This document shows, piece after piece, positions 1 to 64,000 of a stretch of DNA of 64,000 bases. The position numbers and the translations under genes are program-made. The notes under the pieces were generated by a model. That model was not told where the DNA came from. It did not search any database and saw nothing but the letters and a program-made list of their open reading frames with translations. The stretch comes from Mesorhizobium kowhaii. GTDB taxonomy: Bacteria > Pseudomonadota > Alphaproteobacteria > Rhizobiales > Rhizobiaceae. Each line of letters begins with the position of its first letter. Position 1 is the stretch's first letter. The stretch spans positions 124,001 to 188,000 of the forward strand of contig NZ_MZXV01000080.1 in NCBI RefSeq assembly GCF_003253745.1, given 5' to 3'.

Positions 1-1538
1 GTGTCCGGCCCGGCGCCGGGGGCCGCACCCAGCATGCCGCGCGACCAGCTCTCCGAGGCGTCGACCTTGGGCTTGTTGCCCTTGGCGGTTTTCGCATCGG
101 CATCTTTCGCTGCCTTCTCGCCCGCCGCATAAGCCTCGTCGATCGTCGCCGACAGCCCGTCCGTGCCGTTGCAGGCGCCGACCGAGGCACAGTCCTGCGC
201 ATAGGTGCCCGGCACGAAGCGCTTGGTCTCGTCGTTGAAGGCGACCTTGCCGCGCGACTGCGAGAACAGGTGCACCGACGGCGTCCAGCCGGCCGACATC
301 AGGATCGCATCGACCGGGATGGTGCGTTCGCCACCGCCATTCTTCGGCTGCACGGTCATCGACGACACCCGCAATTTGCCGCCGGCGCGGATCACCGCGC
401 GGCCGAAATTGACCTCGATGCCGAGCGCCCTCGCCTCATCGATCACCGGCCCGGTCGGATGGTCGCGCAGGTCGACGATCGCCGCCACGTTGACGCCCGC
501 CTTCTTCAGGTCGATCGCCGCCGCATAGGCGGAATCATTAGCGGTGTAGACGCCGACATTCTTGCCGACCGCGACGCCATAGTGGTTGAGATAGGTCCGC
601 GCCGCACCGGCCAACATGATCCCCGGCCGGTCGTTGTCGGCGAACACCATGTGGCGCTCGATGGCGCCGGAAGCCAGAACCACGCGCTTGGCCCTCACCT
701 GCCACAGCCGCTCGCGCGGCAGGTCGTGGCCGGGGGCTGAGAGATGATCGCTGATGCGCTCGACCAGCCCGACGAAATTCTGCGCGTAATAGCCGAAAGC
801 TGTCGTGCGCGAGAGCACGCGGACATTGTCCATGCCCTGGAGCCTGGCAATCGCTGCCTGCGCCCAGGCAAAGCCGTCCTGGCCGTCGATCCTGGCGCCG
901 GTCTCGAAACGCAGGCTGCCGCCGAACTCGGCCTGCTCGTCGGCAAGGATCACGCGCACGCCGGTCTCGGCTGCGGCAAGTGCTGCCGCGATGCCGGCCG
1001 CGCCGCCGCCGAGCACCAGCACGTCGCAATGCGCATAGCGCGACGAATAGTGATCGGGATCCGGCTGGTCCGGGGAAACCCCGAGGCCGGCCGCCGCCCG
1101 GATCTTCGGCTCGTAGAGGCTCTTCCACGCCGCCTTCGGCCACATGAAGGTCTTGTAGTAGAAGCCGGCCGAAAACAGCGGCGACGCCAGGTCGTTGACC
1201 GCGCCGACATCGAAGGACAGCGACGGCCAGCGGTTCTGCGACTGCGCGGCAAGCCCGTCATAGAGCTCCTGCACGGTGGCCCGCACATTCGGCGTCTTGC
1301 GCGCTGCGTCGCGCTTGATCTCAACCAGCGCGTTCGGCTCTTCCGCGCCCGCCGACAGGATGCCGCGCGGACGGTGATACTTGAACGAGCGGCCGACGAG
1401 ATGGACGCCATTGGCGAGCAGCGCCGAGGCCAGCGTATCGCCCTCGATGCCGGCGTAGGACTGGCCATCGAAGCTGAACCGCGCGGTCTTCGCCTGTTTG
1501 AGGCGGCCGGCGCTGGGAATGCGGAACGCGCCGCTCAT
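1..1538 (-). CDS. soxA: Sarcosine oxidase alpha subunit, N-terminal half (partial)
   Basis: Alpha subunit of heterotetrameric sarcosine oxidase, which demethylates sarcosine to glycine with tetrahydrofolate and oxygen in the cytoplasm. About 512 codons are present; the family is near 1000 residues, so the gene runs off the left edge. The N-terminus has the ferredoxin-like stretch (FSFDGQSYAGIEGDTLASAL) and further in a dinucleotide-binding fold (VLVLGGGAAGIAAALAAAE). The ATG at 1536-1538 overlaps the soxD stop in an ATGA junction, fixing the start and implying translational coupling. The folate-binding C-terminal half and soxG are expected beyond the edge. Confidence 0.93.
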   Translation of the reverse strand, partial: MSGAFRIPSAGRLKQAKTARFSFDGQSYAGIEGDTLASALLANGVHLVGRSFKYHRPRGILSAGAEEPNALVEIKRDAARKTPNVRATVQELYDGLAAQSQNRWPSLSFDVGAVNDLASPLFSAGFYYKTFMWPKAAWKSLYEPKIRAAAGLGVSPDQPDPDHYSSRYAHCDVLVLGGGAAGIAAALAAAETGVRVILADEQAEFGGSLRFETGARIDGQDGFAWAQAAIARLQGMDNVRVLSRTTAFGYYAQNFVGLVERISDHLSAPGHDLPRERLWQVRAKRVVLASGAIERHMVFADNDRPGIMLAGAARTYLNHYGVAVGKNVGVYTANDSAYAAAIDLKKAGVNVAAIVDLRDHPTGPVIDEARALGIEVNFGRAVIRAGGKLRVSSMTVQPKNGGGERTIPVDAILMSAGWTPSVHLFSQSRGKVAFNDETKRFVPGTYAQDCASVGACNGTDGLSATIDEAYAAGEKAAKDADAKTAKGNKPKVDASESWSRGMLGAAPGAGPD

Positions 1539-1831
1539 TTGGCAACTCCAGGCAGCTTCGACGGCTTTGGCTCGCCGGCCTTGTAGGTCATGATGAACTT
1601 GTCGGTGACGGTGTCACGCACTGCATTGAAGAAGCGGGCGCAGCCATGCATGTGCCGCCAGCGCTCATAGATGATGCCCTTGGGATTCGAGCGGATGAAG
1701 AAGAACTTCTCGAAATCGTCGTCGCTCTCGCCTGATATGTTGGCCGAGCGCGCGATATGCGCCTCGCCGGCATTGCGGAACTCGAGCTCCGGGCGCTCTT
1801 CCTCGCAATAGGGGCAGCGGATGAGAAGCAT
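1535..1831 (-). CDS. soxD: Sarcosine oxidase delta subunit
   Basis: Small zinc-binding subunit of heterotetrameric sarcosine oxidase, 98 residues, the usual family length. The zinc ligands are visible: the CPYC pair at residues 6-9 and the later H-M-H-G-C stretch near residues 60-64. The phrase EERPELEFRNAGEAHIAR is characteristic. It lies 12 bp after a DUF2511-like gene and overlaps soxA by four bases. The family is structural; it carries no flavin of its own. Confidence 0.95.
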   Translation of the reverse strand: MLLIRCPYCEEERPELEFRNAGEAHIARSANISGESDDDFEKFFFIRSNPKGIIYERWRHMHGCARFFNAVRDTVTDKFIMTYKAGEPKPSKLPGVAK

Positions 1832-1843
1832 TTGTGTTCGTTC

Positions 1844-2266
1844 CTACAATTCGCCGTGGCCGACGTGAGCGCCGGCGGGTTGGTCGCAAAGCCTCTGGCC
1901 CATGGCCGCAAAGGGCGCGACGAGCCGAATGCGCTCCTCCACGCTTGCGGCCGGGCGAAACAGGTCGCGATACGCCATGTTGCCGATGGTGAGTTGCATC
2001 GGATCGGTCGTGACGATGACGCGGCGCGGCTCGAATGTGTCGTCCTCGTCAAGATCGGAAGGCCTGTTCTCCAGGAACATCACCACCTTCTGGCCGCCGC
2101 TCCAAACGCAGGCCAGCACGCCGTCGTCGACGGAAAACGGCCATCCGGCCTCGTTCCCGGCGCGGCTGATCGGCTGCGTGCGCACTTCGTCCGCCGACGG
2201 AAAATGGAACATGCCCTGTTCCCCCGCCAGCATCAGCGGCATGGCGACAGCCATCTGCGCCATCAT
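1844..2266 (-). CDS. DUF2511-like protein encoded inside the sox operon
   Basis: A 140-residue protein between soxB and soxD. Its start overlaps the soxB stop as TGATG and it ends 12 bp before soxD, so it is co-translated with the oxidase subunits. The core WPFSVDDGVLACVW followed by a hydrophobic strand (VVMFLEN) resembles the WPFTVD.G.L.C motif I associate with DUF2511 (YebY-type) proteins. The N-terminal 15 residues are Met/Ala/Leu-rich and could be a weak signal peptide, but lack a basic start. The function is unknown. Position suggests a role in sarcosine oxidase assembly or one-carbon metabolism; this is inference. Confidence 0.75.
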   Translation of the reverse strand: MMAQMAVAMPLMLAGEQGMFHFPSADEVRTQPISRAGNEAGWPFSVDDGVLACVWSGGQKVVMFLENRPSDLDEDDTFEPRRVIVTTDPMQLTIGNMAYRDLFRPAASVEERIRLVAPFAAMGQRLCDQPAGAHVGHGEL

Positions 2267-3519
2267 CAGTGCGCCACCGCCGCCGCTGCCGCCTCGTCGA
2301 TGAGTCGGCCGGTGCGGAAGCGCTCGATGGTGAAGGGCGCGTTGATCGGATGCGGATCGTCCTTGGCGATGGTGTGGGCAAAGACATGGCCTGAGCCCGG
2401 CGTCGCCTTGAAGCCGCCCGTGCCCCAGCCGCAATTGACATAGAGGCCGGGCACCGGCGTCTTGGCCAGGATCGGCGAGCGGTCCGGCGTGACGTCGACG
2501 ATGCCGCCCCATGAGCGCAGCATCTTCATGCGCGTGAAGATCGGGAACATCTCGCAGATGGCGTCGAGCGTGTGCTGCAGGATGTGCAGGCCGCCGGTCT
2601 GCGAATAGGAGACATACTGGTCGGTGCCGGCGCCGATCACCAGCTCGCCCTTGTCGGACTGCGAGATATAGGCGTGCACCGTGTTCGACATCACCACGCA
2701 GGGCACCACCGGCTTGACCGGCTCCGACACCAGCGCCTGCAACGGGTAGCTCTCCAGCGGCATGCGCACGCCGGCCATGTTCATGATGACGGAGGAATGG
2801 CCGGCGGCGACGACACCGACCTTCTTGGCGCCGATGAAGCCGCGCGTCGTGTCAACGCCCATGACCGCGCCATTGGCCGCGCGCTTGACGCCGGTGACCT
2901 CGCAATTCTGTATGATGTGGACACCGCGCGCCGAGGCGCCGCGCGCATAGCCCCATGCCACGGCATCGTGGCGCGCTGTGCCGCCGCGGCGCTGCAGGGC
3001 AGCTCCGACCACCGGATAGCGCGCATCTTTCGAGATGTTGAGCGGCGGGCAGAATTCCTTCGCCTGCTCCGGCGTCAGCCATTCATTGTCGATGCCGTTC
3101 AGCCGGTTGGCGTGGACATGGCGCTTCAGCACCTGGATGTCGTGCACATTGTGGGCCAGCATCATAACGCCGCGCGCCGAATACATGACGTTGTAGTTGA
3201 GTTCCTGGCTCAGCCCATCCCACAGCTTCAGCGCATGGTCGTAGATGCCGGCGCTCTCGTCATAGAGATAGTTGGAGCGGATGATGGTGGTGTTGCGGCC
3301 GGTGTTGCCACCGCCGAGCCAGCCCTTTTCCAGCACCGCGACATTGGTGATGCCGTGCACCGTGGCGAGATAATAGGCGGTGGCCAGGCCATGGCCGCCG
3401 GCGCCGACGATGATGACGTCGTATTCCTTCTTCGGCTCAGGCGAGGACCATTGCTCCTCCCAGCCCTTATGGCCGCGCATAGCCTCGCGGGCGATGGCGA
3501 ATACCGAATATTTCTTCAA
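2266..3519 (-). CDS. soxB: Sarcosine oxidase beta subunit
   Basis: Catalytic FAD/FMN subunit of sarcosine oxidase, 417 residues, full length. The dinucleotide-binding motif [17 protein letters not shown] is at about residues 37-52. The [14 protein letters not shown] segment near residues 177-190 contains the histidine (H184 here) that corresponds to the covalent FMN attachment site in characterised homologues. It is the first gene of a leftward soxB-orf-soxD-soxA operon with one- to four-base overlaps. The 201 bp upstream to the divergent yrdB-like gene must contain its promoter; I see no clear motif there. Confidence 0.95.
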
Positions 3520-3720
3520 CGTTCCAGCCTCGCAAATGGCGGCAGGGCGTTCACTCGGCCCCGGCGCGCGAGGTGTATCACTAGCGAAACGCAGCTTCCA
3601 CCCTTGCGCTGTTTGCGACGGCGCTTGCCGTTTTGCGCCGCGCGAAAAAGACGCATGCGATCTGGCTGCCGTGGCTGTCTTCGGTCACATTGCCTGGCGC
3701 GGGACTCAAGGAGGACGATC

Positions 3721-4089
3721 ATGGGCAACGCCTGGTGGAATTTGACGTTGCGCTTCCTGCTGGAGCTTGCCGCCTTGCTCGGCCTCGGTCTGGCGGGATG
3801 GGGGCTCTCCGACGGATGGTGGCGCTGGATCCTGGCTCTGGCCCTGCCGCTCATTGCGGCTGTCCTGTGGGGAACCTTCGCCGTACTCAACGATCCAAGC
3901 CGGTCGGGCCGTACCCCCGTGCCGGTACCGGGCGCGGTGCGGCTGGTGCTGGAACTGGTCATCCTGTTCGGCGGTGCGGCTGGGTTCTACCTGGCCGGTT
4001 ACACGACCACGGGCGTCATCGTCGCCCTGCTCATCGCCATCAGCTACGCATTCTCGCTCGATCGCCTCAGCTGGTTGCTGAAGCAATAG
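3721..4089 (+). CDS. YrdB/DUF2568 family small membrane protein
   Basis: Integral membrane protein of 122 residues with about four hydrophobic segments in two hairpins, separated by the polar stretch LNDPSRSGRTPVPVPGAVR. That stretch (FAVLNDPSR..PVPVPG.VR) is typical of the YrdB family, whose function is not established. The start is supported by a strong AAGGAGG eight bases before the ATG. A possible longer frame reading in from upstream lacks coding character there. It stands alone, divergent from the sox operon. Confidence 0.85.
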   Translation: MGNAWWNLTLRFLLELAALLGLGLAGWGLSDGWWRWILALALPLIAAVLWGTFAVLNDPSRSGRTPVPVPGAVRLVLELVILFGGAAGFYLAGYTTTGVIVALLIAISYAFSLDRLSWLLKQ

Positions 4090-4253
4090 TCCGCCCAACC
4101 GGCCTCGCCTTTCGCGAGCGGCTGGCTTCCGTCCATCGTCAGCAAGATCCAACTGCGCAGGTATCGGGTGTCGCCGGAAGGCGTGGCCTGCGATCAACGG
4201 ACCTCGTTGCCGGCACCAGTCGGCCAGACAGGACCGACAGAAGGACGACAGCC

Positions 4254-5012
4254 ATGCTCGCACTTGCCAACAAGATCGCCATCGTCACCGGCGCCAGTTC
4301 CGGCATCGGTCGCGCCACCGCAAAACTCTTCGCCGAGGAAGGCGCCAAGGTCATCGTCGCCGCCCGCCGCCAGGCCGAGCTTGATACGCTGGTGGCCGAG
4401 ATATCCGACGCCGACGGCACGGCCGTCGCGCTTGCCGGCGACGTCCGCGACGAAGCCTATGCGAAAGCCCTTGTCGATCTGGCTGTCGAAAAATTCGGCG
4501 GGCTCGACATCGCCTTCAACAATGCAGGCGCCGTCGGCCAGATGGGGCCGATTTCGGACCTGTCACTGGAGGGATGGCGCCAGACGCTCGACACCAACCT
4601 TACCAGCGCCTTTCTCGGCGCGAAATACCAGGTGCCGGCAATGGTCGAGCGCGGCGGTGGTTCGCTGATCTTCACCTCCACCTTCGTCGGTAACACCGTC
4701 GGCATGCCCGGCATGACCAGCTATGCTGCAAGCAAGGCCGGCCTGATCGGGTTGACGCAGGTGCTGGCGGCTGAATATGGCCCGAAAGGCGTGCGGGTCA
4801 ACGCGCTGCTGCCCGGCGGGACCGACACACCGGCGGCAACCTTCAAGACCCCTGAATCGCGGGCTTTCGTCGAAAACCTGCATGCCCTGAAGCGTGTCGC
4901 GGTACCGGAAGAGATCGCCCGCTCGGCGCTCTACCTCGCCTCCGACGCTTCGAGCTTCACCACCGGAGCCGCGCTGTTTGCCGATGGCGGCGTGTCGATC
5001 AACCGGACGTGA
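4254..5012 (+). CDS. SDR family NAD(P)-dependent oxidoreductase
   Basis: Short-chain dehydrogenase/reductase of 252 residues, the classical length. The cofactor motif TGASSGIG is at residues 12-19, NNAG at 89-92, and the catalytic Asn115, Ser142, Tyr157 and Lys161 are present (YAASK). The C-terminal LPGGTDTPAA and SFTTGAALFADGG match the 'SDR family oxidoreductase' group that usually reduces a small ketone or oxidises an alcohol. The substrate cannot be inferred from sequence. AAGGA lies ahead of the ATG. The 164 bp upstream appears non-coding. Confidence 0.9.
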   Translation: MLALANKIAIVTGASSGIGRATAKLFAEEGAKVIVAARRQAELDTLVAEISDADGTAVALAGDVRDEAYAKALVDLAVEKFGGLDIAFNNAGAVGQMGPISDLSLEGWRQTLDTNLTSAFLGAKYQVPAMVERGGGSLIFTSTFVGNTVGMPGMTSYAASKAGLIGLTQVLAAEYGPKGVRVNALLPGGTDTPAATFKTPESRAFVENLHALKRVAVPEEIARSALYLASDASSFTTGAALFADGGVSINRT

Positions 5013-5123
5013 AGGCTTTTCGCCGCCAGGATGCATGTTCATTGCCGCAAACCTGGGCGGCCGGTCTTGCTTTTTCTGTGCGATTTGGCGATGCCGTTTC
5101 CTGTCGAAACGGGTCCTCGAACC

Positions 5124-5510
5124 ATGATGCTGATCAGAACCTATGTGGCTGCGAGCGCAATCGAAGGGGTCGGCGTGTTCGCCGCCGAGCCGATCAGGAA
5201 AGGCGCCTCGATCTGGCGGCTCGATCCGGATTTCGACCGGTTGATTCCGTTGCAGAAATACGAGGCAGCACCGCCGCATCTCAGGGAATTGCTCGACCGC
5301 TATGCCTATCCAAGCCCGGATCGTCCCGGTTTCATGGTCTATGAGGTCGACAATGGGCGCTTCATGAATCACGCCGAACGGCCGAATACGGACTTTTCGC
5401 GGTATGGCGGCGCGACCGCGACCCGCGACATCGCGGCCGGCGAGGAGATCACCTGCGACTATGGCGAGTTCTTCGCGGATTTCGAGCGGCTTCACCTCGC
5501 TACGGCGTAG
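5124..5510 (+). CDS. SET domain-containing protein
   Basis: A 128-residue single-domain SET protein. SET hallmarks are present: the GVGVFA strand after the first beta hairpin, NGRFMNHAERPNT (residues 77-89) in place of the usual RF.NHSC.PN motif, and GEEITCDYGEFF with the active-site-type tyrosine at residue 113. No post-SET cysteines are seen. Bacterial stand-alone SET proteins are predicted S-adenosylmethionine-dependent protein lysine methyltransferases; the target is unknown. Two ATGs are adjacent (5124 and 5127); a longer upstream frame lacks coding character. Confidence 0.85.
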   Translation: MMLIRTYVAASAIEGVGVFAAEPIRKGASIWRLDPDFDRLIPLQKYEAAPPHLRELLDRYAYPSPDRPGFMVYEVDNGRFMNHAERPNTDFSRYGGATATRDIAAGEEITCDYGEFFADFERLHLATA

Positions 5511-5688
5511 TCGGCTCCCTATCCAGCAGCAAACCGGCTGCGGTTTGGCCGCTGATGTTCATTTCGGCTGTGGACAGCGCGGCCTGATTCTGCTATCAGC
5601 CGCCACAATTCGTGGTGTAGATCGCCGCGGAGGCTTGTGGCTATGGCCGCTTGCCTGTTGATATCAAACCCGAAAGACAGGATTGCCC

Positions 5689-5967
5689 GTGCAGGTACTC
5701 GTCCGCGACAATAACGTTGATCAGGCGCTTCGCGCGCTCAAGAAGAAGATGCAGCGCGAAGGCATTTTCCGCGAAATGAAGATGCGCGGACATTACGAGA
5801 AGCCTTCCGAGAAGCGCGCCCGTGAAAAGGCCGAAGCCGTGCGGCGCGCCCGCAAGCTGGCCCGCAAGCGCGCTCAGCGCGAAGGCCTGCTGCCGATGAC
5901 GCCGCGTCCGGTTGCTGCTGGCGCCGCCGGCGGTGCAGGTGGTGCTCCGCGTCCGCCGCGGTTCTAA
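5689..5967 (+). CDS. rpsU: 30S ribosomal protein S21
   Basis: Small basic ribosomal protein bS21, which sits at the platform of the 30S subunit near the anti-Shine-Dalgarno. The body [20 protein letters not shown], then [17 protein letters not shown], is diagnostic. The rhizobial-type C-terminal extension ([12 protein letters not shown]...PPRF) brings it to 92 residues. I chose GTG at 5689 because it yields the family N-terminus; an in-frame TTG two codons earlier would add two residues. ACAGGA lies upstream. A strong intrinsic terminator follows 33 bp after the stop. Confidence 0.95.
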
Positions 5968-6000
5968 CGCCAATTTTTCGTCCTTTTCGAAGGATACTAG

Positions 6001-6039
6001 AGGTGGCGCGATGCGGAATCGCCGCCACCTTTTTGTTTA
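6001..6039 (+). terminator. Intrinsic terminator of rpsU
   Basis: Bases 6001-6012 pair with 6018-6030 with one bulged C at 6023, a 12-bp stem closed by a five-base loop, followed by TTTTTGTTT. It lies 33 bp after the rpsU stop and points rightward. Confidence 0.9.
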
Positions 6040-6045
6040 GGGCGA

Positions 6046-6085
6046 CAGGCGTCCACACGGACGCACAAAGGACGCTCTAACACTT
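6046..6085. repeat. Short dispersed repeat with GCGTCC/GGACGC inverted ends
   Basis: Contains GCGTCC-N4-GGACGC followed by CACAAAGGACGCTCTAACA. The second part recurs at about 58446-58466 ahead of the ribokinase gene with one base changed (CTCCAACA). Both copies lie in leaders just upstream of rightward genes. I recall similar strings scattered in Mesorhizobium intergenic DNA. Confidence 0.5.
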
Positions 6086-6158
6086 TACGAAAACTACGAC
6101 CCGGCCCGGAGGGGGGACTCGGACCGATCGACGCGGCTAAAGCGAGGACAGGGCAGAC

Positions 6159-7010
6159 ATGAACGCAATCAGCGTGGAGCGCAGAACCCCATTGCGCGGC
6201 TTTGCCCTGACGGCAGCTCTGCTTTCCGGGCTGGCGCTTGCCGGCTGCCAGACGGCTGGCCCTACAGGCGAATTCAACAACATCGACAAGGCGCAGGGGT
6301 CGAGCGAGAACATCTCCTCGCTGTCGGCGGTGATCCAGCGCAATCCCCAGGATCCCGAAGGCTACAATGTGCGCGGCTCCGCCTATGGCCGGGGCGGCCA
6401 GTACCAGGCGGCTCTCAAGGATTTCGACACCGCCATCCAGCTCAACCCGAATTTCTTCCAGGCTTATTCGAACCGCGCGCTCATTCAGCGCTTCCTCGGC
6501 AATCAGAAGGCTGCGCTCGACGACTACAACCATTCGATCCAGATCAACGGCAATTATGACGCCGCCTATATCGGCCGCGGCAACCTCTACCGCAAGGCGG
6601 GTCGCACACAGGACGCCTTCAACGACTTCCAGAAGGCAATCCAGCTCGACACGACCGATGCGCGCGCCTACCACAATCGCGGTCTGATCTATCAGAGCCA
6701 GGGCCAGCACAAGTTCGCCATCGAGGATTTCTCGACCGCCATCTCGCTGGCGCCGGACGCCGCCGAGCCCTACAACGGCCGCGGGCTTTCCTATCTGGCC
6801 ACGAACGACGAAGACAACGCCTTTGCCGACTTCAACATGGCGATCAAGCTCGACGGCAAGAACGCCGAGGCCTGGGCCAATCAGGCGCTGATCTACGAGC
6901 GGCGCGGCGACAAGGTCAAGGCCGGGAAATCCTACCGCGAAGCCGTGCATCTTGATCCGACTTACCAGCCGGCCAAGGATGGCCTCGCCCGCGTCAGCGG
7001 TGCGACTTAG
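6159..7010 (+). CDS. TPR-repeat lipoprotein
   Basis: A 283-residue secreted lipoprotein with tandem tetratricopeptide repeats. The signal peptide ends in a lipobox (LALAGC), lipid-anchoring Cys30. From about residue 60 at least six 34-residue TPR units follow, each with the A.KDF..AI.L.P pattern and Y.NRG or Y.GRG starts. This resembles NlpI-like TPR lipoproteins, which act as adaptors for periplasmic hydrolases; the partner here is unknown. It appears monocistronic, between the rpsU terminator and a 177-bp gap. Confidence 0.9.
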   Translation: MNAISVERRTPLRGFALTAALLSGLALAGCQTAGPTGEFNNIDKAQGSSENISSLSAVIQRNPQDPEGYNVRGSAYGRGGQYQAALKDFDTAIQLNPNFFQAYSNRALIQRFLGNQKAALDDYNHSIQINGNYDAAYIGRGNLYRKAGRTQDAFNDFQKAIQLDTTDARAYHNRGLIYQSQGQHKFAIEDFSTAISLAPDAAEPYNGRGLSYLATNDEDNAFADFNMAIKLDGKNAEAWANQALIYERRGDKVKAGKSYREAVHLDPTYQPAKDGLARVSGAT

Positions 7011-7187
7011 GCGCGTATCAAAGCGCTGGCCGAAAGAGCGGGCGGCGCCGCAAAGCCGTCAATCCGGCAACCGCGCGTTAACCCCGGCAGCAAGGTGCTG
7101 ACCCGTGCCTTGTTCGCGCCAAGTTTTCGGCGGAACGGTCTGGCCACCCAAGCCGTTATTCCAAGCAATTTGCGAAAGGACCCTCCC

Positions 7188-7664
7188 ATGATCAAGAAAC
7201 TCGCCTGCGCCGCTGCCCTCGCCACGACGGTGTTCGCGGCCGCCCCTGCCAGCGCTGGCAAACTGCAGCTCGGAACGCTCGACTGCACCATTGACGGCGG
7301 CACCGCTTACATCGTCGCCTCCAACAAGGGCGTGTCCTGTGTCTTCCGCCCCTACCATCACGGACCGTCGGAGATTTACACCGGCGTCATCTCCAAGATC
7401 GGCGTCGATGTCGGCCAGACGCATCAGGGCCAGCTCGCCTGGGCCGTGCTGGCGGCAACACGCGACCGTGACGCGGGCGATCTCGCCGGCAGCTACTACG
7501 GCGTTAACGCCGAGGCCAGCGTGGTGACCGGCGGCGGCGCCAACCTGCTGGTTGGTGGCTTCAACAGCGCCTTCATGCTGGAGCCGCTCAGCGTGCAGGC
7601 ACAGACCGGCGTCAACCTCGCCTTGGCGGTGACCTCGCTCGAGCTGATCCACTCGCTCAAGTGA
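7188..7664 (+). CDS. DUF992 family secreted protein (first copy)
   Basis: Exported protein of 158 residues with a signal peptide cleaved after ASA (residue 23). The mature part has the DUF992 pattern: G.L.C......G.AYIVAS...VSCVF, then GPSEIYTGVISKIGVDVG and WAVLAA, ending GVNLALAV.SLEL. Two cysteines about 20 residues apart are conserved with the next gene. The function of DUF992 is unknown; it is common in Hyphomicrobiales. I chose ATG at 7188 because it starts the signal peptide, and AAAGGA is upstream. Tandem paralogue with the gene at 7814. Confidence 0.88.
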   Translation: MIKKLACAAALATTVFAAAPASAGKLQLGTLDCTIDGGTAYIVASNKGVSCVFRPYHHGPSEIYTGVISKIGVDVGQTHQGQLAWAVLAATRDRDAGDLAGSYYGVNAEASVVTGGGANLLVGGFNSAFMLEPLSVQAQTGVNLALAVTSLELIHSLK

Positions 7665-7744
7665 GTGCAGGGAGCCATGCGCTCCACGACCCCTCTACCT
7701 GCGGCGCGGAACCAGATAGGATGGTTCTGCGCCGTTTGATTTTT

Positions 7745-7803
7745 AGAGCAATTCCCTTAGGGAATTGCGTCAAAACAAAAAGATAGAGCGGTTCCGAACC
7801 GCT
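7745..7803. repeat. Mesorhizobium-type palindromic intergenic repeat, copy 1
   Basis: Two hairpins joined by a linker: GCAATTCCC-TTA-GGGAATTGC (7748-7768) and AGCGGTT-CCG-AACCGCT (7787-7803), with GTCAAAACA..AAGATAGAGCGG between. The same linker occurs near 9990 and 41070. The element ends one base before the GGGGGA ribosome-binding site of the next gene, so it lies in its leader. Confidence 0.8.
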
Positions 7804-7813
7804 GGGGGACCGC

Positions 7814-8296
7814 ATGCCAAAGACAGCCATCGCTGCTGCCATATTCGCCACCGCGCTTGCCGGGACGGCGCATGCACAGGACAAGGGCATCGAACTCGGT
7901 GTGCTGGATTGCGCCATCGGCGGCGGCACCGGTTTCATCTTCGGCTCGAGCAAGGACTTGAGCTGCACCTTCAACCCCGCCGACAAGACCTTTGCACCGG
8001 AAGCCTATTTCGGCGCCGTCAACAAATACGGCCTCGACATCGGCACCACGAAGCAGACAGTGATGCAATGGCTGGTGCTGACACCGCTGAAGAACATCTA
8101 CGCGCCAGGCGCGCTGGCCGGAGACTATCTCGGCGCCAGCGCGGAGGTGACGGCAGCCGTCGGCGCCGGTGCCAATCTGCTGGTCGGAGGCTCCTCGCAG
8201 GCCTTCACCTTGCAGCCACTCAGCCTGCAGACGCAGACCGGCATCAACCTCGCCATCGGCGTCAGCCAGTTCCAGTTGCGCAGCACCGAGAATTGA
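7814..8296 (+). CDS. DUF992 family secreted protein (second copy)
   Basis: A 160-residue exported protein paralogous to the preceding gene. The signal peptide is cleaved after AHA (residue 21). The mature part matches in order: LGVLDCAIGGGTGFIFGSSKDLSCTF, YFGAVNKYGLDIG, then GANLLVGGSSQAFTLQPLSLQTQTGINLAIG. The last block is close to the first copy's GANLLVGGFNSAFMLEPLSVQAQTGVNLALA, implying a tandem duplication that has diverged mostly in the N-terminal half. The leader holds a palindromic repeat; GGGGGA precedes the ATG. Function unknown, envelope location likely. Confidence 0.87.
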   Translation: MPKTAIAAAIFATALAGTAHAQDKGIELGVLDCAIGGGTGFIFGSSKDLSCTFNPADKTFAPEAYFGAVNKYGLDIGTTKQTVMQWLVLTPLKNIYAPGALAGDYLGASAEVTAAVGAGANLLVGGSSQAFTLQPLSLQTQTGINLAIGVSQFQLRSTEN

Positions 8297-8335
8297 CCCC
8301 CGGTCGCCTGCCGTAAATGTTCCGAAAAATTTCGC

Positions 8336-8366
8336 TTGAGCTCAACCCCGGTTGAGGTCTTAGAAG
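8336..8366 (+). promoter_or_regulatory. SoxR/MerR-type promoter with 19-bp spacer
   Basis: -35 TTGAGC (8336-8341) and -10 TAGAAG (8361-8366) are separated by 19 bp, the over-long spacing used by MerR-family activators. The spacer carries the dyad CTCAACC-CC-GGTTGAG (8341-8356). Its outer bases CTCAA-N6-TTGAG match the SoxR box of enterobacteria and pseudomonads as I remember it. It would drive the MFS gene at 8494. No MerR-family regulator is encoded in the window. Confidence 0.65.
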
Positions 8367-8416
8367 CCTGCCCCGACTGGAGCAGCGCCCTTGATACGGC
8401 GCGCGACGCACGCTCC

Positions 8417-8473
8417 TGCCTGCGCATGGTCCTGCCGGAAACCCATACTGGCTTCTGGCGCCATGCGCAGGCA
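8417..8473 (+). other. 13-bp leader stem-loop ahead of the MFS gene
   Basis: TGCCTGCGCATGG (8417-8429) is the exact reverse complement of CCATGCGCAGGCA (8461-8473), enclosing a 31-base loop. It ends 20 bases before the MFS start codon, and no T run follows, so it is not a simple terminator. Confidence 0.6.
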
Positions 8474-8493
8474 TATGGAAGGCAGGGGTGGAA

Positions 8494-9930
8494 ATGACCG
8501 AAATCAGCACAAGCAGGGTCGACTGGCGCGCTTTATGGGCGAGCGGCGACCTGGCGCGTTTCTGCTTCATCAGCCTCGGCATCCTGCTGCACGCCACCAA
8601 CGAGACGATGGTGGCAACGGTGATGCCGGCCATGGTCGGCGAACTGGCCGGCGTGCAGCTCGTCGGCTGGTCGCTGGCCATCTATGAGCTCGGCGCCATC
8701 GTCGCCGGCGCGGCGGCCGGGCGGCTGGTGAGCTATGTCCCGCTGCGCACCAACATGGTGGTCGCCGCCCTCCTCTATGCCGCCGGGGCGCTGATCTGCG
8801 CCACCTCGCCTTCCATGCAATTGTTCCTTGCCGGCCGCCTGATCGAAGGGCTTGGCGGCGGCGCGCTGGTGTCGCTGGCCTTCGTCTCGGTCGAGCGGCT
8901 GTTCTCGCGCGCCATCTGGCCGCAGCTTTTCGGCATCATGTCGGCGATCTGGGGCGTTGCCGCGTTCAGCGGCCCGATGCTCGGTGCAATCATGACCGAG
9001 CTTTTGTCATGGCGCTGGGCCTTCGGCATCTTCACCTTCGGCGGCACCGCCATGGCGCTGGCAAGTTTCATCGTGCTCAACACGCCGGAGGCGACGAAAC
9101 CCAGGACAAGCACCGGCAAGGCACCGCCCTTCCCGTTCGCAGCACTTGGCTGCCTTGCCGTCGCCGTGGTGCTGATCGCCTCGGCCGGCGTCGATATCGC
9201 CTTGCTGCGCTCGTCGCTGCTGATGGTCCTCGGCCTCATCGGCCTGGTGCTGTTCTTCTCCATCGACGCGCTGAAGCCGCGCTCCCGGCTTTTTCCGGCG
9301 CGGCTATTCTCGTGGCGCACACCGGTCGGCGCCGGCATGACCATGGTCGCCGCCTTTTCAGTGGCGACCTGTTCTTTCGGCGTCTACGGGCCGCTGATCC
9401 TGACCAGCCTGCACAACATTCCGCTGCTCACCACCGGCTACATCATCGCCGCCGAATCGATCGCCTGGTCGATCCTGTCGATCCTCGTCGCCAATGCGCC
9501 ACCGCAACGCGAGCGGCTGATCATCGTTGGCGGCGCGGTGATGATCGCGGCAGGCATCGCCGGCTTTGCCTACACGATACCGCTGGGCTCCATTCCGCTG
9601 ATCCTGCTTTGCGCCCTGCTGCAGGGCGGCGGCTTCGGCATCGCCTGGCCGTTCCTGACGCGCGTCATCGTCGCCTCCGCTCCGGAGGGCGAGCAGACCA
9701 TCGCCTCGGCGGCGGTGCCGACCATGCAGCGCATCGGCTATGCCGTGGGTGCAGCACTTGCCGGCATCGTCGCCAATGCCAGTGGCTTTTCGCAAGGTTT
9801 GAACCATGACGCGGCGGCGAATGTCGCGTCCTGGCTGTTCCTCGCCTTCGTGCCGCTCGGCATTGTCGGCTGCCTGGCTGCCTTGCGGACATCGTCAACG
9901 GCAAACCGTCTGCAGGAAGCTGTTGGTTAA
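8494..9930 (+). CDS. MFS transporter, probable drug or metabolite exporter
   Basis: Major facilitator superfamily protein of 478 residues with about 12-14 hydrophobic segments. The first helix region ILLHATNETMVATVMPAM and the later GRLIEGLGGGALVSL plus FSGPMLGAIM..LSWRWAFGIF match antiporter-type exporters of the drug:H+ class. ATG at 8494 is preferred over GTG at 8488 because the AGGGG motif sits at proper spacing. The upstream SoxR-like promoter suggests induction by redox-cycling compounds, as for SoxR-controlled MFS pumps in other bacteria; this is inference. Confidence 0.87.
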   Translation: MTEISTSRVDWRALWASGDLARFCFISLGILLHATNETMVATVMPAMVGELAGVQLVGWSLAIYELGAIVAGAAAGRLVSYVPLRTNMVVAALLYAAGALICATSPSMQLFLAGRLIEGLGGGALVSLAFVSVERLFSRAIWPQLFGIMSAIWGVAAFSGPMLGAIMTELLSWRWAFGIFTFGGTAMALASFIVLNTPEATKPRTSTGKAPPFPFAALGCLAVAVVLIASAGVDIALLRSSLLMVLGLIGLVLFFSIDALKPRSRLFPARLFSWRTPVGAGMTMVAAFSVATCSFGVYGPLILTSLHNIPLLTTGYIIAAESIAWSILSILVANAPPQRERLIIVGGAVMIAAGIAGFAYTIPLGSIPLILLCALLQGGGFGIAWPFLTRVIVASAPEGEQTIASAAVPTMQRIGYAVGAALAGIVANASGFSQGLNHDAAANVASWLFLAFVPLGIVGCLAALRTSSTANRLQEAVG

Positions 9931-10022
9931 AGCAATTCCAGGAAAAGTGTGAAACGGGGAAAAGCGCGTAGCGCCTTCCCTGAGGGCATTGCGTTAAAAC
10001 GAAGAGATAGAGCGCGATCCCG
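9931..10022. repeat. Palindromic intergenic repeat, copy 2
   Basis: Starts AGCAATTCCAGGAAAAGTG and carries GTGAAACGG, CATTGCGTTAAAACGAAGAG and ATAGAGCG, the same modules as the copies at 7745, 32547 and 41016, with an insertion in the middle. It lies between the convergent MFS and kdpE genes. Confidence 0.75.
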
Positions 10023-10023
10023 A

Positions 10024-10056
10024 GAGGTCGAATGGCCCCTCGCTCTATTCGACCTC
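10024..10056 (-). other. 10-bp stem-loop overlapping the kdpE stop codon
   Basis: GAGGTCGAAT (10024-10033) pairs with ATTCGACCTC (10047-10056), overlapping the last codons of kdpE. The leftward side has no T run, so it is a transcript-end structure rather than a textbook terminator. Confidence 0.45.
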
Positions 10057-10737
10057 GCGCAGGCGGTAGCCGACACCGGTCTCGGTGGTGATGTAGCGCG
10101 GCTGGTCGGGGATCTTCTCGATCTTCTGCCTGAGCTGCCGGACGTAGACCCTGAGATACTGCACGTCGGTCGAATCGCCCCAGACCTGCTTCAAAAGGAA
10201 ATGATGGGTCAGCACCTTGCCGGCGTGCTGCACCAGGATGCGCAGGATGTCGTATTCCTTCGGCGACAGCTTTACGTCCTTGCCTTCGACCTTGACGATG
10301 CGTTTGACCAGATCGACGGACAGGTCGCCAGTGTGGAACACCGGCGTTTCACCCTGCTGCTGGAACTTGTGGCGCAGCGCCACGCGGATGCGCGCTACCA
10401 GCTCGTTCATGCCGAATGGCTTGGTGACATAGTCATCGGCGCCGAGTTCCAGAGCCTGGACGATACCGGCCTCGTCGGTGCGGCTGGAAAGGATGACCAC
10501 CGGAATGTCGAGGCCGTCGTCGCGCCATTTGCGCAACAGCTCATGGCCGCTCATGCCGGGCAGGCCGAGGTCGAGCAGGACGAGATCCGGTTTCTCGGCC
10601 TCCATCAGTTCGATCGCCACCCTGGCGTTTGGCGCCTCGCTGATCGCATAGCCCTGGCTGCCGAGGCCTACGCGCAGCAGCTTGCGGATTGGCGGCTCGT
10701 CATCGACAACCAGTATCCTGACGTTCGAGTTTGTCAT
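10045..10737 (-). CDS. kdpE: KdpE response regulator
   Basis: OmpR/PhoB-type response regulator of 230 residues that activates kdpFABC when potassium is limiting or ionic stress is sensed by KdpD. The receiver domain has the acidic pair VVDDEP (11-14), phosphoacceptor Asp56 in LVLLDLGLPG, and the switch lysine in TKPFGMNEL. The winged helix C-terminal domain has LSPKEYDILRILVQHAGKVLTH and ends VGYRLREVE. The ATG overlaps the kdpD stop (ATGA). It is the last gene of the operon. Confidence 0.96.
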   Translation of the reverse strand: MTNSNVRILVVDDEPPIRKLLRVGLGSQGYAISEAPNARVAIELMEAEKPDLVLLDLGLPGMSGHELLRKWRDDGLDIPVVILSSRTDEAGIVQALELGADDYVTKPFGMNELVARIRVALRHKFQQQGETPVFHTGDLSVDLVKRIVKVEGKDVKLSPKEYDILRILVQHAGKVLTHHFLLKQVWGDSTDVQYLRVYVRQLRQKIEKIPDQPRYITTETGVGYRLREVE

Positions 10738-13466
10738 GCCAAGTCACCCACATCGTCGTCCGCATTCGAGGCGTCGAGCTCGGGCGGGTTCGCCGGCTTC
10801 GGCATCTTGATGGTGAAAACCGCGCCCGAACGGTCGGTTCGGTTTGCCGCCGTGATCGTGCCCCCCATCGCCTCGATGAAGCCGCGGCAGATCGACAGCC
10901 CGAGCCCGGTGCCGGCACGAACCTGGTCGCGCTTGCGCACCCGGTAGAACGTGTCGAAAATCCGTTCCAAATCGCCGGAGGGGATGCCCGGCCCCTCATC
11001 CATGATCTGCAGGATGACGGAACCATTGTCGGTCCAGCCCTGCACGCGGATCGTCGAGCCGGGCGGCGCGTATTTCGCCGCATTGTCGAGGAGATTGAAC
11101 AGCGCCTGCTCGAACAGGACGGGGTCGACCTTCAACATCGGCAGATCCGAGGGGATGTCTATCTCGGTCTTGTGCTCGGCGATGATTTTCCTGGCTCTCT
11201 GCAGGGCGGAACCGACGATGTCGCCGACATAGTGGAAAGCATAGTTCGGCTCCATCGCGCCGGACTCGATCTTGGTCATGTCGAGCAGATTGGCGATGAA
11301 GCGGTTCAATCGCTCGGATTCGTCGAGCACCGTCGTCAGCAGCTCCGCCCGGTCCTGTTCGGGAAGTGCCGGCGCGAATTCCCTCAGCGTGCCGGCCGCG
11401 CCCATGATGGCGGCGAGCGGCGTCTTCAGATCATGCGAGATGGAAGTGAGAAGTGCCGAGCGCAGCCTATCCGCCTCGGCAGCGAGCTTGGCGCGGTCGA
11501 CATCTGCGACCAGCTGGATGCGCTCGATGGCGACCGCCGCCTGGTCGGCCAGCGCATCGAGCAGGCGCTGCTGCTCGGGCGTCAGCAGCGGGCCCTGCTT
11601 GTCGTTGTCGAGGCCGATGACACCGATTGCCGTGCGCCCGGTCCGCAAGGGAAGATAGAGGCGCTTGGCGCCCGGAAGCGTGTCGGCGCCGCGTCCCGCG
11701 GCACGATTGTGCTCCCAGGCCCAACGGGCGGCTGCGATGTCGGCCTCGGCCAGCGTATCGTCGGGCGGATAGCCGGCCTTGACGGTGATCGTTCCGTCTT
11801 CCGGCAAAAGCAGCACCACCCGCAGCTTCAGCATCGAGGCGATCTGGAAGGCGGTGGCCCAGAGCACGTCGTCGAGCGTGCCGGCACCGGCGAGCTTCTT
11901 TGAGAAGAGGTAGATGTCCTCGGTGGCCCGCGCCCGCGAGCGGGCGGCGACCGCCTGCCGTTGCACGCGCGCCGTCAGATTGCTGGCAATGACGGCGACA
12001 ACCAGGAAGACGCCAAGCGCAACAATGCTCTCCGGATCCCGGATGGTCAGCGTGTAGCGCGGCTCCAGGAAGAAATAGTTGAAGGCAAGGGCGCTGACGA
12101 GACAGGCGTACAGAGCCGGCCACAGTCCGCCGGTGACCGCCGATGCCAGCACCGCGATGAGAAAGATGATGGCGAGATTGCGGACGTCGAGAAACTGGTC
12201 GAGGACCGCGCTGAAGGCGAGCGAACCCACGACATAGGCCGTGGACAGCAGATAGGGCCCTATCTGGAACTGCCTCTGCTCGTCCGCCGTCTTGACGCTC
12301 CTCGACGTCGCCTCGGTGTTGCGTTCATTTCCCGAAATGACATGGACGCTGATGTCGCCGGCATTGCGGATGAGATCATAGGTGAGCGAGCCTTCGATCA
12401 ATTCGCGCCAGCGCGATCGGGTCGGCCTGCCGACCACGATATGGGTGAAATTGTTCGCCGTCGCATAGCGCACAATGTCCTGCGCCACATTCTGACCCGG
12501 AATCGTCGTCACCTCGGCACCAAGTTGTTGGGCGAGGCGCAGGTTGGTTGCGAGCCGGTCCTTGTCCTCCTCGGGCATGCTGGCCAAGCGAGGGCTGTCG
12601 ACATGCAGCGCCGTCCAGGGAGCACGGAGCCGATCGGCCAGCCTGCGTGCATAGCGGACGCGAGCCGATCCTCCCAGGCGCGCGTCGAGGCAGACGAGGA
12701 CCCTTTCGCCTGCTGCCCACGGTCCAGGAATGGCGTGGGCCTGCATATGGATCAGCAACTGGTCGTCGACGCGCTGGGCGGTGCGGCGCAGCGCCAGTTC
12801 CCTCAGCGCCGTCAGATTGCCCGGCGAGAAATAGTTCTCGATGGCGCGTTGGGCGGTGTTGGGGAAATAGACCTTGCCCTCCTCGAGCCGCTTGATCAGG
12901 TCGTCGGGGGTGAGATCGATGATTTCGACATCATCGGCCTGGTCGATGATGGAATCGGGAACCGTCTCGCGGACCCTGACCTTGGTGATCTGGGCGACGA
13001 CATCGTTCAGGCTTTCGACATGCTGGATGTTGAGCGTCGTGTAGACGTCGATGCCTTGCGTCAGGATTTCCTGGACATCGAGGTAGCGCTTGGGGTGGCG
13101 GCTGCCGGGCGCGTTGGTGTGGGCGAGTTCGTCGACGAGAACCAGCGCCGGGCGCCGGGCGAGGATGGCGTCGATATCCATCTCGTCGAGGATGCGCCCC
13201 TTGTAGTCGACCTTGCGGCGGGCAATGACCTCGTAGCCCTCGACCAGGGCCAGTGTTTCCTTGCGGCCATGCGTTTCGACGACGCCGATCACCACGTCGA
13301 CGCCGTCGGCCAGCCTGGCGCGACCCGACATCAGCATCTCGTAGGTCTTGCCGACGCCGGGTGCCGCACCCAGGAATATTCTCAGGCGGCCGCGTGCCTC
13401 CCGCTCGGCATGATCAAGCAGCGCGTCGGGAGAAGGTCTGGTTTCGTTGCGGCTGTCGTCCGGCAT
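10734..13466 (-). CDS. kdpD: KdpD sensor histidine kinase
   Basis: Membrane sensor kinase for potassium limitation, 910 residues, full length. The KdpD N-terminal domain has Walker A GAAPGVGKT (33-41) and Walker B LVLVDELAHTN (108-118), followed by a universal-stress-type domain (about 250-380). Four closely spaced membrane segments lie at about 403-500, then a GAF-like region. The kinase core has the phosphorylated His678 (SISHDLKTPL), NLLDNAAKYAP (N box) and GTGLGLSICRGFIEAMGG (G box). It phosphorylates KdpE. It overlaps kdpE by four bases and starts 57 bp after kdpC. Confidence 0.96.
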   Translation of the reverse strand: MPDDSRNETRPSPDALLDHAEREARGRLRIFLGAAPGVGKTYEMLMSGRARLADGVDVVIGVVETHGRKETLALVEGYEVIARRKVDYKGRILDEMDIDAILARRPALVLVDELAHTNAPGSRHPKRYLDVQEILTQGIDVYTTLNIQHVESLNDVVAQITKVRVRETVPDSIIDQADDVEIIDLTPDDLIKRLEEGKVYFPNTAQRAIENYFSPGNLTALRELALRRTAQRVDDQLLIHMQAHAIPGPWAAGERVLVCLDARLGGSARVRYARRLADRLRAPWTALHVDSPRLASMPEEDKDRLATNLRLAQQLGAEVTTIPGQNVAQDIVRYATANNFTHIVVGRPTRSRWRELIEGSLTYDLIRNAGDISVHVISGNERNTEATSRSVKTADEQRQFQIGPYLLSTAYVVGSLAFSAVLDQFLDVRNLAIIFLIAVLASAVTGGLWPALYACLVSALAFNYFFLEPRYTLTIRDPESIVALGVFLVVAVIASNLTARVQRQAVAARSRARATEDIYLFSKKLAGAGTLDDVLWATAFQIASMLKLRVVLLLPEDGTITVKAGYPPDDTLAEADIAAARWAWEHNRAAGRGADTLPGAKRLYLPLRTGRTAIGVIGLDNDKQGPLLTPEQQRLLDALADQAAVAIERIQLVADVDRAKLAAEADRLRSALLTSISHDLKTPLAAIMGAAGTLREFAPALPEQDRAELLTTVLDESERLNRFIANLLDMTKIESGAMEPNYAFHYVGDIVGSALQRARKIIAEHKTEIDIPSDLPMLKVDPVLFEQALFNLLDNAAKYAPPGSTIRVQGWTDNGSVILQIMDEGPGIPSGDLERIFDTFYRVRKRDQVRAGTGLGLSICRGFIEAMGGTITAANRTDRSGAVFTIKMPKPANPPELDASNADDDVGDLA

Positions 13467-13523
13467 CAGGATCGATCATGGATGGCGCCGGGGATACTGT
13501 CGATCCCCGGACCTCACCATTCA

Positions 13524-14087
13524 CTATTTCGCGCCGTCCAGCGCAAGGTTGAGACCAAGCACGTTGACCACTGGTTCTCCCATGAAACCGAGCTCCCTGC
13601 CCTCGACCTGGCTGTCGACAAGCGCCTTGACCTTGGCTTCGTCGACGCCCCTGGCCTTGGCCACCCGGGCGACCTGGAAGTAGGCCGCTTCGGGGCTGAT
13701 ATGCGGATCGAGGCCGCTGCCGGACGTCGTCACCAGGTCCATCGGCACGGGCTGGTTCGGATTCTCCGCCTTCAGCTTTTCCGCGTCGCCCTTGATGCGA
13801 TCGATCAGCTTGGGATTGGTCGGGCCGAGGTTGCTGCCGCTCGAGGCGGCGGCGTTGTAGCCGTCGCCGGCGGCCGAGGGGCGGCCGTGGAAGTAACGAT
13901 CGCTGGCAAAGCCCTGGCCGATCAGTTCGGAGCCGATCACCTTGCCGTCCTTCTCGATCAGGCTGCCATTGGCCTGGCGCGGGAACAGCGCCTGGGCGAT
14001 GCCGGTCATGCCGATCGGATAGGTCAGGCCGGTCAGCACCGTGAAGAAGACGATCATGATGATCGCGGGTCTTATCTGGGTGAGCAT
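13524..14087 (-). CDS. kdpC: KdpC subunit of the potassium-transporting ATPase
   Basis: Single-pass membrane subunit of KdpFABC, 187 residues. One N-terminal helix ([21 protein letters not shown]) is followed by the periplasmic domain with the typical [39 protein letters not shown] region (split here at residues 50-88) and [17 protein letters not shown]. The start at 14087 gives the family N-terminus MLTQIRPAI; an upstream in-frame extension has no coding character. It begins 11 bp after kdpB. Confidence 0.95.
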
Positions 14088-14098
14088 GGACGTATTCC

Positions 14099-16192
14099 TT
14101 AAGCGAGGCCGAGGGCGGTGACGATCATGTCGATCGCCTTGATGCCGACGAAGGGGACGATGATGCCGCCGAGGCCGTAGACGAGCAGGTTGCGGCGGAG
14201 CAGCGCGCCGGCGCCGATGGCACGATATTTGACGCCTCTCAGCGACAGCGGGATCAGCGCGATGATGATCAGCGCGTTGAAGATGATGGCCGACAGGATG
14301 GCGCTCTGCGGCGTCGCCAGATGCATGATGTTGAGCGCCTGCAGCGGGCCGGTCGTCTGTCCCGGCGCGACGTAGAAGACGGCGAACATCGCCGGAATGA
14401 TGGCGAAATACTTGGCGACGTCGTTGGCGATCGAGAAGGTGGTCAGCGAACCGCGCGTCATCAGCAACGCCTTGCCGATTTCGACGATCTCGATCAGCTT
14501 GGTCGGATCGCTGTCGAGATCGATCATGTTGCCGGCCTCGCGCGCGGCCACCGTGCCGGTGTTCATGGCGACGCCGACATCGGCCTGGGCCAGGGCCGGC
14601 GCATCGTTGGTGCCGTCGCCGCACATGGCAACCAGCTTGCCCTTGGCCTGCTCGTCGCGGATCAGCTTCAGCTTGTCCTCGGGTGTCGCCTGGGCGAGGA
14701 AGTCGTCGACGCCGGCTTCCGCGGCAATCGCCGCGGCCGTCATCGGATTGTCGCCGGTGATCATCACCGTGCGGATGCCCATGCGGCGCAGTTCGGTGAA
14801 GCGTTCGCTGATACCGCCCTTGACGATGTCCTTGAGGTGGACGACGCCGAGCAGGCGCCCGTCGCGTTCGACCGCCAGCGGCGTGCCGCCCGACTTGGCG
14901 ATCTCGTCGGCGATGGCCTGCAGATCGCGGACGGATTCGCTGCTTGGGCGCGTGCCATGAGAGGCTGATGTCGACTGGTTGACATGGGCAAGAACCGAAT
15001 CGACGGCGCCCTTGCGGACCGACGAACCATCGATGTCGACGCCGCTCATGCGGGTTTGCGCGGTGAAGGGCACGAAAGTGGCGTGCAACGTCGCCATGTC
15101 GCGGGCGCGGATGGCGTACTTTTCCTTGGCGAGCACGACGATCGAGCGGCCTTCGGGCGTCTCGTCGGCGAGCGAGGCGAGCTGGGCCGCGTCGGCCAGT
15201 TCCTGCTCGGTGACGCCTTTGACCGGGCGAAACTGCGTCGCCTGGCGATTGCCGAGCGTGATCGTGCCGGTCTTGTCGAGCAGCAGCGTGTCGACGTCGC
15301 CGGCCGCCTCGACGGCGCGGCCGGACATGGCCAGCACGTTGAAGCGCACAAGGCGGTCCATGCCGGCGATGCCGATGGCCGACAGCAGGGCGCCGATCGT
15401 CGTCGGGATCAGGGTCACGAACAGCGCGACCAGCACGGTCACCGAGATGTAGCCACCCGAATAGGAGGCAAAGCTCGGGATCGTCGCCGTGGCCAGCACG
15501 AAGATCAGCGTCATGCCGACGAGCAGGATGTTGAGCGCGATCTCGTTCGGCGTCTTCTGGCGCTCGGCGCCTTCGACCAGCGAGATCATGCGGTCGAGGA
15601 AGGTATGGCCGGAGGCCGCGGTGATGCGCACGCGGATCCAGTCGGACAGCACCTGCGTGCCGCCCGTGACCGCCGAACGATCGCCGCCGGATTCGCGGAT
15701 GACTGGCGCGGATTCGCCCGTGATCGCCGCCTCATTGACCGAAGCGACGCCTTCGATCACCTCGCCGTCGGACGGGATGATGTCACCGGCCTCGACCAGC
15801 ACGGCATCGCCGACCTTGAGGCTGGTGCCGGGCACCAGCTTGTATTTCGTGCGGTCTTCACCGGTCAAAAGCTTGGCCTGGGTCTCGGTGCGCGCCTTGC
15901 GCAGCGAATCCGCCTGCGCCTTGCCACGGCCTTCGGCGACGGCTTCGGCGAAGTTGGCAAACAGCACGGTGAACCACAGCCAGATGATGATCTGCAGCGT
16001 GAATTTGAAATCGCCGCCGCCGGTGATCAGATCCCTGACGAACAGGACGGTCGTGAGCGCCGAGACAACGGCGACGACGAACATCACCGGATTCCTGATC
16101 AGGGTGCGCGGGTTCAATTTCTTGAAGGCCCCGCCGATGGCGGGCAAGAGGATGCTAGCATCCATGATGCTCGCAGATTTTGAGTGGCTCAT
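14099..16192 (-). CDS. kdpB: KdpB, catalytic P-type ATPase subunit
   Basis: P-type ATPase that energises KdpA potassium uptake, 697 residues, full length. The phosphorylated Asp306 sits in [13 protein letters not shown], the actuator TGES motif is at 158-161 (the serine corresponding to the inhibitory phosphoserine of E. coli KdpB), and the hinge [16 protein letters not shown] is near the C-terminal third. Seven or so membrane segments are visible. Its ATG overlaps the stop of an open frame in the kdpA-kdpB gap. Coupled with kdpC downstream. Confidence 0.97.
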
Positions 16193-16398
16193 TTTGGAGC
16201 TCCGGCTTCGCTGTTGTTGGATGGCACCGATCGATCGGATGCCGAAAAGGGTGGCCCGTAGACCAGCAGCCAGATCACGATCATGACCGCCGCAATGCCC
16301 AGGAACGTGGATATGGTCGGGAAGGGAGGGGGAGTTGCCTCCCCCTCATTGTCGGCTCAGGGCCGAGCCTTGCGACGCATGTTGCTGAACCAGGACAT
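16189..16398 (-). pseudogene. Small membrane-protein frame between kdpA and kdpB, interrupted by an in-frame TGA
   Basis: The 231-bp kdpA-kdpB gap holds an ATG at 16398 that opens 13 codons (MSWFSNMRRKARP), then TGA at 16357-16359. The same frame stays open for 55 more codons and stops in an ATGA overlap with kdpB. The second part includes a hydrophobic helix ([17 protein letters not shown]) and a polar tail. An internal ATG at 16284 could give a separate 31-residue protein. Options are a nonsense-mutated gene, read-through, or two peptides. I do not recognise the family. Confidence 0.45.
16326..16347 (-). other. GNRA-capped 9-bp hairpin downstream of the in-frame TGA
   Basis: On the leftward transcript GAGGGGGAG pairs perfectly with CTCCCCCTC across a GCAA tetraloop. 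It starts nine bases after the in-frame TGA. No T run follows, so termination is unlikely; an mRNA-processing or translation-modulating role is possible. Confidence 0.6.
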
Positions 16399-16423
16399 GA
16401 CTTCTATCCAAGGCGGGGCGGTT

Positions 16424-18127
16424 TCAGAAGGTCTGCCCATGGATCATCGCCAAATGTTCGACGATCGGTCCGATTGCCAGCGCCGGGAAGAAGGTCAGGC
16501 CGACGACGATCAGGATGACGCCGACCAGCAGGCCGACGAACAGCGGGCCATCGGTCGGGAAGGTGCCGGCTGAGGCCGGGACCGTCTTCTTGGCCACCAG
16601 CGAGCCGGCAATGGCCAGCGCCGGAATGATGACCAGGAAGCGTCCCATCAGCATGCCGATACCGAGCGTTATATTGTACCAGGGCGTGTTGCCACTGAGG
16701 CCGCCAAAGGCCGAGCCATTGTTCGCCGCCGCCGAGGTATAGGCGTAGAGAACCTCAGAGAAGCCGTGCGGGCCGGCATTGGCGATCGATGCCACGGCGC
16801 TTGGCAGCACCACGGCAATGGCCGTGAAGATCAGCATCGCCAGCGGCAGGCTGAGGATGGCCAGCATCGCCATCTTGACTTCCTTGGCTTCGATCTTCTT
16901 GCCGAGATATTCCGGCGTGCGGCCAACCATCAGCCCGGCAACGAAGACCGCAACGACGATGAACATCAGGATGCCGTAGAAGCCGGCGCCAACGCCGCCG
17001 ACGATGACTTCGCCGAGCTGCATGTTGATCATCGGGATGAAGCCGCCGAGTGCCGTGAAGCTGTCATGCATGGCGTTGACCGCGCCGCAGGACGCGGCGG
17101 TAGTGACGACAGCAAACAGTGCCGACATGGCGATGCCGAAGCGGCTCTCCTTGCCTTCCATGTTGCCGCCGTCGATGCCAAGCGCGTGCACCAGCGGATT
17201 GCCGGCAGCTTCCGCCCAGTAACAGACGGCGACACCGGCGATGAACAGGACACCCATGGTGGCCAGGATCGCCCAGCCCTGGCGCTGGTTGCCGACCATG
17301 CGGCCGAAGACGTTGGTCAAGGCGGCGCCGAGCGCGAAGATCGTCACCATCTGGATCAGGTTGGAGATCGCATCGGGATTTTCGAAAGGATGCGCGGCAT
17401 TGGCATTGAAGAAACCACCACCATTGGTGCCGAGCATCTTGATGGCCACCTGCGACGCGACCGGGCCGACCGCAATCGTCTGCTGCGCGCCTTCCAGCGT
17501 CGTGGCGTTGACATAGGCGCCGAGCGTCTGCGGCATGCCGAGCCAGACATAGACGAGGGTCAGGACGATACAGAGCGGCAGCAGCACATAGAGGGTGCAG
17601 CGGGTGATATCGACCCAGAAATTGCCGATGGACTTGACTGAGGCGCGGGCAAAGCCACGGATCAGCGCGACCGCGATGGCGATACCGACCGCTGCCGACA
17701 TGAAGTTCTGCACAGTGAGGCCGGCCATCTGCACGAGGTAGGACATCGTGCTTTCGCCGCCGTAGTTCTGCCAGTTGGTGTTGCTTACGAAGCTGACGGC
17801 GGTGTTGAAGGCGAGATTGGGTTCGACGGCGGTCATGCCCGCCGGATTGTAAGGCAGGACGCCTTGCAGCCGCTGCAGGACATAAAGCACCAGGAAGCTG
17901 ACAACGCTGAAGAACATGATGCCTGCCGCATAGGTGGTCCAGTGTTGTTCCTCGCGCTCGCTGGTTCCCGCGATGCGATAAAGCCCGCGTTCAATCGGGC
18001 CTAGAACCGGCGAAAGAAATGTCCGGTCGCCGTTGAAGACGCGGTACATGTAGCCGCCGAGCGGCTTCACCAGCAAAACGACGATCCCGCAGTAGACGAG
18101 GATCTGTAGCCATCCGTTGAGAGTCAT
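16424..18127 (-). CDS. kdpA: KdpA, potassium channel-like subunit
   Basis: Potassium-binding and translocating subunit of KdpFABC, 567 residues with about ten membrane helices. The four selectivity-filter repeats typical of the SKT family are represented by [38 protein letters not shown], and [17 protein letters not shown]. The start follows kdpF by 34 bp. Together with KdpB, KdpC and KdpF it forms the high-affinity inner-membrane uptake complex. Confidence 0.97.
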
Positions 18128-18161
18128 GGTTGTAGCTTTCCGTGCCTTGCGCCAATTGCTG

Positions 18162-18251
18162 TCAGAAGCGTTCTGGGCGAACGAGGGCGTATGTCAGGTA
18201 GACGAGCAGGAACAGCGTCACGCCGCCACCGAGGATATAGTCGACGAGCAT
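18162..18251 (-). CDS. kdpF: KdpF, small stabilising subunit
   Basis: A 29-residue hydrophobic peptide ([19 protein letters not shown], then [10 protein letters not shown]), matching the single-helix KdpF pattern that ends LVRPE(R/K)F. It stabilises the KdpABC complex in the inner membrane. It lies 34 bp before kdpA and 16 bp after another small hydrophobic ORF. Confidence 0.9.
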
Positions 18252-18267
18252 TTTTGCGGTCCTCGCG

Positions 18268-18348
18268 TTAAAGAATGTCACAGGCTTTGATGTAGGCGAA
18301 GGAAAGGGCGAAAAACAAAATCCCTATCCCGAGAACAATAATGTCCAT
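18268..18348 (-). CDS. 26-residue membrane peptide at the head of the kdp operon
   Basis: An ATG at 18346-18348 opens 26 codons: one hydrophobic helix (IIVLGIGILFFALSFAYI) ending KACDIL, with a stop at 18268-18270. It lies 16 bp ahead of kdpF in the same direction, and GCAAGGAACAAGCACA upstream offers an AAGGA ribosome site. I recall short ORFs with an FFALS.xY..CD pattern ahead of kdpF in other genomes, usually unannotated. Role unknown; a second accessory peptide of KdpFABC is a reasonable guess. Confidence 0.7.
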   Translation of the reverse strand: MDIIVLGIGILFFALSFAYIKACDIL

Positions 18349-18482
18349 TGTGCTTGTTCCTTGCTTCCGGTCTTCCACTTTCGCCTGATACAGACAGGTC
18401 GGCGATTACGTGAAAACGGCCCGTCGCATTTTGGCGGCGGTACCGGATGTGTTTTCTCAAGGGTGATATGGACCCGATCGCC

Positions 18483-18545
18483 ATAAAGGTTCGAGACGGG
18501 GCGGGATGGAAAGAAATAGGAATTTTATAAAGGTTTTCGGGTCAG
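18483..18545 (-). promoter_or_regulatory. AACCTTTAT direct repeats upstream of kdp, possible KdpE sites
   Basis: AACCTTTAT occurs twice on the kdp sense strand (18483-18491 and 18537-18545), 54 bp apart, about five helical turns, some 140-195 bp before the first operon ORF. KdpE in E. coli binds T-rich TTTATA-like elements, so these are candidate operators. Base composition here is lower in GC than the flanks. Confidence 0.35.
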
Positions 18546-18633
18546 CTCGTCGCAAGCGTTCGACAGGTTGATTGTCGCGCAGCGGCCGGCTTCAGCCCCG
18601 ACCACGGGCCTGCGGTTTCCCGGCTGGAAAAGC

Positions 18634-18668
18634 GAAAGCCCGGCTGGGGAGGGCCAAGCCGGGCTTTC
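18634..18668 (-). terminator. Intrinsic terminator after the DUF982 gene
   Basis: GAAAGCCCGGCT (18634-18645) pairs exactly with AGCCGGGCTTTC (18657-18668), an 11-base loop, followed leftward by GCTTTTCC. It lies 45 bp after the DUF982 stop codon. The rest of 18349-18712 shows only the kdp upstream region. Confidence 0.8.
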
Positions 18669-18712
18669 CGTGGTGGCTGGTGCAGATTTAGCCGCCACGA
18701 TGGGAGGTGGCG

Positions 18713-19015
18713 TCAGGCGGCGTAACCGCCATAACCACGGGCAACGGCGTGTACGCCTGCAGCCGGCTCGAGATCCGGCCACAGGATGCCGGCAGCCTGG
18801 GCAAATTCGACCAGGGCACGGCGCGCCTGCTCGATGGTCACATAACCCGGAACGGCGAGATCACATGCCTTCACCGCGTTGCGAAAGAGCGGGCCACGGC
18901 GGGAGGTCGTCCAGTTGGTCAGGAAATCGTGCATTTCGGCAAGCGAGGCAATCTCGCGCTTGAAGCCAAGGCCGACGGTCAGTGCGACCGGTGAATGAAA
19001 CAGCTTGTCGTGCAT
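18713..19015 (-). CDS. DUF982 family protein
   Basis: A 100-residue cytoplasmic protein of the DUF982 family, abundant in rhizobia. Family features: an N-terminal beta region (FHSPVALTVGLGFKREIASLAEM), then LTNWTTSRRGPLFRNAVKACDLAVPGYVTIEQARRALVEFAQ (residues 32-73), where W, P, Y and A positions are typical, ending in a short variable tail. Function unknown. It is monocistronic with its own terminator. Confidence 0.88.
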   Translation of the reverse strand: MHDKLFHSPVALTVGLGFKREIASLAEMHDFLTNWTTSRRGPLFRNAVKACDLAVPGYVTIEQARRALVEFAQAAGILWPDLEPAAGVHAVARGYGGYAA

Positions 19016-19194
19016 GAAATGGCTCCTGATTTATCGCAGCGCCGGGAGAGATATCCGGGCTGGTCCACGGACGGGACGCCGTGAAACGCGCTGGGAGGCA
19101 GGAGGTTCCAGGCCGAGCGCTTTTATATGAAATGCGGCGGTCGGCCGTTGATCGCGATGCCCGCACAACCAATCGTTCGCGCCTCTCTTGGGCG

Positions 19195-20439
19195 CTATGA
19201 GCGGTCGGCAGATTGTCGTGTGAAGCTTGTCGGCATTCGCCAGGACCACACTTCACGCGCGACTGGAGCCTCGCGGGTCTCACGCTGCGTCGACAGGCGA
19301 AGAACTGCCGCAAGGCTGTTTCCCAGCGAGACGCCGGGCTTTTCAACAACAAGGTGCGCGACCAGCGCCATGAGGACCAGAAGCACCATCGCCATCACTA
19401 TCACAAGCCAATACTGGGTGGCGTTGTCCAAGGCCAAGGTCCGCACCGGCGCGATGGAAAATATCGCGACGAAGGCAAGCCCCTGCAAGAGATAGATGCC
19501 ATAGCTGATCTCGCCCAGTCGCACCGAACGGTTGGCGGTCAGAAGACCAAAGAAATCAGCGCCCGAGACGATCAGGAAGAAGGCACCGATGCACGGCAGC
19601 ACCGGCCCCGGCGCGTAGGCAATCCTGTAGGTGGCAAAAATATAGACCAGCAGCGCTAGAGCCATAGTAGACAGGACGTGCCGATGCACCTTCACCAGCA
19701 GCGTGTTTGCTTCAAGCGTCGCGCACAGCATCCCACCTGCGAAAAGTCCTAGATAGCCGTAGGCGCCGCCCCCTCCATTCATCGACATGAGAATGGAAAA
19801 AGCCAGCAGAACGGCCGGCAATCCTATGCGGGTAACCGGGTGCCGGCTGAATATGGCTGCGATTGGCAGGCTGAAATAAAACAGCCATTCATAGGGCAAG
19901 GTCCAGGTTACGCAGGCCAATACGCAGACGCGGGCACTCGAAAGCGGGACATAGCCAAAGACACCAAACAGCAGATTGAGAAATGCCCGCTCGTAGGTTG
20001 CGAAGGTCGAATAATCGATCTGGCCGTCGGCGACCTCCAAAGCCATCGCCAGGCCGACGGCCAAAATGTAGAGCGGCCCGATCCTGAAAGCCCGCTTGAG
20101 CAACAGGGTCGGAAAATCCACGGCGGACTTTGCAGACAGCAATTTCCCCCAGAACAGATAGGCGGAGATGATGAAGAAAAAGGACACTCCCACCTGTCCC
20201 AGCAGGCCATAGAAAGCCGAAGGCGGATACTTCCATGCGCCGGTTGTCAGGAATTCATGGTAGATGACGGCGTGATGAAGCACGACGGCAAGCGCCAGAT
20301 AGCCTCGCATCCCGTCGATTGCCCGGACCCTGGCGGCGTTCGCTTCGAAGCCGACCCGCTGAAACAGCGGCATGCCTGCAAGCGGCCAAAGCAGCGCGAC
20401 GACCACAAAGGCGGGCCAGAGGTCATAAAGTCCAATCAC
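19195..20439 (-). CDS. Acyltransferase 3 family membrane protein
   Basis: A 414-residue polytopic protein with about ten membrane segments, of the OafA/acyltransferase-3 type that transfers acetyl or other acyl groups to cell-surface carbohydrates. The IDGMRGYLALAVVLHH segment near residues 41-56 is the R-x-x-A..V...H active region. VGVSFFFIISAYLFWGKLL and a late GEISYGIYLLQGL also fit. The last 30 residues are polar and unusual for the family. It appears monocistronic; no sugar-biosynthesis neighbours identify its substrate. Confidence 0.88.
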   Translation of the reverse strand: MIGLYDLWPAFVVVALLWPLAGMPLFQRVGFEANAARVRAIDGMRGYLALAVVLHHAVIYHEFLTTGAWKYPPSAFYGLLGQVGVSFFFIISAYLFWGKLLSAKSAVDFPTLLLKRAFRIGPLYILAVGLAMALEVADGQIDYSTFATYERAFLNLLFGVFGYVPLSSARVCVLACVTWTLPYEWLFYFSLPIAAIFSRHPVTRIGLPAVLLAFSILMSMNGGGGAYGYLGLFAGGMLCATLEANTLLVKVHRHVLSTMALALLVYIFATYRIAYAPGPVLPCIGAFFLIVSGADFFGLLTANRSVRLGEISYGIYLLQGLAFVAIFSIAPVRTLALDNATQYWLVIVMAMVLLVLMALVAHLVVEKPGVSLGNSLAAVLRLSTQRETREAPVAREVWSWRMPTSFTRQSADRS

Positions 20440-20619
20440 GATTGCTCCGAGCCGATGCGCACAGCCTGCTGAGTCCCCCTGTCAGACTATGCAACCTTGC
20501 CCAGCGGCGGCACAAGCGCCCGCAAGATCCGCCAGACACAAAACCGGTCGGCGCAGGAACGAAGGGCATGCTCCACCGGCCATGCGTACACTTGCGCGGG
20601 CTAGCAACAATCCCAAAAA

Positions 20620-20880
20620 TCATCGTGCATTGGTATTCGCGCGTGCTGGTGGATCGATCTTCGCCAGATGCTCTCTGGCCTCGATCACACGCCGCTGAGC
20701 GGCCCTTATCCTGCTGCAGAGCGCGATATTGATCCCGACTCCGCAGTCTTCGTCCAGCATATCCTTGGCACGCCCGAGGGCGAGCTCCGCCTGCTTAACG
20801 CGCAGTCTGGCCTCAGCCAGTTCCAGGATCATGAGATCGGCCATCGCGCCGCGTCCGTTGTGCTCCAGGGTGTACATCAT
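20620..20880 (-). CDS. Hypothetical small helical protein
   Basis: An 86-residue protein, mostly charged alpha helix: AEARLRVKQAELALGRAKDML, then a short loop with two cysteines (EDCGVGINIALCSRI) and a second helix RAAQRRVIEAREHLAKI. No signal peptide or membrane segment. Start at 20880 or an internal ATG at 20844. I do not recognise it. It lies alone 180 bp before the acyltransferase gene in the same direction. Confidence 0.55.
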   Translation of the reverse strand: MMYTLEHNGRGAMADLMILELAEARLRVKQAELALGRAKDMLDEDCGVGINIALCSRIRAAQRRVIEAREHLAKIDPPARANTNAR

Positions 20881-21016
20881 GAAGTGCTAACTCATAACGG
20901 AGCGGTTCGTTCCCCCTGAGGCCTGGCACCGAGATCACGAATATGATCCTCCGTTGCGGCGAGCCCCCTCAACAGAGATCGCCTTCCCTTGATCCTGAAA
21001 TCACGGTGGCGGGCTT

Positions 21017-21259
21017 CTATCGCGCCGCAGTCAGGACGAACGTGCGCTCTCTCGCCTCAATTCGTTTGAGGCAATGTTCTGGAATATCTGGCCACGTCGC
21101 CTTGGCGCATTCTTTCTCCGTGACCGCAACAGTTTCGCCGGGCCGCACGTTCGCGGCTTGGGTAGCGGTGGATGACGTGACGAGCACTGTCTGAGTTATG
21201 AGCGCCGCAACGGCGGCGACTTGGATCAGGACGGCAGCGAGGGCGATCTTCTTGAGCAT
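21017..21259 (-). CDS. Hypothetical small exported or membrane-anchored protein
   Basis: An 80-residue protein with a basic start and a long hydrophobic N-terminal segment (IALAAVLIQVAAVAALITQTVLV), then a short extracytoplasmic part with two cysteines (KECAKATWPDIPEHCLKRIEAR). The cysteine spacing would allow one disulfide. No family recognised. It lies downstream of tRNA-Ser but is separated by a terminator-like hairpin. Confidence 0.6.
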   Translation of the reverse strand: MLKKIALAAVLIQVAAVAALITQTVLVTSSTATQAANVRPGETVAVTEKECAKATWPDIPEHCLKRIEARERTFVLTAAR

Positions 21260-21320
21260 GCGAGGAAACGCTCGTCACCGCCCCGGGTTCCTCCGGCTTC
21301 TGGTTTTTTCGCTCACGTTG

Positions 21321-21350
21321 GCCCGCTGCCTCACGGTGCGGGCTTTTCTG
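21321..21350 (+). terminator. Rightward terminator-like hairpin with no obvious gene
   Basis: GCCCGC (21321-21326) pairs with GCGGGC (21338-21343), with a further short inner stem, followed by TTTTCTGTTT. No rightward gene lies upstream, so it is either fortuitous or ends an unseen transcript. Confidence 0.35.
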
Positions 21351-21383
21351 TTTGAGCAAGCCAGCCAGGCAGGGAAAAGTAGG

Positions 21384-21401
21384 GAAGCACGCAAGTGCTT
21401 C
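21384..21401 (-). terminator. Probable tRNA-Ser terminator
   Basis: GAAGCAC (21384-21390) and GTGCTTC (21395-21401) form a 7-bp stem with a four-base loop. On the leftward strand CCCTACTTTTCCC follows. It lies 40 bp after the tRNA 3' end. Confidence 0.55.
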
Positions 21402-21440
21402 AGAAATCACCAGCGATTTCAACGTGTTGTCGAACGATGG

Positions 21441-21530
21441 TGGCGGAGAGAGCGGGATTCGAACCCGCGTTACGGTCTCCCGTAAACACACTTTCCAGGC
21501 GTGCGCCTTCAACCACTCGGCCACCTCTCC
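21441..21530 (-). tRNA. tRNA-Ser (anticodon GGA)
   Basis: A 90-base class II tRNA with encoded CCA. The 5' acceptor GGAGAGG pairs with TCTCTCC plus discriminator G. The D arm is GGCCGAGTGGTTGAAGGC, the anticodon loop reads CTGGAAA (GGA), a long variable arm follows as expected for serine, and the T arm is GCGGG-TTCGAAT-CCCGC. It reads UCC and UCU codons. Such genes can serve as integration sites, but no integrase or duplicated 3' end is visible. Confidence 0.97.
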
Positions 21531-21886
21531 GTCCATGCATGTCGCGCCGGCCGGTTTCGCCGCGTGGGTTGGGGAGATGCACCTCCCTTGGGATTGGGCG
21601 TGGAACCCCGCGCCGGCGCCGCCAACCAGCGAACGCCCTTCCCCTGCACCTGAGCCGTCGAAGCAACAGGCGCGGGGCTCATCTAGTCGATCCGGCGCCG
21701 AATGCCAAGCCATAACGGCAGTCTATTCGCTTTGCCGGCCACACAGCGTTTCGCGAGGCTGCCGGCGCGCCCGTTTTGAGGCGCAGTCACCCGAATGATG
21801 TGCACAGGCAAGGCCGCAAGGCCGGCCGCGCTTGACTTCGCCCGGGGCCGCCTGTCGAGTGACGCAGAGGCCTTGGGGGGCCGGAC
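21531..21886. other. 356-bp intergenic region with no convincing feature
   Basis: GC-rich spacer between the tRNA 5' end and a rightward membrane protein gene. Open frames on both strands here lack signal or domain character. It must contain the promoters of both neighbours, but I see no clear consensus. Confidence 0.5.
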
Positions 21887-22591
21887 ATGACATCGAGCAA
21901 TGGACAGACGCCTGCCAGACGGCCGGACAGCGGCCTGTCCTTCGTGCCGCCGGGCTGGCTCGTCTTCGTCATGGCGTGGTCGGTCTACGGCCTGGTGTCG
22001 AGCTGGTGGCTGGTTGGGAACTCTGGCCTGCCGGACAGGATCTTCTATCTCCTCCTGAGCGGGGTCGTCGCCAATGTCATCACCATCCTGTGGGGGCTTT
22101 ACCTGCTCGGCCTCGCCTTTGGCCGCTCGGCCCGCTTCCCGCGCCATTTCACCATCTGGCAGATCGCCACCATCATCTGGCTGCTGGCGAGGCAGGCCTA
22201 TGTGCTGACGATTTCCGATTTCGTCTTCTCAGGCCAGGCGCTTGCCGTCACCGCTGCCGAGATCGCCATCGGGGTTCTCTGCATTTATCTGCTGCGCCGC
22301 GGTTCCGAAGCCGGGGCCGTCTATGCCAATCCGGAAACCGAAAGCCCGCCTGTCTTCGTTTCGATCATCGCCGCCCTGCTCGGTATCATCCTCGGCGCGG
22401 TCATCGGCGCCGTGGGCGGATTCTTCGCCGGTGAGGGGATTGCGGAGGCCACCGACATGAGCTGCTTCGAGGGCGGCTGCGGTTATTTTGCCTTGTTCAT
22501 CGGGCTGGCCGGGTTGGTCGTCGGCGCCATCGGTGGCGGCCTTTTCGCCGTCTGGCGCGTCCATCGGCGCATAAGGAAGCCGGCGGCATAG
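21887..22591 (+). CDS. Hypothetical polytopic membrane protein
   Basis: A 234-residue inner-membrane protein. After a polar 20-residue N-terminus (ending FVPPGWLVFVMAW) come about six hydrophobic segments; the first four are arranged like DUF2569-type proteins (GWL start), the last two are glycine-rich (IIAALLGIILGAVIGAVGG and GLAGLVVGAIGGGLFAVW) flanking a loop with two cysteines (DMSCFEGGCGYF). The glycine-rich hairpin resembles glycine-zipper modules. Function unknown. Appears monocistronic. Confidence 0.72.
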   Translation: MTSSNGQTPARRPDSGLSFVPPGWLVFVMAWSVYGLVSSWWLVGNSGLPDRIFYLLLSGVVANVITILWGLYLLGLAFGRSARFPRHFTIWQIATIIWLLARQAYVLTISDFVFSGQALAVTAAEIAIGVLCIYLLRRGSEAGAVYANPETESPPVFVSIIAALLGIILGAVIGAVGGFFAGEGIAEATDMSCFEGGCGYFALFIGLAGLVVGAIGGGLFAVWRVHRRIRKPAA

Positions 22592-22681
22592 GCCAGGCTT
22601 CAAATTCGCGCAGGGCAACGAATCCAGGTTAACGGGTTCCTTCGGAACCTTCGCCTACGCGTGGGTTGACGAAGCATCAAA

Positions 22682-22731
22682 CGAAAAAACCCGCCTGTGC
22701 GGCGGGTCACTGGCGCAAATTAACACCATAT
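22682..22731 (-). ncRNA. Candidate small RNA of about 50 nt
   Basis: A sigma-70-like promoter (22737-22765) points into a short leftward transcript that ends at ACCCGCC-GCACA-GGCGGGT followed by TTTTTT (stem 22689-22695 with 22701-22707). No leftward gene lies upstream that would need this terminator, and no ORF fits in between. The predicted RNA is short and GC-moderate (GGATATGGTGTTAATTTGCG at its 5' end). No database family could be checked. Confidence 0.45.
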
Positions 22732-22736
22732 CCAAA

Positions 22737-22765
22737 TTGGTAGCATAACTGCCGTCACATGTCAA
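22737..22765 (-). promoter_or_regulatory. Promoter of the candidate small RNA
   Basis: On the leftward strand, a perfect -35 TTGACA (22760-22765), a 17-bp spacer and a weaker -10 TACCAA (22737-22742). Predicted start near 22731. The DNA around it is unusually AT-rich for this genome. Confidence 0.5.
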
Positions 22766-22958
22766 TGAAAAGCTACCGGCACAAGAGCTGCCCACACCCC
22801 TGGACTGGCTGTCGTCAGGGCTTTTGTTAACCTGAGTTGGGAGCCCTGCAAATTCGCGTATGGCGATTGCGAACCAGGCATGCGCACTCTATTTCTCGTC
22901 TTGGAACCGGAAGGCCCTCGGGAGGAGCTTGAGGACTGGCCCGGGGGAAGGTCTCCGC

Positions 22959-23282
22959 ATGTTTCGCTTCGTCTTTCGTCTTGCCGCAATGGTCGCGCTG
23001 TCGATTTCCGTCATCATGGCGGTGCTCGACGCGACGCGCACCGTGGCGGCTTCGGCGCTGGTGCTGACCCCGCTCGACACAAGCTGGCTGGCGGTCTCGC
23101 CGGACACGCGGGCCGCCTTCGAAACCTTCGTGCGAACCAAAGCCGGTGCGCTGCTGTGGGACGGTGCGATCGCCTGGGTGCTCAACCAGCCGGGCTTCGC
23201 CGTGTTCGCGGTGCTGGCCCTCCTGCTCTATGCTATCGGCTACAGGCGGCAACGACGCCCGGGACAGTTCGCCGCCACCTAG
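22959..23282 (+). CDS. Hypothetical two-helix membrane protein
   Basis: A 107-residue protein with one hydrophobic segment at each end (FRLAAMVALSISVIMAVLDA at about 6-25 and QPGFAVFAVLALLLYAIGY near the C-terminus) and a central periplasmic-type loop (SWLAVSPDTRAAFETFVRTKAGALLWD). ATG at 22959 is chosen because GGAAGG precedes it; the upstream in-frame stretch is polar and unlike a leader. No family recognised. It is followed by a palindromic repeat and msrA in the same direction. Confidence 0.7.
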   Translation: MFRFVFRLAAMVALSISVIMAVLDATRTVAASALVLTPLDTSWLAVSPDTRAAFETFVRTKAGALLWDGAIAWVLNQPGFAVFAVLALLLYAIGYRRQRRPGQFAAT

Positions 23283-23331
23283 AGCATCGGACCCAAAGGT
23301 GAGTACCGGTTTTGGGAAAATCCGATGCTCA
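23281..23331. repeat. Palindromic intergenic repeat, second type
   Basis: AGAGCATCGGA at the left end is matched by TCCGATGCTC at the right end, enclosing CCCAAAGGTGAGTACCGGTTTTGGG. The inner phrase CCGGTTTTGGGA recurs at about 29850. It overlaps the stop of the preceding gene. Confidence 0.75.
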
Positions 23332-23378
23332 AACGAAAGACCACTTCTTGCATCCCACCCAGAGAGGGAAGACCGCGC

Positions 23379-24041
23379 ATGTTCTTTCTCAGCGACATGC
23401 TGAACAAGAAGCTCAATCTGCCGAAACCGTCCGAGGCGTTGCCGGGCCGCGCCCGGGCGATCCCGACGGCATCCAGGCATCATGTCCTGAAAAAGCCTCT
23501 CAAGGGTCCCTACCCCGAAGGCTTTGAGACGGCGATGTTCGGGCTCGGCTGCTTCTGGGGCGCCGAGCGGCTGTTCTGGCAGCTCGACGGCGTCTGGGTC
23601 ACCGCGGTCGGCTATGCCGGCGGCATCACGCCCAATCCGACCTATCAGGAAACCTGCACCGGCCTCACCGGCCATGCCGAAGTGGTGCTGGTCGTCTACG
23701 ACCCCAAAATCGTCTCCTATGCCGGGCTTCTGAAGCTGTTCTGGGAAAGCCACGACCCGACGCAAGGCATGCGCCAGGGCAATGATATCGGCACCACCTA
23801 CCGCTCCGCGATCTACACACTCAGCGATGCGCAATTGCAGGCGGCGCGCGCCTCGCGCGATGCCTACGAAACCGCCTTGCGCGGTGCTGGCCATGGCAAG
23901 ATCACCACAGAGATCGTACCGGCGCCTGAATTCTACTTCGCCGAAGCCGATCACCAGCAATATCTGGCGAAGAACCCTTACGGCTACTGCAACCTCAAAG
24001 GCACCGGCATCCCTTGCATCCCGGCTGCCATCTCCGCCTAA
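23379..24041 (+). CDS. msrA: Peptide-methionine (S)-S-oxide reductase
   Basis: Repairs oxidised methionine (the S epimer) in proteins using thioredoxin. The 220-residue protein has the catalytic GCFWGAER at about residues 57-64 with the nucleophilic Cys in its second position, followed by VTAVGYAGG and [11 protein letters not shown]. The C-terminal [12 protein letters not shown] has the resolving cysteines of the three-Cys type. ATG at 23379 follows AGAGAGGGAAG. The N-terminal 40 residues are a common rhizobial extension, not an export signal. Confidence 0.95.
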
Positions 24042-24103
24042 AGCCTTTGGCGCAAGGATCGAGCTGCGGTGCGGTCTCCCCGCGCCATGCTTTTCCAAAA
24101 GGT

Positions 24104-24124
24104 CAAAATTCCGCGTGAATTTTG
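24104..24124. promoter_or_regulatory. 21-bp palindrome upstream of the nucleoside transporter gene
   Basis: CAAAATTC-CGCGT-GAATTTTG is a perfect 8-bp inverted repeat with CG-rich centre, LacI/PurR-operator-like in shape, 129 bp before the BMP gene. It could also be the msrA transcript end, as TTTCGGG follows. Confidence 0.4.
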
Positions 24125-24181
24125 TTTCGGGCCGTGCCAGATTGCCGCCGAGCGGGAGGGGAATACACTCCTGGCTGATGT

Positions 24182-24213
24182 CGCATGCCTGCCGGAGAAC
24201 CGGGCAGCATGCG
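24182..24213 (+). other. Leader stem-loop ahead of the BMP gene
   Basis: CGCATG-C-CTGCC (24182-24193) pairs with GGCAGCATGCG (24203-24213) with one bulged base, closing a nine-base loop 40 bp before the start codon. No known riboswitch pattern. Confidence 0.4.
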
Positions 24214-24252
24214 GCGCGTAACGGAAAAAATAACCGACAGGGTGTGGATCAC

Positions 24253-25242
24253 ATGAAACGTATCGTTCTCGGCCTCCTGGCCGCAACCGCAATGGTTCTT
24301 CCGGCTTTCGCCGCGGATGTCCAGCCGGCCATCCTCTATGATCTCGGCGGCAAGTTCGACAAATCCTTCAACGAGGCTGCCTTTCATGGCGCCGAGAAGT
24401 TCAAGACAGAGACCGGCGTCGCCTATGTCGAGTTCGAGGTGTCCAACGCCTCGCAGCGCGAGCAGGCGCTGCGCCGCTTCGCCGAGGACGGCCGCAACCC
24501 GATCGTCATGGCCGGCTTTGCCTGGGAGGATGCACTGAAGAAGGTCGCGGCCGAATATCCTGACCTCAACTTCGCCATCATCGACGATGCCGTCGATCTG
24601 CCCAATGTCCGCTCGCTGGTATTCAAGGAGAATGAAGGCTCCTACCTCGTCGGCATCCTGGCGGCGATGGCTTCAAAGTCGAAGAAGGTCTCCTTCATCG
24701 GCGGCATGGACATCCCGCTGATCCGCAAGTTCGAATGCGGCTATGTCGGCGGCGCCAAGTCGGCCGGTGCGACGGATGTCATCCAGAACATGACCGGCGA
24801 CACGCCGGCTGCCTGGAACGACCCGGCGAAGGGCGGTGAAATCGCCAAGACGCAGATCGACCAGGGCTCCGACGTGGTCTACGCCGCGGCCGGCGGCACC
24901 GGCGTCGGCGTGCTGCAGGCGGCGGCTGATGCCGGCAAGCTTGGCATCGGCGTCGATTCCAACCAGAACGGCCTGCAGCCCGGCAAGGTGCTGACCTCGA
25001 TGATGAAGCGCGTCGATGTTGCCGTCTACACCGCTTTCATGGACGGCAAGAACGGCACCTTCAAGGGCGGCCTGCAAAATCTCGGCCTCAAGGAAGGCGG
25101 CGTTGACTACGCCATGGACGACAACAACAAGGCGCTGGTGACCGACGAGATGAAGGCGGCGGTCGAAAAGGCCAAGGCCGATATCATCGCCGGCAAGCTC
25201 GAGGTGCACGACTATACGGCCGACAACGCCTGCCCGTATTGA
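24253..25242 (+). CDS. BMP family ABC transporter substrate-binding protein (nucleosides)
   Basis: Periplasmic binding protein of the BMP/Med/PnrA family, 329 residues. The signal peptide is cleaved after about residue 20 (LPAFA) and has no lipobox. Family features: YDLGGKFDKSFNEAAF, then ENEGSYLVGILAAM and SFIGGMDIPLIRKFECGYVGGAK. Relatives bind purine or pyrimidine nucleosides. The cognate ATPase and permeases start 900 bp downstream, past two leftward genes, and are followed by cytidine deaminase and phosphorylases, supporting nucleoside uptake. A strong terminator follows, letting this gene be expressed apart from the membrane components. Confidence 0.9.
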   Translation: MKRIVLGLLAATAMVLPAFAADVQPAILYDLGGKFDKSFNEAAFHGAEKFKTETGVAYVEFEVSNASQREQALRRFAEDGRNPIVMAGFAWEDALKKVAAEYPDLNFAIIDDAVDLPNVRSLVFKENEGSYLVGILAAMASKSKKVSFIGGMDIPLIRKFECGYVGGAKSAGATDVIQNMTGDTPAAWNDPAKGGEIAKTQIDQGSDVVYAAAGGTGVGVLQAAADAGKLGIGVDSNQNGLQPGKVLTSMMKRVDVAVYTAFMDGKNGTFKGGLQNLGLKEGGVDYAMDDNNKALVTDEMKAAVEKAKADIIAGKLEVHDYTADNACPY

Positions 25243-25267
25243 GCGGCACGACATACATGAACTGCAA

Positions 25268-25297
25268 ACCGCCGGGCGCAAGCCCGGCGGTTTTGCG
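25268..25297 (+). terminator. Intrinsic terminator of the BMP gene
   Basis: AACCGCCGGGC (25268-25278) and GCCCGGCGGTT (25283-25293) form a perfect 11-bp stem around a GCAA tetraloop, followed by TTGCGTT. It ends 26 bp or so after the stop. Confidence 0.85.
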
Positions 25298-25302
25298 TTG
25301 GC

Positions 25303-25701
25303 CTATAATTTGCCCGCCAGGTAACCCAGCGCGAAGGCCACGATCAGCCCGACAGCGACGACAAATCCGCGCCGACCTCCGAGCGCATGCAGGCCGATGC
25401 CGTACGGGCGCCGAGACAGGCTTCGGATCACCGTCGGTGATTTGGCATCGTTGCCGCCCAGACCAGATCTGCGCATCTGCGGCAGGTCGGCAATGCGCTG
25501 GGTGATCTGGTTCCAACGCTCTTCGCCATCAGCCGGTTCGGCACGGTCGAAGACGTGCATGCGTTCGGCAAGTTGCACGACCGCGTCGCGGAAGGCAGGG
25601 TCGATCTCTAGGTCGCGCTCGGCCCGTTCGCGTTCCGCGTCGTTCATCAGGCCGAGCACATAGTCGCCGGCCCGCGCGGTGCGATCGCTTTCACTGGCCA
25701 T
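25303..25701 (-). CDS. Anti-sigma-factor-like membrane protein
   Basis: A 132-residue protein whose N-terminus (AGDYVLGLMNDAERERAERDLEIDPAFRDAV) matches the cytoplasmic sigma-binding region of RskA-type anti-sigma factors, with one membrane helix at the very C-terminus (GFVVAVGLIVAFALGYLAGKL). The periplasmic domain of true RskA is absent, so it may be a truncated or minimal form. No ECF sigma factor gene is adjacent, which weakens the functional call. It follows slyX in the same direction by 22 bp. Confidence 0.65.
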   Translation of the reverse strand: MASESDRTARAGDYVLGLMNDAERERAERDLEIDPAFRDAVVQLAERMHVFDRAEPADGEERWNQITQRIADLPQMRRSGLGGNDAKSPTVIRSLSRRPYGIGLHALGGRRGFVVAVGLIVAFALGYLAGKL

Positions 25702-25723
25702 GACTTCCCCCTCCCCTTTTTCC

Positions 25724-25933
25724 TCACCAGTGCGGTGGTCTGGTTACAGGCACGTCGGGCGCCGCCTGCTCCTCCAGCGCCAGGAAGCGGTCGGTCAGCG
25801 CGTCGAGCTTGCGCTGCATGCGCTCGATCACCTTCCACTGCTCGGCGATCTGGCCGGACAGTTCCTCGATCGTCTTCTCCTGTTCGGCGGCGCGGATCTC
25901 CAGCGTCGTCAGCCGGTCGGCAGGCATGATCAT
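25724..25933 (-). CDS. slyX: SlyX family protein
   Basis: A 69-residue coiled-coil protein. The leucine-rich helix (LEIRAAEQEKTIEELSGQIA, then EQWKVIERMQRKLDALTDRF) and the terminal PPHW tail, close to the usual PPHY, define SlyX. The function is not established. Starts at 25933 or 25927 (a second ATG). Upstream of the anti-sigma-like gene, both leftward within the nucleoside-uptake region. Confidence 0.85.
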   Translation of the reverse strand: MIMPADRLTTLEIRAAEQEKTIEELSGQIAEQWKVIERMQRKLDALTDRFLALEEQAAPDVPVTRPPHW

Positions 25934-26160
25934 TCAAATCCCCAGTCTCTCGCCGCGATGCCTCGCACTGCAATACGTTGCGCCGCGATACGAATTTCGG
26001 CTTCGCCATATTAGCGAATGTGAAGGCCCCGGCCACGTTGGAAATTGACAAGCGCACCGGGATTTGTCGAGAGTGACCAATGCTCCGCCAATTGGCAGGG
26101 GCGGAGTGTCATGCTAGGCATTTTGACCAAGCGATAAAAAATAAGAGTGGGACAGGCTGC

Positions 26161-27693
26161 ATGGCGCAAGCCGCAATCGAGTTGATCGGCATCAACAAGA
26201 GTTTTGGCGCCGTGCGCGCCAACCGCGACATCAATCTGGAGATCGCACGCGGCACCATCCATGGCATTGTCGGCGAGAATGGCGCCGGCAAGTCGACGCT
26301 GATGTCGATCCTCTATGGGTTCTACCAGGCCGACAGCGGCGAGATCCGCGTCGGCGGCCAGCCGGCCTCGATCAAGACCCCCAATGACGCCATCGCGCTC
26401 GGCATCGGCATGGTGCATCAGCATTTCATGCTGGTCGACAATTTCACGGTGCTGGAAAACGTCATCCTCGGTGCCGAAAGCGATGCACTGCTGAAGCGAA
26501 GCATCGCCAAGGCGCGCTCCGAACTCGAACGCCTCGAACGCGAATACGGGCTGGAAGTCGATCCCGATGCGATCATCGAGGAACTGCCGGTCGGCCTTCA
26601 GCAGCGGGTGGAGATCCTCAAAGCGCTCTATCGCGGCGCCGAGATCCTGATCCTCGACGAGCCGACGGGCGTGCTGACACCAGCCGAGGCCGACCATCTG
26701 TTCCGCATCCTCAGGCAGTTGAAGGAACAGGGCAAGACGGTGGTGCTGATCACCCACAAATTGCGCGAGATCATGGCCATCACCGACACTGTGTCGGTGA
26801 TGCGTCAGGGCACGATGGTGGCGACGCGCGAGACCAAGAAGACCACCGTCGAGGAACTGGCCGAACTGATGGTCGGACGGCGCGTGCTGCTCAGGGTCGA
26901 AAAGGGCGAGGCCGACGCCGGCGCCATCAAGCTCGCGGTCAAGAACCTGACGGTGAAGGATACGCGCGGCGTCACCATGGTCGACGACATCTCCTTCGAC
27001 ATTCGCGCCGGCGAGATCGTCGGCATCGCCGGCGTCGCCGGCAACGGACAATCCGAACTGCTCGAGGCGATTTCCGGCATCAGGCGCGCCGTTTCCGGCT
27101 CGGTCATGCTCGACGGCAAGCCGATCGACCTGACGGGTGCCGCCGATCCCGGCGAACTGCGCGACCGCGGCCTCGCCCATGTGCCGGAGGATCGCCATCA
27201 TGTCGGGCTGGTGCTGGCCTTCGAGGAGAACGAGAATTCCATCCTCGGCTATCATGACGACCCGCGCTATTTGAAAGGCCCGTTCCTCAACATCGATGCC
27301 ATCCGAAACGATGCCAAGGACAAGATCGCCAAATACGACATCCGTCCGGCGGACTGCCGGTTGAAGACCGCCAATTTCTCCGGCGGCAACCAACAGAAGA
27401 TCGTACTGGCACGTGAGATGGAACAGGACCCCGGCGTGCTCATAGTCGGCCAGCCGACGCGCGGCGTCGATGTCGGCGCCATCGAGTTCATCCACAAGCG
27501 CCTGATCGCCATGCGCGACCAGGGCAAGGCGGTGCTGGTGGTGTCGGTCGAGCTGGACGAGATCCGTTCGCTCTCCGACCGCATCCTGGTGATGTTTGCT
27601 GGCCGCATCGTCGGCGAGCGCGGCCCGGAAGCAAGCGAAGGCGAGCTTGGCCTGCTGATGGCCGGCGTCGAGCATCAGGAGGCAGCCCAATGA
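26161..27693 (+). CDS. Nucleoside ABC transporter ATP-binding protein (two domains)
   Basis: Duplicated ABC ATPase of 510 residues that powers the BMP-type importer. The first domain has Walker A GENGAGKST (38-46) and ILILDEPTGVLTPAE, but a degenerate signature (LPVGLQQRVEIL). The second domain has a degenerate Walker A (GVAGNGQSELLE), an intact SGGNQQK signature and VGQPTRGVDVGA in place of a standard Walker B Glu. This asymmetric pattern is normal for the family. Its stop overlaps the first permease start (ATGA). Confidence 0.93.
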   Translation: MAQAAIELIGINKSFGAVRANRDINLEIARGTIHGIVGENGAGKSTLMSILYGFYQADSGEIRVGGQPASIKTPNDAIALGIGMVHQHFMLVDNFTVLENVILGAESDALLKRSIAKARSELERLEREYGLEVDPDAIIEELPVGLQQRVEILKALYRGAEILILDEPTGVLTPAEADHLFRILRQLKEQGKTVVLITHKLREIMAITDTVSVMRQGTMVATRETKKTTVEELAELMVGRRVLLRVEKGEADAGAIKLAVKNLTVKDTRGVTMVDDISFDIRAGEIVGIAGVAGNGQSELLEAISGIRRAVSGSVMLDGKPIDLTGAADPGELRDRGLAHVPEDRHHVGLVLAFEENENSILGYHDDPRYLKGPFLNIDAIRNDAKDKIAKYDIRPADCRLKTANFSGGNQQKIVLAREMEQDPGVLIVGQPTRGVDVGAIEFIHKRLIAMRDQGKAVLVVSVELDEIRSLSDRILVMFAGRIVGERGPEASEGELGLLMAGVEHQEAAQ

Positions 27694-28829
27694 GCACGCC
27701 TTACGCCAAATTGCCGGCCTGGGCCGACTACGGCCTGATCCCGGTGATCAACCTCTTCGTTGCTTTCGTCGTCGCCGGCTTCGTCGTGCTTCTGGTCGGC
27801 GAGAACCCGTTCCGCGCCGCCGTCATCCTGGTCGAGGGCGCCTTCGGCAAGGGCACAGGTATTGCCTTCACCCTGTTCTATGCCACCACATTCATCTTTA
27901 CCGGGCTTTCGGTGGCCGTGGCAGCGCATTGCGGCCTGTTCAACATCGGCACCGAGGGGCAGGCCTACATCGCCGGCCTCGGCATCGCCGTCGTCTGTCT
28001 TTCCTTCGACAGCGTGCTGCCGTGGTGGCTGACATTTCCGCTGGCCATCGTCGCTTCGGCGGTCGTGGGCGCGTTGTGGGGGCTTATCCCCGCCTATCTG
28101 CAGGCCAAGCGCGGCTCGCACATCGTCATCACCACCATCATGTTCAATTTCATCGCCGCCTCGATCATGGTTTACCTGCTGGTCGGCCCCTTGAAGCCGG
28201 CAGCCTCGCAAGCGCCGCAGACGCGCAACTTCTTCGCTGGCGCGGAATTGCCGAAGCTCAACTGGATCATCGAGCTGTTCGGCGCCAAGATCCGTTCGGC
28301 GCCGCTCAACATTTCCTTCCTGCTGGCGCTGATCATGGCCTTCCTGGTCTGGCTGCTGATCTGGCGCACCAAGCTCGGCTATGAGATGCGCACCTACGGT
28401 CACAGCCCGAAGGCGGCGCGCTATGCCGGCATTTCGGAAACCCGCATCATCATCACTGCTATGATGATCTCGGGCGCGCTCGCCGGAATGATGGCGCTCA
28501 ATCCGGTGATGGGCGACCAGCACAATGTCGCGATCGACTTTGTCTCCGGCGCCGGTTTCGTCGGCATCGCCGTGGCGCTGATGGGCCGCCTGCACCCGAT
28601 CGGCATCGTGCTGGCGGCGATCCTGTTCGGCATGCTCTACCAGGGCGGCGCCGAGCTTGCCTTCGAGATGCCGGCGATCAGCCGTGACATGATCGTCATC
28701 ATCCAGGGTCTGGTCATCCTGTTCGCCGGCGCGCTCGAGCACATGTTCCGGCCTTACATTCAGGCGCTGTTCGCCTCTTTCAGTCCGCGATCGGTCGGCA
28801 TGGAAGCGGTCAAGGGGAAGGGTGCCTGA
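27690..28829 (+). CDS. Nucleoside ABC transporter permease 1
   Basis: Inner-membrane permease of 379 residues with about nine hydrophobic segments, of the branched-chain/ribose permease superfamily. Recognisable stretches include FNIGTEGQAYIAGLG, AKRGSHIVITTIMFNFIA and YEMRTYGHSPKAARYAGIS, the last being the cytoplasmic coupling loop. It starts inside the ATPase gene's stop codon and is followed by permease 2 after one base, so the ATPase and two permeases are co-translated. Confidence 0.92.
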   Translation: MSTPYAKLPAWADYGLIPVINLFVAFVVAGFVVLLVGENPFRAAVILVEGAFGKGTGIAFTLFYATTFIFTGLSVAVAAHCGLFNIGTEGQAYIAGLGIAVVCLSFDSVLPWWLTFPLAIVASAVVGALWGLIPAYLQAKRGSHIVITTIMFNFIAASIMVYLLVGPLKPAASQAPQTRNFFAGAELPKLNWIIELFGAKIRSAPLNISFLLALIMAFLVWLLIWRTKLGYEMRTYGHSPKAARYAGISETRIIITAMMISGALAGMMALNPVMGDQHNVAIDFVSGAGFVGIAVALMGRLHPIGIVLAAILFGMLYQGGAELAFEMPAISRDMIVIIQGLVILFAGALEHMFRPYIQALFASFSPRSVGMEAVKGKGA

Positions 28830-28830
28830 A

Positions 28831-29802
28831 ATGGATGTGTTCAACGCAATCGTCCAGACATTGGACTCGACCATCCGCCTCTCGGTGCCGCTGCTGCTCG
28901 CCTGCCTCGCCGGCCTCTATTCGGAACGCGCCGGCATCTTCGACATCGGCCTCGAAGGCAAGATGCTGGTCGGCGCCTTCGCGGGTGCGGCGGCGGCTTC
29001 CGTGTTCCATTCGGCCTTTCTCGGCCTCGGCATGGCCATCCTGATCTCGGTCGCGTTTGCCATGATCCACGGCTTTGCCTCGATCACCCATCGCGGCAAC
29101 CAGATCGTCTCCGGCGTGGCGATCAATTTCATCGCCGCCGGATCGACCATCATCCTCGGCCAGGCCTGGTTCCAGCAAGGCGGGCGCACGCCGGCGCTGC
29201 AACCAGGTGAGCGCTTCGAGGCCATCACGTGGCCTGGCGCCGGTGCCATCCACGATGTGCCGATCCTAGGGCCGATCTATTCGGAACTGATCTCCGGCCA
29301 CTCGATCCTGGTCTATCTCGCTTTCCTGATGGTGCCGTTCACCTGGTGGGTGCTGTTTCGCACCCGCTTCGGCCTGCGGCTGCGCGCCGTCGGCGAGAAC
29401 CCGGCCGCGGTCGACACCGCCGGCATTTCCGTCGCCTGGCTGCGCTACCGGGCGCTGATCTGCACCGGCGTGCTGACCGGCATCGCCGGCGCCTATCTGT
29501 CGATGGTGCAGAATGGCGGCTTCGTGAAGGACATGACCGCCGGCAAGGGTTACATCGCGCTGGCGGCGCTGATCTTTGCCAAATGGAAGCCGGTCAACGC
29601 CATGTTCGCCTGCTTGCTGTTCGGTTTCCTCGACGCACTGTCGATCCGCTTGCAAGGCTCGCCGTTGCCCATCATCGGCAAGGTGCCGGTGCAGTTCATG
29701 CAGGCACTGCCTTACATCCTCACCGTCATCCTGCTCGCCGGCTTCATCGGCAAGGCGATCCCGCCGCGCGCCGGCGGCGTGCCTTACGTGAAGGAACGCT
29801 GA
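28831..29802 (+). CDS. Nucleoside ABC transporter permease 2
   Basis: Second permease subunit, 323 residues, about eight membrane segments. FDIGLEGKMLVGAFAGAAAA near the N-terminus and the coupling region LRLRAVGENPAAVDTAGISV are characteristic. Start ATG at 28831 has GGGAAGGG upstream; GTG at 28822 would overlap the previous stop. It pairs with permease 1 to form the channel of the nucleoside importer. A repeat element separates it from cdd. Confidence 0.92.
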   Translation: MDVFNAIVQTLDSTIRLSVPLLLACLAGLYSERAGIFDIGLEGKMLVGAFAGAAAASVFHSAFLGLGMAILISVAFAMIHGFASITHRGNQIVSGVAINFIAAGSTIILGQAWFQQGGRTPALQPGERFEAITWPGAGAIHDVPILGPIYSELISGHSILVYLAFLMVPFTWWVLFRTRFGLRLRAVGENPAAVDTAGISVAWLRYRALICTGVLTGIAGAYLSMVQNGGFVKDMTAGKGYIALAALIFAKWKPVNAMFACLLFGFLDALSIRLQGSPLPIIGKVPVQFMQALPYILTVILLAGFIGKAIPPRAGGVPYVKER

Positions 29803-29829
29803 GCCGAAGCGGGGTCGGCTCAGGCCAAG

Positions 29830-29935
29830 GCATGTCGCTCAAAAGTGGTCCCGGTTTTGGGACAACGGACTTAAAGCGCGTCACAAGAATCCGTTTCGAC
29901 GCGACGCGCTTTAAGCGGGAGTGCCGGGTTTTGGA
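29830..29935. repeat. Intergenic repeat with 12-bp inverted ends
   Basis: AAAAGTGGTCCCGGTTTTGG (29840-29859) matches the second repeat type seen at 23281. It is followed by TTAAAGCGCGTC (29871-29882) and its exact complement GACGCGCTTTAA (29903-29914), a 12-bp stem with a 20-base loop. It lies between permease 2 and cdd and may act on the polycistronic mRNA. Confidence 0.7.
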
Positions 29936-29960
29936 CACGATCATCGGAGAGAACAAACTA

Positions 29961-30353
29961 ATGTCGCATGATCTGTTCGAAGCGGCCAAAGCTGCCATGT
30001 CCAAGGCCTATGCGCCCTATTCGAAGTTTCGGGTGGGCGCCGCCTTGCGCACCGAGGACGGGCGCGTCTTTGCCGGCGCCAATGTCGAAATCGCCTCCTA
30101 TCCGGAAGGCTGGTGCGCCGAGACCACCGCGCTTGGTCACTACATCATGGGTGGCGGCGGCAAGATCGTGGAAATCGCCGTCCTTGCCGAACGCATGGCG
30201 AAATGCTCGCCTTGCGGCGGCTGCCGGCAGCGGCTGGCCGAATTCTGCCGGCCGGAAACAAAACTCTATCTCTGCGACAATGCCGGCGTGGCCGAGACCG
30301 TGACCATGGGCGAGATGCTGCCCTACGGTTTCCGCGGCGACATTTTGAAATGA
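29961..30353 (+). CDS. cdd: Cytidine deaminase
   Basis: Homotetrameric-type cytidine deaminase, 130 residues, converting cytidine or deoxycytidine to uridine or deoxyuridine. Zinc ligands Cys52, Cys85 and Cys88 and the catalytic Glu54 are visible in GWCAETTALG and CSPCGGCRQ. The substrate-binding FRVGAALRTEDGRVFAGANVE is intact. Its stop TGA overlaps the first of four hexapeptide mini-ORFs that lead to the phosphorylase gene. Confidence 0.95.
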   Translation: MSHDLFEAAKAAMSKAYAPYSKFRVGAALRTEDGRVFAGANVEIASYPEGWCAETTALGHYIMGGGGKIVEIAVLAERMAKCSPCGGCRQRLAEFCRPETKLYLCDNAGVAETVTMGEMLPYGFRGDILK

Positions 30354-30421
30354 AGACCTGGTTGAAATGAAAACCTGGTTGAAATGAAGAACTGGCTGAA
30401 ATGAAGAGTTGGCTGCAATGA
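30350..30421 (+). repeat. Four 17-bp tandem repeats forming overlapping hexapeptide mini-ORFs
   Basis: Four imperfect 17-base units (consensus ATGAAGACCTGGTTGAA) span the gap between cdd and the phosphorylase gene. Each unit is a complete ORF of six codons: MKTWLK, MKTWLK, MKNWLK, MKSWLQ, at 30350-30370, 30367-30387, 30384-30404 and 30401-30421. Every stop overlaps the next start as ATGA, and the chain begins at the cdd stop and ends at the phosphorylase ATG. No Shine-Dalgarno lies between. The result is a run of five coupled restart sites. Confidence 0.85.
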
Positions 30422-31227
30422 CGGAAAAGGCGCTGGACCATCTCGTCGAACGGCTGGACGGCCTGGCGCCGTCGACCGCACTGGTGCTGGGTTCGGGCCT
30501 GGGCGGGCTGGTCGACCAGATCGAGGATCCGATCCGCGTTTCCTACGCCGACCTGCCGGGCTTTCCCAGAAGCGGCGTCACCGGCCATGCCGGCGAAGTG
30601 GTGGCGGGGCTGTTTGCCGGCGTGCCGGTGCTGATGCTGTCCGGCCGCGCCCACTACTACGAGCACGGCAACGCGGCTGCGATGCGGCCGGCACTGGAAG
30701 TGCTTGCCGGTATCGGCATCACAAAACTGATCCTCACCAATGCCGCCGGCTCGGTCGATCCCGACATGCCGCCGGGCTCGGTCATGCTGATATCGGACCA
30801 CATCAATTTCTCGGGCACCAATCCGCTGATTGGCGAGCCCAGCGACCGCCGCTTTGTCGGCCTGACCGAAGCCTATGACGCCGGCATCCGCAAGGCGATC
30901 GAACGCGCGGCGAAGGCGACCGGCACAGCACTTCACAAGGGCGTCTACATGTGGTTCTCGGGCCCTTGCTTCGAAACCCCCGCCGAAATCCGCATGGCGC
31001 GCATCATGGGCGCCAATGCGGTCGGCATGTCGACCGTGCCGGAGGTCATTCTTGCCCGCTTCCTCGGACTGCGCGTCGCCGCCTGCTCGGTCATCACCAA
31101 TTTGGCGGCCGGCATGACCGGCGCCGAGCTTTCGCACCAGGAGACCAAGGACATGGCGCCGGTCGGTGGCGCGCGGCTGGCGACGATCCTGCAGCGCGTG
31201 TTCCGCGACGGACTGCTGGAGAGCTGA
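30418..31227 (+). CDS. Purine-nucleoside phosphorylase
   Basis: Family 2 (PNP/MTAP, PunA/XapA-like) phosphorylase of 269 residues, cleaving purine nucleosides with phosphate to base and (deoxy)ribose 1-phosphate. Phosphate-binding GSGLGGLVDQIE, GRAHYYEHGNAAAMRP, LTNAAGSV and the base pocket WFSGPCFETPAEIRM plus SVITNLAAGM are all present. ATG at 30418 overlaps the last mini-ORF stop; the stop overlaps deoA as TGATG. A product of deoA and this enzyme, deoxyribose or ribose phosphate, links to rbsK at 58.5 kb. Confidence 0.93.
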   Translation: MTEKALDHLVERLDGLAPSTALVLGSGLGGLVDQIEDPIRVSYADLPGFPRSGVTGHAGEVVAGLFAGVPVLMLSGRAHYYEHGNAAAMRPALEVLAGIGITKLILTNAAGSVDPDMPPGSVMLISDHINFSGTNPLIGEPSDRRFVGLTEAYDAGIRKAIERAAKATGTALHKGVYMWFSGPCFETPAEIRMARIMGANAVGMSTVPEVILARFLGLRVAACSVITNLAAGMTGAELSHQETKDMAPVGGARLATILQRVFRDGLLES

Positions 31228-32546
31228 TGCTTCCCCAGGAAATCATCCGACGCAAGCGCGATGGCCTGAAACTGTCGGCGCAGGAGATCGCCGGCTTCGT
31301 CGAGGGCGTCACCGAAGGGGTCGTTTCGGACGGCCAGGTCGGCGCCTTCGCCATGGCGGTGTTCTTCAACAGTATGAGCCGCGACGAGGCCGTGGCGCTG
31401 ACACTGGCGATGCGCGATTCCGGTGACGTGCTCGACTGGTCGGACCTGCCCGGCCCGGTCACCGACAAGCATTCGACAGGCGGCGTCGGCGACAATGTTT
31501 CGCTGATGCTGGCGCCGATCGTCGCCGCCTGCGGCGCTTATGTGCCGATGATTTCCGGCCGTGGCCTTGGCCATACCGGCGGCACGCTGGACAAAATGGA
31601 TGCCATCCCCGGCTATGCCAGCCAGCCCGATATCGCGCTGTTTCGCAAGGCTGTGCTTGAAACCGGTTGCGCCATCATCGGCCAGACCGCCGACCTCGCG
31701 CCGGCCGATCGCCGGCTCTACGCGATCCGCGATGTCACCGGCACGGTCGAATCGGTGCCGCTGATCACCGCTTCGATCCTGTCGAAGAAGCTGGCGGCCG
31801 GGCTGCAATCGCTGGTGCTCGACGTCAAGGTCGGCAACGGCGCCTTCATGGAAAAGTCACGCGATGCGACCGCACTCGCCAGCAGCCTTGTCGAGATCGC
31901 CAATGGTGCCGGGTTGAAGGCCTCGGCGTTGATCACCGGCATGAACGAGCCGCTGGCGTCGGCCGCCGGCAACGCGGTTGAGGTGCGCAACGCCGTCGAT
32001 TTCCTCACCGGCCGTCTTCGTGATCGTCGGCTGGAAGACGTGACGCTGGCGCTCGCCGCCGAGATGCTGCAGTCGGCAGGACTGGTGTCGTCCAACCAGG
32101 ATGGCATGCGGCGCGCCACTGAGACGCTTGCCAGCGGCCGCGCCGCCGCCACTTTCGCGCGCATGGTCGCCGCGCTCGGCGGCCCCACCGATTTCATCGA
32201 GAAGCCAGAAAAATACCTGCCGGAAGCGGCGACCGAGTTTGCCGTCAAGGCGACCGAAAACGGCTTCGTCACCGGCATAGCGACCCGCGACATCGGGCTC
32301 GCGGTGGTTGGCCTGGGAGGCGGACGCACGCGGCCGGACGACAAGGTCGACCCCGCGGTCGGTATCACCAGGCTGCTGCCGGTCGGCGCGGAGGTTCGGA
32401 CTGGCGAGCCGCTGGCGCTGGTCCATGCCCGCTCATTGGCCGATGCCGAGGCGGCCGCCGCCGCCGTGATTTCGGCCTATGCGATCGGGGCTTCGAAGCC
32501 GGCCGCCGACAAGTCGGTCATCCGGCGGATTCTTCCGCGGGGCTAG
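31227..32546 (+). CDS. deoA: Thymidine phosphorylase
   Basis: Cleaves thymidine and deoxyuridine to base and 2-deoxyribose 1-phosphate. The 439-residue protein has the phosphate-binding KHSTGGVGDNVSLMLAP, SGRGLGHTGGTLDKM and the lysine region VGNGAFMEKSRDATALA typical of the family. It begins within the phosphorylase stop codon (TGATG), so the last three enzymes of the salvage operon are co-translated. Its end abuts an intergenic repeat. Confidence 0.95.
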   Translation: MLPQEIIRRKRDGLKLSAQEIAGFVEGVTEGVVSDGQVGAFAMAVFFNSMSRDEAVALTLAMRDSGDVLDWSDLPGPVTDKHSTGGVGDNVSLMLAPIVAACGAYVPMISGRGLGHTGGTLDKMDAIPGYASQPDIALFRKAVLETGCAIIGQTADLAPADRRLYAIRDVTGTVESVPLITASILSKKLAAGLQSLVLDVKVGNGAFMEKSRDATALASSLVEIANGAGLKASALITGMNEPLASAAGNAVEVRNAVDFLTGRLRDRRLEDVTLALAAEMLQSAGLVSSNQDGMRRATETLASGRAAATFARMVAALGGPTDFIEKPEKYLPEAATEFAVKATENGFVTGIATRDIGLAVVGLGGGRTRPDDKVDPAVGITRLLPVGAEVRTGEPLALVHARSLADAEAAAAAVISAYAIGASKPAADKSVIRRILPRG

Positions 32547-32603
32547 AGCGGTTCAGCGCAATTTCGGACGGAAAACCGTTTCACACTTTTCCTGGAATGC
32601 TCT
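32547..32603. repeat. Palindromic intergenic repeat, copy 3
   Basis: Reads AGAGCGGTTCAGCGCAATTT, then GGACGGAAAACCGTTTCACA and CTTTTCCTGGAATGCTCT: the reverse orientation of the 41016 copy. It lies between the convergent deoA and protease genes and could form the end structure of both transcripts. Confidence 0.8.
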
Positions 32604-32605
32604 CG

Positions 32606-33169
32606 CTACTGGACGAGCAGCAGCGTGCCATTCTCGGCCTGGAATTTGCCAAGCCGATTGAGGAAGCTCATCCCGATCAGGTTGGTGTGCAGCGCCTTGT
32701 CGTCGAGCACGATGGTCTGGACGTCATTGACCGTGATGCTGCCGATCTGCAGGCGGTCGATCATTGCCACGGCAGCCTTGATCGAGCCATTGGCGGTGCT
32801 GACCTCGTGACTGAAGTCGGAAGGGTTCAGCGACAGGCCGATCCTGCGTGCCGTCGAGGTGTTGATGGCAACCAGCGTGGCGCCGGTGTCGATCATGCCG
32901 TCGACCTGACGTCCGTTGAGCTTGAAGGCCGACGAGAAATGTCCGCGTTCGTCTGCCGTAACGATGACCTTGCGGCCAAGCGCCAGCGGCGCGGCCGGCT
33001 TGCCGGGCACCGATGCCAGATTGACGTCCGGCTGGACTTCGACCGCAGGTTTGCTCGTCGCCGCCGATTTCAGCAGGTTTTCGATGATTTGCGGATTCGA
33101 CTGATACACGATCGGTATCGATGCCGATGTACCGGCGAAAACGCCAAGGATGAGAAGCTTGCGCAGCAT
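32606..33169 (-). CDS. Retropepsin-like aspartic protease, TIGR02281 type
   Basis: A 187-residue clan AA aspartic protease of the single-lobe type that acts as a dimer. An N-terminal hydrophobic anchor (LLILGVFAGTSASIPIVY) suggests membrane attachment facing the periplasm. The active motif is MIDTGATLVAIN with Asp94, and the later IGMSFLNRLGKF forms the second conserved block. Substrates are unknown; the family is frequent in alphaproteobacteria. It is unrelated by function to the neighbouring salvage genes. Confidence 0.9.
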   Translation of the reverse strand: MLRKLLILGVFAGTSASIPIVYQSNPQIIENLLKSAATSKPAVEVQPDVNLASVPGKPAAPLALGRKVIVTADERGHFSSAFKLNGRQVDGMIDTGATLVAINTSTARRIGLSLNPSDFSHEVSTANGSIKAAVAMIDRLQIGSITVNDVQTIVLDDKALHTNLIGMSFLNRLGKFQAENGTLLLVQ

Positions 33170-33264
33170 GGATCGGCCTTCGTGACGGCCGATCCTTAAG
33201 CCCGCATGGTGTTTGCCGCTTTAACGCGCGCCAAAACCACGCCTTTGCGTAAACAATTGGTAAA

Positions 33265-33894
33265 TTACTTGGTCCCGTACATACGATCGCCGGCATCGCC
33301 GAGGCCGGGCATGATGTAGCCCTTCTCGTTGAGCTGGCGGTCGATGGAGGCGGTGAAGACGGGAACGTCCGGATGCGCCTTGGTGAAGCGCTCGATGCCT
33401 TCGGGTGCCGCCAGCAGGCAGAGGAAGCGGATGTTGGTGGCGCCGCGCTCTTTCAATTTGTCGACCGCCGCGATCGCCGAATTGGCGGTGGCCAGCATCG
33501 GATCGACGACGATGACCAGCCGGTCGGCGAGGTCGCTCGGCGCCTTGAAGAAATACTCGACCGCCTCCAGCGTTTCGTGATCGCGGTAGAGGCCGACATG
33601 GGCGACGCGGGCCGCCGGCACCAGGTCGAGCAGGCCTTCCAGCAAGCCGTTGCCGGCGCGCAGCACCGAGGCGAAGACCAGCTTCTTGCCCTCCAGCGTC
33701 GGCGCTTCCATCGTCTCCATCGGTGTCTCGATCGATGTCGTCGTCAGTTCGAGGTTGCGGGTGACCTCGTAGCCGAGCAGCAGCGAGATCTCGCGCAGCA
33801 GCCGCCTGAAGCCGGCCGTCGAGGTCTCCTTCTTGCGCATGATGGTCAGCTTGTGCTGGACAAGCGGATGGTCGACGACGGTGACGCCCTGCAT
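33265..33894 (-). CDS. upp: Uracil phosphoribosyltransferase
   Basis: Salvages uracil with PRPP to UMP; 209 residues, full length. The PRPP-binding loop is [21 protein letters not shown] (split around residue 130), with the usual TGGSA partly replaced by TANSA. The uracil-binding C-terminal region [31 protein letters not shown] is intact. It lies 146 bp downstream of add in the same direction and completes the route from cytidine via uridine to UMP begun by cdd and a phosphorylase. Confidence 0.96.
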
Positions 33895-34040
33895 GGTGTT
33901 CTCCTGATGCCTGCGCCCGAAAGTGCACGCATGGTCCTCTCGGACGCACCGCGCTTCAAGCTGCTTGAGCGAACCCTAGCGGCAATGCGCCGGCCAAGGA
34001 ACCGCTTGGCCTGCACCGACCACAGCTTTGTCGGAAGAAA

Positions 34041-35015
34041 TCAGCGAGCGGCGCCGTTGAGGCGGGCAAGAAGCGCGGTCTTGGTCTTTCGGTCGACGAA
34101 AGCGGCCTCGATGGCCGTTCTGGTGACGGCAGTCAGCGCCTTTTCGTTCATCGAGAAATGCTCGGCGGCGATGTCATATTCGCGCTTCAGCGAGGTCCAG
34201 AAATAGGGTGGATCGTCGGAATTGAGCGTCACCTTGCAGCCGGCCGCCTGCAGGGCCGGAAAGGGGTGGTCGGCGAAACTGTCGAACACCTTGAGCGCGA
34301 TGTTGGAACCGGGGCAGCACTCCAGCACGACGCCCTCATCAGCAATGCGCCGGACAAGGTCCGGGTTTTCGATGGCGCGCACGCCATGGCCGATGCGGGA
34401 GGGACGGATGTGATCGAGCGCCGCCTTGACGGTCTCCCAGCCGGTCAGTTCGCCGGCATGGATGGTGATGCCGAGCCCGGCCTCGCGCGCGATCTCGAAG
34501 GCCCTGACATAGTCCTCCATGTCGCCGATGCGCTCGTCGCCGGCGACGCCGAAGCCGGTGACCAGCGGATGCCCGCAGCGCGCCGCGAAGCGCGCCGCCT
34601 GCTCGATCGACTCGACGCCGACATGGCGCACGCCGGTGACGATCATGCGGCCCTCGATGCCGGTCTTGGCCTTGGCCCGGGCCATGCCTTCGCCAAGCGC
34701 GTCTGTATAGGCCTTGGGCGACAGCCCGGCCTTCTTGGCATGGTCGGGCGAAGTGAACACCTCGGAATAGATGGCACCGTCGCGGGCGAGGCTGGTCAGA
34801 TAATGGTCGGCCAGCCGCGCATAGTCCTCCTCCGTCCGGAACAGATCGGAGGAGAAATCGTAGGCCGCGAGGAAGGATGTGAAATCATGCCAGACGAAGG
34901 AACCGTTCTGGATATAGGGCGCGGTATCCTTGCCGTATTTCTGCGCCTGGCGGATGACGAGTTCGGGCGCCGCTGCCCCTTCAATGTGGCAGTGCAATTC
35001 CGCTTTCAAAGGCAT
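34041..35015 (-). CDS. add: Adenosine deaminase
   Basis: Zinc metalloenzyme that converts adenosine to inosine; 324 residues. The metal-binding HCHIEGA near the N-terminus, TIHAGELTGWE, the RIGHGVRAIE stretch and LNSDDPPYF with the paired aspartates are characteristic. It complements the purine phosphorylase at 30.4 kb, which prefers inosine or guanosine in this family. Possibly co-transcribed with upp downstream; 134 bp separate it from the divergent ubiE. Confidence 0.94.
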   Translation of the reverse strand: MPLKAELHCHIEGAAAPELVIRQAQKYGKDTAPYIQNGSFVWHDFTSFLAAYDFSSDLFRTEEDYARLADHYLTSLARDGAIYSEVFTSPDHAKKAGLSPKAYTDALGEGMARAKAKTGIEGRMIVTGVRHVGVESIEQAARFAARCGHPLVTGFGVAGDERIGDMEDYVRAFEIAREAGLGITIHAGELTGWETVKAALDHIRPSRIGHGVRAIENPDLVRRIADEGVVLECCPGSNIALKVFDSFADHPFPALQAAGCKVTLNSDDPPYFWTSLKREYDIAAEHFSMNEKALTAVTRTAIEAAFVDRKTKTALLARLNGAAR

Positions 35016-35149
35016 TCAATCATCCCGTCTGTCAGTCCAGGTCTTGAAAACCCAACACCTGGAAGCGCGGCTGAACACCGCGCCTTAAACAATAGCGCCC
35101 GCACCATCGATCGGCTATGGTCCCGCCGGTTTTATGACGGATCAAAAAA

Positions 35150-35926
35150 ATGTCAGTTGAGAGAACCACGGCCGCGGGCGGCATGGAAACCTCCTATGGT
35201 TTCAAGCGTGTAGGGGCTGGCGACAAGCAGTCCCTGGTCAACGATGTTTTCCACAAGGTCGCGAACCGCTACGACCTGATGAACGATCTGATGTCGGCTG
35301 GCCTGCACCGGCTGTGGAAGGATGCCATGGTCACCTGGCTCAATCCTCCAAAAAGGATGGGCTGGCGCGTGCTCGACGTTGCCGGTGGCACCGGCGACAT
35401 AGCCTTCCGCATCGTCGATGCCAGCCACGGCAATGCCCATGCCACCGTGCTCGACATCAATGGCTCGATGCTTGCCGTTGGCCGCGACCGTGCCGAGAAG
35501 AAAGGCCTGTCCGGCAACACCGACTTCGTCGAGGCCAACGCCGAGGAACTGCCCTTTGCCGACGCTACGTTCGACGCCTACACCATCGCTTTCGGCATTC
35601 GTAACGTGCCGCGCATCGATGTCGCGCTCAGTGAAGCGTTCCGCGTGCTGAAGCCGGGCGGCCGGTTCCTGTGCCTCGAATTTTCCGAAGTCGAGATGCC
35701 GCTGCTCGACAAGGCCTACGAAGCCTGGTCGTTCAACGCCATTCCAAAGATCGGCAAGATGGTCACCGGCGACGGCGAACCCTATTCCTATCTGGTCGAA
35801 TCGATTGCCAGGTTTCCCAACCAGCAGAATTTCGCGACGATGATTTCCCGCGCCGGCTTCGATCGCGTCTCCTTCCGCAACTATTCCGGTGGCATCGCGG
35901 CACTTCATTCGGGCTGGAAGCTTTGA
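35150..35926 (+). CDS. ubiE: Ubiquinone biosynthesis C-methyltransferase UbiE
   Basis: SAM-dependent C-methyltransferase of 258 residues in ubiquinone (and menaquinone) synthesis. The UbiE signature Y-D-L-M-N-D-L-M-S at about residues 40-48, motif [14 protein letters not shown], and [33 protein letters not shown] fragments are present. Next gene ubiB is 70 bp downstream in the same direction, the usual alphaproteobacterial ubiE-ubiB pairing. Confidence 0.96.
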
Positions 35927-35963
35927 GGCTGGACCGCATTTCTCACAGTCGATATGCGCTATG

Positions 35964-35980
35964 CCGGTTCGAAGAACCGG
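35964..35980 (+). other. Small hairpin between ubiE and ubiB
   Basis: CCGGTTC-GAA-GAACCGG is a perfect 7-bp stem with three-base loop, 17 bp before the ubiB start and with no T run. It may tune ubiB translation or mRNA stability. Confidence 0.4.
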
Positions 35981-35996
35981 TAGGACGGGAACGGCC

Positions 35997-37571
35997 ATGA
36001 GTACCGTCAGCGCTGGATTTCGGCTCATGCGGGCCGGCTGGGTGCTGGTGCGCGAAGGCGTCGTCGCCGCCTTGCCGGGCGAGGAATTGTCCGGCCTGCC
36101 GAAGTTCGGCTGGCGCCTGGCGCGGCTGTTCACCCGCCGCCGCGCGCTGGCCTATGAGCGCAGCGACCGGCTGGCCAAGGCGGTCGTCCGGCTCGGGCCA
36201 TCCTATGTCAAGCTCGGCCAGTTCCTGGCGACACGGCCCGACGTCGTCGGCAACGACATGGCGCTCGATCTCGCCATGTTGCAGGACAAGATGCACACCT
36301 TTCCGAGAGCCGAGGCGATCACGGCGATCGAGGCTTCGCTCGGGCGCAAGGTCGGCGATCTCTACGCGCAATTCGGCGACCCGGTCGCAGCCGCTTCCAT
36401 CGCCCAGGTCCATGCTGCCGACACGGTCCATGACGGCATAGCCACAAAGGTAGCAGTGAAGGTGATCCGGCCGGGCGTGCGCCGCCGCTTCTTCCAGGAT
36501 CTCGAAAGCTATTTCCTCGCAGCCCACCTGCAGGAGAAATACATCCCGTCGTCGCGCCGGCTACGACCGGTCGAGGTCACCGAGACGCTGGCGCAGACCA
36601 CCAAGGTCGAGATGGATCTCCGCCTCGAGGCGGCCGCCCTTTCGGAGCTCGGCGAAAACACCAGGCATGATCCCGGCTTTCGCGTGCCATCCGTCGACTG
36701 GGAGCGCACCGGCCGCGACGTGCTGACCATGGAGTGGGTCGACGGCGTCAAGATGAACGACATTGCCGGCCTTGCCACTGCCGGTCATGACCTGAAGACG
36801 ATCGCGGCCAACCTCATCCAGTCGTTCCTGCGCCACACGCTTCGCGACGGCTTCTTCCACGCCGACATGCATCCGGGCAACCTGTTCGTCGAAGCAAACG
36901 GCACCATCGTCGCCGTCGATCTCGGCATTGCCGGCAGGCTCGGCAAGAAGGAGCGCCGCTTCCTCGCCGAAATCCTCTACGGCTTCATCACGCGCGACTA
37001 TCTGCGTGTCGCCGAAGTGCATTTCGAGGCCGGCTATGTGCCGCGCCAGCACAATGTCGCGGCCTTCGCGCAAGCAATCCGGGCGATCGGTGAGCCGATC
37101 CACGGCCAGCCAGCCGAGACCATTTCGATGGCCAAGCTCTTGACGCTGCTGTTCGAAGTGACCGAACTCTTCGACATGGCGGCGCGGCCGGAATTGATCC
37201 TGCTGCAGAAGACCATGGTGGTGGTCGAGGGCGTGGCACGCACGCTCGACCCGGCCTTCAACATGTGGAAGACGGCCGAACCGGTGGTTGGCGGCTGGAT
37301 CGCCGGCAATCTCGGCCCGCGTGGCATGATGATCGATGCACGCGATGGCGCCAAGGCGCTGCTGACGCTGGCCCGCCAGGCGCCCGAACTTGCGGCGCGC
37401 ACCGATCGGCTATCACGCGAGATCGACCTGATGGCCGAGCACGGCCTGCGCTTCGACGAGACCACCGCCCGCGCCATCGGCAAGGCTGAGGCGCGCTACA
37501 GCCGCTCCGGCCGCCTGGCACTGTGGGTGATCGCGCTAACGCTGGTCTATATCGCCTGGAAGCTCGTATAG
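35997..37571 (+). CDS. ubiB: UbiB, ubiquinone biosynthesis accessory protein kinase-like
   Basis: ABC1/UbiB atypical kinase-like ATPase of 524 residues needed for ubiquinone synthesis at the inner membrane. The KxGQ motif occurs as YVKLGQFLATRPD, the alanine-rich loop as PVAAASIAQVHAA, the catalytic block as FFHADMHPGNLF and the DFG-like site as AVDLGIAG. A membrane segment ends the protein (LALWVIALTLVYIAWKL). ATG at 35997 follows GGACGGGAAC. Likely co-transcribed with ubiE. Confidence 0.95.
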   Translation: MSTVSAGFRLMRAGWVLVREGVVAALPGEELSGLPKFGWRLARLFTRRRALAYERSDRLAKAVVRLGPSYVKLGQFLATRPDVVGNDMALDLAMLQDKMHTFPRAEAITAIEASLGRKVGDLYAQFGDPVAAASIAQVHAADTVHDGIATKVAVKVIRPGVRRRFFQDLESYFLAAHLQEKYIPSSRRLRPVEVTETLAQTTKVEMDLRLEAAALSELGENTRHDPGFRVPSVDWERTGRDVLTMEWVDGVKMNDIAGLATAGHDLKTIAANLIQSFLRHTLRDGFFHADMHPGNLFVEANGTIVAVDLGIAGRLGKKERRFLAEILYGFITRDYLRVAEVHFEAGYVPRQHNVAAFAQAIRAIGEPIHGQPAETISMAKLLTLLFEVTELFDMAARPELILLQKTMVVVEGVARTLDPAFNMWKTAEPVVGGWIAGNLGPRGMMIDARDGAKALLTLARQAPELAARTDRLSREIDLMAEHGLRFDETTARAIGKAEARYSRSGRLALWVIALTLVYIAWKLV

Positions 37572-37603
37572 CGCCCAGCCACATCGGGATTCGGTTCCGC
37601 AAC

Positions 37604-37640
37604 TTGCAGCGATCTGATTGCATTGCTATCATTGCGATCG
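37604..37640 (+). promoter_or_regulatory. coaBC promoter with a palindrome over the -10 element
   Basis: -35 TTGCAG (37604-37609), 17-bp spacer, -10 TATCAT (37627-37632). The palindrome TGATTGCATTGCTATCA (37615-37631, 14 of 17 positions symmetrical) covers the spacer and most of the -10, flanked by CGATC and GATCG. The right half TGCTATCA is, as I remember it, the half-site bound by the gonococcal RHH antitoxin FitA. The gene it drives encodes its own RHH domain, so autoregulation is plausible. Confidence 0.6.
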
Positions 37641-37664
37641 GAAGCCGCAGCCGGGTGCAATCAT

Positions 37665-39137
37665 ATGGCCAGCATTACGATCCGCAACCTGGACGATGAG
37701 GTCAAGGAACTGCTGCGCCGCCTGGCGGCGGAAAACGACCGCTCCATGGAGGAGCAGGCGCGGGTCATGATCCGAGCCGCCGTTGACGGGCAGATCGGTC
37801 CTGTGGGTCGCATCGACCAGATCGAGAAAACCCTCCGCGACCTGACCAGTTCGCACAACCTCGCGGTGCCAATCGCTGCGGCGCCAGGCAAGATCGTGCC
37901 GCGCGGCAGCCTCTCCGGCAAGCGCATCCTGCTCATCATCGGCGGCGGCATCGCCGCCTACAAGGCGCTGGATCTGATCCGCCGGCTGCGCGAGCGAGGC
38001 GCTGCGGTGCGGGTGGTCATGACATCAGCCGCGCAGGAATTCGTCACCACGCTGTCGGTGGGCGCGCTCTCCGCCGACCATGTCTTCACCGAACTGTTCG
38101 ACCGCAATGACGAACACGATGTCGGCCACATCAGGCTGTCGCGCGAGGCCGACCTGCTGGTGGTGGCGCCGGCCACCGCCGACCTGATGGCCAGGCTTGC
38201 CAACGGCCATGCCAACGATCTTGCCTCGACGGTGCTGATCGCCACCGACAAGCCGGTATTGATGGCGCCAGCCATGAACCCAAAAATGTGGGCGCATCCG
38301 GCGACACGTCGTAACCGCGCGACGCTAGGCAAGGACGGTATTGCCTTCATAGGTCCGGCCAAGGGCGAGATGGCCGAAAGCCATGAGGCGGGCGAAGGCC
38401 GCATGGCCGAGCCGCTGGAGATCGTCGCCGCCATCGAAGCGCTGCTCGATGTCAGCCCCAAGCCGCTGTCGGGACGCAGGATCATCGTCACCTCCGGCCC
38501 GACGCATGAGCCGATCGACCCGGTGCGCTACATCGCCAACCGTTCGTCGGGCAAGCAGGGCCATGCCATCGCGGCGGCACTGGCCAGGCTCGGCGCCGAT
38601 GTGCGGCTCGTCTCCGGTCCGGTCACCATTGCCGATCCCGCCGGCGTGAAGACCATCCATGTCGAACGGGCGCAAGAGATGCGCGATGCGGTTGAGCAGC
38701 TTCTGCCTGCGGACGCGGCGGTGTTCGTCGCCGCAGTTGCCGACTGGCGCAGCGAGAACTCGGCCGGTGAGAAGATCAAGAAGGTCGTAGGCGAAGGACC
38801 GCCGGTGCTGCGCATGGTCGAGAATCCGGACATTCTCGCTGGGGTTGGCCATCATAGCCAGCGACCCGGCCTTGTGATTGGCTTCGCGGCCGAGACACAG
38901 GATCTCTTGCGCAACGCCGACGCCAAGCTTCGCAAGAAGGGCGCCGATTTCATCGTTGCAAACGACGTGTCACACGAAAGCGGCATCGGTCCTTCGGGCG
39001 TGATGGGCGGTGATCGCAATCGGGTGCGGATCGTGTCCAAGGCCGGCGTCGAGGAATGGCCCGAGATGAGCAAGGACGAGGTGGCTGCGCGGCTCGCCGC
39101 CCTGATCGCCGAACGGTTGAAGACGATCGTCGTTTGA
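37665..39137 (+). CDS. coaBC: RHH-domain fused CoaBC (phosphopantothenoylcysteine synthetase/decarboxylase)
   Basis: Bifunctional enzyme of coenzyme A synthesis: joins 4'-phosphopantothenate to cysteine and decarboxylates the product. The 490-residue protein starts with a FitA-like ribbon-helix-helix domain (residues 1-42: ASITIRNLDDEVKELLRRLA, then SMEEQARVMIRAAV) and a 40-residue linker. The flavin decarboxylase domain (86-260) has GGGIAAYKALD, active-site His155 and PAMNPKMW. The usual cysteine of the ACG motif is replaced (GEMAESHEAGEGRM). The synthetase domain (270-490) has GPTHEPIDPVRYIANRSSGK. ATG at 37665 is set by the RHH start. Confidence 0.93.
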   Translation: MASITIRNLDDEVKELLRRLAAENDRSMEEQARVMIRAAVDGQIGPVGRIDQIEKTLRDLTSSHNLAVPIAAAPGKIVPRGSLSGKRILLIIGGGIAAYKALDLIRRLRERGAAVRVVMTSAAQEFVTTLSVGALSADHVFTELFDRNDEHDVGHIRLSREADLLVVAPATADLMARLANGHANDLASTVLIATDKPVLMAPAMNPKMWAHPATRRNRATLGKDGIAFIGPAKGEMAESHEAGEGRMAEPLEIVAAIEALLDVSPKPLSGRRIIVTSGPTHEPIDPVRYIANRSSGKQGHAIAAALARLGADVRLVSGPVTIADPAGVKTIHVERAQEMRDAVEQLLPADAAVFVAAVADWRSENSAGEKIKKVVGEGPPVLRMVENPDILAGVGHHSQRPGLVIGFAAETQDLLRNADAKLRKKGADFIVANDVSHESGIGPSGVMGGDRNRVRIVSKAGVEEWPEMSKDEVAARLAALIAERLKTIVV

Positions 39138-39196
39138 GCAGTGGCGCTGGAGCGGCGGCGCGCTTCAGGTCATCCGGCTCTGCACGACCTCTGCGG

Positions 39197-39772
39197 TCAA
39201 TTGGCCAAAAGCTCCGCGGTTCGGGCAAGTGCGCCGGCAAAACCGTTGAGCGGAATGGAAAAACTCACCGCTTGTTCGGTGTCGGCCGCGAAGGCATCGA
39301 TCTTCAGGGTGGTGCCCGACTTCAGCAGCGGCGTGAGAGTCGCATCGAACGCCACCGGCACCAGGCAGCCAACAACCTGGCAGGTGTTGAACGGCAGGCT
39401 GCCATCCAGCTTCTGGTCGTCGATGGACATGCTGACGCCCTTGCCCAGCGCCAGGCCGAACGGCAGCGCGAGCGTACCGGTGGCATCGTCGCCGGTCTTG
39501 CTCGACAGCTCGATCGCCAGCAGGCGCTGGTTGTTTTGCTTGTTGAATTGCTGATGCGACAGGCTACAGGTCTTGGTCGCGCCTGATATCTGGCAATTGA
39601 CCGTCCAGTCGCCATGGGTTTCTGACAGCGCCGACGCTCCGCCAGGCAACTGCGGCGCATCGGCGGCGGGCGCCACCACCGCCTTGTCGGTCTTGGTTTG
39701 CGCCGCCACGGCCGGCACACCGACGACGCAGGCAACACCCAGCATTGCCACGAAATACGCGTACTTCCTCAT
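39197..39772 (-). CDS. Invasion-associated locus B (IalB) family protein
   Basis: Exported protein of 191 residues with a signal peptide ending near AVAA (residue 24). The IalB pattern is clear: GDWTVNCQISGATKTCSLSHQ near the start of the mature part, LALPFGLALGKGVSMSIDDQ, and FNTCQVVGCLVPVAFD; four cysteines probably form two disulfides. In Bartonella IalB aids erythrocyte entry; rhizobial members are of unknown periplasmic function. The start at 39772 gives the signal peptide; an upstream extension is polar. Confidence 0.9.
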   Translation of the reverse strand: MRKYAYFVAMLGVACVVGVPAVAAQTKTDKAVVAPAADAPQLPGGASALSETHGDWTVNCQISGATKTCSLSHQQFNKQNNQRLLAIELSSKTGDDATGTLALPFGLALGKGVSMSIDDQKLDGSLPFNTCQVVGCLVPVAFDATLTPLLKSGTTLKIDAFAADTEQAVSFSIPLNGFAGALARTAELLAN

Positions 39773-40099
39773 CAAGACCCCTCCCGCCCGGCTCCGCCTG
39801 GGCCAGCTCGATGCTGACCTTGAGAGACGCGCCGATCGCCTTCCGTTTAACCGTTTCGCCGGAGGCGCCATCATACCTGACGAACATGCCGACGCCCTTG
39901 ACGCCATTCAGCTCAGGACCAGCGCCGACCCGATAGAGCGGCGAATCGACCGCTTCCGTCAAGTGCAATGCGGGGTTGCAAGGCAGATTCTCCGCCGCGG
40001 TCGATAACCCGATTTTGCTTCGATCAGCGCCGAGATATGGCACAGCCGGACAGACGCCCTATATTAAGGCCATGATTTCTTTCACGCGGGAATGAGCGG
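39773..40099. other. 327-bp region between ialB and a secreted protein gene
   Basis: A leftward open frame from 40043 runs into ialB in another frame. Its first ~85 codons have GC-rich third positions and read like a real protein (LYRVGAGPELNGVKGVGMFV), but no family, signal or ribosome site is visible. Either a decayed gene or chance. Both neighbours' promoters must lie here. Confidence 0.35.
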
Positions 40100-40408
40100 A
40101 TGTCGGCGCTTCGACCATCGATGGTTTTCACATCGGCAATGCTGGCCACGGCGGTGCTGGCCGGCGCTTGCCTGCCCGTTTCCGCGCAGGCCCTCAATTC
40201 CCTCACAGGCAATAACGCGCTGATCCGGCAGAACGACCTGCAAATCCTGCAGAACAGGGTGCAGCGGCAGCAATACCAGCAGCAACAGCAGCAGTATCGT
40301 GCCCAGGACCGCCAGATCGTCCAGCAGCCGCAACCGGTGGTGCCACAATTCAAGCCAGGCTGCACGACGCAGATAATCGGCAGCACCGCCGTGAGCAATT
40401 GCCGCTGA
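40100..40408 (+). CDS. Small secreted glutamine-rich protein
   Basis: A 102-residue exported protein. The signal peptide is cleaved near VSAQA (residue 30). The mature part is a Gln/Arg-rich helix (NRVQRQQYQQQQQQYRAQDR) ending PQFKPGCTTQIIGSTAVSNCR, where two cysteines may pair. I recall small rhizobial periplasmic proteins with the same Q-rich helix and C-terminal cysteines, of unknown function. Starts 27 bp after a region of no clear promoter. Confidence 0.7.
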   Translation: MSALRPSMVFTSAMLATAVLAGACLPVSAQALNSLTGNNALIRQNDLQILQNRVQRQQYQQQQQQYRAQDRQIVQQPQPVVPQFKPGCTTQIIGSTAVSNCR

Positions 40409-40534
40409 CAAGCCGGCGTTTTTCATTTATTAGCCGACTTATGTATTCGGAGTGCCTTTCGGCACACGCGAAAGTTTTGGTTTTGCAACGGTGCTCTGTC
40501 GCGCTATGCGGCATTGCATCGACTGGATTCACGA

Positions 40535-41011
40535 ATGGCAGCCACCAAGAAAAAGGCCGTACGCAAGGCAAAGAAGGGCGAGAGTATCCGTCAGGTGGCG
40601 GCGATTCCGTTTCGACTGAACCCGCGTGGCGATGTCGAGGTGATGCTGGTTACGTCGCGAACCACAAGACGCTTCATCGTCCCCAAGGGCTGGCCAATGA
40701 AGGGCAAGAGCGGACGCAAGGCGGCCACCATCGAGGCGCGAGAGGAAGCCGGCGTGCTCGGCAAGACGCTGAAGGAACCGGCGGGCACCTATTCCTACTG
40801 GAAACGGCTGGCCAACCGCTTCGTCCGCGTCGACGTCATCGTCTATCTGCTGGAAGTCACCGAGGAACTGGCCGACTGGCAGGAAGCCAAACGGCGGCAG
40901 CGGGCCTGGCTGCCGCCCGCCGATGCGGCCCTGCTGATCGATGAGCCAGACCTTTCGACCCTGGTGGCGACCTTGACGATTGCCCGGCCTGAACCGCTCA
41001 ACCCCGCCTGA
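40535..41011 (+). CDS. NUDIX hydrolase
   Basis: A 158-residue Nudix protein after a basic N-terminal tail (KKKAVRKAKKGESIRQ). The Nudix box reads GWPMKGKSGRKAATIEAREEAGV: the metal-binding E-E pair of REEAG is intact, but the first acidic residue and the R of the REU core are changed, as in the DIPP-like (diadenosine or diphosphoinositol polyphosphate) subfamily. Likely hydrolyses a nucleoside-diphosphate-linked or inositol substrate. ATG at 40535 preferred over TTG at 40514. Confidence 0.87.
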   Translation: MAATKKKAVRKAKKGESIRQVAAIPFRLNPRGDVEVMLVTSRTTRRFIVPKGWPMKGKSGRKAATIEAREEAGVLGKTLKEPAGTYSYWKRLANRFVRVDVIVYLLEVTEELADWQEAKRRQRAWLPPADAALLIDEPDLSTLVATLTIARPEPLNPA

Positions 41012-41015
41012 GGTT

Positions 41016-41117
41016 AGAGCAATTCCAGGAAAAGTGTGAAACGGTTTTCCGTCCGGAATTGCGTCAAAACAGAGAGATGGAGCGGTTCAGCGTTTCCGTG
41101 AAACGGTGAACCGCTCT
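41016..41117. repeat. Palindromic intergenic repeat, copy 4 (most complete)
   Basis: AGAGCAATTCCAGGAAAAGT, GTGAAACGG-TTTT-CCGT and CCGGAATTGCGTCAAAACAG form a long imperfect hairpin, followed by AGATGGAGCGGTTCAGCGTT and its partner GGTGAACCGCTC. It sits between the convergent Nudix and citryl-lyase genes. The same modules appear at 7745, 9931 and 32547. Confidence 0.85.
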
Positions 41118-41122
41118 GGACC

Positions 41123-41971
41123 TCACTCGCTCGTGTCGCCCCCTTCGGGTAAGGGGCGCGCCGGCGCACCGGTATAGGCCCACAACCATTCACGCGGCAA
41201 CGGACCCTTGTTTCGCTCGGCTTGCTGCGACTGTTCCCAGGCATGCGCCAGGATGCCGACCGAGCGCGACAGCACGAAAAGCCCGCGCGTCAGCGGCGGC
41301 GGGAAGCCGAGTTCGCCATAGATGACGGCAGTGGCGCCATCGATGTTGAGCGGTATCTTTTTCCCCTTGCGCCGCGCGACTGCCGCTTCCACCGCCTCGG
41401 CGATGTCGGCGAAGCGTCCATTGACGACACCACGCGCGGCAAACTCGCGGGTCAGTTCCAGCAGGCGCGGCGCGCGCGGGTCTATGGGATGGAAGCGATG
41501 GCCGAGCCCCGGCACATAGCCCTTCTCCCCGGCGAAGAACCGGTCGAGCCGTGCCGAGACGGCTGCATTCAGCGTCATGCCGCCGTCGAGCGCCACGGCG
41601 ATGTCGCCGTAGAAGGACAGCGCCTGTTCGCCGGCGCCGCCATGCACGTCGCCGAGCACATTGATGGCCGAGGCCATGGCGCTGTTGATGCCGACGCCGC
41701 AGGTTGCAGCCATGCGCGCAATCGCGATCGACGGCGCTTGCGGCCCATGGTCGACGGCGGCGCCCAGCGCAATGCCAAGCAGCGCCGCCTCGTCCTCGCT
41801 GGGCAATTCGCCACGCAGCATCAGCCAGATCATCGCCGGAAAGCTGACGCGGCCGATCAGATCCTGGATCTCGTAGCCGCGCAGCCGGATGATACCAGGC
41901 TGCATCTCGATGATGTCGGTCTGCCACCATTCCTCGCCGCGCTCACGGCCGGTCTTCTTCTCGGTGCTCAT
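41123..41971 (-). CDS. Citryl-CoA lyase / citrate-synthase-like enzyme
   Basis: A 282-residue protein of the citrate synthase superfamily lacking the N-terminal ~100 residues of true citrate synthase, as in stand-alone citryl-CoA lyases. The three catalytic positions are intact: His in GDVHGGAGEQ, His in GLGHRFHPIDPRA, and Asp in NIDGATAVIYGELG. FVLSRSVGILAHAWEQ closes the fold. It overlaps the CoA-transferase gene by four bases and shares its operon with tctCBA, suggesting cleavage of an imported acid after CoA activation. Confidence 0.88.
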   Translation of the reverse strand: MSTEKKTGRERGEEWWQTDIIEMQPGIIRLRGYEIQDLIGRVSFPAMIWLMLRGELPSEDEAALLGIALGAAVDHGPQAPSIAIARMAATCGVGINSAMASAINVLGDVHGGAGEQALSFYGDIAVALDGGMTLNAAVSARLDRFFAGEKGYVPGLGHRFHPIDPRAPRLLELTREFAARGVVNGRFADIAEAVEAAVARRKGKKIPLNIDGATAVIYGELGFPPPLTRGLFVLSRSVGILAHAWEQSQQAERNKGPLPREWLWAYTGAPARPLPEGGDTSE

Positions 41972-43152
41972 GCCCGTGCCTTTGCCTTGGCGCGCGGCGG
42001 CAGATCGGCGAAAACCTCGTCCATATGCTCGCCCAGCGCCGGTGGCGGCTTCGTCGGCAGAGGTGCCGCGCCATCGACCATGAACCCACCGCGCAGGACA
42101 GTCAGTGGCCTGTCCATACCCGGCACGTCTTCAAAATTCGCGGTCACCTGGCGTTCGAGCACTTGCGGCTCGGCCAGCACTTGCGGGATCGTTAGCACCC
42201 TGCCCGCCGGCACGCCGGCACGGTTGAGCGTCTCTTCCCAGACCGCCGCCGGGGCGCTGACCAGGGCGTCCTCGATCTCGACTTTGAGCGCCGCTCGGTT
42301 GCGCTTGCGCGTCTCGCGCTCGGCAAAGCGCTGATCCAACGCCAGCTCCGGCCGCCCGATCAGCCGGCACAGCGCGACGAACTGCTCCTGCTTGTTGGCG
42401 GCGATGTTGAGCAGCCCGTCGCCGGTGCGAAAGGCGCCGGAGGGTGCTGCGGTCATGTTCTCATTGCCCATCGGCTGCGGATCGACGGCCGCGGTCAGGT
42501 AGTTGGAGACCGGCCAGCCGAGCGCCGAGAGCGTGCATTCGAGCATCGAGACGTCGAGAAAGGCGCCCTCGCCGCTTGTCTTTTGCCGGACCAGCGCCGA
42601 GGCAATGGCGAACGCGCCGACCAGTCCCCCAAGCGTGTCGGCGACCGGATAGCCGACACGCAGCGGCGCCGTTTCCGGCGTGCCGGTGATGCTCATAATC
42701 CCGGAAAGCCCCTGGATGATCTGATCATAGGCGGGATTGTCACGCATCGGCCCGGTCTGGCCGAAACCGGATATCGCACAATAGACGAGGCCGGGACGGA
42801 CCGCCTTCAGTGCCTCGTAGCCAAGGCCAAGCCGATCCATCACGCCGGGGCGGAAATTCTCCACCAGCGCATCGGCACTGGCGACCAGATCGAGGAAGCG
42901 CTCGCGATCGGCCGGGTTCTTGAGATCGAGCACCACCGATCGTTTGCCGGCGTTCTGCGCCAGGAACGATGCGCCCATGCCGGCGCTGTTGAGCTTTGGC
43001 GAACCGCCGAGTTGGCGTGCCAGGTCGCCGCCTTGCGGGACCTCGACCTTGATCACGTCGGCCCCGAGCAGCGCCAACTGATAGGCACAATAGGGGCCGG
43101 CCAGGACGTTGGTCAGGTCGAGGACGCGGATACCGGAAAGCAATTCGGTCAT
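41968..43152 (-). CDS. CaiB/BaiF family (class III) CoA-transferase
   Basis: Family III CoA-transferase of 394 residues. The N-terminal GIRVLDLTNVLAGPYCAYQLALLGADVIKVE (residues 7-37) and the catalytic aspartate Asp143 in NPAYDQIIQGLSGIM are typical. Such enzymes move CoA between carboxylic acids through an aspartyl-CoA anhydride. The neighbouring tricarboxylate transporter and citryl-CoA-lyase-like gene suggest that a tricarboxylate or citramalate-like acid is the acceptor. Same operon, 15 bp after tctA. Confidence 0.93.
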   Translation of the reverse strand: MTELLSGIRVLDLTNVLAGPYCAYQLALLGADVIKVEVPQGGDLARQLGGSPKLNSAGMGASFLAQNAGKRSVVLDLKNPADRERFLDLVASADALVENFRPGVMDRLGLGYEALKAVRPGLVYCAISGFGQTGPMRDNPAYDQIIQGLSGIMSITGTPETAPLRVGYPVADTLGGLVGAFAIASALVRQKTSGEGAFLDVSMLECTLSALGWPVSNYLTAAVDPQPMGNENMTAAPSGAFRTGDGLLNIAANKQEQFVALCRLIGRPELALDQRFAERETRKRNRAALKVEIEDALVSAPAAVWEETLNRAGVPAGRVLTIPQVLAEPQVLERQVTANFEDVPGMDRPLTVLRGGFMVDGAAPLPTKPPPALGEHMDEVFADLPPRAKAKARA

Positions 43153-43167
43153 GACAGCTCAAATCGA

Positions 43168-44691
43168 TCAGGCATCGCCCGGCACATGCTCCGGTCCGCG
43201 CCGCCGGCGGTGCTCGACATAGGCCCAGATATGCGGCCCGACCAGGCCGATGAAGGCGAGCGTCAGCAGCGTCAGCGACAGCGGATGCTTGTAGAACACC
43301 GACCAGTCGCCATTCGAGATGGTCATCGCCCGGCGGAACTGCGTTTCTGCCAGTGGCCCCAGGATCATGCCGATGATGACCGGCGCGGTCGGGAAATCGA
43401 AGCGCCGCATCAGGAACCCGGCCGCCCCCAGGAGATAGAGGATGACCAGGTCAACAGGCGATTGCGAGATGCCATAGGTGCCGACCGTGGCGAACACCAG
43501 GATGCCGGCATAGAGCTGCGGCGCCGGGATCTTCAACAGCCGCACCCACAGCCCGATCAGCGGCAGGTTGAGGATGACGAGGATGACGTTGGCGATGAAC
43601 AGGCTGGCGATCAGCCCCCAGACGAGGTCGCCCTGCGTCGTCAAAAGCAGCGGCCCCGGATTGATGCCATAGCTCTGGAACGCCGACAGCATGATCGCCG
43701 CCGTCGCCGAGGTCGGCAGGCCGAGCGTCAGCATCGGCACCAGCACGCCGGCGGCGGACGCGTTGTTGGCGGCTTCGGGGCCGGCAACGCCCTCGATGGC
43801 GCCGACCGTGCCGAACTCCTCCTTGTGCTTCGACAGCTTCTTTTCGATGGCGTAGGACAGGAAGGTCGGGATTTCCGCGCCGCCGGCCGGCATGGCGCCG
43901 ATCGGAAAGCCGATTGCCGCACCGCGCAGCCAGGGTTTCCACGAGCGCCCCCATTCGGCCGATGTCATGTAGAGCGAGCCCCTCAGCGGCACGATCTCGT
44001 CCTTGCCGGCATAGCGGCGCGAAGCCATGTAGAGTGTCTCGCCGACGGCGAACAGGCCGACGGCGGCGATGATGACGTCGACGCCGTCAAGCAGTTCGGT
44101 CATGCCGAAGGTGAAGCGCGGTTGGCCGGTCTGCAGGTCGACGCCGATCATGCCAATGACGAAGCCGGCGAACAGGCTGGTCAGGCCGCGCACGGACGAG
44201 GAGCCGAGCACCGCCGAAACCGTGATGAAGGCCAACACCATCAGCGAGAAATATTCGGCCGGGCCGAAGGCCAGTGCGAATTTGACCACCACCGGCGCCA
44301 GGAAGGCGACGCCCATCGTGCCGATGGTGCCGGCGACGAAGGAGCCGATCGCCGAGGTGGCAAGTGCCGCACCGCCGCGGCCGGACCGCGCCATCTTGTT
44401 GCCTTCCAGCGCGGTGACGATGGTGGCGCTTTCGCCGGGCGTGTTGAGCAGTATCGACGTCGTCGAGCCGCCATACATGGCGCCGTAATAGATGCCGGCA
44501 AACAGGATGAAAGAGGCCTCCGGCGCCACCTGGTAGGTGATGGGCAGCAGCAGGGCGATGGTCAGCGCCGGCCCGAGGCCGGGCAGCACACCAATGGCGG
44601 TGCCGAGCGTGGTGCCGAGCAGGCACCACAGAAGATTGACCGGGGTGAAGGCAACCGAGAAGCCGTGTGCGAGATGGCCGAGCGTTTCCAT
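43168..44691 (-). CDS. tctA: TctA, large membrane subunit of tripartite tricarboxylate transporter 1
   Basis: Secondary transporter subunit of 507 residues with about 12 helices. The repeated TctA motifs are present: [46 protein letters not shown], then [21 protein letters not shown] start at METLGH (44691) because it is the common family N-terminus and GGAG precedes it; an upstream ATG at 44706 would overlap tctB by 11 bases. Takes acids from the TctC binding protein at proton cost. Confidence 0.94.
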
Positions 44692-44695
44692 GGCG

Positions 44696-45232
44696 TCAGG
44701 CTCCAAACGTGCCGATGATCTGATCGATCACCGTGTTCAGCTGGTTCTCGATGAAGCCGGCGCCGATGTTGACGCCGAGCGCCCTGGCGAAGCCGAAATA
44801 GGCGGCCAGCGCCAGGATCAGGCCGAGCCCGACGTCGCGCAGCGTGCGCTTGCTGCCGAAGCCGTAGCAGACGAGAACGAACATGATGACGGATGCCGCC
44901 GTGAAGCCGAGCGGCTGGATGAGCAGCAGATTGGCGAGCAGGCCGATGACGACGAAACCCATCGCCTTCCAGTCGGTCGGCGTTTCCCTTTCCTCCTCCG
45001 GCTGCCAGCCGCCACGAAGCGCCGCGAGGATGAGCAACAGGGAAAGCACCACCAGACCGACCATGGTGAGGTAGGGAAAAACGGTCGGGCCGACCTTGGA
45101 GTAGAGCGGCGACACCGGGATCGCCAGCGTCTGCCAGGCTACGGCGCCGGCGCAGGCCAGAAGCCCGACGCCAATCAACAATTCCGGCACGGCAAGGCGC
45201 GACGGCGCCGCCTGCTGGTCACTGCTGCTCAT
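44696..45232 (-). CDS. tctB: TctB, small membrane subunit of transporter 1
   Basis: Small subunit with four membrane helices, 178 residues. The first helix ([20 protein letters not shown]) is followed by [27 protein letters not shown], a typical TctB stretch ('P.YSR.GP..FP...'), then two more helices ending near the C-terminus. ATG at 45232 starts a polar cytoplasmic tail. Ends 4 bp before tctA. Confidence 0.92.
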
Positions 45233-45324
45233 GATTGTCCTCCCCAGGATAGCTGGCCAAGATGCGCGGCACCGCACGGCCGGTCCTCATCGCAGTTTCA
45301 TGCCGGCTTTGCATTCCATGTGAG

Positions 45325-45348
45325 AAGGGGCGGCGTGCGCCGCCCCTT
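45325..45348 (-). other. Strong hairpin between tctC and tctB
   Basis: AAGGGGCGGCG (45325-45335) pairs with CGCCGCCCCTT (45338-45348), 11 bp with a two-base loop (or 10 bp with four). No T run follows leftward. Such intercistronic stems after the binding-protein gene stabilise its mRNA and lower membrane-subunit expression. Confidence 0.75.
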
Positions 45349-45357
45349 TAGGGAAGA

Positions 45358-46338
45358 TCAGGCGAGCCCGAGATCTTTCAGGATGGCCTCGATGCGGGCC
45401 GTATCCTCGGTCACGAATTTCGCATAGTCGTCGCCGGTGAGCAGGATCGGCGTCCAGTTGCGGTTCTTGCACTCCGTCGCCCAGGCATCGCTCTTGGCCA
45501 TGCTCTCGATCAGCGTGATCATCGCCGCCTTGTCGGCATCGGAAACGCCGGGAGGTGCGAAGACGCCGCGCCAGTTGAACAGCTCGACATCGATGCCGGC
45601 TTCCTTCAGCGTCGGCGCGTCGATACCGTCCTGGCGCTTATCGGCAGAGATGGCAAGCAGCCGCAGTGCGCCCGCCTTGATCTGCTCGGAGAACTCGCCA
45701 AAGCCGGAGATGCCGGCCGCCACCTGGTTGCCGAGCAGTGCCGACAGCGCCTCGCCGCCACCGGCGAACGGGACGTAGGACAGGTTTGTCGCCGGCACGC
45801 CGACGGTCTTGGCGATCAGGCCGAACAGGATGTGATCCGAGCCGCCGGCGGAGCCGCCAGCGACAGGAACCTTAGTCGGATCGGCCTTGAGCGCGGCGAC
45901 GAAATCAGCGGCGGTCTTGAACGGCGACTCCGCCGGCACCACCAAGGCCTCGAACTCGCCGGTGAGCCGCGCGATCGGCGTGACTTGCGTCAGATTGTTG
46001 GCAGCCTTGTTGGCGATGATGGCGCCAACCATGACCATGCCGGCAACCATCAGCGAATTGCCCTTGCCGTTCCATTGGTTGATGAACTGCGGCAGCCCGA
46101 CCGTGCCGCCGGCGCCACCGACATTGGTGATCTGCGAGCCGGAGATCAGCTTCTCACTGCGCAGCACCTGGTCCATCGTGCGCCCTGTCTGGTCCCAGCC
46201 GCCACCGGGTGCCGCCGGCACGAAAATCTGGATCTGCGGTGCGCCTTCGGCGAAAGCGGGAGAGAGATGAAGTCCTGCAAAGCCGGCAGCGCCTGCCGCC
46301 GCCGCCGTGCTCATCAAAAATCTGCGTCTGTTCAGCAT
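45358..46338 (-). CDS. tctC: TctC, periplasmic binding protein of transporter 1
   Basis: Extracytoplasmic binding protein, 326 residues, first gene of the operon. The N-terminus MLNRRRFLMSTAAAAGAAG has a Tat-like RRRFL motif, cleaved near SPAFA (residue 30). Family features: IFVPAAPGGGWDQTGRTMDQVL and NVGGAGGTVGLPQF; IPVAGGS replaced by VPVAGGSAGGSDHILFGLI; PFAGGGEALSALLG. The Tat motif is less common than a Sec signal in this family. The substrate is unknown; downstream enzymes suggest a tricarboxylate-like acid. Confidence 0.92.
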   Translation of the reverse strand: MLNRRRFLMSTAAAAGAAGFAGLHLSPAFAEGAPQIQIFVPAAPGGGWDQTGRTMDQVLRSEKLISGSQITNVGGAGGTVGLPQFINQWNGKGNSLMVAGMVMVGAIIANKAANNLTQVTPIARLTGEFEALVVPAESPFKTAADFVAALKADPTKVPVAGGSAGGSDHILFGLIAKTVGVPATNLSYVPFAGGGEALSALLGNQVAAGISGFGEFSEQIKAGALRLLAISADKRQDGIDAPTLKEAGIDVELFNWRGVFAPPGVSDADKAAMITLIESMAKSDAWATECKNRNWTPILLTGDDYAKFVTEDTARIEAILKDLGLA

Positions 46339-46429
46339 GGGATTCCTCCAGATCACGACACCTCCTCCGGTGCCTGCCAAAACGCGCCTGAATCCAGACC
46401 CGTAATCGAGTTCAAGCAGATGTTACCGA

Positions 46430-46466
46430 GTTCTGTCAACGGGAACGATATTCTACTAGACAGAAC
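46430..46466. promoter_or_regulatory. Inverted repeat in the tctC-iclR divergent promoter region
   Basis: GTTCTGTC (46430-46437) and GACAGAAC (46459-46466) are exact complements separated by 21 bp in an AT-richer spacer between the divergent tctC and IclR-type genes, a likely binding site for the regulator. Confidence 0.6.
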
Positions 46467-46523
46467 GGGGCGGCGGCGCGACACAGTGGCTCCGCTCGGA
46501 CCTTCTCCGAATTGGAAACCGCA

Positions 46524-47294
46524 ATGGACTCATCAAGCAGATCGGCTGATCCAGACATCCGGCACGCGGCGGCCGAAGGTGTTGCAGCGCTTGACCGGGC
46601 GATCACCATCCTCGATGCCTTCACCACGGCCGACCGGTCGCTCAGCCTGGCCGAAATCGCAACGCGTACCGGCCTCTACAAGAGCACCATCCTGCGGCTT
46701 GCGCATTCCCTGTTGCGCGGGCAATTGCTCGAGCGTCTGCACGATGGCCGCTACCGCGTCGGACCCGCCACCTTCCGGCTCGGCGCGCTCTATCAGCGGT
46801 CGGTGGTGGCGGTTGACATCCTGTTGCCGATCATGCGTGACCTTTCCGAGCGAAGCTGGGAGAGCGTTGCCTTCTATGTTCGCTCGGGCGACGTCCGCAC
46901 CTGTCTCTACCGCGTCGAATCCAAGCATCCGATCCGCTACACGATACGCGAAGGCGACGTGTTGCCTCTGCTGGTAGGGTCCGGCGGCCGCGTGCTTGCG
47001 GCGTTTTCCGGCCAGCAGGGCGAGCCCTACGAGACCATCCGCAAGACCTGCAACTGTCTCGCCGTCGGCGACCGCGACCCCGAGACGGCAGGCGTGTCGG
47101 CGCCGGTATTTGGACCGGGTCGGGTCCTGCTCGGCGCCTTGACGCTGGCCGGCCCCAGCACGCGCGTCGACGCGGCGTTCCTTCAGCGCATGAAACGCCC
47201 GCTGCTCGAGGCAGCGGCGCGCGCCACCCGTGCCTTCGGCGAGGACGCCTCCATGCTTGAGCAGGCGAGCCTCGCCGCGGACGCTGTGTCGTAG
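46524..47294 (+). CDS. IclR family transcriptional regulator
   Basis: A 256-residue IclR-type regulator. The winged helix domain covers residues ~20-85 (ALDRAITILDAFTTADRSLSLAEIATRTGLYKSTILRL, split) and the ligand-binding domain follows (SWESVAFYVRSGDVRTCLYRV and RYTIREGDVLPLLVGSGGRV). ATG at 46524 is preferred over TTG at 46512. It is divergent from the tctC operon and most likely controls it in response to the imported acid or its CoA ester. Confidence 0.92.
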   Translation: MDSSSRSADPDIRHAAAEGVAALDRAITILDAFTTADRSLSLAEIATRTGLYKSTILRLAHSLLRGQLLERLHDGRYRVGPATFRLGALYQRSVVAVDILLPIMRDLSERSWESVAFYVRSGDVRTCLYRVESKHPIRYTIREGDVLPLLVGSGGRVLAAFSGQQGEPYETIRKTCNCLAVGDRDPETAGVSAPVFGPGRVLLGALTLAGPSTRVDAAFLQRMKRPLLEAAARATRAFGEDASMLEQASLAADAVS

Positions 47295-47325
47295 CGGGGT
47301 CGAAGGCGCCGCAGCCGGGGCTGCG

Positions 47326-48426
47326 TCAGTTCAATTTGACCAGAACCACACGGCGGTTCTTGGCGCGGCCCGCCTCGTCTTCATTGCTGGCGACAGGCGC
47401 CATCATGCCGGCGCCGGCAGCGGTCAACCGCGCCCCGTCAATGCCGTACTTCGCCACAAGTGCTGCCTTGACCGCTTGCGCCCGCCGCGACGACAGGTCG
47501 AGATTGTAGTCGAAGGCGCCTTGATTGTCGGTGTGGCCGACGACGATCACCGCCATGCTGGGCTCGTTTGCCAGCAGTGTCGAAATCTCCTTCAGTGTCG
47601 GTTCTGACTCCGGCTTGATGTCGGCCTTGTCGGTGTCGAAGAAGATGCCGTACAGCGAAATGCTGCCGGTGGCGGACAGCGAATCCGCCATCTTGGCCGC
47701 CTCGACGACCACCATCTTCTTGTCGCGCGCCTTGGGTTCCAGCACCTGGACGACGGCGACGGTGCGGCCGTTGAGCTCCTTGCAGTAGAGATCGTCAGTC
47801 ATCGAATAGGTCTGCACGGTCACATAGGCGTCGCCGCCGTCCTGCGGCACCTTGGCCGAGAAATAGCGCTGGTCGTTGATGCCTGAGGTCAGCGCGCATG
47901 CGCCATTGGAAAAGGCCGCGTCCTTGAGATCGCTCTCATGGAAGGAATACATCGTCAGGCTCATGTCGCCGCCGCCGCCGCTCGACGAACGGTCAGCGGC
48001 GCCGCCGCATTCCTCCTTCTTGCATTCGAACAGGATTTCGCCGCCGGCCGCCTCAACCACATCCTGATAGTTGCGCAGCACTTCGAGCGGCGAGCGCTCG
48101 GCCGGCAGCACATAGGCGATGCGAGTCAAAGCGCCCTCGACCTCGGCCTTCTTGTCGGGTGCGAAGACACGATTGTTCATCGCATCACGCGCGTCAGGGT
48201 CGGCGCTTGGCTTCAGCGGCGACAGCGGCACACTGAAATCGGTGAACGCCAATTTCTCATAGGAGACGATGAACGAGCCTTCGTATCGCTTGGCGAGTTG
48301 GTTGTCTGCGGCGCCCTCGATATCGGCGGTCGGCACCGTCGCGTCGGCTGCCGCCAGCCGCAATGTCAGCACGAGCACAAGCCCTGCCCAGAAAAACTTG
48401 ATGGCTGTCGTCTTCAATGCATGCAT
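47326..48426 (-). CDS. OmpA family protein
   Basis: Exported protein of 366 residues with signal peptide (LVLVLTLRLAAADA). The first ~230 residues are of no known family and include a Gly/Ser patch (DRSSSGGGGDMSL) and four cysteines. The C-terminal OmpA domain (about 250-366) has GIFFDTDKADIKPES, VVGHTDNQGAFDYNLDLSSRRAQAV with the peptidoglycan-binding Asp and Arg, and ends NRRVVLVKLN. Likely anchors an outer-membrane or periplasmic complex to the cell wall. Confidence 0.9.
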   Translation of the reverse strand: MHALKTTAIKFFWAGLVLVLTLRLAAADATVPTADIEGAADNQLAKRYEGSFIVSYEKLAFTDFSVPLSPLKPSADPDARDAMNNRVFAPDKKAEVEGALTRIAYVLPAERSPLEVLRNYQDVVEAAGGEILFECKKEECGGAADRSSSGGGGDMSLTMYSFHESDLKDAAFSNGACALTSGINDQRYFSAKVPQDGGDAYVTVQTYSMTDDLYCKELNGRTVAVVQVLEPKARDKKMVVVEAAKMADSLSATGSISLYGIFFDTDKADIKPESEPTLKEISTLLANEPSMAVIVVGHTDNQGAFDYNLDLSSRRAQAVKAALVAKYGIDGARLTAAGAGMMAPVASNEDEAGRAKNRRVVLVKLN

Positions 48427-48493
48427 CGATCATCCCCCCTTCGCACTGCGATCGATGCTTAGCAGAGCGGGTATGTCCAGTCGATGACGCTGC

Positions 48494-49033
48494 TCAGGGC
48501 AGCCGCTCCAGCAGGATGGTCGGGGCGTCGTGGTAGGTGGTCCGGACCACTTCCCGGTAACCGCACTTCCTCGCAACGTTCAGCGAAGCGGCGTTTTCCG
48601 GATCGATGATGCAGACCGTTTTCGCAGGCCCGAAAATCTCTTCGCCCCATGCCAGGACGCGGCCAACCACCTCGGTGGCGAAGCCTGCGCCGTGAACGGC
48701 CGGAGCCAGCGCCCAGCCGGCCTCGGGAATGCCTTCGATCGACGGCTCCATATCGCGCTTCAGATCGTGAAAACCGGCCTCGCCGATGAAACGGCCCGTC
48801 GCCTTCTCCTCGATCGCCCAGAAGCCATAGCCGAGCAGGGACCACAGGCCGGCATGACGCAGGAAGCGCATCCAGCTTTCTTCGCGCGTGCGCGGCTTGC
48901 CACCGATGAAACGGGTGACGACGGGATCGGTCCACATCGTCGCATAGGCGTCGAAATCTCCCAGCCGATGTGCCCGCAGGATGGTTCGCTGCGTCTCGAT
49001 GACGGGAGCACTGGTTAATTGCGGATTGCTCAT
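48494..49033 (-). CDS. GNAT family N-acetyltransferase
   Basis: A 179-residue GNAT of the RimJ/RimL-like type. The N-terminus (TQRTILRAHRLGDFDAYATMW) and the acetyl-CoA-binding loop (HGAGFATEVVGRVLAWG, with the R/Q-x-x-G-x-G/A region changed to V-H-G-A-G-F-A) fit. EPSIEGIPEAGWALAP and AENAASLNVARKCGY also match. Substrate unknown: such enzymes modify ribosomal proteins, amino acids or antibiotics. Appears monocistronic. Confidence 0.9.
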   Translation of the reverse strand: MSNPQLTSAPVIETQRTILRAHRLGDFDAYATMWTDPVVTRFIGGKPRTREESWMRFLRHAGLWSLLGYGFWAIEEKATGRFIGEAGFHDLKRDMEPSIEGIPEAGWALAPAVHGAGFATEVVGRVLAWGEEIFGPAKTVCIIDPENAASLNVARKCGYREVVRTTYHDAPTILLERLP

Positions 49034-49131
49034 GGGTTCTGCCTCGCTTGTCTACCCGGCGCGTAGCAAATTGCCCGGGCCAGGCAAGGGCCAAGGCAGA
49101 GCATGTCATCTTCCAGACGAGAAAATCGCGC

Positions 49132-49362
49132 TCAGCCGCGCCAGGCCATGTTCATGTAGACGCCGCCGCGCTGCAGCTCGTCCAGCATCTGGTCGAGCCG
49201 TTTCTGCCTGGTATCCGGCCGCCTGGTACGGCTGATCCAGCCGAGATAATCGTTCTTCTGGTAATCCGGCCGCGCCTCATAGGCCGTTATCAAACCGCGC
49301 TCCACCAGGACAGCGCTGACATCGTCTGGCATCGGGTTCAGGGTGCGCTTCAATCCGGTCAT
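49132..49362 (-). CDS. YdeI/OmpD-associated-like small protein
   Basis: A 76-residue protein (start 49362, AGAAG upstream; a longer start at 49398 is possible). The second half RPDYQKNDYLGWISRTRRPDTRQKRLDQMLDEL matches the C-terminal part of YdeI/OmpD-associated family proteins (bacteriocin-protection family), where KRxDK repeats are found. The N-terminal domain typical of the family is missing, so this is a short form or a fragment. Function unknown. Confidence 0.65.
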   Translation of the reverse strand: MTGLKRTLNPMPDDVSAVLVERGLITAYEARPDYQKNDYLGWISRTRRPDTRQKRLDQMLDELQRGGVYMNMAWRG

Positions 49363-49520
49363 GCGCGCAACTTCTAGGCTGTCAGGAACTGGCGTCAATG
49401 ACGCTCACGGCTAGGTCGAAAGCGAGCTCGCGTGTGGGAATCTTGCGGAACGATGCTACCCTTGGCAAGGTGACTGGTTCAGCGTGGCCGGTCTCAGTGC
49501 CTGCCAACAAGGGGAAAAGC

Positions 49521-49976
49521 ATGGACACCACCGATCTTGTGCTTGCCATCGTCCACCATCTGCTGGTGTTTTCCCTGGCAGGGATCATCGGCGCCGAATT
49601 CGTGCTGATCCGCGGCAATCTGGCCGCCGCCACGCTCAAGCGGCTCGCCGGCATCGACCGTCACTATGGCATCATCGCCGCGCTGATCATCATCGTCGGC
49701 ATCGGCCGCGTCTTCTATGGCCTCAAGGGTTGGGAATTCTACGTCTACAACTGGGTGTTCTGGGCCAAGATGGCGGCGTTTGGCATCGTCGGCCTGCTGT
49801 CGATCATCCCGACCGTCCGCTTCATTTCCTGGAACAGGCAGGCAGGCGCCAATCCCTCGTTCCTAGTGCCGGCAGCCGAGCTTGCTTCGGTGAAAACCTA
49901 CATCCGCGCCGAGGCATTCATCTTCCTGCTGATCCCGGTGTTTGCGGCGGCGATGGCACGCGGCTACGGCTACTAG
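49521..49976 (+). CDS. DUF2214 family membrane protein
   Basis: A 151-residue inner-membrane protein with four hydrophobic segments. DUF2214 features: HHLLVFSLAGIIGAEFVLIR, LKRLAGIDRHYGIIAALIII, VGIGRVFYGLKGWEFYVYN, then FWAKMAAFGIVGLLSIIPTV. The histidines and the F-Y-x-x-N pattern suggest possible haem or cofactor binding, but this is inference. ATG at 49521 has AAGGGG upstream. Sits alone ahead of the second TTT operon. Confidence 0.87.
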   Translation: MDTTDLVLAIVHHLLVFSLAGIIGAEFVLIRGNLAAATLKRLAGIDRHYGIIAALIIIVGIGRVFYGLKGWEFYVYNWVFWAKMAAFGIVGLLSIIPTVRFISWNRQAGANPSFLVPAAELASVKTYIRAEAFIFLLIPVFAAAMARGYGY

Positions 49977-50127
49977 AATAGAGCGGAGGAACGGCAGAGA
50001 ATCGCAGTTTGCCGTTTGAGGCCGATTGCAATCTGCTAGCTTGCGCTAGTTGTTGCTCTATCCGCAGCCGGTCTTGGGAGGAACTCCGCGCAGCGGTTGG
50101 AGATTTATATCCTGGGAGGAGATCACG

Positions 50128-51105
50128 ATGAGAAAATTTGTCGCCGCTCTGGCTGCCGCTGCGGCCGTCACGCTCTATCCGTTCGCCGCGGGTGCGCAGA
50201 CCTATCCTGAGCGCACCATCACCGTTGTGGTACCGTTTGCGGCCGGCGGCCCGACCGACACGGTCACGCGCCTCGTCGCGGAAGCCATGTCGAAGGATCT
50301 CGGCCAGCAGGTCATCGTCGAGAATGTCGGCGGCGCCGGCGGCACGCTTGGCGCGGGCCGCGTCGCCAACGCCGAACCGGATGGTTATACGCTGCTGCTC
50401 CATCACATCGGCATGGCGACAAGCGCAACGCTATACAGAAAGCTCGCCTACGACACGCTGAACGCCTTCGAATATGTCGGCCTCGTCACCGAGGTGCCGA
50501 TGACCATCGTCGGCCGCAAGGACCTTGAGCCGAACGATCTGAAGGGGCTGGTCGACTATGCCAAGGCCAACAAGGATAGCCTCACCGTCGCCAATGCCGG
50601 AATAGGTGCGGCCTCGCATCTGTGCGGCATGCTGTTCATGAGCGCCATCGGCACACCGCTGGTCACCGTGCCCTACAAGGGCACCGGCCCGGCCATGACC
50701 GATCTTCTTGGTGGTCAGGTCGACATCATGTGCGACCAGACGACCAACACCACCAAGCAGATCCAGGGCGGCACGATCAAGGCCTATGCCGTCACCTCGC
50801 CGGAACGCCTCGATGTCCTGAAGGACGTCCCGACGGCAACGGAGGCGGGCCTTCCTCAGGTGCAGGTCGGCATCTGGCACGGCCTCTATGCACCCAAGGG
50901 CACACCGACTGAGATCACTGAACGCCTGTCGAAATCGCTTCAGGTCGCGCTGAAGGACCAGAACGTCGTGGCCCGCTTCGCCGAACTTGGCACCAAGCCG
51001 TCGCCCGAGGCCGACGCAACGCCTGCCGCGCTGAAGGCCAAGCTGGAAGGCGAGATCACGCGCTGGAAGCCGATTATCGAAGCCGCCGGCCAGTACGCCG
51101 ACTGA
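50128..51105 (+). CDS. tctC: TctC-type binding protein of transporter 2
   Basis: Second TctC, 325 residues, with a Sec signal cleaved at AGA-Q (residue 23). It has ITVVVPFAAGGPTDTVTRLVAEAM, VENVGGAGGTLGAGRVANAEPDGYTLL and TVPYKGTGPAMTDLLGGQVD. Low similarity to the first TctC (its Tat motif and pocket loops differ), suggesting a different substrate. A strong GGGAGGA precedes the ATG. No enzyme gene or regulator accompanies this operon, unlike the first. Confidence 0.94.
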   Translation: MRKFVAALAAAAAVTLYPFAAGAQTYPERTITVVVPFAAGGPTDTVTRLVAEAMSKDLGQQVIVENVGGAGGTLGAGRVANAEPDGYTLLLHHIGMATSATLYRKLAYDTLNAFEYVGLVTEVPMTIVGRKDLEPNDLKGLVDYAKANKDSLTVANAGIGAASHLCGMLFMSAIGTPLVTVPYKGTGPAMTDLLGGQVDIMCDQTTNTTKQIQGGTIKAYAVTSPERLDVLKDVPTATEAGLPQVQVGIWHGLYAPKGTPTEITERLSKSLQVALKDQNVVARFAELGTKPSPEADATPAALKAKLEGEITRWKPIIEAAGQYAD

Positions 51106-51112
51106 GGGCTTC

Positions 51113-51142
51113 AAACGGGGTGCCGCCGGCGCCCCGTTTTCG
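51113..51142 (+). terminator. Attenuator-type terminator between tctC and tctB (transporter 2)
   Basis: AAACGGGG (51113-51120) pairs with CCCCGTTT (51132-51139) around a GC-rich 11-base loop, followed by TTCGCTT. It lies 7 bp after the tctC stop, with tctB 60 bp further on, so it likely gives excess binding-protein mRNA. Confidence 0.75.
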
Positions 51143-51200
51143 CTTCGGCCCCGTTTTCGCATGCAGCGGCGCGCCCGCGGCGCGGGCCTGGGAGGATGTC

Positions 51201-51665
51201 ATGAAACCTTTCGCAGTCGACAGGGTCAACGCCATATGCGCCGCGCTGTTCATCGGCTTCGGCGCATGTTTCGCGCTGCAGTCGCTCGGCCTCGAAATCG
51301 GCACCGCCTTCCGCATGGGACCAGGCTATTTTCCCCTGGTCCTGGCGATCGTGCTGATCCTGCTGGGCGCCATCATCCTCGTCCAGGCAGTTCGCTTCGA
51401 TAGCAGCGAGCCAATTGGGCACATTGCGTGGCGCGGCATGCTGTTCATCCTCCCTGCTCCGATCTTCTTCGGCCTGACGGTGCGCGGCCTCGGCTTCATC
51501 CCGTCGATCTTCCTGACGGCGCTGATCGCGTCGTTTGCCAGCAGCCGCATGAAGCCGCTGACCGCGCTCGCGCTGTCGGCCGGCCTGACGTTGTTTGCGT
51601 TCCTCGTCTTCAGTTACGCGCTCGGCCTGCCGTTCCGGCGCTTCGGCCCATGGCTGCCATTATGA
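51201..51665 (+). CDS. tctB: TctB-type subunit of transporter 2
   Basis: Small TTT membrane subunit, 154 residues, four helices. VNAICAALFIGFGACFALQS and RMGPGYFPLVLAIVLILLGAIIL show the TctB pattern (helix, MGPGYFP, helix). ATG at 51201 follows GGGAGGATGTC. Its stop is 10 bp ahead of the tctA start. Confidence 0.92.
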   Translation: MKPFAVDRVNAICAALFIGFGACFALQSLGLEIGTAFRMGPGYFPLVLAIVLILLGAIILVQAVRFDSSEPIGHIAWRGMLFILPAPIFFGLTVRGLGFIPSIFLTALIASFASSRMKPLTALALSAGLTLFAFLVFSYALGLPFRRFGPWLPL

Positions 51666-51675
51666 GGCGATGAAC

Positions 51676-53184
51676 ATGGAACTCCTCGGCAACCTCGCGC
51701 TCGGCTTTTCGACGGCCACATCGCTGGCAAACCTCGGTTTCTGCCTGATCGGCGTCCTTCTCGGCACGCTGATCGGCGTCTTGCCCGGCATCGGCGCCAC
51801 CGCAACCATCGCCATGCTCTTGCCGATCACCTTCCAGATTGGCGACCCGGTTTCCTCCCTCATCATGCTCGCCGGCATCTATTACGGGGCGCAATATGGT
51901 GGCTCGACCACCGCCATTCTCATCAACATGCCCGGCGAATCCTCGTCGGCCGTCACCGCGATCGACGGCTACCAGATGGCCAAGAACGGCCGCGCCGGGG
52001 CGGCACTCGCGATCGCGGCCATAGGCTCGTTCTTTGCCGGCACGGTGTCGACTTTCCTCGTCGCCATCTTTGCCCCGCCGCTGACGGCGATAGCGCTGAA
52101 ATTCGGCGCGGCCGAGTATTTTTCGCTGATGATCGTCGGCCTCGTCTCGTCCGTCGCGCTCGCCCACGGCTCGATTGTCAAGGCGCTGGCGATGGTCGTG
52201 CTCGGCCTGCTGCTCGGCATTGTCGGCACCGACATCTACACCGGCACGCCGCGCTTCACGCTCGGTATCCGCGAATATGCCGACGGGCTGAATTTCGTTG
52301 CAGTGGCGGTCGGCGTCTTCGGCGTCGCCGAGATACTGCGCAACCTCGAAAACGAGGACGAGCGCTCGGTGCTGATCCGAAAGGTCACCGGCCTTATGCC
52401 GACCCGCGAGGACTTTCGGCGCATGGCAGCGCCCATCGTGCGCGGAACGATCATCGGTTCGGCGCTCGGCATCCTGCCGGGAGGCGGTGCGATCCTTGCA
52501 GCCTTTGCCTCCTACACAGTCGAAAAGCGCATCTCGAAAAATCCGGGGGAGTTCGGCAAGGGCGCCATCGAAGGCGTCGCCGGACCGGAATCAGCCAACA
52601 ATGCCGGCGCGCAGACCTCCTTCATCCCGATGCTGACGCTCGGCATTCCGGCCAACCCGGTGATGGCGCTGATGATCGGCGCGATGATCATCCAGGGCAT
52701 CGTGCCCGGCCCCAATGTCGCGACCGAACAGCCGGCGCTGTTTTGGGGTATTATCGCCTCGATGTGGATCGGCAATCTGATGCTGATCATCCTGAACCTG
52801 CCGCTGATCGGGCTTTGGGTGAAGCTGCTGACGATCCCCTATTACGTGCTCTTCCCGATCATCATGGCGTTCTGCTCGATCGGCGTCTACAGCGTCAACA
52901 GCAACGTCTACGACCTCTACGCCGTCGCCTTCTTCGGCCTCCTCGGCTACCTCCTGACCAAGCTGCGCTGCGAACCGGCGCCGCTGCTGCTCGGCTTCGT
53001 GCTCGGCCCGCTGCTCGAGGAAAACCTGCGCCGCGCCATGATACTCTCACGCGGCGACCCGGTCACCTTCGTGACGAGACCGATCAGCGCCAGCCTGCTG
53101 CTCATTGCGCTCGCCGTGCTCGTCATCGTCTTCCTGCCCGCGGTCAAGAAAAAGCGCGAGGAGGTGTTTGTGGAGGAGAGTTAA
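51676..53184 (+). CDS. tctA: TctA-type subunit of transporter 2
   Basis: Large TTT membrane subunit, 502 residues, about 12 helices. GTLIGVLPGIGATATIAMLLP, IYYGAQYGGSTTAILINMPGE, and PMLTLGIPANPVMALMIGAM are typical. ATG at 51676 is preferred over 51670 because GAGG then has proper spacing. The stop overlaps the end of nth by three bases on the opposite strand, so the two transcripts converge with no terminator between them. Confidence 0.94.
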   Translation: MELLGNLALGFSTATSLANLGFCLIGVLLGTLIGVLPGIGATATIAMLLPITFQIGDPVSSLIMLAGIYYGAQYGGSTTAILINMPGESSSAVTAIDGYQMAKNGRAGAALAIAAIGSFFAGTVSTFLVAIFAPPLTAIALKFGAAEYFSLMIVGLVSSVALAHGSIVKALAMVVLGLLLGIVGTDIYTGTPRFTLGIREYADGLNFVAVAVGVFGVAEILRNLENEDERSVLIRKVTGLMPTREDFRRMAAPIVRGTIIGSALGILPGGGAILAAFASYTVEKRISKNPGEFGKGAIEGVAGPESANNAGAQTSFIPMLTLGIPANPVMALMIGAMIIQGIVPGPNVATEQPALFWGIIASMWIGNLMLIILNLPLIGLWVKLLTIPYYVLFPIIMAFCSIGVYSVNSNVYDLYAVAFFGLLGYLLTKLRCEPAPLLLGFVLGPLLEENLRRAMILSRGDPVTFVTRPISASLLLIALAVLVIVFLPAVKKKREEVFVEES

Positions 53185-53975
53185 GGTGTTGAATCGAGCG
53201 GCGCGAGCTCGATCAGCGGTGCCGGAATGCTGGTCGTCTTCTCCTGCGCCTTGCAGATGTCGGCGATGACACAGGCCGGGCAATCCGGCTTGCGCGCCTT
53301 GCAGACATAGCGGCCATGCAGGATCAGCCAGTGATGCGCGTGGCGCATATATTCGTCCGGGATGATCTTCAACAGTCCCTGCTCGACCTCTTCCGGTGTC
53401 TTGCCGGGCGCCAGCCCGAGCCGGTTGCCGATGCGGAATATGTGGGTATCGACCGCCATCGTGTGCTGGCCGAAGGCCATGTTGAGCACGACATTGGCGG
53501 TCTTGCGCCCGACCCCCGGCAGCTTGACCAACTGATCGCGGTCATCAGGCACATCGCCGCCATGGTCGCGGATCAGCGCCTGCGACAGCGCAATCACGTT
53601 CTTCGCCTTGTTGCGCCAGAGCCCGATGGTTCTGATGGTGTCGCCAACCTTGGCTTCGCCCAGCGCCAGCATCTTTTGCGGTGTATCGGCGGCCTTGAAC
53701 AGCGCCCGCGTCGCCTTGTTGACGCCGGCATCGGTCGCCTGCGCCGACAGCACCACCGCCACCAGCAATGTGAAGGCGTTGACATGTTCGAGCTCGCCCT
53801 TTGGCTCCGGCCGCTGGACGGCAAAGCGCCGGAAGATCTCGTGCATTTCGGCCGGGCTGTAGCGCGACGAGTGCCGCACCCGCCGCGGGCGCGGCTTGGC
53901 GTTCGACCCGTCACGCCGGCCGGGCAACAGCTCTTTTTTGGGCATGGATGACTCTTTGGACTTGGGGCTCGCCAT
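53181..53975 (-). CDS. nth: Endonuclease III
   Basis: Base-excision glycosylase/AP lyase for oxidised pyrimidines, 264 residues. The helix-hairpin-helix LPGVGRKTANVVLN with the catalytic Lys, the catalytic Asp in AVDTHIFRIGNRLG, and the iron-sulfur ligands C-X6-C-X2-C-X5-C (CKARKPDCPACVIADIC) are intact. The ~40-residue basic N-terminal extension is typical of rhizobial homologues. ATG at 53975 has AGGAAGGA just upstream; the divergent gene starts 22 bp away. Confidence 0.96.
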   Translation of the reverse strand: MASPKSKESSMPKKELLPGRRDGSNAKPRPRRVRHSSRYSPAEMHEIFRRFAVQRPEPKGELEHVNAFTLLVAVVLSAQATDAGVNKATRALFKAADTPQKMLALGEAKVGDTIRTIGLWRNKAKNVIALSQALIRDHGGDVPDDRDQLVKLPGVGRKTANVVLNMAFGQHTMAVDTHIFRIGNRLGLAPGKTPEEVEQGLLKIIPDEYMRHAHHWLILHGRYVCKARKPDCPACVIADICKAQEKTTSIPAPLIELAPLDSTP

Positions 53976-53997
53976 TTCCTTCCTATAATATCCCGCC

Positions 53998-54492
53998 ATG
54001 AGCGACACAAACGCCTCATTCCAGGCCGACGAACCATTCTTTCAGGCACTGCTGACCCCGCACCGGTCTTTGGGCAAAACCGGCTTTGCCATGCTGATGG
54101 GCGCGCTGCTGTTCGGCTGGCTGGTGACAGGCGCGTTTTTCCTGTCGCGCGGCGCCTGGCCGGTGTTCGGCTTCTTCGGCCTCGACGTGGTCGCCGTCTA
54201 CATCGCTTTTCGCGCCAACTATCGTGCCGCACGTGCCCGCGAGGAGGTGTCGGTCTCGCGCACCAGCCTCGACATCCGCAAGACCGCACCATCTGGGAAG
54301 TCGCAAGCGCATCGCTTCAACCCGTTCTGGGCGCGGTTCTCGGTCGCCCGTCACGCCGAGATCGGCATCACCCGGATGACGGTGGAAGGACACGGCCAGA
54401 ACGTGCCGATCGGTGGCTTCCTCAACCCTGACGACCGCGAGACCTTCGCCACCGCCTTTTCGCGGGCACTGGCGACCGCCAAGGCGCGCTGA
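53998..54492 (+). CDS. DUF2244 domain membrane protein
   Basis: A 164-residue protein with two adjacent membrane helices (GFAMLMGALLFGWLVTGAFFL and WPVFGFFGLDVVAVYIAF), then a cytoplasmic beta-rich domain containing FNPFWARFSVARHAEIGITRMTV and VPIGGFLNPDDRETFATAFSRAL, as in DUF2244. The function is unknown; it is often near cytochrome or nth genes in alphaproteobacteria. Divergent from nth with a 22-bp gap, implying overlapping promoters. Confidence 0.9.
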   Translation: MSDTNASFQADEPFFQALLTPHRSLGKTGFAMLMGALLFGWLVTGAFFLSRGAWPVFGFFGLDVVAVYIAFRANYRAARAREEVSVSRTSLDIRKTAPSGKSQAHRFNPFWARFSVARHAEIGITRMTVEGHGQNVPIGGFLNPDDRETFATAFSRALATAKAR

Positions 54493-54494
54493 TT

Positions 54495-55310
54495 CTAGAA
54501 CCGGTAACGCAAAAGCCTGCCGACTTTGCGCAATGCGGGAATGTGTCTCCAGAGGCGGATGAACAGTTTGGCGGACCAGCCCATACGGGCGGCGTGTTCG
54601 GGCTTGTAGGCCGAAATGTCCTCGACGAACCGCAGCTTCGGAATGGCCAGCTCCAGTTCGTGCGGATCGTCGATCGCCCAGTGGACCTGAGCTCCCGTCG
54701 CCTTGATGGTCGGATTGAGGCGAAGCAGCTTCAGGCCGAAACGGCTGTAGGCATCGAACATCAGCTCGCCGCTGGCAAGATGCGAGACGAGCCGCGCAAA
54801 CAGCCGTGGCCCCTCGTCGGCGGGAAGATAGGGAGTCAGTCCTTCTGCCACCACGATGGCCGGGCGATTGCGGGGCACTTGAGCCAGCCAACCCGGTTCG
54901 GTCACCGACGAAGCGACCAGATGGCAGTGGTCGCGGGACGGGTAAAGCTTGCGCCTGAGTTCGATGACTTCCGGGTAGTCGACATCGAACCAGTCCACGC
55001 CTTGTGGTGGATCGACGCGGAAGATGCGCGTATCGAGCCCGCAACCAAGATGCAGCACGATGGCGTCGGGATTTCTGGCGAGAAAGTCCTGAACGCGGAC
55101 ATCCAGCGTCTTTGCCCTGATCGCCAGGCCGACACCGAGATTGGTGTCGACCTTGAGCCTTGAGAAATCATAGTCGATCTTGAGCACCGCCTCGTCGGCG
55201 AAATGATCCACGAGCAGCGAATCCTGCAACCTGCTCTCCAGCGCCTTGCCGTAGAGCGTCATCAGCAAGGTCTCCTTTTCCCCGGTCAGATGCACTTTCT
55301 CGCCAGCCAT
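54495..55310 (-). CDS. Class I SAM-dependent methyltransferase, COG3315/PPM type
   Basis: A 271-residue methyltransferase of the leucine carboxyl methyltransferase-like family. SAM motif I is IVLHLGCGLDTRIFRVD, followed by DWFDVDYPEVIELRRKLYP and AIVVAEGLTPYLPADE, which are characteristic of COG3315 proteins annotated for polyketide O-methylation. No polyketide genes are nearby, so a housekeeping or small-molecule substrate is likely. ATG at 55310 (GAGGAA upstream); TTG at 55316 is an alternative. Convergent with DUF2244 (2-bp gap). Confidence 0.88.
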   Translation of the reverse strand: MAGEKVHLTGEKETLLMTLYGKALESRLQDSLLVDHFADEAVLKIDYDFSRLKVDTNLGVGLAIRAKTLDVRVQDFLARNPDAIVLHLGCGLDTRIFRVDPPQGVDWFDVDYPEVIELRRKLYPSRDHCHLVASSVTEPGWLAQVPRNRPAIVVAEGLTPYLPADEGPRLFARLVSHLASGELMFDAYSRFGLKLLRLNPTIKATGAQVHWAIDDPHELELAIPKLRFVEDISAYKPEHAARMGWSAKLFIRLWRHIPALRKVGRLLRYRF

Positions 55311-55424
55311 GAGCAATTCCTCAGCCGAAACCCGAGTCTATCTGGGTATGCGCTGCAAGAAGGCAAGTTTCGGGTGGCGACCGACGCCCCAAGGGGCGAT
55401 ATTCCTGCCCAAGGAGACAGTTCC

Positions 55425-56303
55425 ATGAGCACACAGACAGCAGTTCTCAAAAAGGACATCACGCCCGAAGGCAGCGACTACGAAATCGTGCGCCGCGCCA
55501 TCGAGAAGATCAGCCTCGACTATCGCGACCAGCCATCGCTGGAAGAACTGGCCGAGGAGGTCGGCGAGACGCCGACCGGCCTGCAGAAACTGTTCACGCG
55601 CTGGGCTGGCCTGTCGCCAAAAGCCTTCCTGCAGGCGGTGACACTGGACCATGCCCGCAAGCTGCTGGATTCGGGCATGCCGCTGCTCGAAACGTCGTTC
55701 GAGCTGGGCATGTCCGGCCCCGGCCGGCTGCACGACCTCTTCGTCACCCATGAAGCAATGTCGCCGGGCGACTACAAGACGCGCGGCGCAGGCCTCACCA
55801 TCCGCTACGGCTACCACCCCTCGCCGTTCGGCACTGCCCTGATCATGGCTACCGACCGCGGGCTTGCCGGCCTCGCCTTCAGCGATCCAGGCGAGGAACG
55901 CGCCGCCTTCGCCGACATGTCCAGCCGCTGGCCAAACGCCATCTATGTCGAAGACATGGCCGCGACGGGACCCTATGCCGCGCGCATCTTCGACCCGACG
56001 CTGTGGCGCCCCGACCAGCCGCTGCATGTCGTCATGATCGGCACCGACTTCCAGGTCCGTGTCTGGGAGGCGCTGCTCAAGATCCCGATGGGCAACGCCC
56101 GCACCTATTCCTCGATCGCCGCCAGCATCGGCGCGCCGAGCGCCAGCCGTGCCGTCGGCGCCGCCAACGGCGCCAACCCGCTCTCTTTCGTGGTTCCCTG
56201 CCACCGCGCCATCGGCAAGTCCGGCGACCTCACCGGCTATCACTGGGGCCTGACCCGCAAGCGCGCCATCCTGGGTTGGGAAGCAGGGCAAGTGTCGCAG
56301 TGA
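55425..56303 (+). CDS. Ada-like methylated-DNA-protein-cysteine methyltransferase with AraC domain
   Basis: A 292-residue fusion of an AraC-type helix-turn-helix domain (about 30-120: LEELAEEVGETPTGLQKLFTRWAGLSPKAFLQ) and an O6-methylguanine methyltransferase domain with the acceptor Cys259 in FVVPCHRAIGKSG. It lacks the N-terminal zinc/phosphotriester domain of full Ada. It repairs alkylated guanine and may regulate its own expression. AAGGAG at 55411 supports the start. Confidence 0.93.
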   Translation: MSTQTAVLKKDITPEGSDYEIVRRAIEKISLDYRDQPSLEELAEEVGETPTGLQKLFTRWAGLSPKAFLQAVTLDHARKLLDSGMPLLETSFELGMSGPGRLHDLFVTHEAMSPGDYKTRGAGLTIRYGYHPSPFGTALIMATDRGLAGLAFSDPGEERAAFADMSSRWPNAIYVEDMAATGPYAARIFDPTLWRPDQPLHVVMIGTDFQVRVWEALLKIPMGNARTYSSIAASIGAPSASRAVGAANGANPLSFVVPCHRAIGKSGDLTGYHWGLTRKRAILGWEAGQVSQ

Positions 56304-56447
56304 ATGTCGATTTTTTCAAATGTTGCCGAAAAATCTATAAATGCCAGACTTATCAAGTATAGGTACGATTATTGCATCGGATTTTCTTGATTGCAACCAA
56401 AGGCAACCTCTGGTTTACCCGATTGTTATTTTCATCAATTATTTAAG

Positions 56448-56463
56448 TTAACTCTAAATTAAC
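56448..56463 (+). promoter_or_regulatory. Perfect CtrA-type box TTAA-N7-TTAAC
   Basis: TTAA-CTCTAAA-TTAAC, an exact match to the CtrA full-site consensus, 61 bp before the first pilin-like gene in an AT-rich 220-bp intergenic region (56304-56523) unlike the surrounding DNA. CtrA is the alphaproteobacterial cell-cycle and motility regulator. Confidence 0.6.
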
Positions 56464-56523
56464 CACGATAAAGTGATGATGACCCATATTAATTCGGGCG
56501 ATCCGGCTTAATGGGAGGTCTCG

Positions 56524-56994
56524 ATGACGCTGTTTCGCGCCGCCTTCGGCGCAGCTCTGCTGGTCACCTGTATTGACCAGACCGCATTGGCCACAACGCA
56601 AAATGTCATTTTCAATGGCACGATCACCGCGACCTGTACGCTCGTGGTCGTCACCAACGGCACGATGACGGTGAGCCCCGATCTGCAGTCGCTAAGCTCG
56701 CACAACAGTGGCGGCTCGGCCGGAACGGTCACGCTGACGACGACCGGAGGTGTGTCGCTCAGCGTAGACCCGGTCACCACCACCTCGGCGCCGGCTGCCG
56801 ATGTGACGGCCACCACCTGGACGCCGACCTATTCCGCCAGCGGCGCCCACACTGTCGCCGAAACGGGTTCAGCCAGCAGCTTGACCGCTCCCGGCGCCTC
56901 GCTTGTCTCGGTCAACCTCGCCGGCACCAAGGGCGGCAGCAACCGCTTCGCCGCCGGAAGCTATCAGGCGACGGTGACGGTACGCTGCGAATAA
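56524..56994 (+). CDS. Secreted pilin-like protein 1 (SCPU/DUF4402-like)
   Basis: Exported protein of 156 residues with a signal peptide (ends about TALAT, residue 24). The mature part is beta-rich and Thr/Ser/Gly-rich, with one cysteine near the N-terminus (TATCTLVV) and one second from the end (VTVRCE), which may pair. The pattern TCTLVVVTNGTMTVSPDLQSLSS and the closing FAAGSYQATVTVRCE recur in the fourth gene. Fold resembles spore coat protein U/DUF4402-type pilins. GGGAGG upstream. Confidence 0.7.
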   Translation: MTLFRAAFGAALLVTCIDQTALATTQNVIFNGTITATCTLVVVTNGTMTVSPDLQSLSSHNSGGSAGTVTLTTTGGVSLSVDPVTTTSAPAADVTATTWTPTYSASGAHTVAETGSASSLTAPGASLVSVNLAGTKGGSNRFAAGSYQATVTVRCE

Positions 56995-57014
56995 GCTCTC
57001 GGAAGGAGGGGTCC

Positions 57015-57407
57015 TTGACACATGCTCGAACCTTGGCGACGGCGCTGGCCGTCGGCCTGATGCCTATTGCCGCCGTGGCCCAGTCGATGTCGCCGATGCG
57101 AGGCGAGGTCAACAGCTTCACCGACGCCTTCGCGGTCCGGGTTTTCCCGGCCAATCCCTACGACCAGAAGATCAGGGTCGAAATCCACGTCTACGATCAG
57201 GATTTTCAGCCGGTGGAAGCCAGGATTTCTCCGAGTGTCTTCCAACTGGCTTCCCAGGCCTCCCGTCCTGTCCTTGTCGTCGTGCCCTTCGCCGGCGCCG
57301 CCGAGCGTAAAGTGCGTATCTGTACCGAAAGCATCCCCTTTCCCAATCAGCAGACCCAGATAAAGGCACAGATATGCGGAAAGTTTTTTGGGCACCGCAA
57401 GTCCTGA
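57015..57407 (+). CDS. Single-domain chaperone-like exported protein
   Basis: A 130-residue exported protein with a Sec signal (MPIAAVAQ at ~15-22). The mature part SMSPMRGEVNSFTDAFAVRVFPANPYDQKIRVEIHVYDQ resembles the first Ig-like domain of periplasmic pilus chaperones (S-P-x-R, N-P-y-D/x positions, then SPSVFQLASQASRPVLVVVPFAG). The second domain is missing. TTG at 57015 is the start, 5 bp after GGAAGGAGGGG, unusually strong. Overlaps the next gene by 34 bases. Confidence 0.68.
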   Translation: MTHARTLATALAVGLMPIAAVAQSMSPMRGEVNSFTDAFAVRVFPANPYDQKIRVEIHVYDQDFQPVEARISPSVFQLASQASRPVLVVVPFAGAAERKVRICTESIPFPNQQTQIKAQICGKFFGHRKS

Positions 57408-57892
57408 CAGTCGCGCTTGCAGTGATGTCGGCGGGGATCTCGTCGGTTCTGGCCGAGGATATCTACAATCTCAATCAAAATGAGAGCGGCTTCAACCTGC
57501 CCGGTGTGACCTTGCCTCAGGGGCAGGACGAGGTCCACGCTTCCGACGGCACCACCTGCCGTTCCGCCGTCTCCGGTTCCGGCGCCTATGTTGACCTCGG
57601 CGTCATCAGAGGCAACAACCAGTCGAACAATGACGTCGCCACCTACGGCCGCGTGGTGATCCCGATCGGGCGTACGCCGAAGCGCGTCGACTGCAGCCGC
57701 CTCTACGAGCTTGAGGTCGAGCGCCTGCAACTGGAACTGAAACTCCTCAAAATGGGGCTCGGCGCCGACGGCCAGACGGCGAGCGTGGCCGCCAGCGCTC
57801 CAGCTCCTGCGGTCGCATCACCCGGATGGGCCAACGAAGGCTGGAGCATCAGGACCGGAAATGGCGATGGCAAGAAAAAGAAGAAGAAATAA
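57374..57892 (+). CDS. Exported protein with C-terminal helix and lysine tail
   Basis: A 172-residue protein, signal peptide ending near SSVLAED. A beta-type N-terminal part (GVTLPQGQDEVHASDGTTCRSAVSGSGAYVDLGVI, about 44-77) is followed by VIPIGRTPKRVDCSRLYELEVERLQLELKLLKMGL: a helix likely to form a coiled coil after two cysteines. The end is GDGKKKKKK. I recall similar DCSRLYELE proteins beside pilin-like genes in rhizobia, of unknown function. The gene overlaps both neighbours. Confidence 0.65.
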   Translation: MRKVFWAPQVLTVALAVMSAGISSVLAEDIYNLNQNESGFNLPGVTLPQGQDEVHASDGTTCRSAVSGSGAYVDLGVIRGNNQSNNDVATYGRVVIPIGRTPKRVDCSRLYELEVERLQLELKLLKMGLGADGQTASVAASAPAPAVASPGWANEGWSIRTGNGDGKKKKKK

Positions 57893-58349
57893 CCGTGCGC
57901 TGCTTGCAACGGCAGCACTTGCCGGCCTCTGCCTTCCGGTGCAAGCGGCGATCATCGGCACCTGCACCATCATGGTCGGGGCGTCGGGAACGATGACTGC
58001 AAATCCCGCCATCGGCATACTGGGCTCCAAACAGGCAGGCGGATCGAGTGCGAGCGCCACCATCGTGGCAAGTTCCCTGGCGTGCTCCGTGCTCAACTTG
58101 CTGGACTGCTATTCCGTTTCGGCGCCGGCGCCTGCCGCGTTCTCGTCCGCGCCAAGCGGCGGCGGCACCAACGTCACCTTCGCCTCGGTCTTCCGTCTCG
58201 ACGGCTCGGGGGTCGACAACAACGGAAGCGTGCCGCAGAGGGTTATCAACGGCACCCACCCCATGCAGGTCGACCTGACCGCCACCAAGTCGAGCGGTAT
58301 CTTTCCTGCCGGCAACTATCAGGGCACGGTCACCGTGCGCTGTGAATAA
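57861..58349 (+). CDS. Secreted pilin-like protein 2, paralogue of protein 1
   Basis: An exported 162-residue protein. A highly basic N-terminus (MAMARKRRRNNRALLATAALA) leads into a hydrophobic helix cleaved near VQAA. The mature part matches protein 1 in order: GTCTIMVGASGTMTANPAIGILGSK, then FPAGNYQGTVTVRCE at the end, with extra internal cysteines (ACSVLNLLDCY). The start overlaps the previous gene by 32 bases, so its basic start is encoded in the other frame by the lysine tail of that gene. Confidence 0.68.
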   Translation: MAMARKRRRNNRALLATAALAGLCLPVQAAIIGTCTIMVGASGTMTANPAIGILGSKQAGGSSASATIVASSLACSVLNLLDCYSVSAPAPAAFSSAPSGGGTNVTFASVFRLDGSGVDNNGSVPQRVINGTHPMQVDLTATKSSGIFPAGNYQGTVTVRCE

Positions 58350-58436
58350 CCACAAATCGAGCTGGACCATTCGCGTGGTCTGGCAAGCCGCGGCCTTACA
58401 GGTTAGCTTCCCGCGCGGTTGGAACGACCGGCGTTC

Positions 58437-58470
58437 GCCCGCATGCACAAAGGACGCTCCAACATTTGAA
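58437..58470. repeat. Short dispersed repeat, second copy
   Basis: GCACAAAGGACGCTCCAACAT matches the string at 6066-6085 apart from one base, 24 bp before the rbsK start. The 58350-58436 stretch before it shows no gene. Confidence 0.5.
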
Positions 58471-58493
58471 TTTGTTCTGGCAGGAGGCCTTGC

Positions 58494-59399
58494 TTGATTA
58501 TCGTTATCGGCTCGATCAACCTCGACCTGATCGCCAATGTCGACCGCTTGCCGAGCCCAGGCGAAACGGTAGGCGGCTCAAGCTTTGCCACGGCGCCCGG
58601 CGGCAAAGGGGCGAACCAGGCGCTGGCGGCGGCACGCGCCGGCGCCCCGGTGCGCATGGTGGGCGCCGTTGGTAAGGACAGCTTCGCCGCCGAGGCGCTG
58701 GCATTGCTGCGCGACGGCAAGGTCGACCTGTCCGGCGTCGCCGAGACTTTTGCCTCGACGGGTACAGCCCTGATCATGGTCGGCGACGACGGCGAGAACA
58801 TCATCGCCGTGGTGCCGGGCGCCAACGCTTCGGTCGTGCCCGGCGATCTCTCAAAAGCCTTTCTGAAAAAGGGCGATGTCGTACTCCTGCAGCATGAGAT
58901 TCCGCTGGCGACCGTCGATGCCGCGCTCGACCAGGCAAGAGTGGCCGGCGCCATCACGGTGCTCAACACCGCGCCTTTCCAAGGCGAAGCAGCGGCCTTT
59001 CTCGGCAAGGCAGACTATGCCGTAGCCAACGAAACCGAATTCGACCTCTATGGCGAGGCGCTGTCGCTGAACGGCCGCGACCGGGCGGCGCGCATGCGCG
59101 ACTATGCCGGGAAGACCGGCCGCACCATCGTCGTCACGCTCGGCGGCGACGGTGTGATGGCAGCGACGCCAAGCGATTTCCTGACCGTTCCGGCGATGAA
59201 GATCACCCCTGTCGACACGGTCGGGGCCGGCGACACATTCTGTGGTTATTTTGCCGCCAGCCTGTCGTCCGGCCTCGCGCTCGACAAGGCGCTGGCACGC
59301 GCCGGCGCGGCCGGCTCGCTTGCCTGCCTGAAGCCAGGCGCCCAGCCGGCGATCCCGCTGGCCAAGGATGTCGACCAGGCGTTGCAGGAAACTCATTGA
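58494..59399 (+). CDS. rbsK: Ribokinase
   Basis: PfkB-family kinase of 301 residues that phosphorylates D-ribose to ribose 5-phosphate. The N-terminal GSINLDLIANVDRLPSPGET and GGKGANQALAAARAGA, and the C-terminal anion-hole motif DTVGAGDTFCGYFAASL with the catalytic base Asp, are intact. TTG at 58494 is the start, after GGAGG; it gives the canonical II(V)IGS start. Links the ribose released by nucleoside hydrolase or phosphorylase to central metabolism. Overlapped by nothing; amidase begins 1 bp after the stop. Confidence 0.93.
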   Translation: MIIVIGSINLDLIANVDRLPSPGETVGGSSFATAPGGKGANQALAAARAGAPVRMVGAVGKDSFAAEALALLRDGKVDLSGVAETFASTGTALIMVGDDGENIIAVVPGANASVVPGDLSKAFLKKGDVVLLQHEIPLATVDAALDQARVAGAITVLNTAPFQGEAAAFLGKADYAVANETEFDLYGEALSLNGRDRAARMRDYAGKTGRTIVVTLGGDGVMAATPSDFLTVPAMKITPVDTVGAGDTFCGYFAASLSSGLALDKALARAGAAGSLACLKPGAQPAIPLAKDVDQALQETH

Positions 59400-59400
59400 G

Positions 59401-60849
59401 ATGCTGCGCCCTCAGACGAAACACGCCGTGGCGCCGGCCGGCGACATCTGCCGCCTGTCCGCGGTCGCACTTGCCGACGCGATCCGCCAAAAGAAGCTTT
59501 CCGTCCACGAGGTGGTCGCGGCTTTCCTCGACCGCATCGAGACGGTCAATCCGCTGGTCAACGCAATCGTCTCCTTGCGCGACCGCGGCGACATCCTGCG
59601 CGAGGCCGACGCTGCCGATGCCCGGCGGGCAGATGTCGAAACCGGCCCGCTCTTCGGCCTGCCGATCGCCATCAAGGACCTCGCCTCGACCGCGGGCCTC
59701 AGGACCTCGCTCGGCTCGCCGATCTTCGCCGATTTCGTGCCGCAGGAAGACGATTTCTTCGTCGAGCGTATCCGCGACGCCGGCGCCATCATCATCGGCA
59801 AGACCAACGTTCCGGAATTCGGGCTTGGCTCCAACACCTACAACAATGTGTTCGGGCCGACGCTGAACGCCTTCGATCCAGCCCTGACCGCCGGCGGCTC
59901 GAGCGGCGGCGCGGCGGTGGCGCTGGCGCTCGACATGCTGCCTGTCGCCGATGGCAGCGACTTCGGCGGCTCGCTGCGCAACCCGGCGGCCTGGAACAAT
60001 GTTTTTGGCTTCCGCCCGTCGCAAGGGCTTGTTCCCGGCGGACCCGACTTCGAGGTCTTTCATGCGCAGATGGGTGTCGATGGGCCGATGGGCCGCAACG
60101 TCCGCGACATGGCCCTGCTGCTCGACGTGCAGGCGGGTTATCATCCGCACGCGCCATTGTCCTATGAGAAGCCGAGCTCGTTCCTCGATGGGCTTGGAAC
60201 AGCGATGACTGGCGGCCGCATTGCCTGGTTCGGCGACCTCGGCGGTCATCTGCCGGTCGAAGCCGGTATTGTCGACCTGTGCGAGACAGCGCTCGGCCGG
60301 TTCGCCGATGCATCATTCCCCTGCGAACCGCTACGACCCGATTTCGATTTCGAAGCTCTGTGGCAGGCCTTTGTGACACTGCGTCAAGCCAGCAGCGGCT
60401 GTGCGCTCAAAACCCACTACGACGATCCCTCGAAACGCGGCCTGCTGAAGCCGGAAGCCGTCTGGGAGGTTGAGAACGCGATGCTGCTGACGGCGCCGCA
60501 GATCCGCGCGGCCTCGGTCATCCGCACGTCCTGGCATCGAACGCTGCTGTCGATCTTCGACCGCTTCGACCTCGTCGCGCTGCCGACCGCGCAGGTCTTC
60601 CCCTTCGATGTCGGCACGCACTGGCCTCGCGAGGTCGCCGGACGAGCGATGGACAGCTACCACCGCTGGATGCAGGTTTCCGCATTCGCCACCCTGGGCG
60701 GCTGTCCGGCGGTCAATGTGCCGGTCGGCTTCGACGACAAGGGCCGGCCAATGGGCATGCAGTTGATCGGCCGCCCGCGCGGTGACCTCGCCGTGCTCAA
60801 GGCGGCAGCCGCCTATGAGGCGACGCTGCCCTGGCAGGCCGGCGCCTGA
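59401..60849 (+). CDS. Amidase (amidase signature family)
   Basis: A 482-residue amidase-signature hydrolase. The catalytic triad can be placed: Lys92 in AIKDLA, cis-Ser167 in TAGGSSGGAAVALA and nucleophile Ser191 in DFGGSLRNPAAW. FGLPIAIKDL and NVPVGFDDKGRPMGMQLIGRP are typical. It hydrolyses a carboxamide; the substrate is unknown. ATG at 59401 is one base after rbsK's TGA, suggesting co-translation; a start inside rbsK at 59368 has no support. Confidence 0.91.
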   Translation: MLRPQTKHAVAPAGDICRLSAVALADAIRQKKLSVHEVVAAFLDRIETVNPLVNAIVSLRDRGDILREADAADARRADVETGPLFGLPIAIKDLASTAGLRTSLGSPIFADFVPQEDDFFVERIRDAGAIIIGKTNVPEFGLGSNTYNNVFGPTLNAFDPALTAGGSSGGAAVALALDMLPVADGSDFGGSLRNPAAWNNVFGFRPSQGLVPGGPDFEVFHAQMGVDGPMGRNVRDMALLLDVQAGYHPHAPLSYEKPSSFLDGLGTAMTGGRIAWFGDLGGHLPVEAGIVDLCETALGRFADASFPCEPLRPDFDFEALWQAFVTLRQASSGCALKTHYDDPSKRGLLKPEAVWEVENAMLLTAPQIRAASVIRTSWHRTLLSIFDRFDLVALPTAQVFPFDVGTHWPREVAGRAMDSYHRWMQVSAFATLGGCPAVNVPVGFDDKGRPMGMQLIGRPRGDLAVLKAAAAYEATLPWQAGA

Positions 60850-60962
60850 ACCGGGTGCACTGGCGTATCGCAGCGCTTCGCGTACCGGCTTGCACCGGCA
60901 GCGCAGCTATGCATTGATTATCGTCAGCCGCGCCGCCCTGGCGGCATTCCAAGGGAAAAATC

Positions 60963-61577
60963 ATGTCGCTGGAACTCTACGCCGCCTATGTCGTCGCTTG
61001 CATCGTCATCATCCTGGTGCCCGGCCCAACGGTCACGCTGATCATCGCCAACAGCATCCGCCATGGCTCCCGCGCCGGGCTCGCCAATGTCGCCGGCACG
61101 CAGGCCGGGCTCGCCGTGATGATCGCCATCGTCGGCATTGGCCTCAACACGCTGATCTCGGGCATGGGCCACTGGTTCGAATGGGTGAGGCTGATCGGCG
61201 CCGCCTATCTGATCTGGATGGGCGTGCAGATGTTCCGTTCCAAGGGCACGTTGAACGCTGATGGAACGGCAAGGAAACCGCGCGGCGGCTTCTTCCTGCA
61301 GGGCCTGCTGGTGGCGCTCAGCAATCCCAAGACGCTGGTGTTCTTCGGCGCCTTCTTTCCGCAGTTCATCGCGCCTCAGGGCAACTACTCGCTGCAGATC
61401 GTCGTCATGGGCCTCACCGCCATGATCTTCGCCGCCATATCGGATTCGACCTATGCACTGGCCGCCGGTCGCGCCGGGCGTCTGCTGTCGGCCAGCCGCA
61501 TCAAGCTCATGTCCAGGATCAGCGGCAGCTTCCTGGTCGGCGGCGGCCTGTGGCTGGCGTTTTCACGGTCGAAGTAG
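60963..61577 (+). CDS. LysE family exporter
   Basis: Six-helix exporter of 204 residues, of the RhtB/LysE family that ejects amino acids or related compounds. VPGPTVTLIIANSIRHGSRAGLANVAGTQAGL is the family hallmark (residues 19-50), and SNPKTLVFFGAFFPQF closes the second half. Substrate unknown. It stands 113 bp after the amidase gene; a palindromic stretch (CCGGGTGCA...TGCACCGG) lies between. Confidence 0.9.
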   Translation: MSLELYAAYVVACIVIILVPGPTVTLIIANSIRHGSRAGLANVAGTQAGLAVMIAIVGIGLNTLISGMGHWFEWVRLIGAAYLIWMGVQMFRSKGTLNADGTARKPRGGFFLQGLLVALSNPKTLVFFGAFFPQFIAPQGNYSLQIVVMGLTAMIFAAISDSTYALAAGRAGRLLSASRIKLMSRISGSFLVGGGLWLAFSRSK

Positions 61578-61675
61578 TTAACAAGGCCGCTAAAGCACCG
61601 ACACTGGCGACATGCGTTCGTCAGGGCATCAAGCCGATGCATTGAAATTGGGATTTCTGGTCTCCACATGATTTC

Positions 61676-62014
61676 ATGAACAGGGGGCCAGGGTTCGTGC
61701 CGCGGACTTCTTTGGAATCGCGACTTGATACGCCGGGTGCAATCATCATAGGCGTCTTTTTTGCAATTTTGGTTGCCCTGTTTTTTATCAGGCTTGCAAA
61801 TGAAGTGAGTCCGATCCGATCTGTTGACGTGTTCGATGCAACGATCAAAAGCGTCTATTGGGGCAAAGGCCACGGCACCACATACGCGCTGTCCCTCAAC
61901 GACAACTCGTTGGTGCTCGTCGACGATGAGCAACCGCACCTCATCGGCTCAAACGTCAGGCTTGAGCGCGCTACCCACGACAACGGTTCCGTCTCTTACC
62001 GGTTTGCCAATTGA
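61676..62014 (+). CDS. One-TM protein, tandem paralogue A
   Basis: A 112-residue protein with a basic N-terminus, one membrane helix (GAIIIGVFFAILVALFFIRLA, about 21-41) and a predicted periplasmic beta domain (SPIRSVDVFDATIKSVYWGKG, then GTTYALSLNDNSLVLVDDEQ, IGSNVRLERA). It aligns throughout with the next two genes. No family recognised. Codon use is less GC-rich than the neighbours. Confidence 0.72.
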   Translation: MNRGPGFVPRTSLESRLDTPGAIIIGVFFAILVALFFIRLANEVSPIRSVDVFDATIKSVYWGKGHGTTYALSLNDNSLVLVDDEQPHLIGSNVRLERATHDNGSVSYRFAN

Positions 62015-62019
62015 GCCAT

Positions 62020-62385
62020 ATGGCAAAAGCGCGGTTCGCCCTCGCCTTCATGCTCCTGCAGGAGAATCTCAGGGGTATCGTCATTACTGGCCTGATCGTC
62101 GGCACGTGCATTCTTGTGATCGGCATCCCGATTGCAAGGCGGAGCAGCCCGATCGTCACGCTGGAGCGCTTGACAGGTACAGTCGCCACCGTGCTCGACG
62201 CCTCTCCATCACCTGATACCGGGATCACCGGCGGGTTCCGCTACCTCTACGGAATCCGCCTCGACGAAAATGGCCCGTTGGTATTCGTCTACGACGCAGC
62301 GCCGCGAGCTGCCGGATCTAGCGTTTCGATCGAACGGCAATATCGTGAGAACGGGGTCGATACCTTCCGGTTGCTTCGCGAGTGA
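62020..62385 (+). CDS. One-TM protein, tandem paralogue B
   Basis: A 121-residue protein. One helix (GIVITGLIVGTCILVIGIPIA) and then SSPIVTLERLTGTVATVLDAS, LYGIRLDENGPLVFVYDAAP and AGSSVSIERQYRENGVDTFRLL, matching paralogues A and C in order. The start ATG at 62020 is 5 bp after the stop of A; TTG at 62011 would overlap it. Likely the same operon. No known domain. Confidence 0.7.
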   Translation: MAKARFALAFMLLQENLRGIVITGLIVGTCILVIGIPIARRSSPIVTLERLTGTVATVLDASPSPDTGITGGFRYLYGIRLDENGPLVFVYDAAPRAAGSSVSIERQYRENGVDTFRLLRE

Positions 62386-62479
62386 ACGGTCCTGGCCGGC
62401 ATTTATCAGGATCGAATTGGCCAACATATTTTAGATCGGCTCTATTGAAGTGAACTCTTGTTCCACTCAAATATACAGC

Positions 62480-62857
62480 ATGGGCCAAACACGGCTTTCT
62501 CTTAGAAATCGACTAATTCTGCTTCAAGCAGGATATCGAGACGCAGTGATCGGCGTGGCTTTATTCTGTGCGATTGCTCTGGTGAAATCCTTGCCGATTT
62601 TGACAAGGCAGTATAGCCCGATTGTCGACACGCAACGCGTGAGCGGCATCGTCGAATACGTTACGATGCCGCAAAATCCGAAAGTTTCCATCGGTCGCGG
62701 ATTCTATTTCACCTATGAAGTCCGCCTTCAGGACATCAATGCCGTTGTGTTTGTCGATGGCGAAGTCGATACGCCACATAGGATCGGATCGGAAGTTTCT
62801 CTCGAACGACAGCACCACCAGAATGGCACCGACACGTACCGATTGCTCAACGGATGA
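62480..62857 (+). CDS. One-TM protein, tandem paralogue C
   Basis: A 125-residue protein (ATG 62480; GTG at 62450 would add ten residues). One helix (AVIGVALFCAIALVKSLPIL) followed by YSPIVDTQRVSGIVEYVTMP, FYFTYEVRLQDINAVVFVDGE and IGSEVSLERQHHQNGTDTYRLL. It is closest to B at the C-terminus. GC content is visibly lower here than elsewhere in the window. Confidence 0.68.
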   Translation: MGQTRLSLRNRLILLQAGYRDAVIGVALFCAIALVKSLPILTRQYSPIVDTQRVSGIVEYVTMPQNPKVSIGRGFYFTYEVRLQDINAVVFVDGEVDTPHRIGSEVSLERQHHQNGTDTYRLLNG

Positions 62858-62934
62858 ACCCGATCCGTGACGCCCAGAAGCCTACGCCCGGGCTTACCCG
62901 AGCGTAGGCAGCAGTGCCGGCGACATGTAGGCGC

Positions 62935-63876
62935 CTAAAGCCTCCCCAACCTCTCGACCAGCAGTGCGAAGAAGCCATCATGGTCGATGTCGCGCATCAC
63001 CATGGCGTTCTTCGGCCGATTGGTCACGCTCCACCAGTCGATGACGGTCATGCCCATGGTCAGTTCCGAGGTGGTTTCCACGCTGACATTGCAGTTGCGG
63101 CCTTTGAACAGGTCCGGCTTCAACAGATAGGCGATGACGCAGGGGTCGTGCAGCGGCCCGCCGTCGGTGCCGTATTTCTCCTCGTCGAAGCGCTCGAAGA
63201 ATTCCAGCATGTCGGCGGTCGCCGTGCCGACCTTGGTGCCGAGCGCGCGGAAGGCCTGCGTGCGCTTGGCGGTGGTCAGCGCCTTGTGGGTGACGTCGAG
63301 CGGCATCATCACGATCGGAATGCCGGATTTGAGCACGACGTCGGCCGCTTGCGGATCGACATAGATGTTGAATTCGGCCGACGGCGTGACGTTGCCGCCT
63401 TCGAAGAAGCCGCCGCCCATCAGCACGATTTCCTTGATGCGCGGTGCAATGCGCGGTTCGCGGATCAGCGCCAGCGCAATGTTGGTGAGTGGCCCGAGCG
63501 GGCAAAGCGTGATGGTGCCGCTCTCTTCCTTCATCAGCGTCTCGACGATGAAATCGACGGCATACTGCTCCTGCAGCTTCATCGTCGGTTCGGGCAATTG
63601 CGGCCCGTTGAGACCGGTCTTGCCATGCACTTCCTCGGCGGTGACCAGTTCGCGCATCAATGGCCGGATGGCGCCTGCATAGACCTTGATGTCCGGCCGG
63701 CCGGCCAGCTCGCATATCTTGCGGGCATTCTTTTCAGTAAGCTTCAGCGGCACGTTGCCGGCAACGGCGGTGATGCCGACGATCTCCAGCTCGGAGCTGC
63801 CGAGCGCCAGCAAAATGGCGACGGCATCATCCTGGCCGGGATCCGTGTCGATGATGATCTTGCGTGATTGAGGCAT
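62935..63876 (-). CDS. iunH: Nucleoside hydrolase
   Basis: Calcium-dependent ribonucleoside hydrolase of 313 residues (IunH/RihA type) that splits nucleosides to base and ribose. The metal-binding IIDTDPGQDDAVA (residues 8-20), the VYAGAIRPL loop and GPLHDPCVIAYLL with the catalytic-site His-Asp are present. The ribose product fits rbsK at 58.5 kb. A partial gene lies 54 bp upstream in the same direction. Confidence 0.94.
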   Translation of the reverse strand: MPQSRKIIIDTDPGQDDAVAILLALGSSELEIVGITAVAGNVPLKLTEKNARKICELAGRPDIKVYAGAIRPLMRELVTAEEVHGKTGLNGPQLPEPTMKLQEQYAVDFIVETLMKEESGTITLCPLGPLTNIALALIREPRIAPRIKEIVLMGGGFFEGGNVTPSAEFNIYVDPQAADVVLKSGIPIVMMPLDVTHKALTTAKRTQAFRALGTKVGTATADMLEFFERFDEEKYGTDGGPLHDPCVIAYLLKPDLFKGRNCNVSVETTSELTMGMTVIDWWSVTNRPKNAMVMRDIDHDGFFALLVERLGRL

Positions 63877-63929
63877 TTCAATTCCTTGTTTGGCGAGGCC
63901 GTGGACTTGGACGAATCCGATCGAAACAT

Positions 63930-64000
63930 CTAAATGACGCCGAAGCGGCTGCGAGCTGCCATGTCGAACCGCTCGACCGGGGAAGACAATCCCGACCTGC
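63930..64000 (-). CDS. C-terminus of an unidentified gene (partial)
   Basis: The leftward frame from the window edge encodes about 22 residues ending VERFDMAARSRFGVI before TAG at 63930-63932. Codon use is GC-rich in third positions. Too short to identify; it sits directly upstream of iunH, where a transporter or kinase gene is common. Confidence 0.35.
   Translation of the reverse strand, partial: RSGLSSPVERFDMAARSRFGVI

Follow-up and report, generated by a model that had tools for sequence, protein, structure and literature searches.

A ladder of overlapping 17-nt mini-ORFs between cdd and punA in Mesorhizobium: probable junction duplications and a possible translational relay

Between the cytidine deaminase gene (cdd) and the purine-nucleoside phosphorylase gene (punA) of Mesorhizobium kowhaii lies a chain of tiny ORFs, each ending where the next begins. 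Does this chain pass ribosomes from one gene to the other, or is it simply what a tandem repeat of this length looks like when it grows at a gene junction? We examined the locus in a 64,000-nt stretch of the genome (the window), compared the junction across relatives, and looked for similar chains at other gene borders.

The cdd–punA junction in the window

The four overlapping 17-base mini-ORFs reported by the initial annotation are exact on direct reading: linked by ATGA overlaps, they run from the cdd stop to the punA start (Table 1). Tandem Repeats Finder gives the array a period of 17, 3.7–4.5 copies and a score of 103–105, the top among the 18 rows for the window. The junction thus carries the stop/start overlap (ATGA or TGATG) that is a feature of termination–reinitiation coupling. 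The next junction has no ladder; there the punA stop and the ATG of the deoA-like gene overlap as TGATG.

Table 1. Positions of features around the cdd–punA junction, in window coordinates
Feature	Description	Position	Strand	Profile match
ABC transporter	ATPase and two permeases, upstream of cdd	26080..29802		top-ranking models, none reaching its cut-off, are for putative B6 transporter subunits
Inverted repeat	imperfect (cttaaagcgcgtc ... gacgcgctttaag), between ABC permease gene and cdd	29870..29915
cdd	cytidine deaminase	29961..30353	+	NCBIfam TIGR01354, 156.3 bits (cut-off 113.65)
cdd stop	TGA, overlapping the start of the first mini-ORF	30351..30353
Ladder	four 17-bp ORFs	30350..30417
Unit 1	mini-ORF MKTWLK, TGA common to unit 2	30350..30366	+
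Unit 2	mini-ORF MKTWLK	30367..30383	+
Unit 3	mini-ORF MKNWLK	30384..30400	+
Unit 4	mini-ORF MKSWLQ, TGA inside the ATGA of the punA start	30401..30417	+
punA start	ATG, its ATGA closing at 30421	30418..30420
punA	purine-nucleoside phosphorylase	30418..31227	+	NCBIfam TIGR01698, 346.6 bits (cut-off 302.6)
deoA-like	thymidine phosphorylase	31227..32546	+	TIGR02643, 731.9 bits

The array is a single-locus feature of its genome. Searching the 8.06-Mb assembly for the unit pattern with up to two mismatches returned four exact matches, all at cdd–punA, and two further places with two mismatches each. Four ATGA at 17-nt spacing do not occur elsewhere in the genome, and the reversed control gave 0. 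Nor is there a general 17-bp repeat habit in the 864 kb surveyed (800 kb of contig C12 plus the window): among arrays with a score of at least 60 and at least 2.5 copies, all periods but three (8, 17 and 29) are multiples of 3, and the 17 is the window array. A crude gene-caller scan of the same 864 kb for chains was set aside because it missed the cdd–punA ladder itself; it returned 17 chains of 1–3 mini-ORFs, mostly not ladder-like, and two single 17-nt steps.

Variation across relatives and other gene borders

PunA was found in 142 of the 146 genomes of the genus, and 141 of these supplied cdd–punA loci (G072, split in two fragments, was omitted). Two loci were excluded, L010 on a contig without cdd and L146 without a usable punA start, leaving 139 to evaluate. 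In 49 of these, cdd and punA form a plain ATGA overlap; the other 90 have an insert, and in 64 its length is an exact multiple of 17 nt. Insert lengths (number of loci) are 14 (2), 16 (5), 17 (34), 18 (1), 23 (1), 33 (1), 34 (18), 35 (5), 37 (1), 50 (2), 51 (9), 52 (4), 53 (1), 60 (1), 68 (2), 85 (1), 87 (1) and 122 nt (1), so that species range from 0 to 122 nt, or about 7 units. Among the matches listed, M. sangaii has 87 nt, M. ciceri 34, M. metallidurans 17 and M. mediterraneum 0. Units are 17 nt long in the window, with lengths of 14, 15, 16, 18 nt and others in relatives.

The plain overlap is likely the ancestral state. Among the matches listed, all 24 evaluable loci whose PunA is 71–83% identical have it (L264 and L266–L288, from Nitratireductor, Chelativorans, Pseudaminobacter, Aliihoeflea, Tianweitania, other Mesorhizobium and further Rhizobiaceae), as does L262; M. 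composti (L263, 79% PunA identity) has a 14-nt insert. On a gene tree of 137 cdd+punA rows, at least 52 changes of insert length are needed, with 18 changes of presence and 11 of strict relay status (defined below). The variable repeat number suggested by the initial annotation is therefore borne out between species, and the junction has the defining feature of a VNTR, tandem copies whose number differs between lineages, here seen in one genome per species.

Some loci depart from the 17-nt scheme. The 18-nt units of L008, L018, L087 and L091 merge into ORFs of 12 or 18 codons, which end on an ATGA further down, and L012 has lost one internal ATGA, its longer ORF now being closed by a TGATG on the punA start; these are exceptions that fit a relay. 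L143 has one 14-nt unit. In L142, four 15-nt units at the same place lengthen PunA in frame with MNRGD repeats, which is another solution. In L145, L146 and L147 (G052, G053 and G051) the punA matches come in pieces or recur in part, which would suit a broken or partially duplicated gene.

The chain is not special to cdd–punA: the same build occurs at other gene borders in Mesorhizobium. Four ATGA at 17-nt spacing were found in 25 of the 146 genomes (35 matches), compared with 6 matches in 3 genomes for the control. Among 247 genomes sampled from the family, 243 of which lie outside the genus, there was one outsider match, and its context is not a gene border. In this search cdd–punA accounts for 11 genomes, and 17-nt ladders lead from the stop of one long ORF to the start of another at six other gene pairs: surE–pcm (4 genomes), panB–panC (3), RpiR regulator–PfkB kinase (1), rluB–rsmD (1) and two ABC permease pairs (1 each). 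Families were assigned from Pfam or NCBIfam; for RluB the match goes no further than a pseudouridine synthase with an S4 domain, and for the permeases no further than BPD_transp_1. On review, the sequences matched in G006 and G040 turned out not to be repeats, L152 does not sit at a gene junction, L153 lacks a long downstream ORF, and L171 (exonuclease VII large subunit to S58 peptidase) is a degenerate array; the review covered all but two of the 35 matches (G033:C30 and G096:C70).

The excess at 17 nt is relative to the four other periods that were run (14, 16, 18 and 20), each over 146 genomes: 25 genomes at 17 nt, 3 at 14, 6 at 16, 18 at 18 and 4 at 20. By eye, the 18-nt matches are mostly in-frame coding repeats. 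The 14-nt matches are stop-to-start ladders in all three genomes, at pdxA–ksgA in two and at an ABC–ABC pair in the third. None of the four 20-nt or five 16-nt loci examined is a stop-to-start ladder. A relay-like frame in L189 (16 nt) was rejected, as Pfam places a response regulator in another frame that ends inside the first unit. In both L189 and L190, 16-nt ATGA arrays lie just before histidine kinase-like genes (by Pfam for L189), not from stop to start. The reversed-pattern control is no guide at 14 and 16 nt because it matches very often at these periods. Many genomes of the genus are very rich in AGTA spaced by 14 or 16 nt, for which simple repeats of 7 or 8 bp may be responsible. Arrays of the 8-mer ATGATTCC were seen in L192 and L195–L197 (G085:C4:5701-5776, with more to 5953).

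Two of these pairs, picked because ladders had already been seen there, served as replicates in samples weighted to the close relatives of the query; in 40 of the replicate loci the upstream frame was picked by length, not homology. The 51 rluB–rsmD loci comprise 30 plain ATGA overlaps, 2 TAATG or TGATG, 4 longer overlaps and 15 inserts (17 nt seven times, 34 nt four times and 51 nt once, plus 33, 35 and 21 nt). With NTG starts, 12 of the 15 inserts relay by overlap, and all 15 do if 0-nt spacing is permitted. The 50 panB–panC loci comprise 38 plain overlaps, 8 inserts, L384 (a 3-nt start ambiguity with no insert) and 3 others (L418, truncated; L434 and L436, with small gaps and no ladder). 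All 8 panB–panC inserts are relayed and all 8 count as multiples of 17 once a 3-nt start offset is applied to L386; the panB frame of L377 itself seems to continue through an additional 16-nt unit. Mapped onto the cdd+punA tree, ladders were gained or lost at least 7 times at rluB–rsmD (48 loci) and at least 6 times at panB–panC (46 loci).

Units often resemble the junction at which they sit, joining the first bases of the downstream gene to the last bases of the upstream gene. The unit is an exact copy of this kind at panB–panC (17/17) and at an ABC–ABC pair (14/14). The match exceeds that of random units (P about 0.01 or less) at a malF–malG-like pair, surE–pcm, RpiR–PfkB and the rluB–rsmD of the window's genome, with P 0.02 at the pdxA–ksgA of L178. 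It is not significant at cdd–punA (11/17, P 0.08), a potB–potC-like pair, the rluB–rsmD of L159 and the pdxA–ksgA of L179. These P values are somewhat generous, since the best of several units was set against one random unit. On such sequence comparisons, local tandem duplication is the likely source of the units, not transposition.

Are the chains maintained?

Whenever 17 bp are duplicated across an ATGA overlap, a chain results automatically, so a neat reading pattern proves little by itself and the relay is in part a mutational by-product. The translational-coupling ladder of the initial annotation stands as a description of how the sequence reads; its pattern alone is weak proof of coupling, and its peptide is not conserved. 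What bears on the question is whether chains survive as arrays change. Under a strict definition of relay (ATG starts, overlap only), 75 of the 90 inserts reach punA and two more are in-frame fusions, or 77 in all; under a loose one (NTG starts, stop-to-start spacing of −4 to +1), 84 do, plus three fusions. The relay is not indispensable, as 13 inserts fail the strict form and three (L020, L039 and L046) the loose form. Shuffled inserts relay far less often under the strict definition, with a mean of 41.3 (maximum 49) against 77 for all 90 inserts, and a mean of 9.4 (maximum 17 in 300 shuffles) against 40 for the 47 inserts of at least 30 nt, though this null ignores shared descent.

Individual bases show the same tendency. 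Taking column homology between arrays as given, the internal ATGA columns of the 34-, 51- and 68-nt classes changed in 3 steps, each of them within the 51-nt class, whereas permutations averaged 15.4 (p=1.1e-4). In punA codon 2, base 1 is the A that completes the last TGA; across 89 insert rows it changes 0 times, compared with 10 changes at base 2 and 12 at base 3. Zero change at base 1 is not rare alone (37 of 259 other punA codons), but the three other codons with at least 9 base-2 changes have 6, 13 and 17 changes at base 1, and none is unchanged. The third base of the last cdd codon is A in 86 of 90 insert rows; AAA makes up 272 of the 739 Lys codons in the cdd body (all rows), and AAG is the commoner codon in the bodies of both genes. 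That base changes 4 times against a mean of 8.9 for other third bases, which is weak evidence because 35 of the 123 other cdd third bases change as little. The initial annotation had called for this comparison of repeats and reading patterns and had set breakage at neutral rates as the outcome that would count against it; starts and stops are instead kept more than other bases.

The encoded peptide fares differently. Codons 3, 4 and 6 vary freely across relatives, on which ground a function of the peptide was rejected. The Trp–Leu pair noted as intact is so in the source genome only, as the Trp is often Gly, Arg or another residue in relatives. Among 78 distinct units, some of them out of register, 57 have Leu at codon 5 and 61 have a GG pair 5 nt before the next ATG.

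Several other explanations were weighed against these results. A neutral VNTR, in which 17-bp duplications at the junction produce the chain as a by-product of their length and nothing keeps it, would account for the automatic origin of the pattern, the wide copy-number variation and the three clear relay breaks. It would not lead one to expect conserved internal ATGA (p about 1e-4), an invariant first base beside two variable ones in punA codon 2, or so many relays among the longer inserts, and we consider it unlikely. An adaptive rheostat is compatible with the relay: each restart would cost ribosomes, copy number would set the PunA:Cdd ratio, and slippage would provide evolvability. The relay is indeed largely kept while insert length varies so widely between species, but copy number would be silent if reinitiation were near-perfect, and the presence of ladders is not obviously coordinated between loci within one genome; on balance this is an improbable addition, slightly less so than neutrality.

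It is quite improbable that the units act as an amplifier, their ATGs attracting ribosomes of their own and passing them to punA so that more units give more PunA. The GG pair could be a weak Shine–Dalgarno sequence, and predicted pairing before punA in relatives with inserts (median −4.9 kcal/mol) is stronger than random (median −3.0), as it is in those without inserts (−5.7). In the window, however, predicted pairing upstream of the five ATGs ranges from −2.1 to −4.2, close to the random median; the −4.2 duplex before punA, compared with −6.6 for cdd, is not a strong predicted Shine–Dalgarno site (all duplexes are with an anti-Shine–Dalgarno tail). The statement that no ribosome-binding site lies in the chain thus holds for the window to the extent that no strong site is predicted before punA, and is less clear for relatives. 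A regulatory leader peptide or RNA switch, sensing something through the hexapeptides or an RNA fold, could draw on the repetition of MKxWLK in the source genome and on the frequent Leu5; it is made very improbable by the freely changing codons and by a fold z-score of 0.02, which supports no structure in the window's ladder copy when folded alone. Least credible of all is a dispersed MIRU-type mobile element that inserts at ATGA sites. Ladders do occur at several gene borders, but their unit sequences differ from border to border, several match their own flanks, and the cdd–punA unit is found nowhere else in its genome without mismatch; sequence-related units are confined to that one locus, and we rejected this explanation.

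A proposed relay and its nearest known relatives

We think it probable, from these sequence patterns, that junction duplications recur and survive because they rebuild a termination–reinitiation relay. At the ancestral overlap, ribosomes ending cdd would restart immediately on punA. A 17-bp tandem duplication across the ATGA would insert a six-codon ORF, and because 17 mod 3 is 2, each copy rebuilds the stop/start overlap. A ribosome would then be passed stepwise from unit to unit until punA, presumably with one restart per unit, while slippage alters copy number and selection purges most relay-breaking forms. What we infer is that ribosomes really move along the chain, that punA relies on it, and what makes 17 the favoured length. 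More tentatively, and with the odds against it, the ladders may form a genus-enriched class of 17-nt stop/start duplications that arise independently at many operon borders. Every copy would contribute one more restart, giving a slippage-driven, evolvable rheostat for protein ratios, and the needs of the restarting ribosome would dictate the length of 17 nt (six codons).

How much a relay would matter depends on how coupling responds to distance. The parts of PMC10666635 drawn on here report that coupling needs overlaps or very short distances: it drops steeply with intergenic distance at six gene pairs and is almost lost at ~20 nt, one pair still reinitiating over 14–15 nt, and the last 15 nt of the upstream gene are enough for reinitiation in an E. 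coli reporter. If such steep dependence is valid here, 17 nt of plain spacer would weaken coupling, an effect that a spacer made of mini-ORFs would avoid. A passage of PMC12548453, citing other E. coli work, describes coupling as unchanged to +3 or +25 nt, or declining only over +50 to +350 nt, in which case a plain spacer might not uncouple cdd and punA. The same passage leaves unsettled how ribosomes reach the next gene: the same ribosome may reinitiate or scan, or the RNA may be unfolded.

The nearest known kind of element is the MIRU repeat of mycobacteria, which the ladders resemble in −4 coupling; ladders probably arise locally and are not dispersed, so they are not MIRUs. MIRUs are 53–101 bp in length. 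The MIRU passage of PMC12548453, which cites Supply et al. 1997 as its source, describes a short repeat with an ORF at a start codon, coupled at −4 nt, apparently mobile and likely of little effect on expression. The cdd–punA unit likewise carries an ORF joined to its neighbours by NTGA overlaps, whereas the 17-nt units differ by junction, several being junction copies, and are shorter. Every ladder step uses the ATGA overlap of termination–reinitiation coupling (Huber et al. 2019, 2023); the cases in the parts of PMC10666635 drawn on are single gene pairs, whereas here a series of six-codon ORFs would relay. Intergenic VNTRs share the tandem copies, variable number and drifting units, but the internal ATGA of the ladder respects a reading relay. 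Upstream of txe, a minigene of two codons influences in cis how the following gene is translated (PMC8708949); it is similar in that a mini-ORF affects its neighbour and frame and distance matter; it differs in having two codons, in not being described as a repeat in the portion consulted, and in its proposed action through mRNA stability. Unlike a leader peptide or attenuator, the ladder has no conserved peptide, and folding of the window's copy gave no support for RNA structure. A search of the open-access literature, judged by title and abstract and with subscription journals mostly outside its scope, found no description of such ladders.

A natural series of 0, 1, 2, 3 and more restarts between the same two genes is a ready-made experiment, and output as a function of copy number across ladders would yield the efficiency of reinitiation per step. 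The ladders may also illustrate how an operon junction absorbs extra DNA without obvious loss of coupling.

Some smaller features of the window and its genome were also seen. From its context, the ABC transporter upstream of cdd is likelier a nucleoside transporter than the B6 transporter of its best models, and the inverted repeat between it and cdd is perhaps a small repeat element or operator. The genome has a second 17-nt ladder, of two units, at rluB–rsmD (L337, G000:C3:235091-235642, − strand, and L331). In L336, at about 1500–1540, two 17-nt ATGA units lie directly before a 501-codon ORF and are also crossed by an upstream reading frame.
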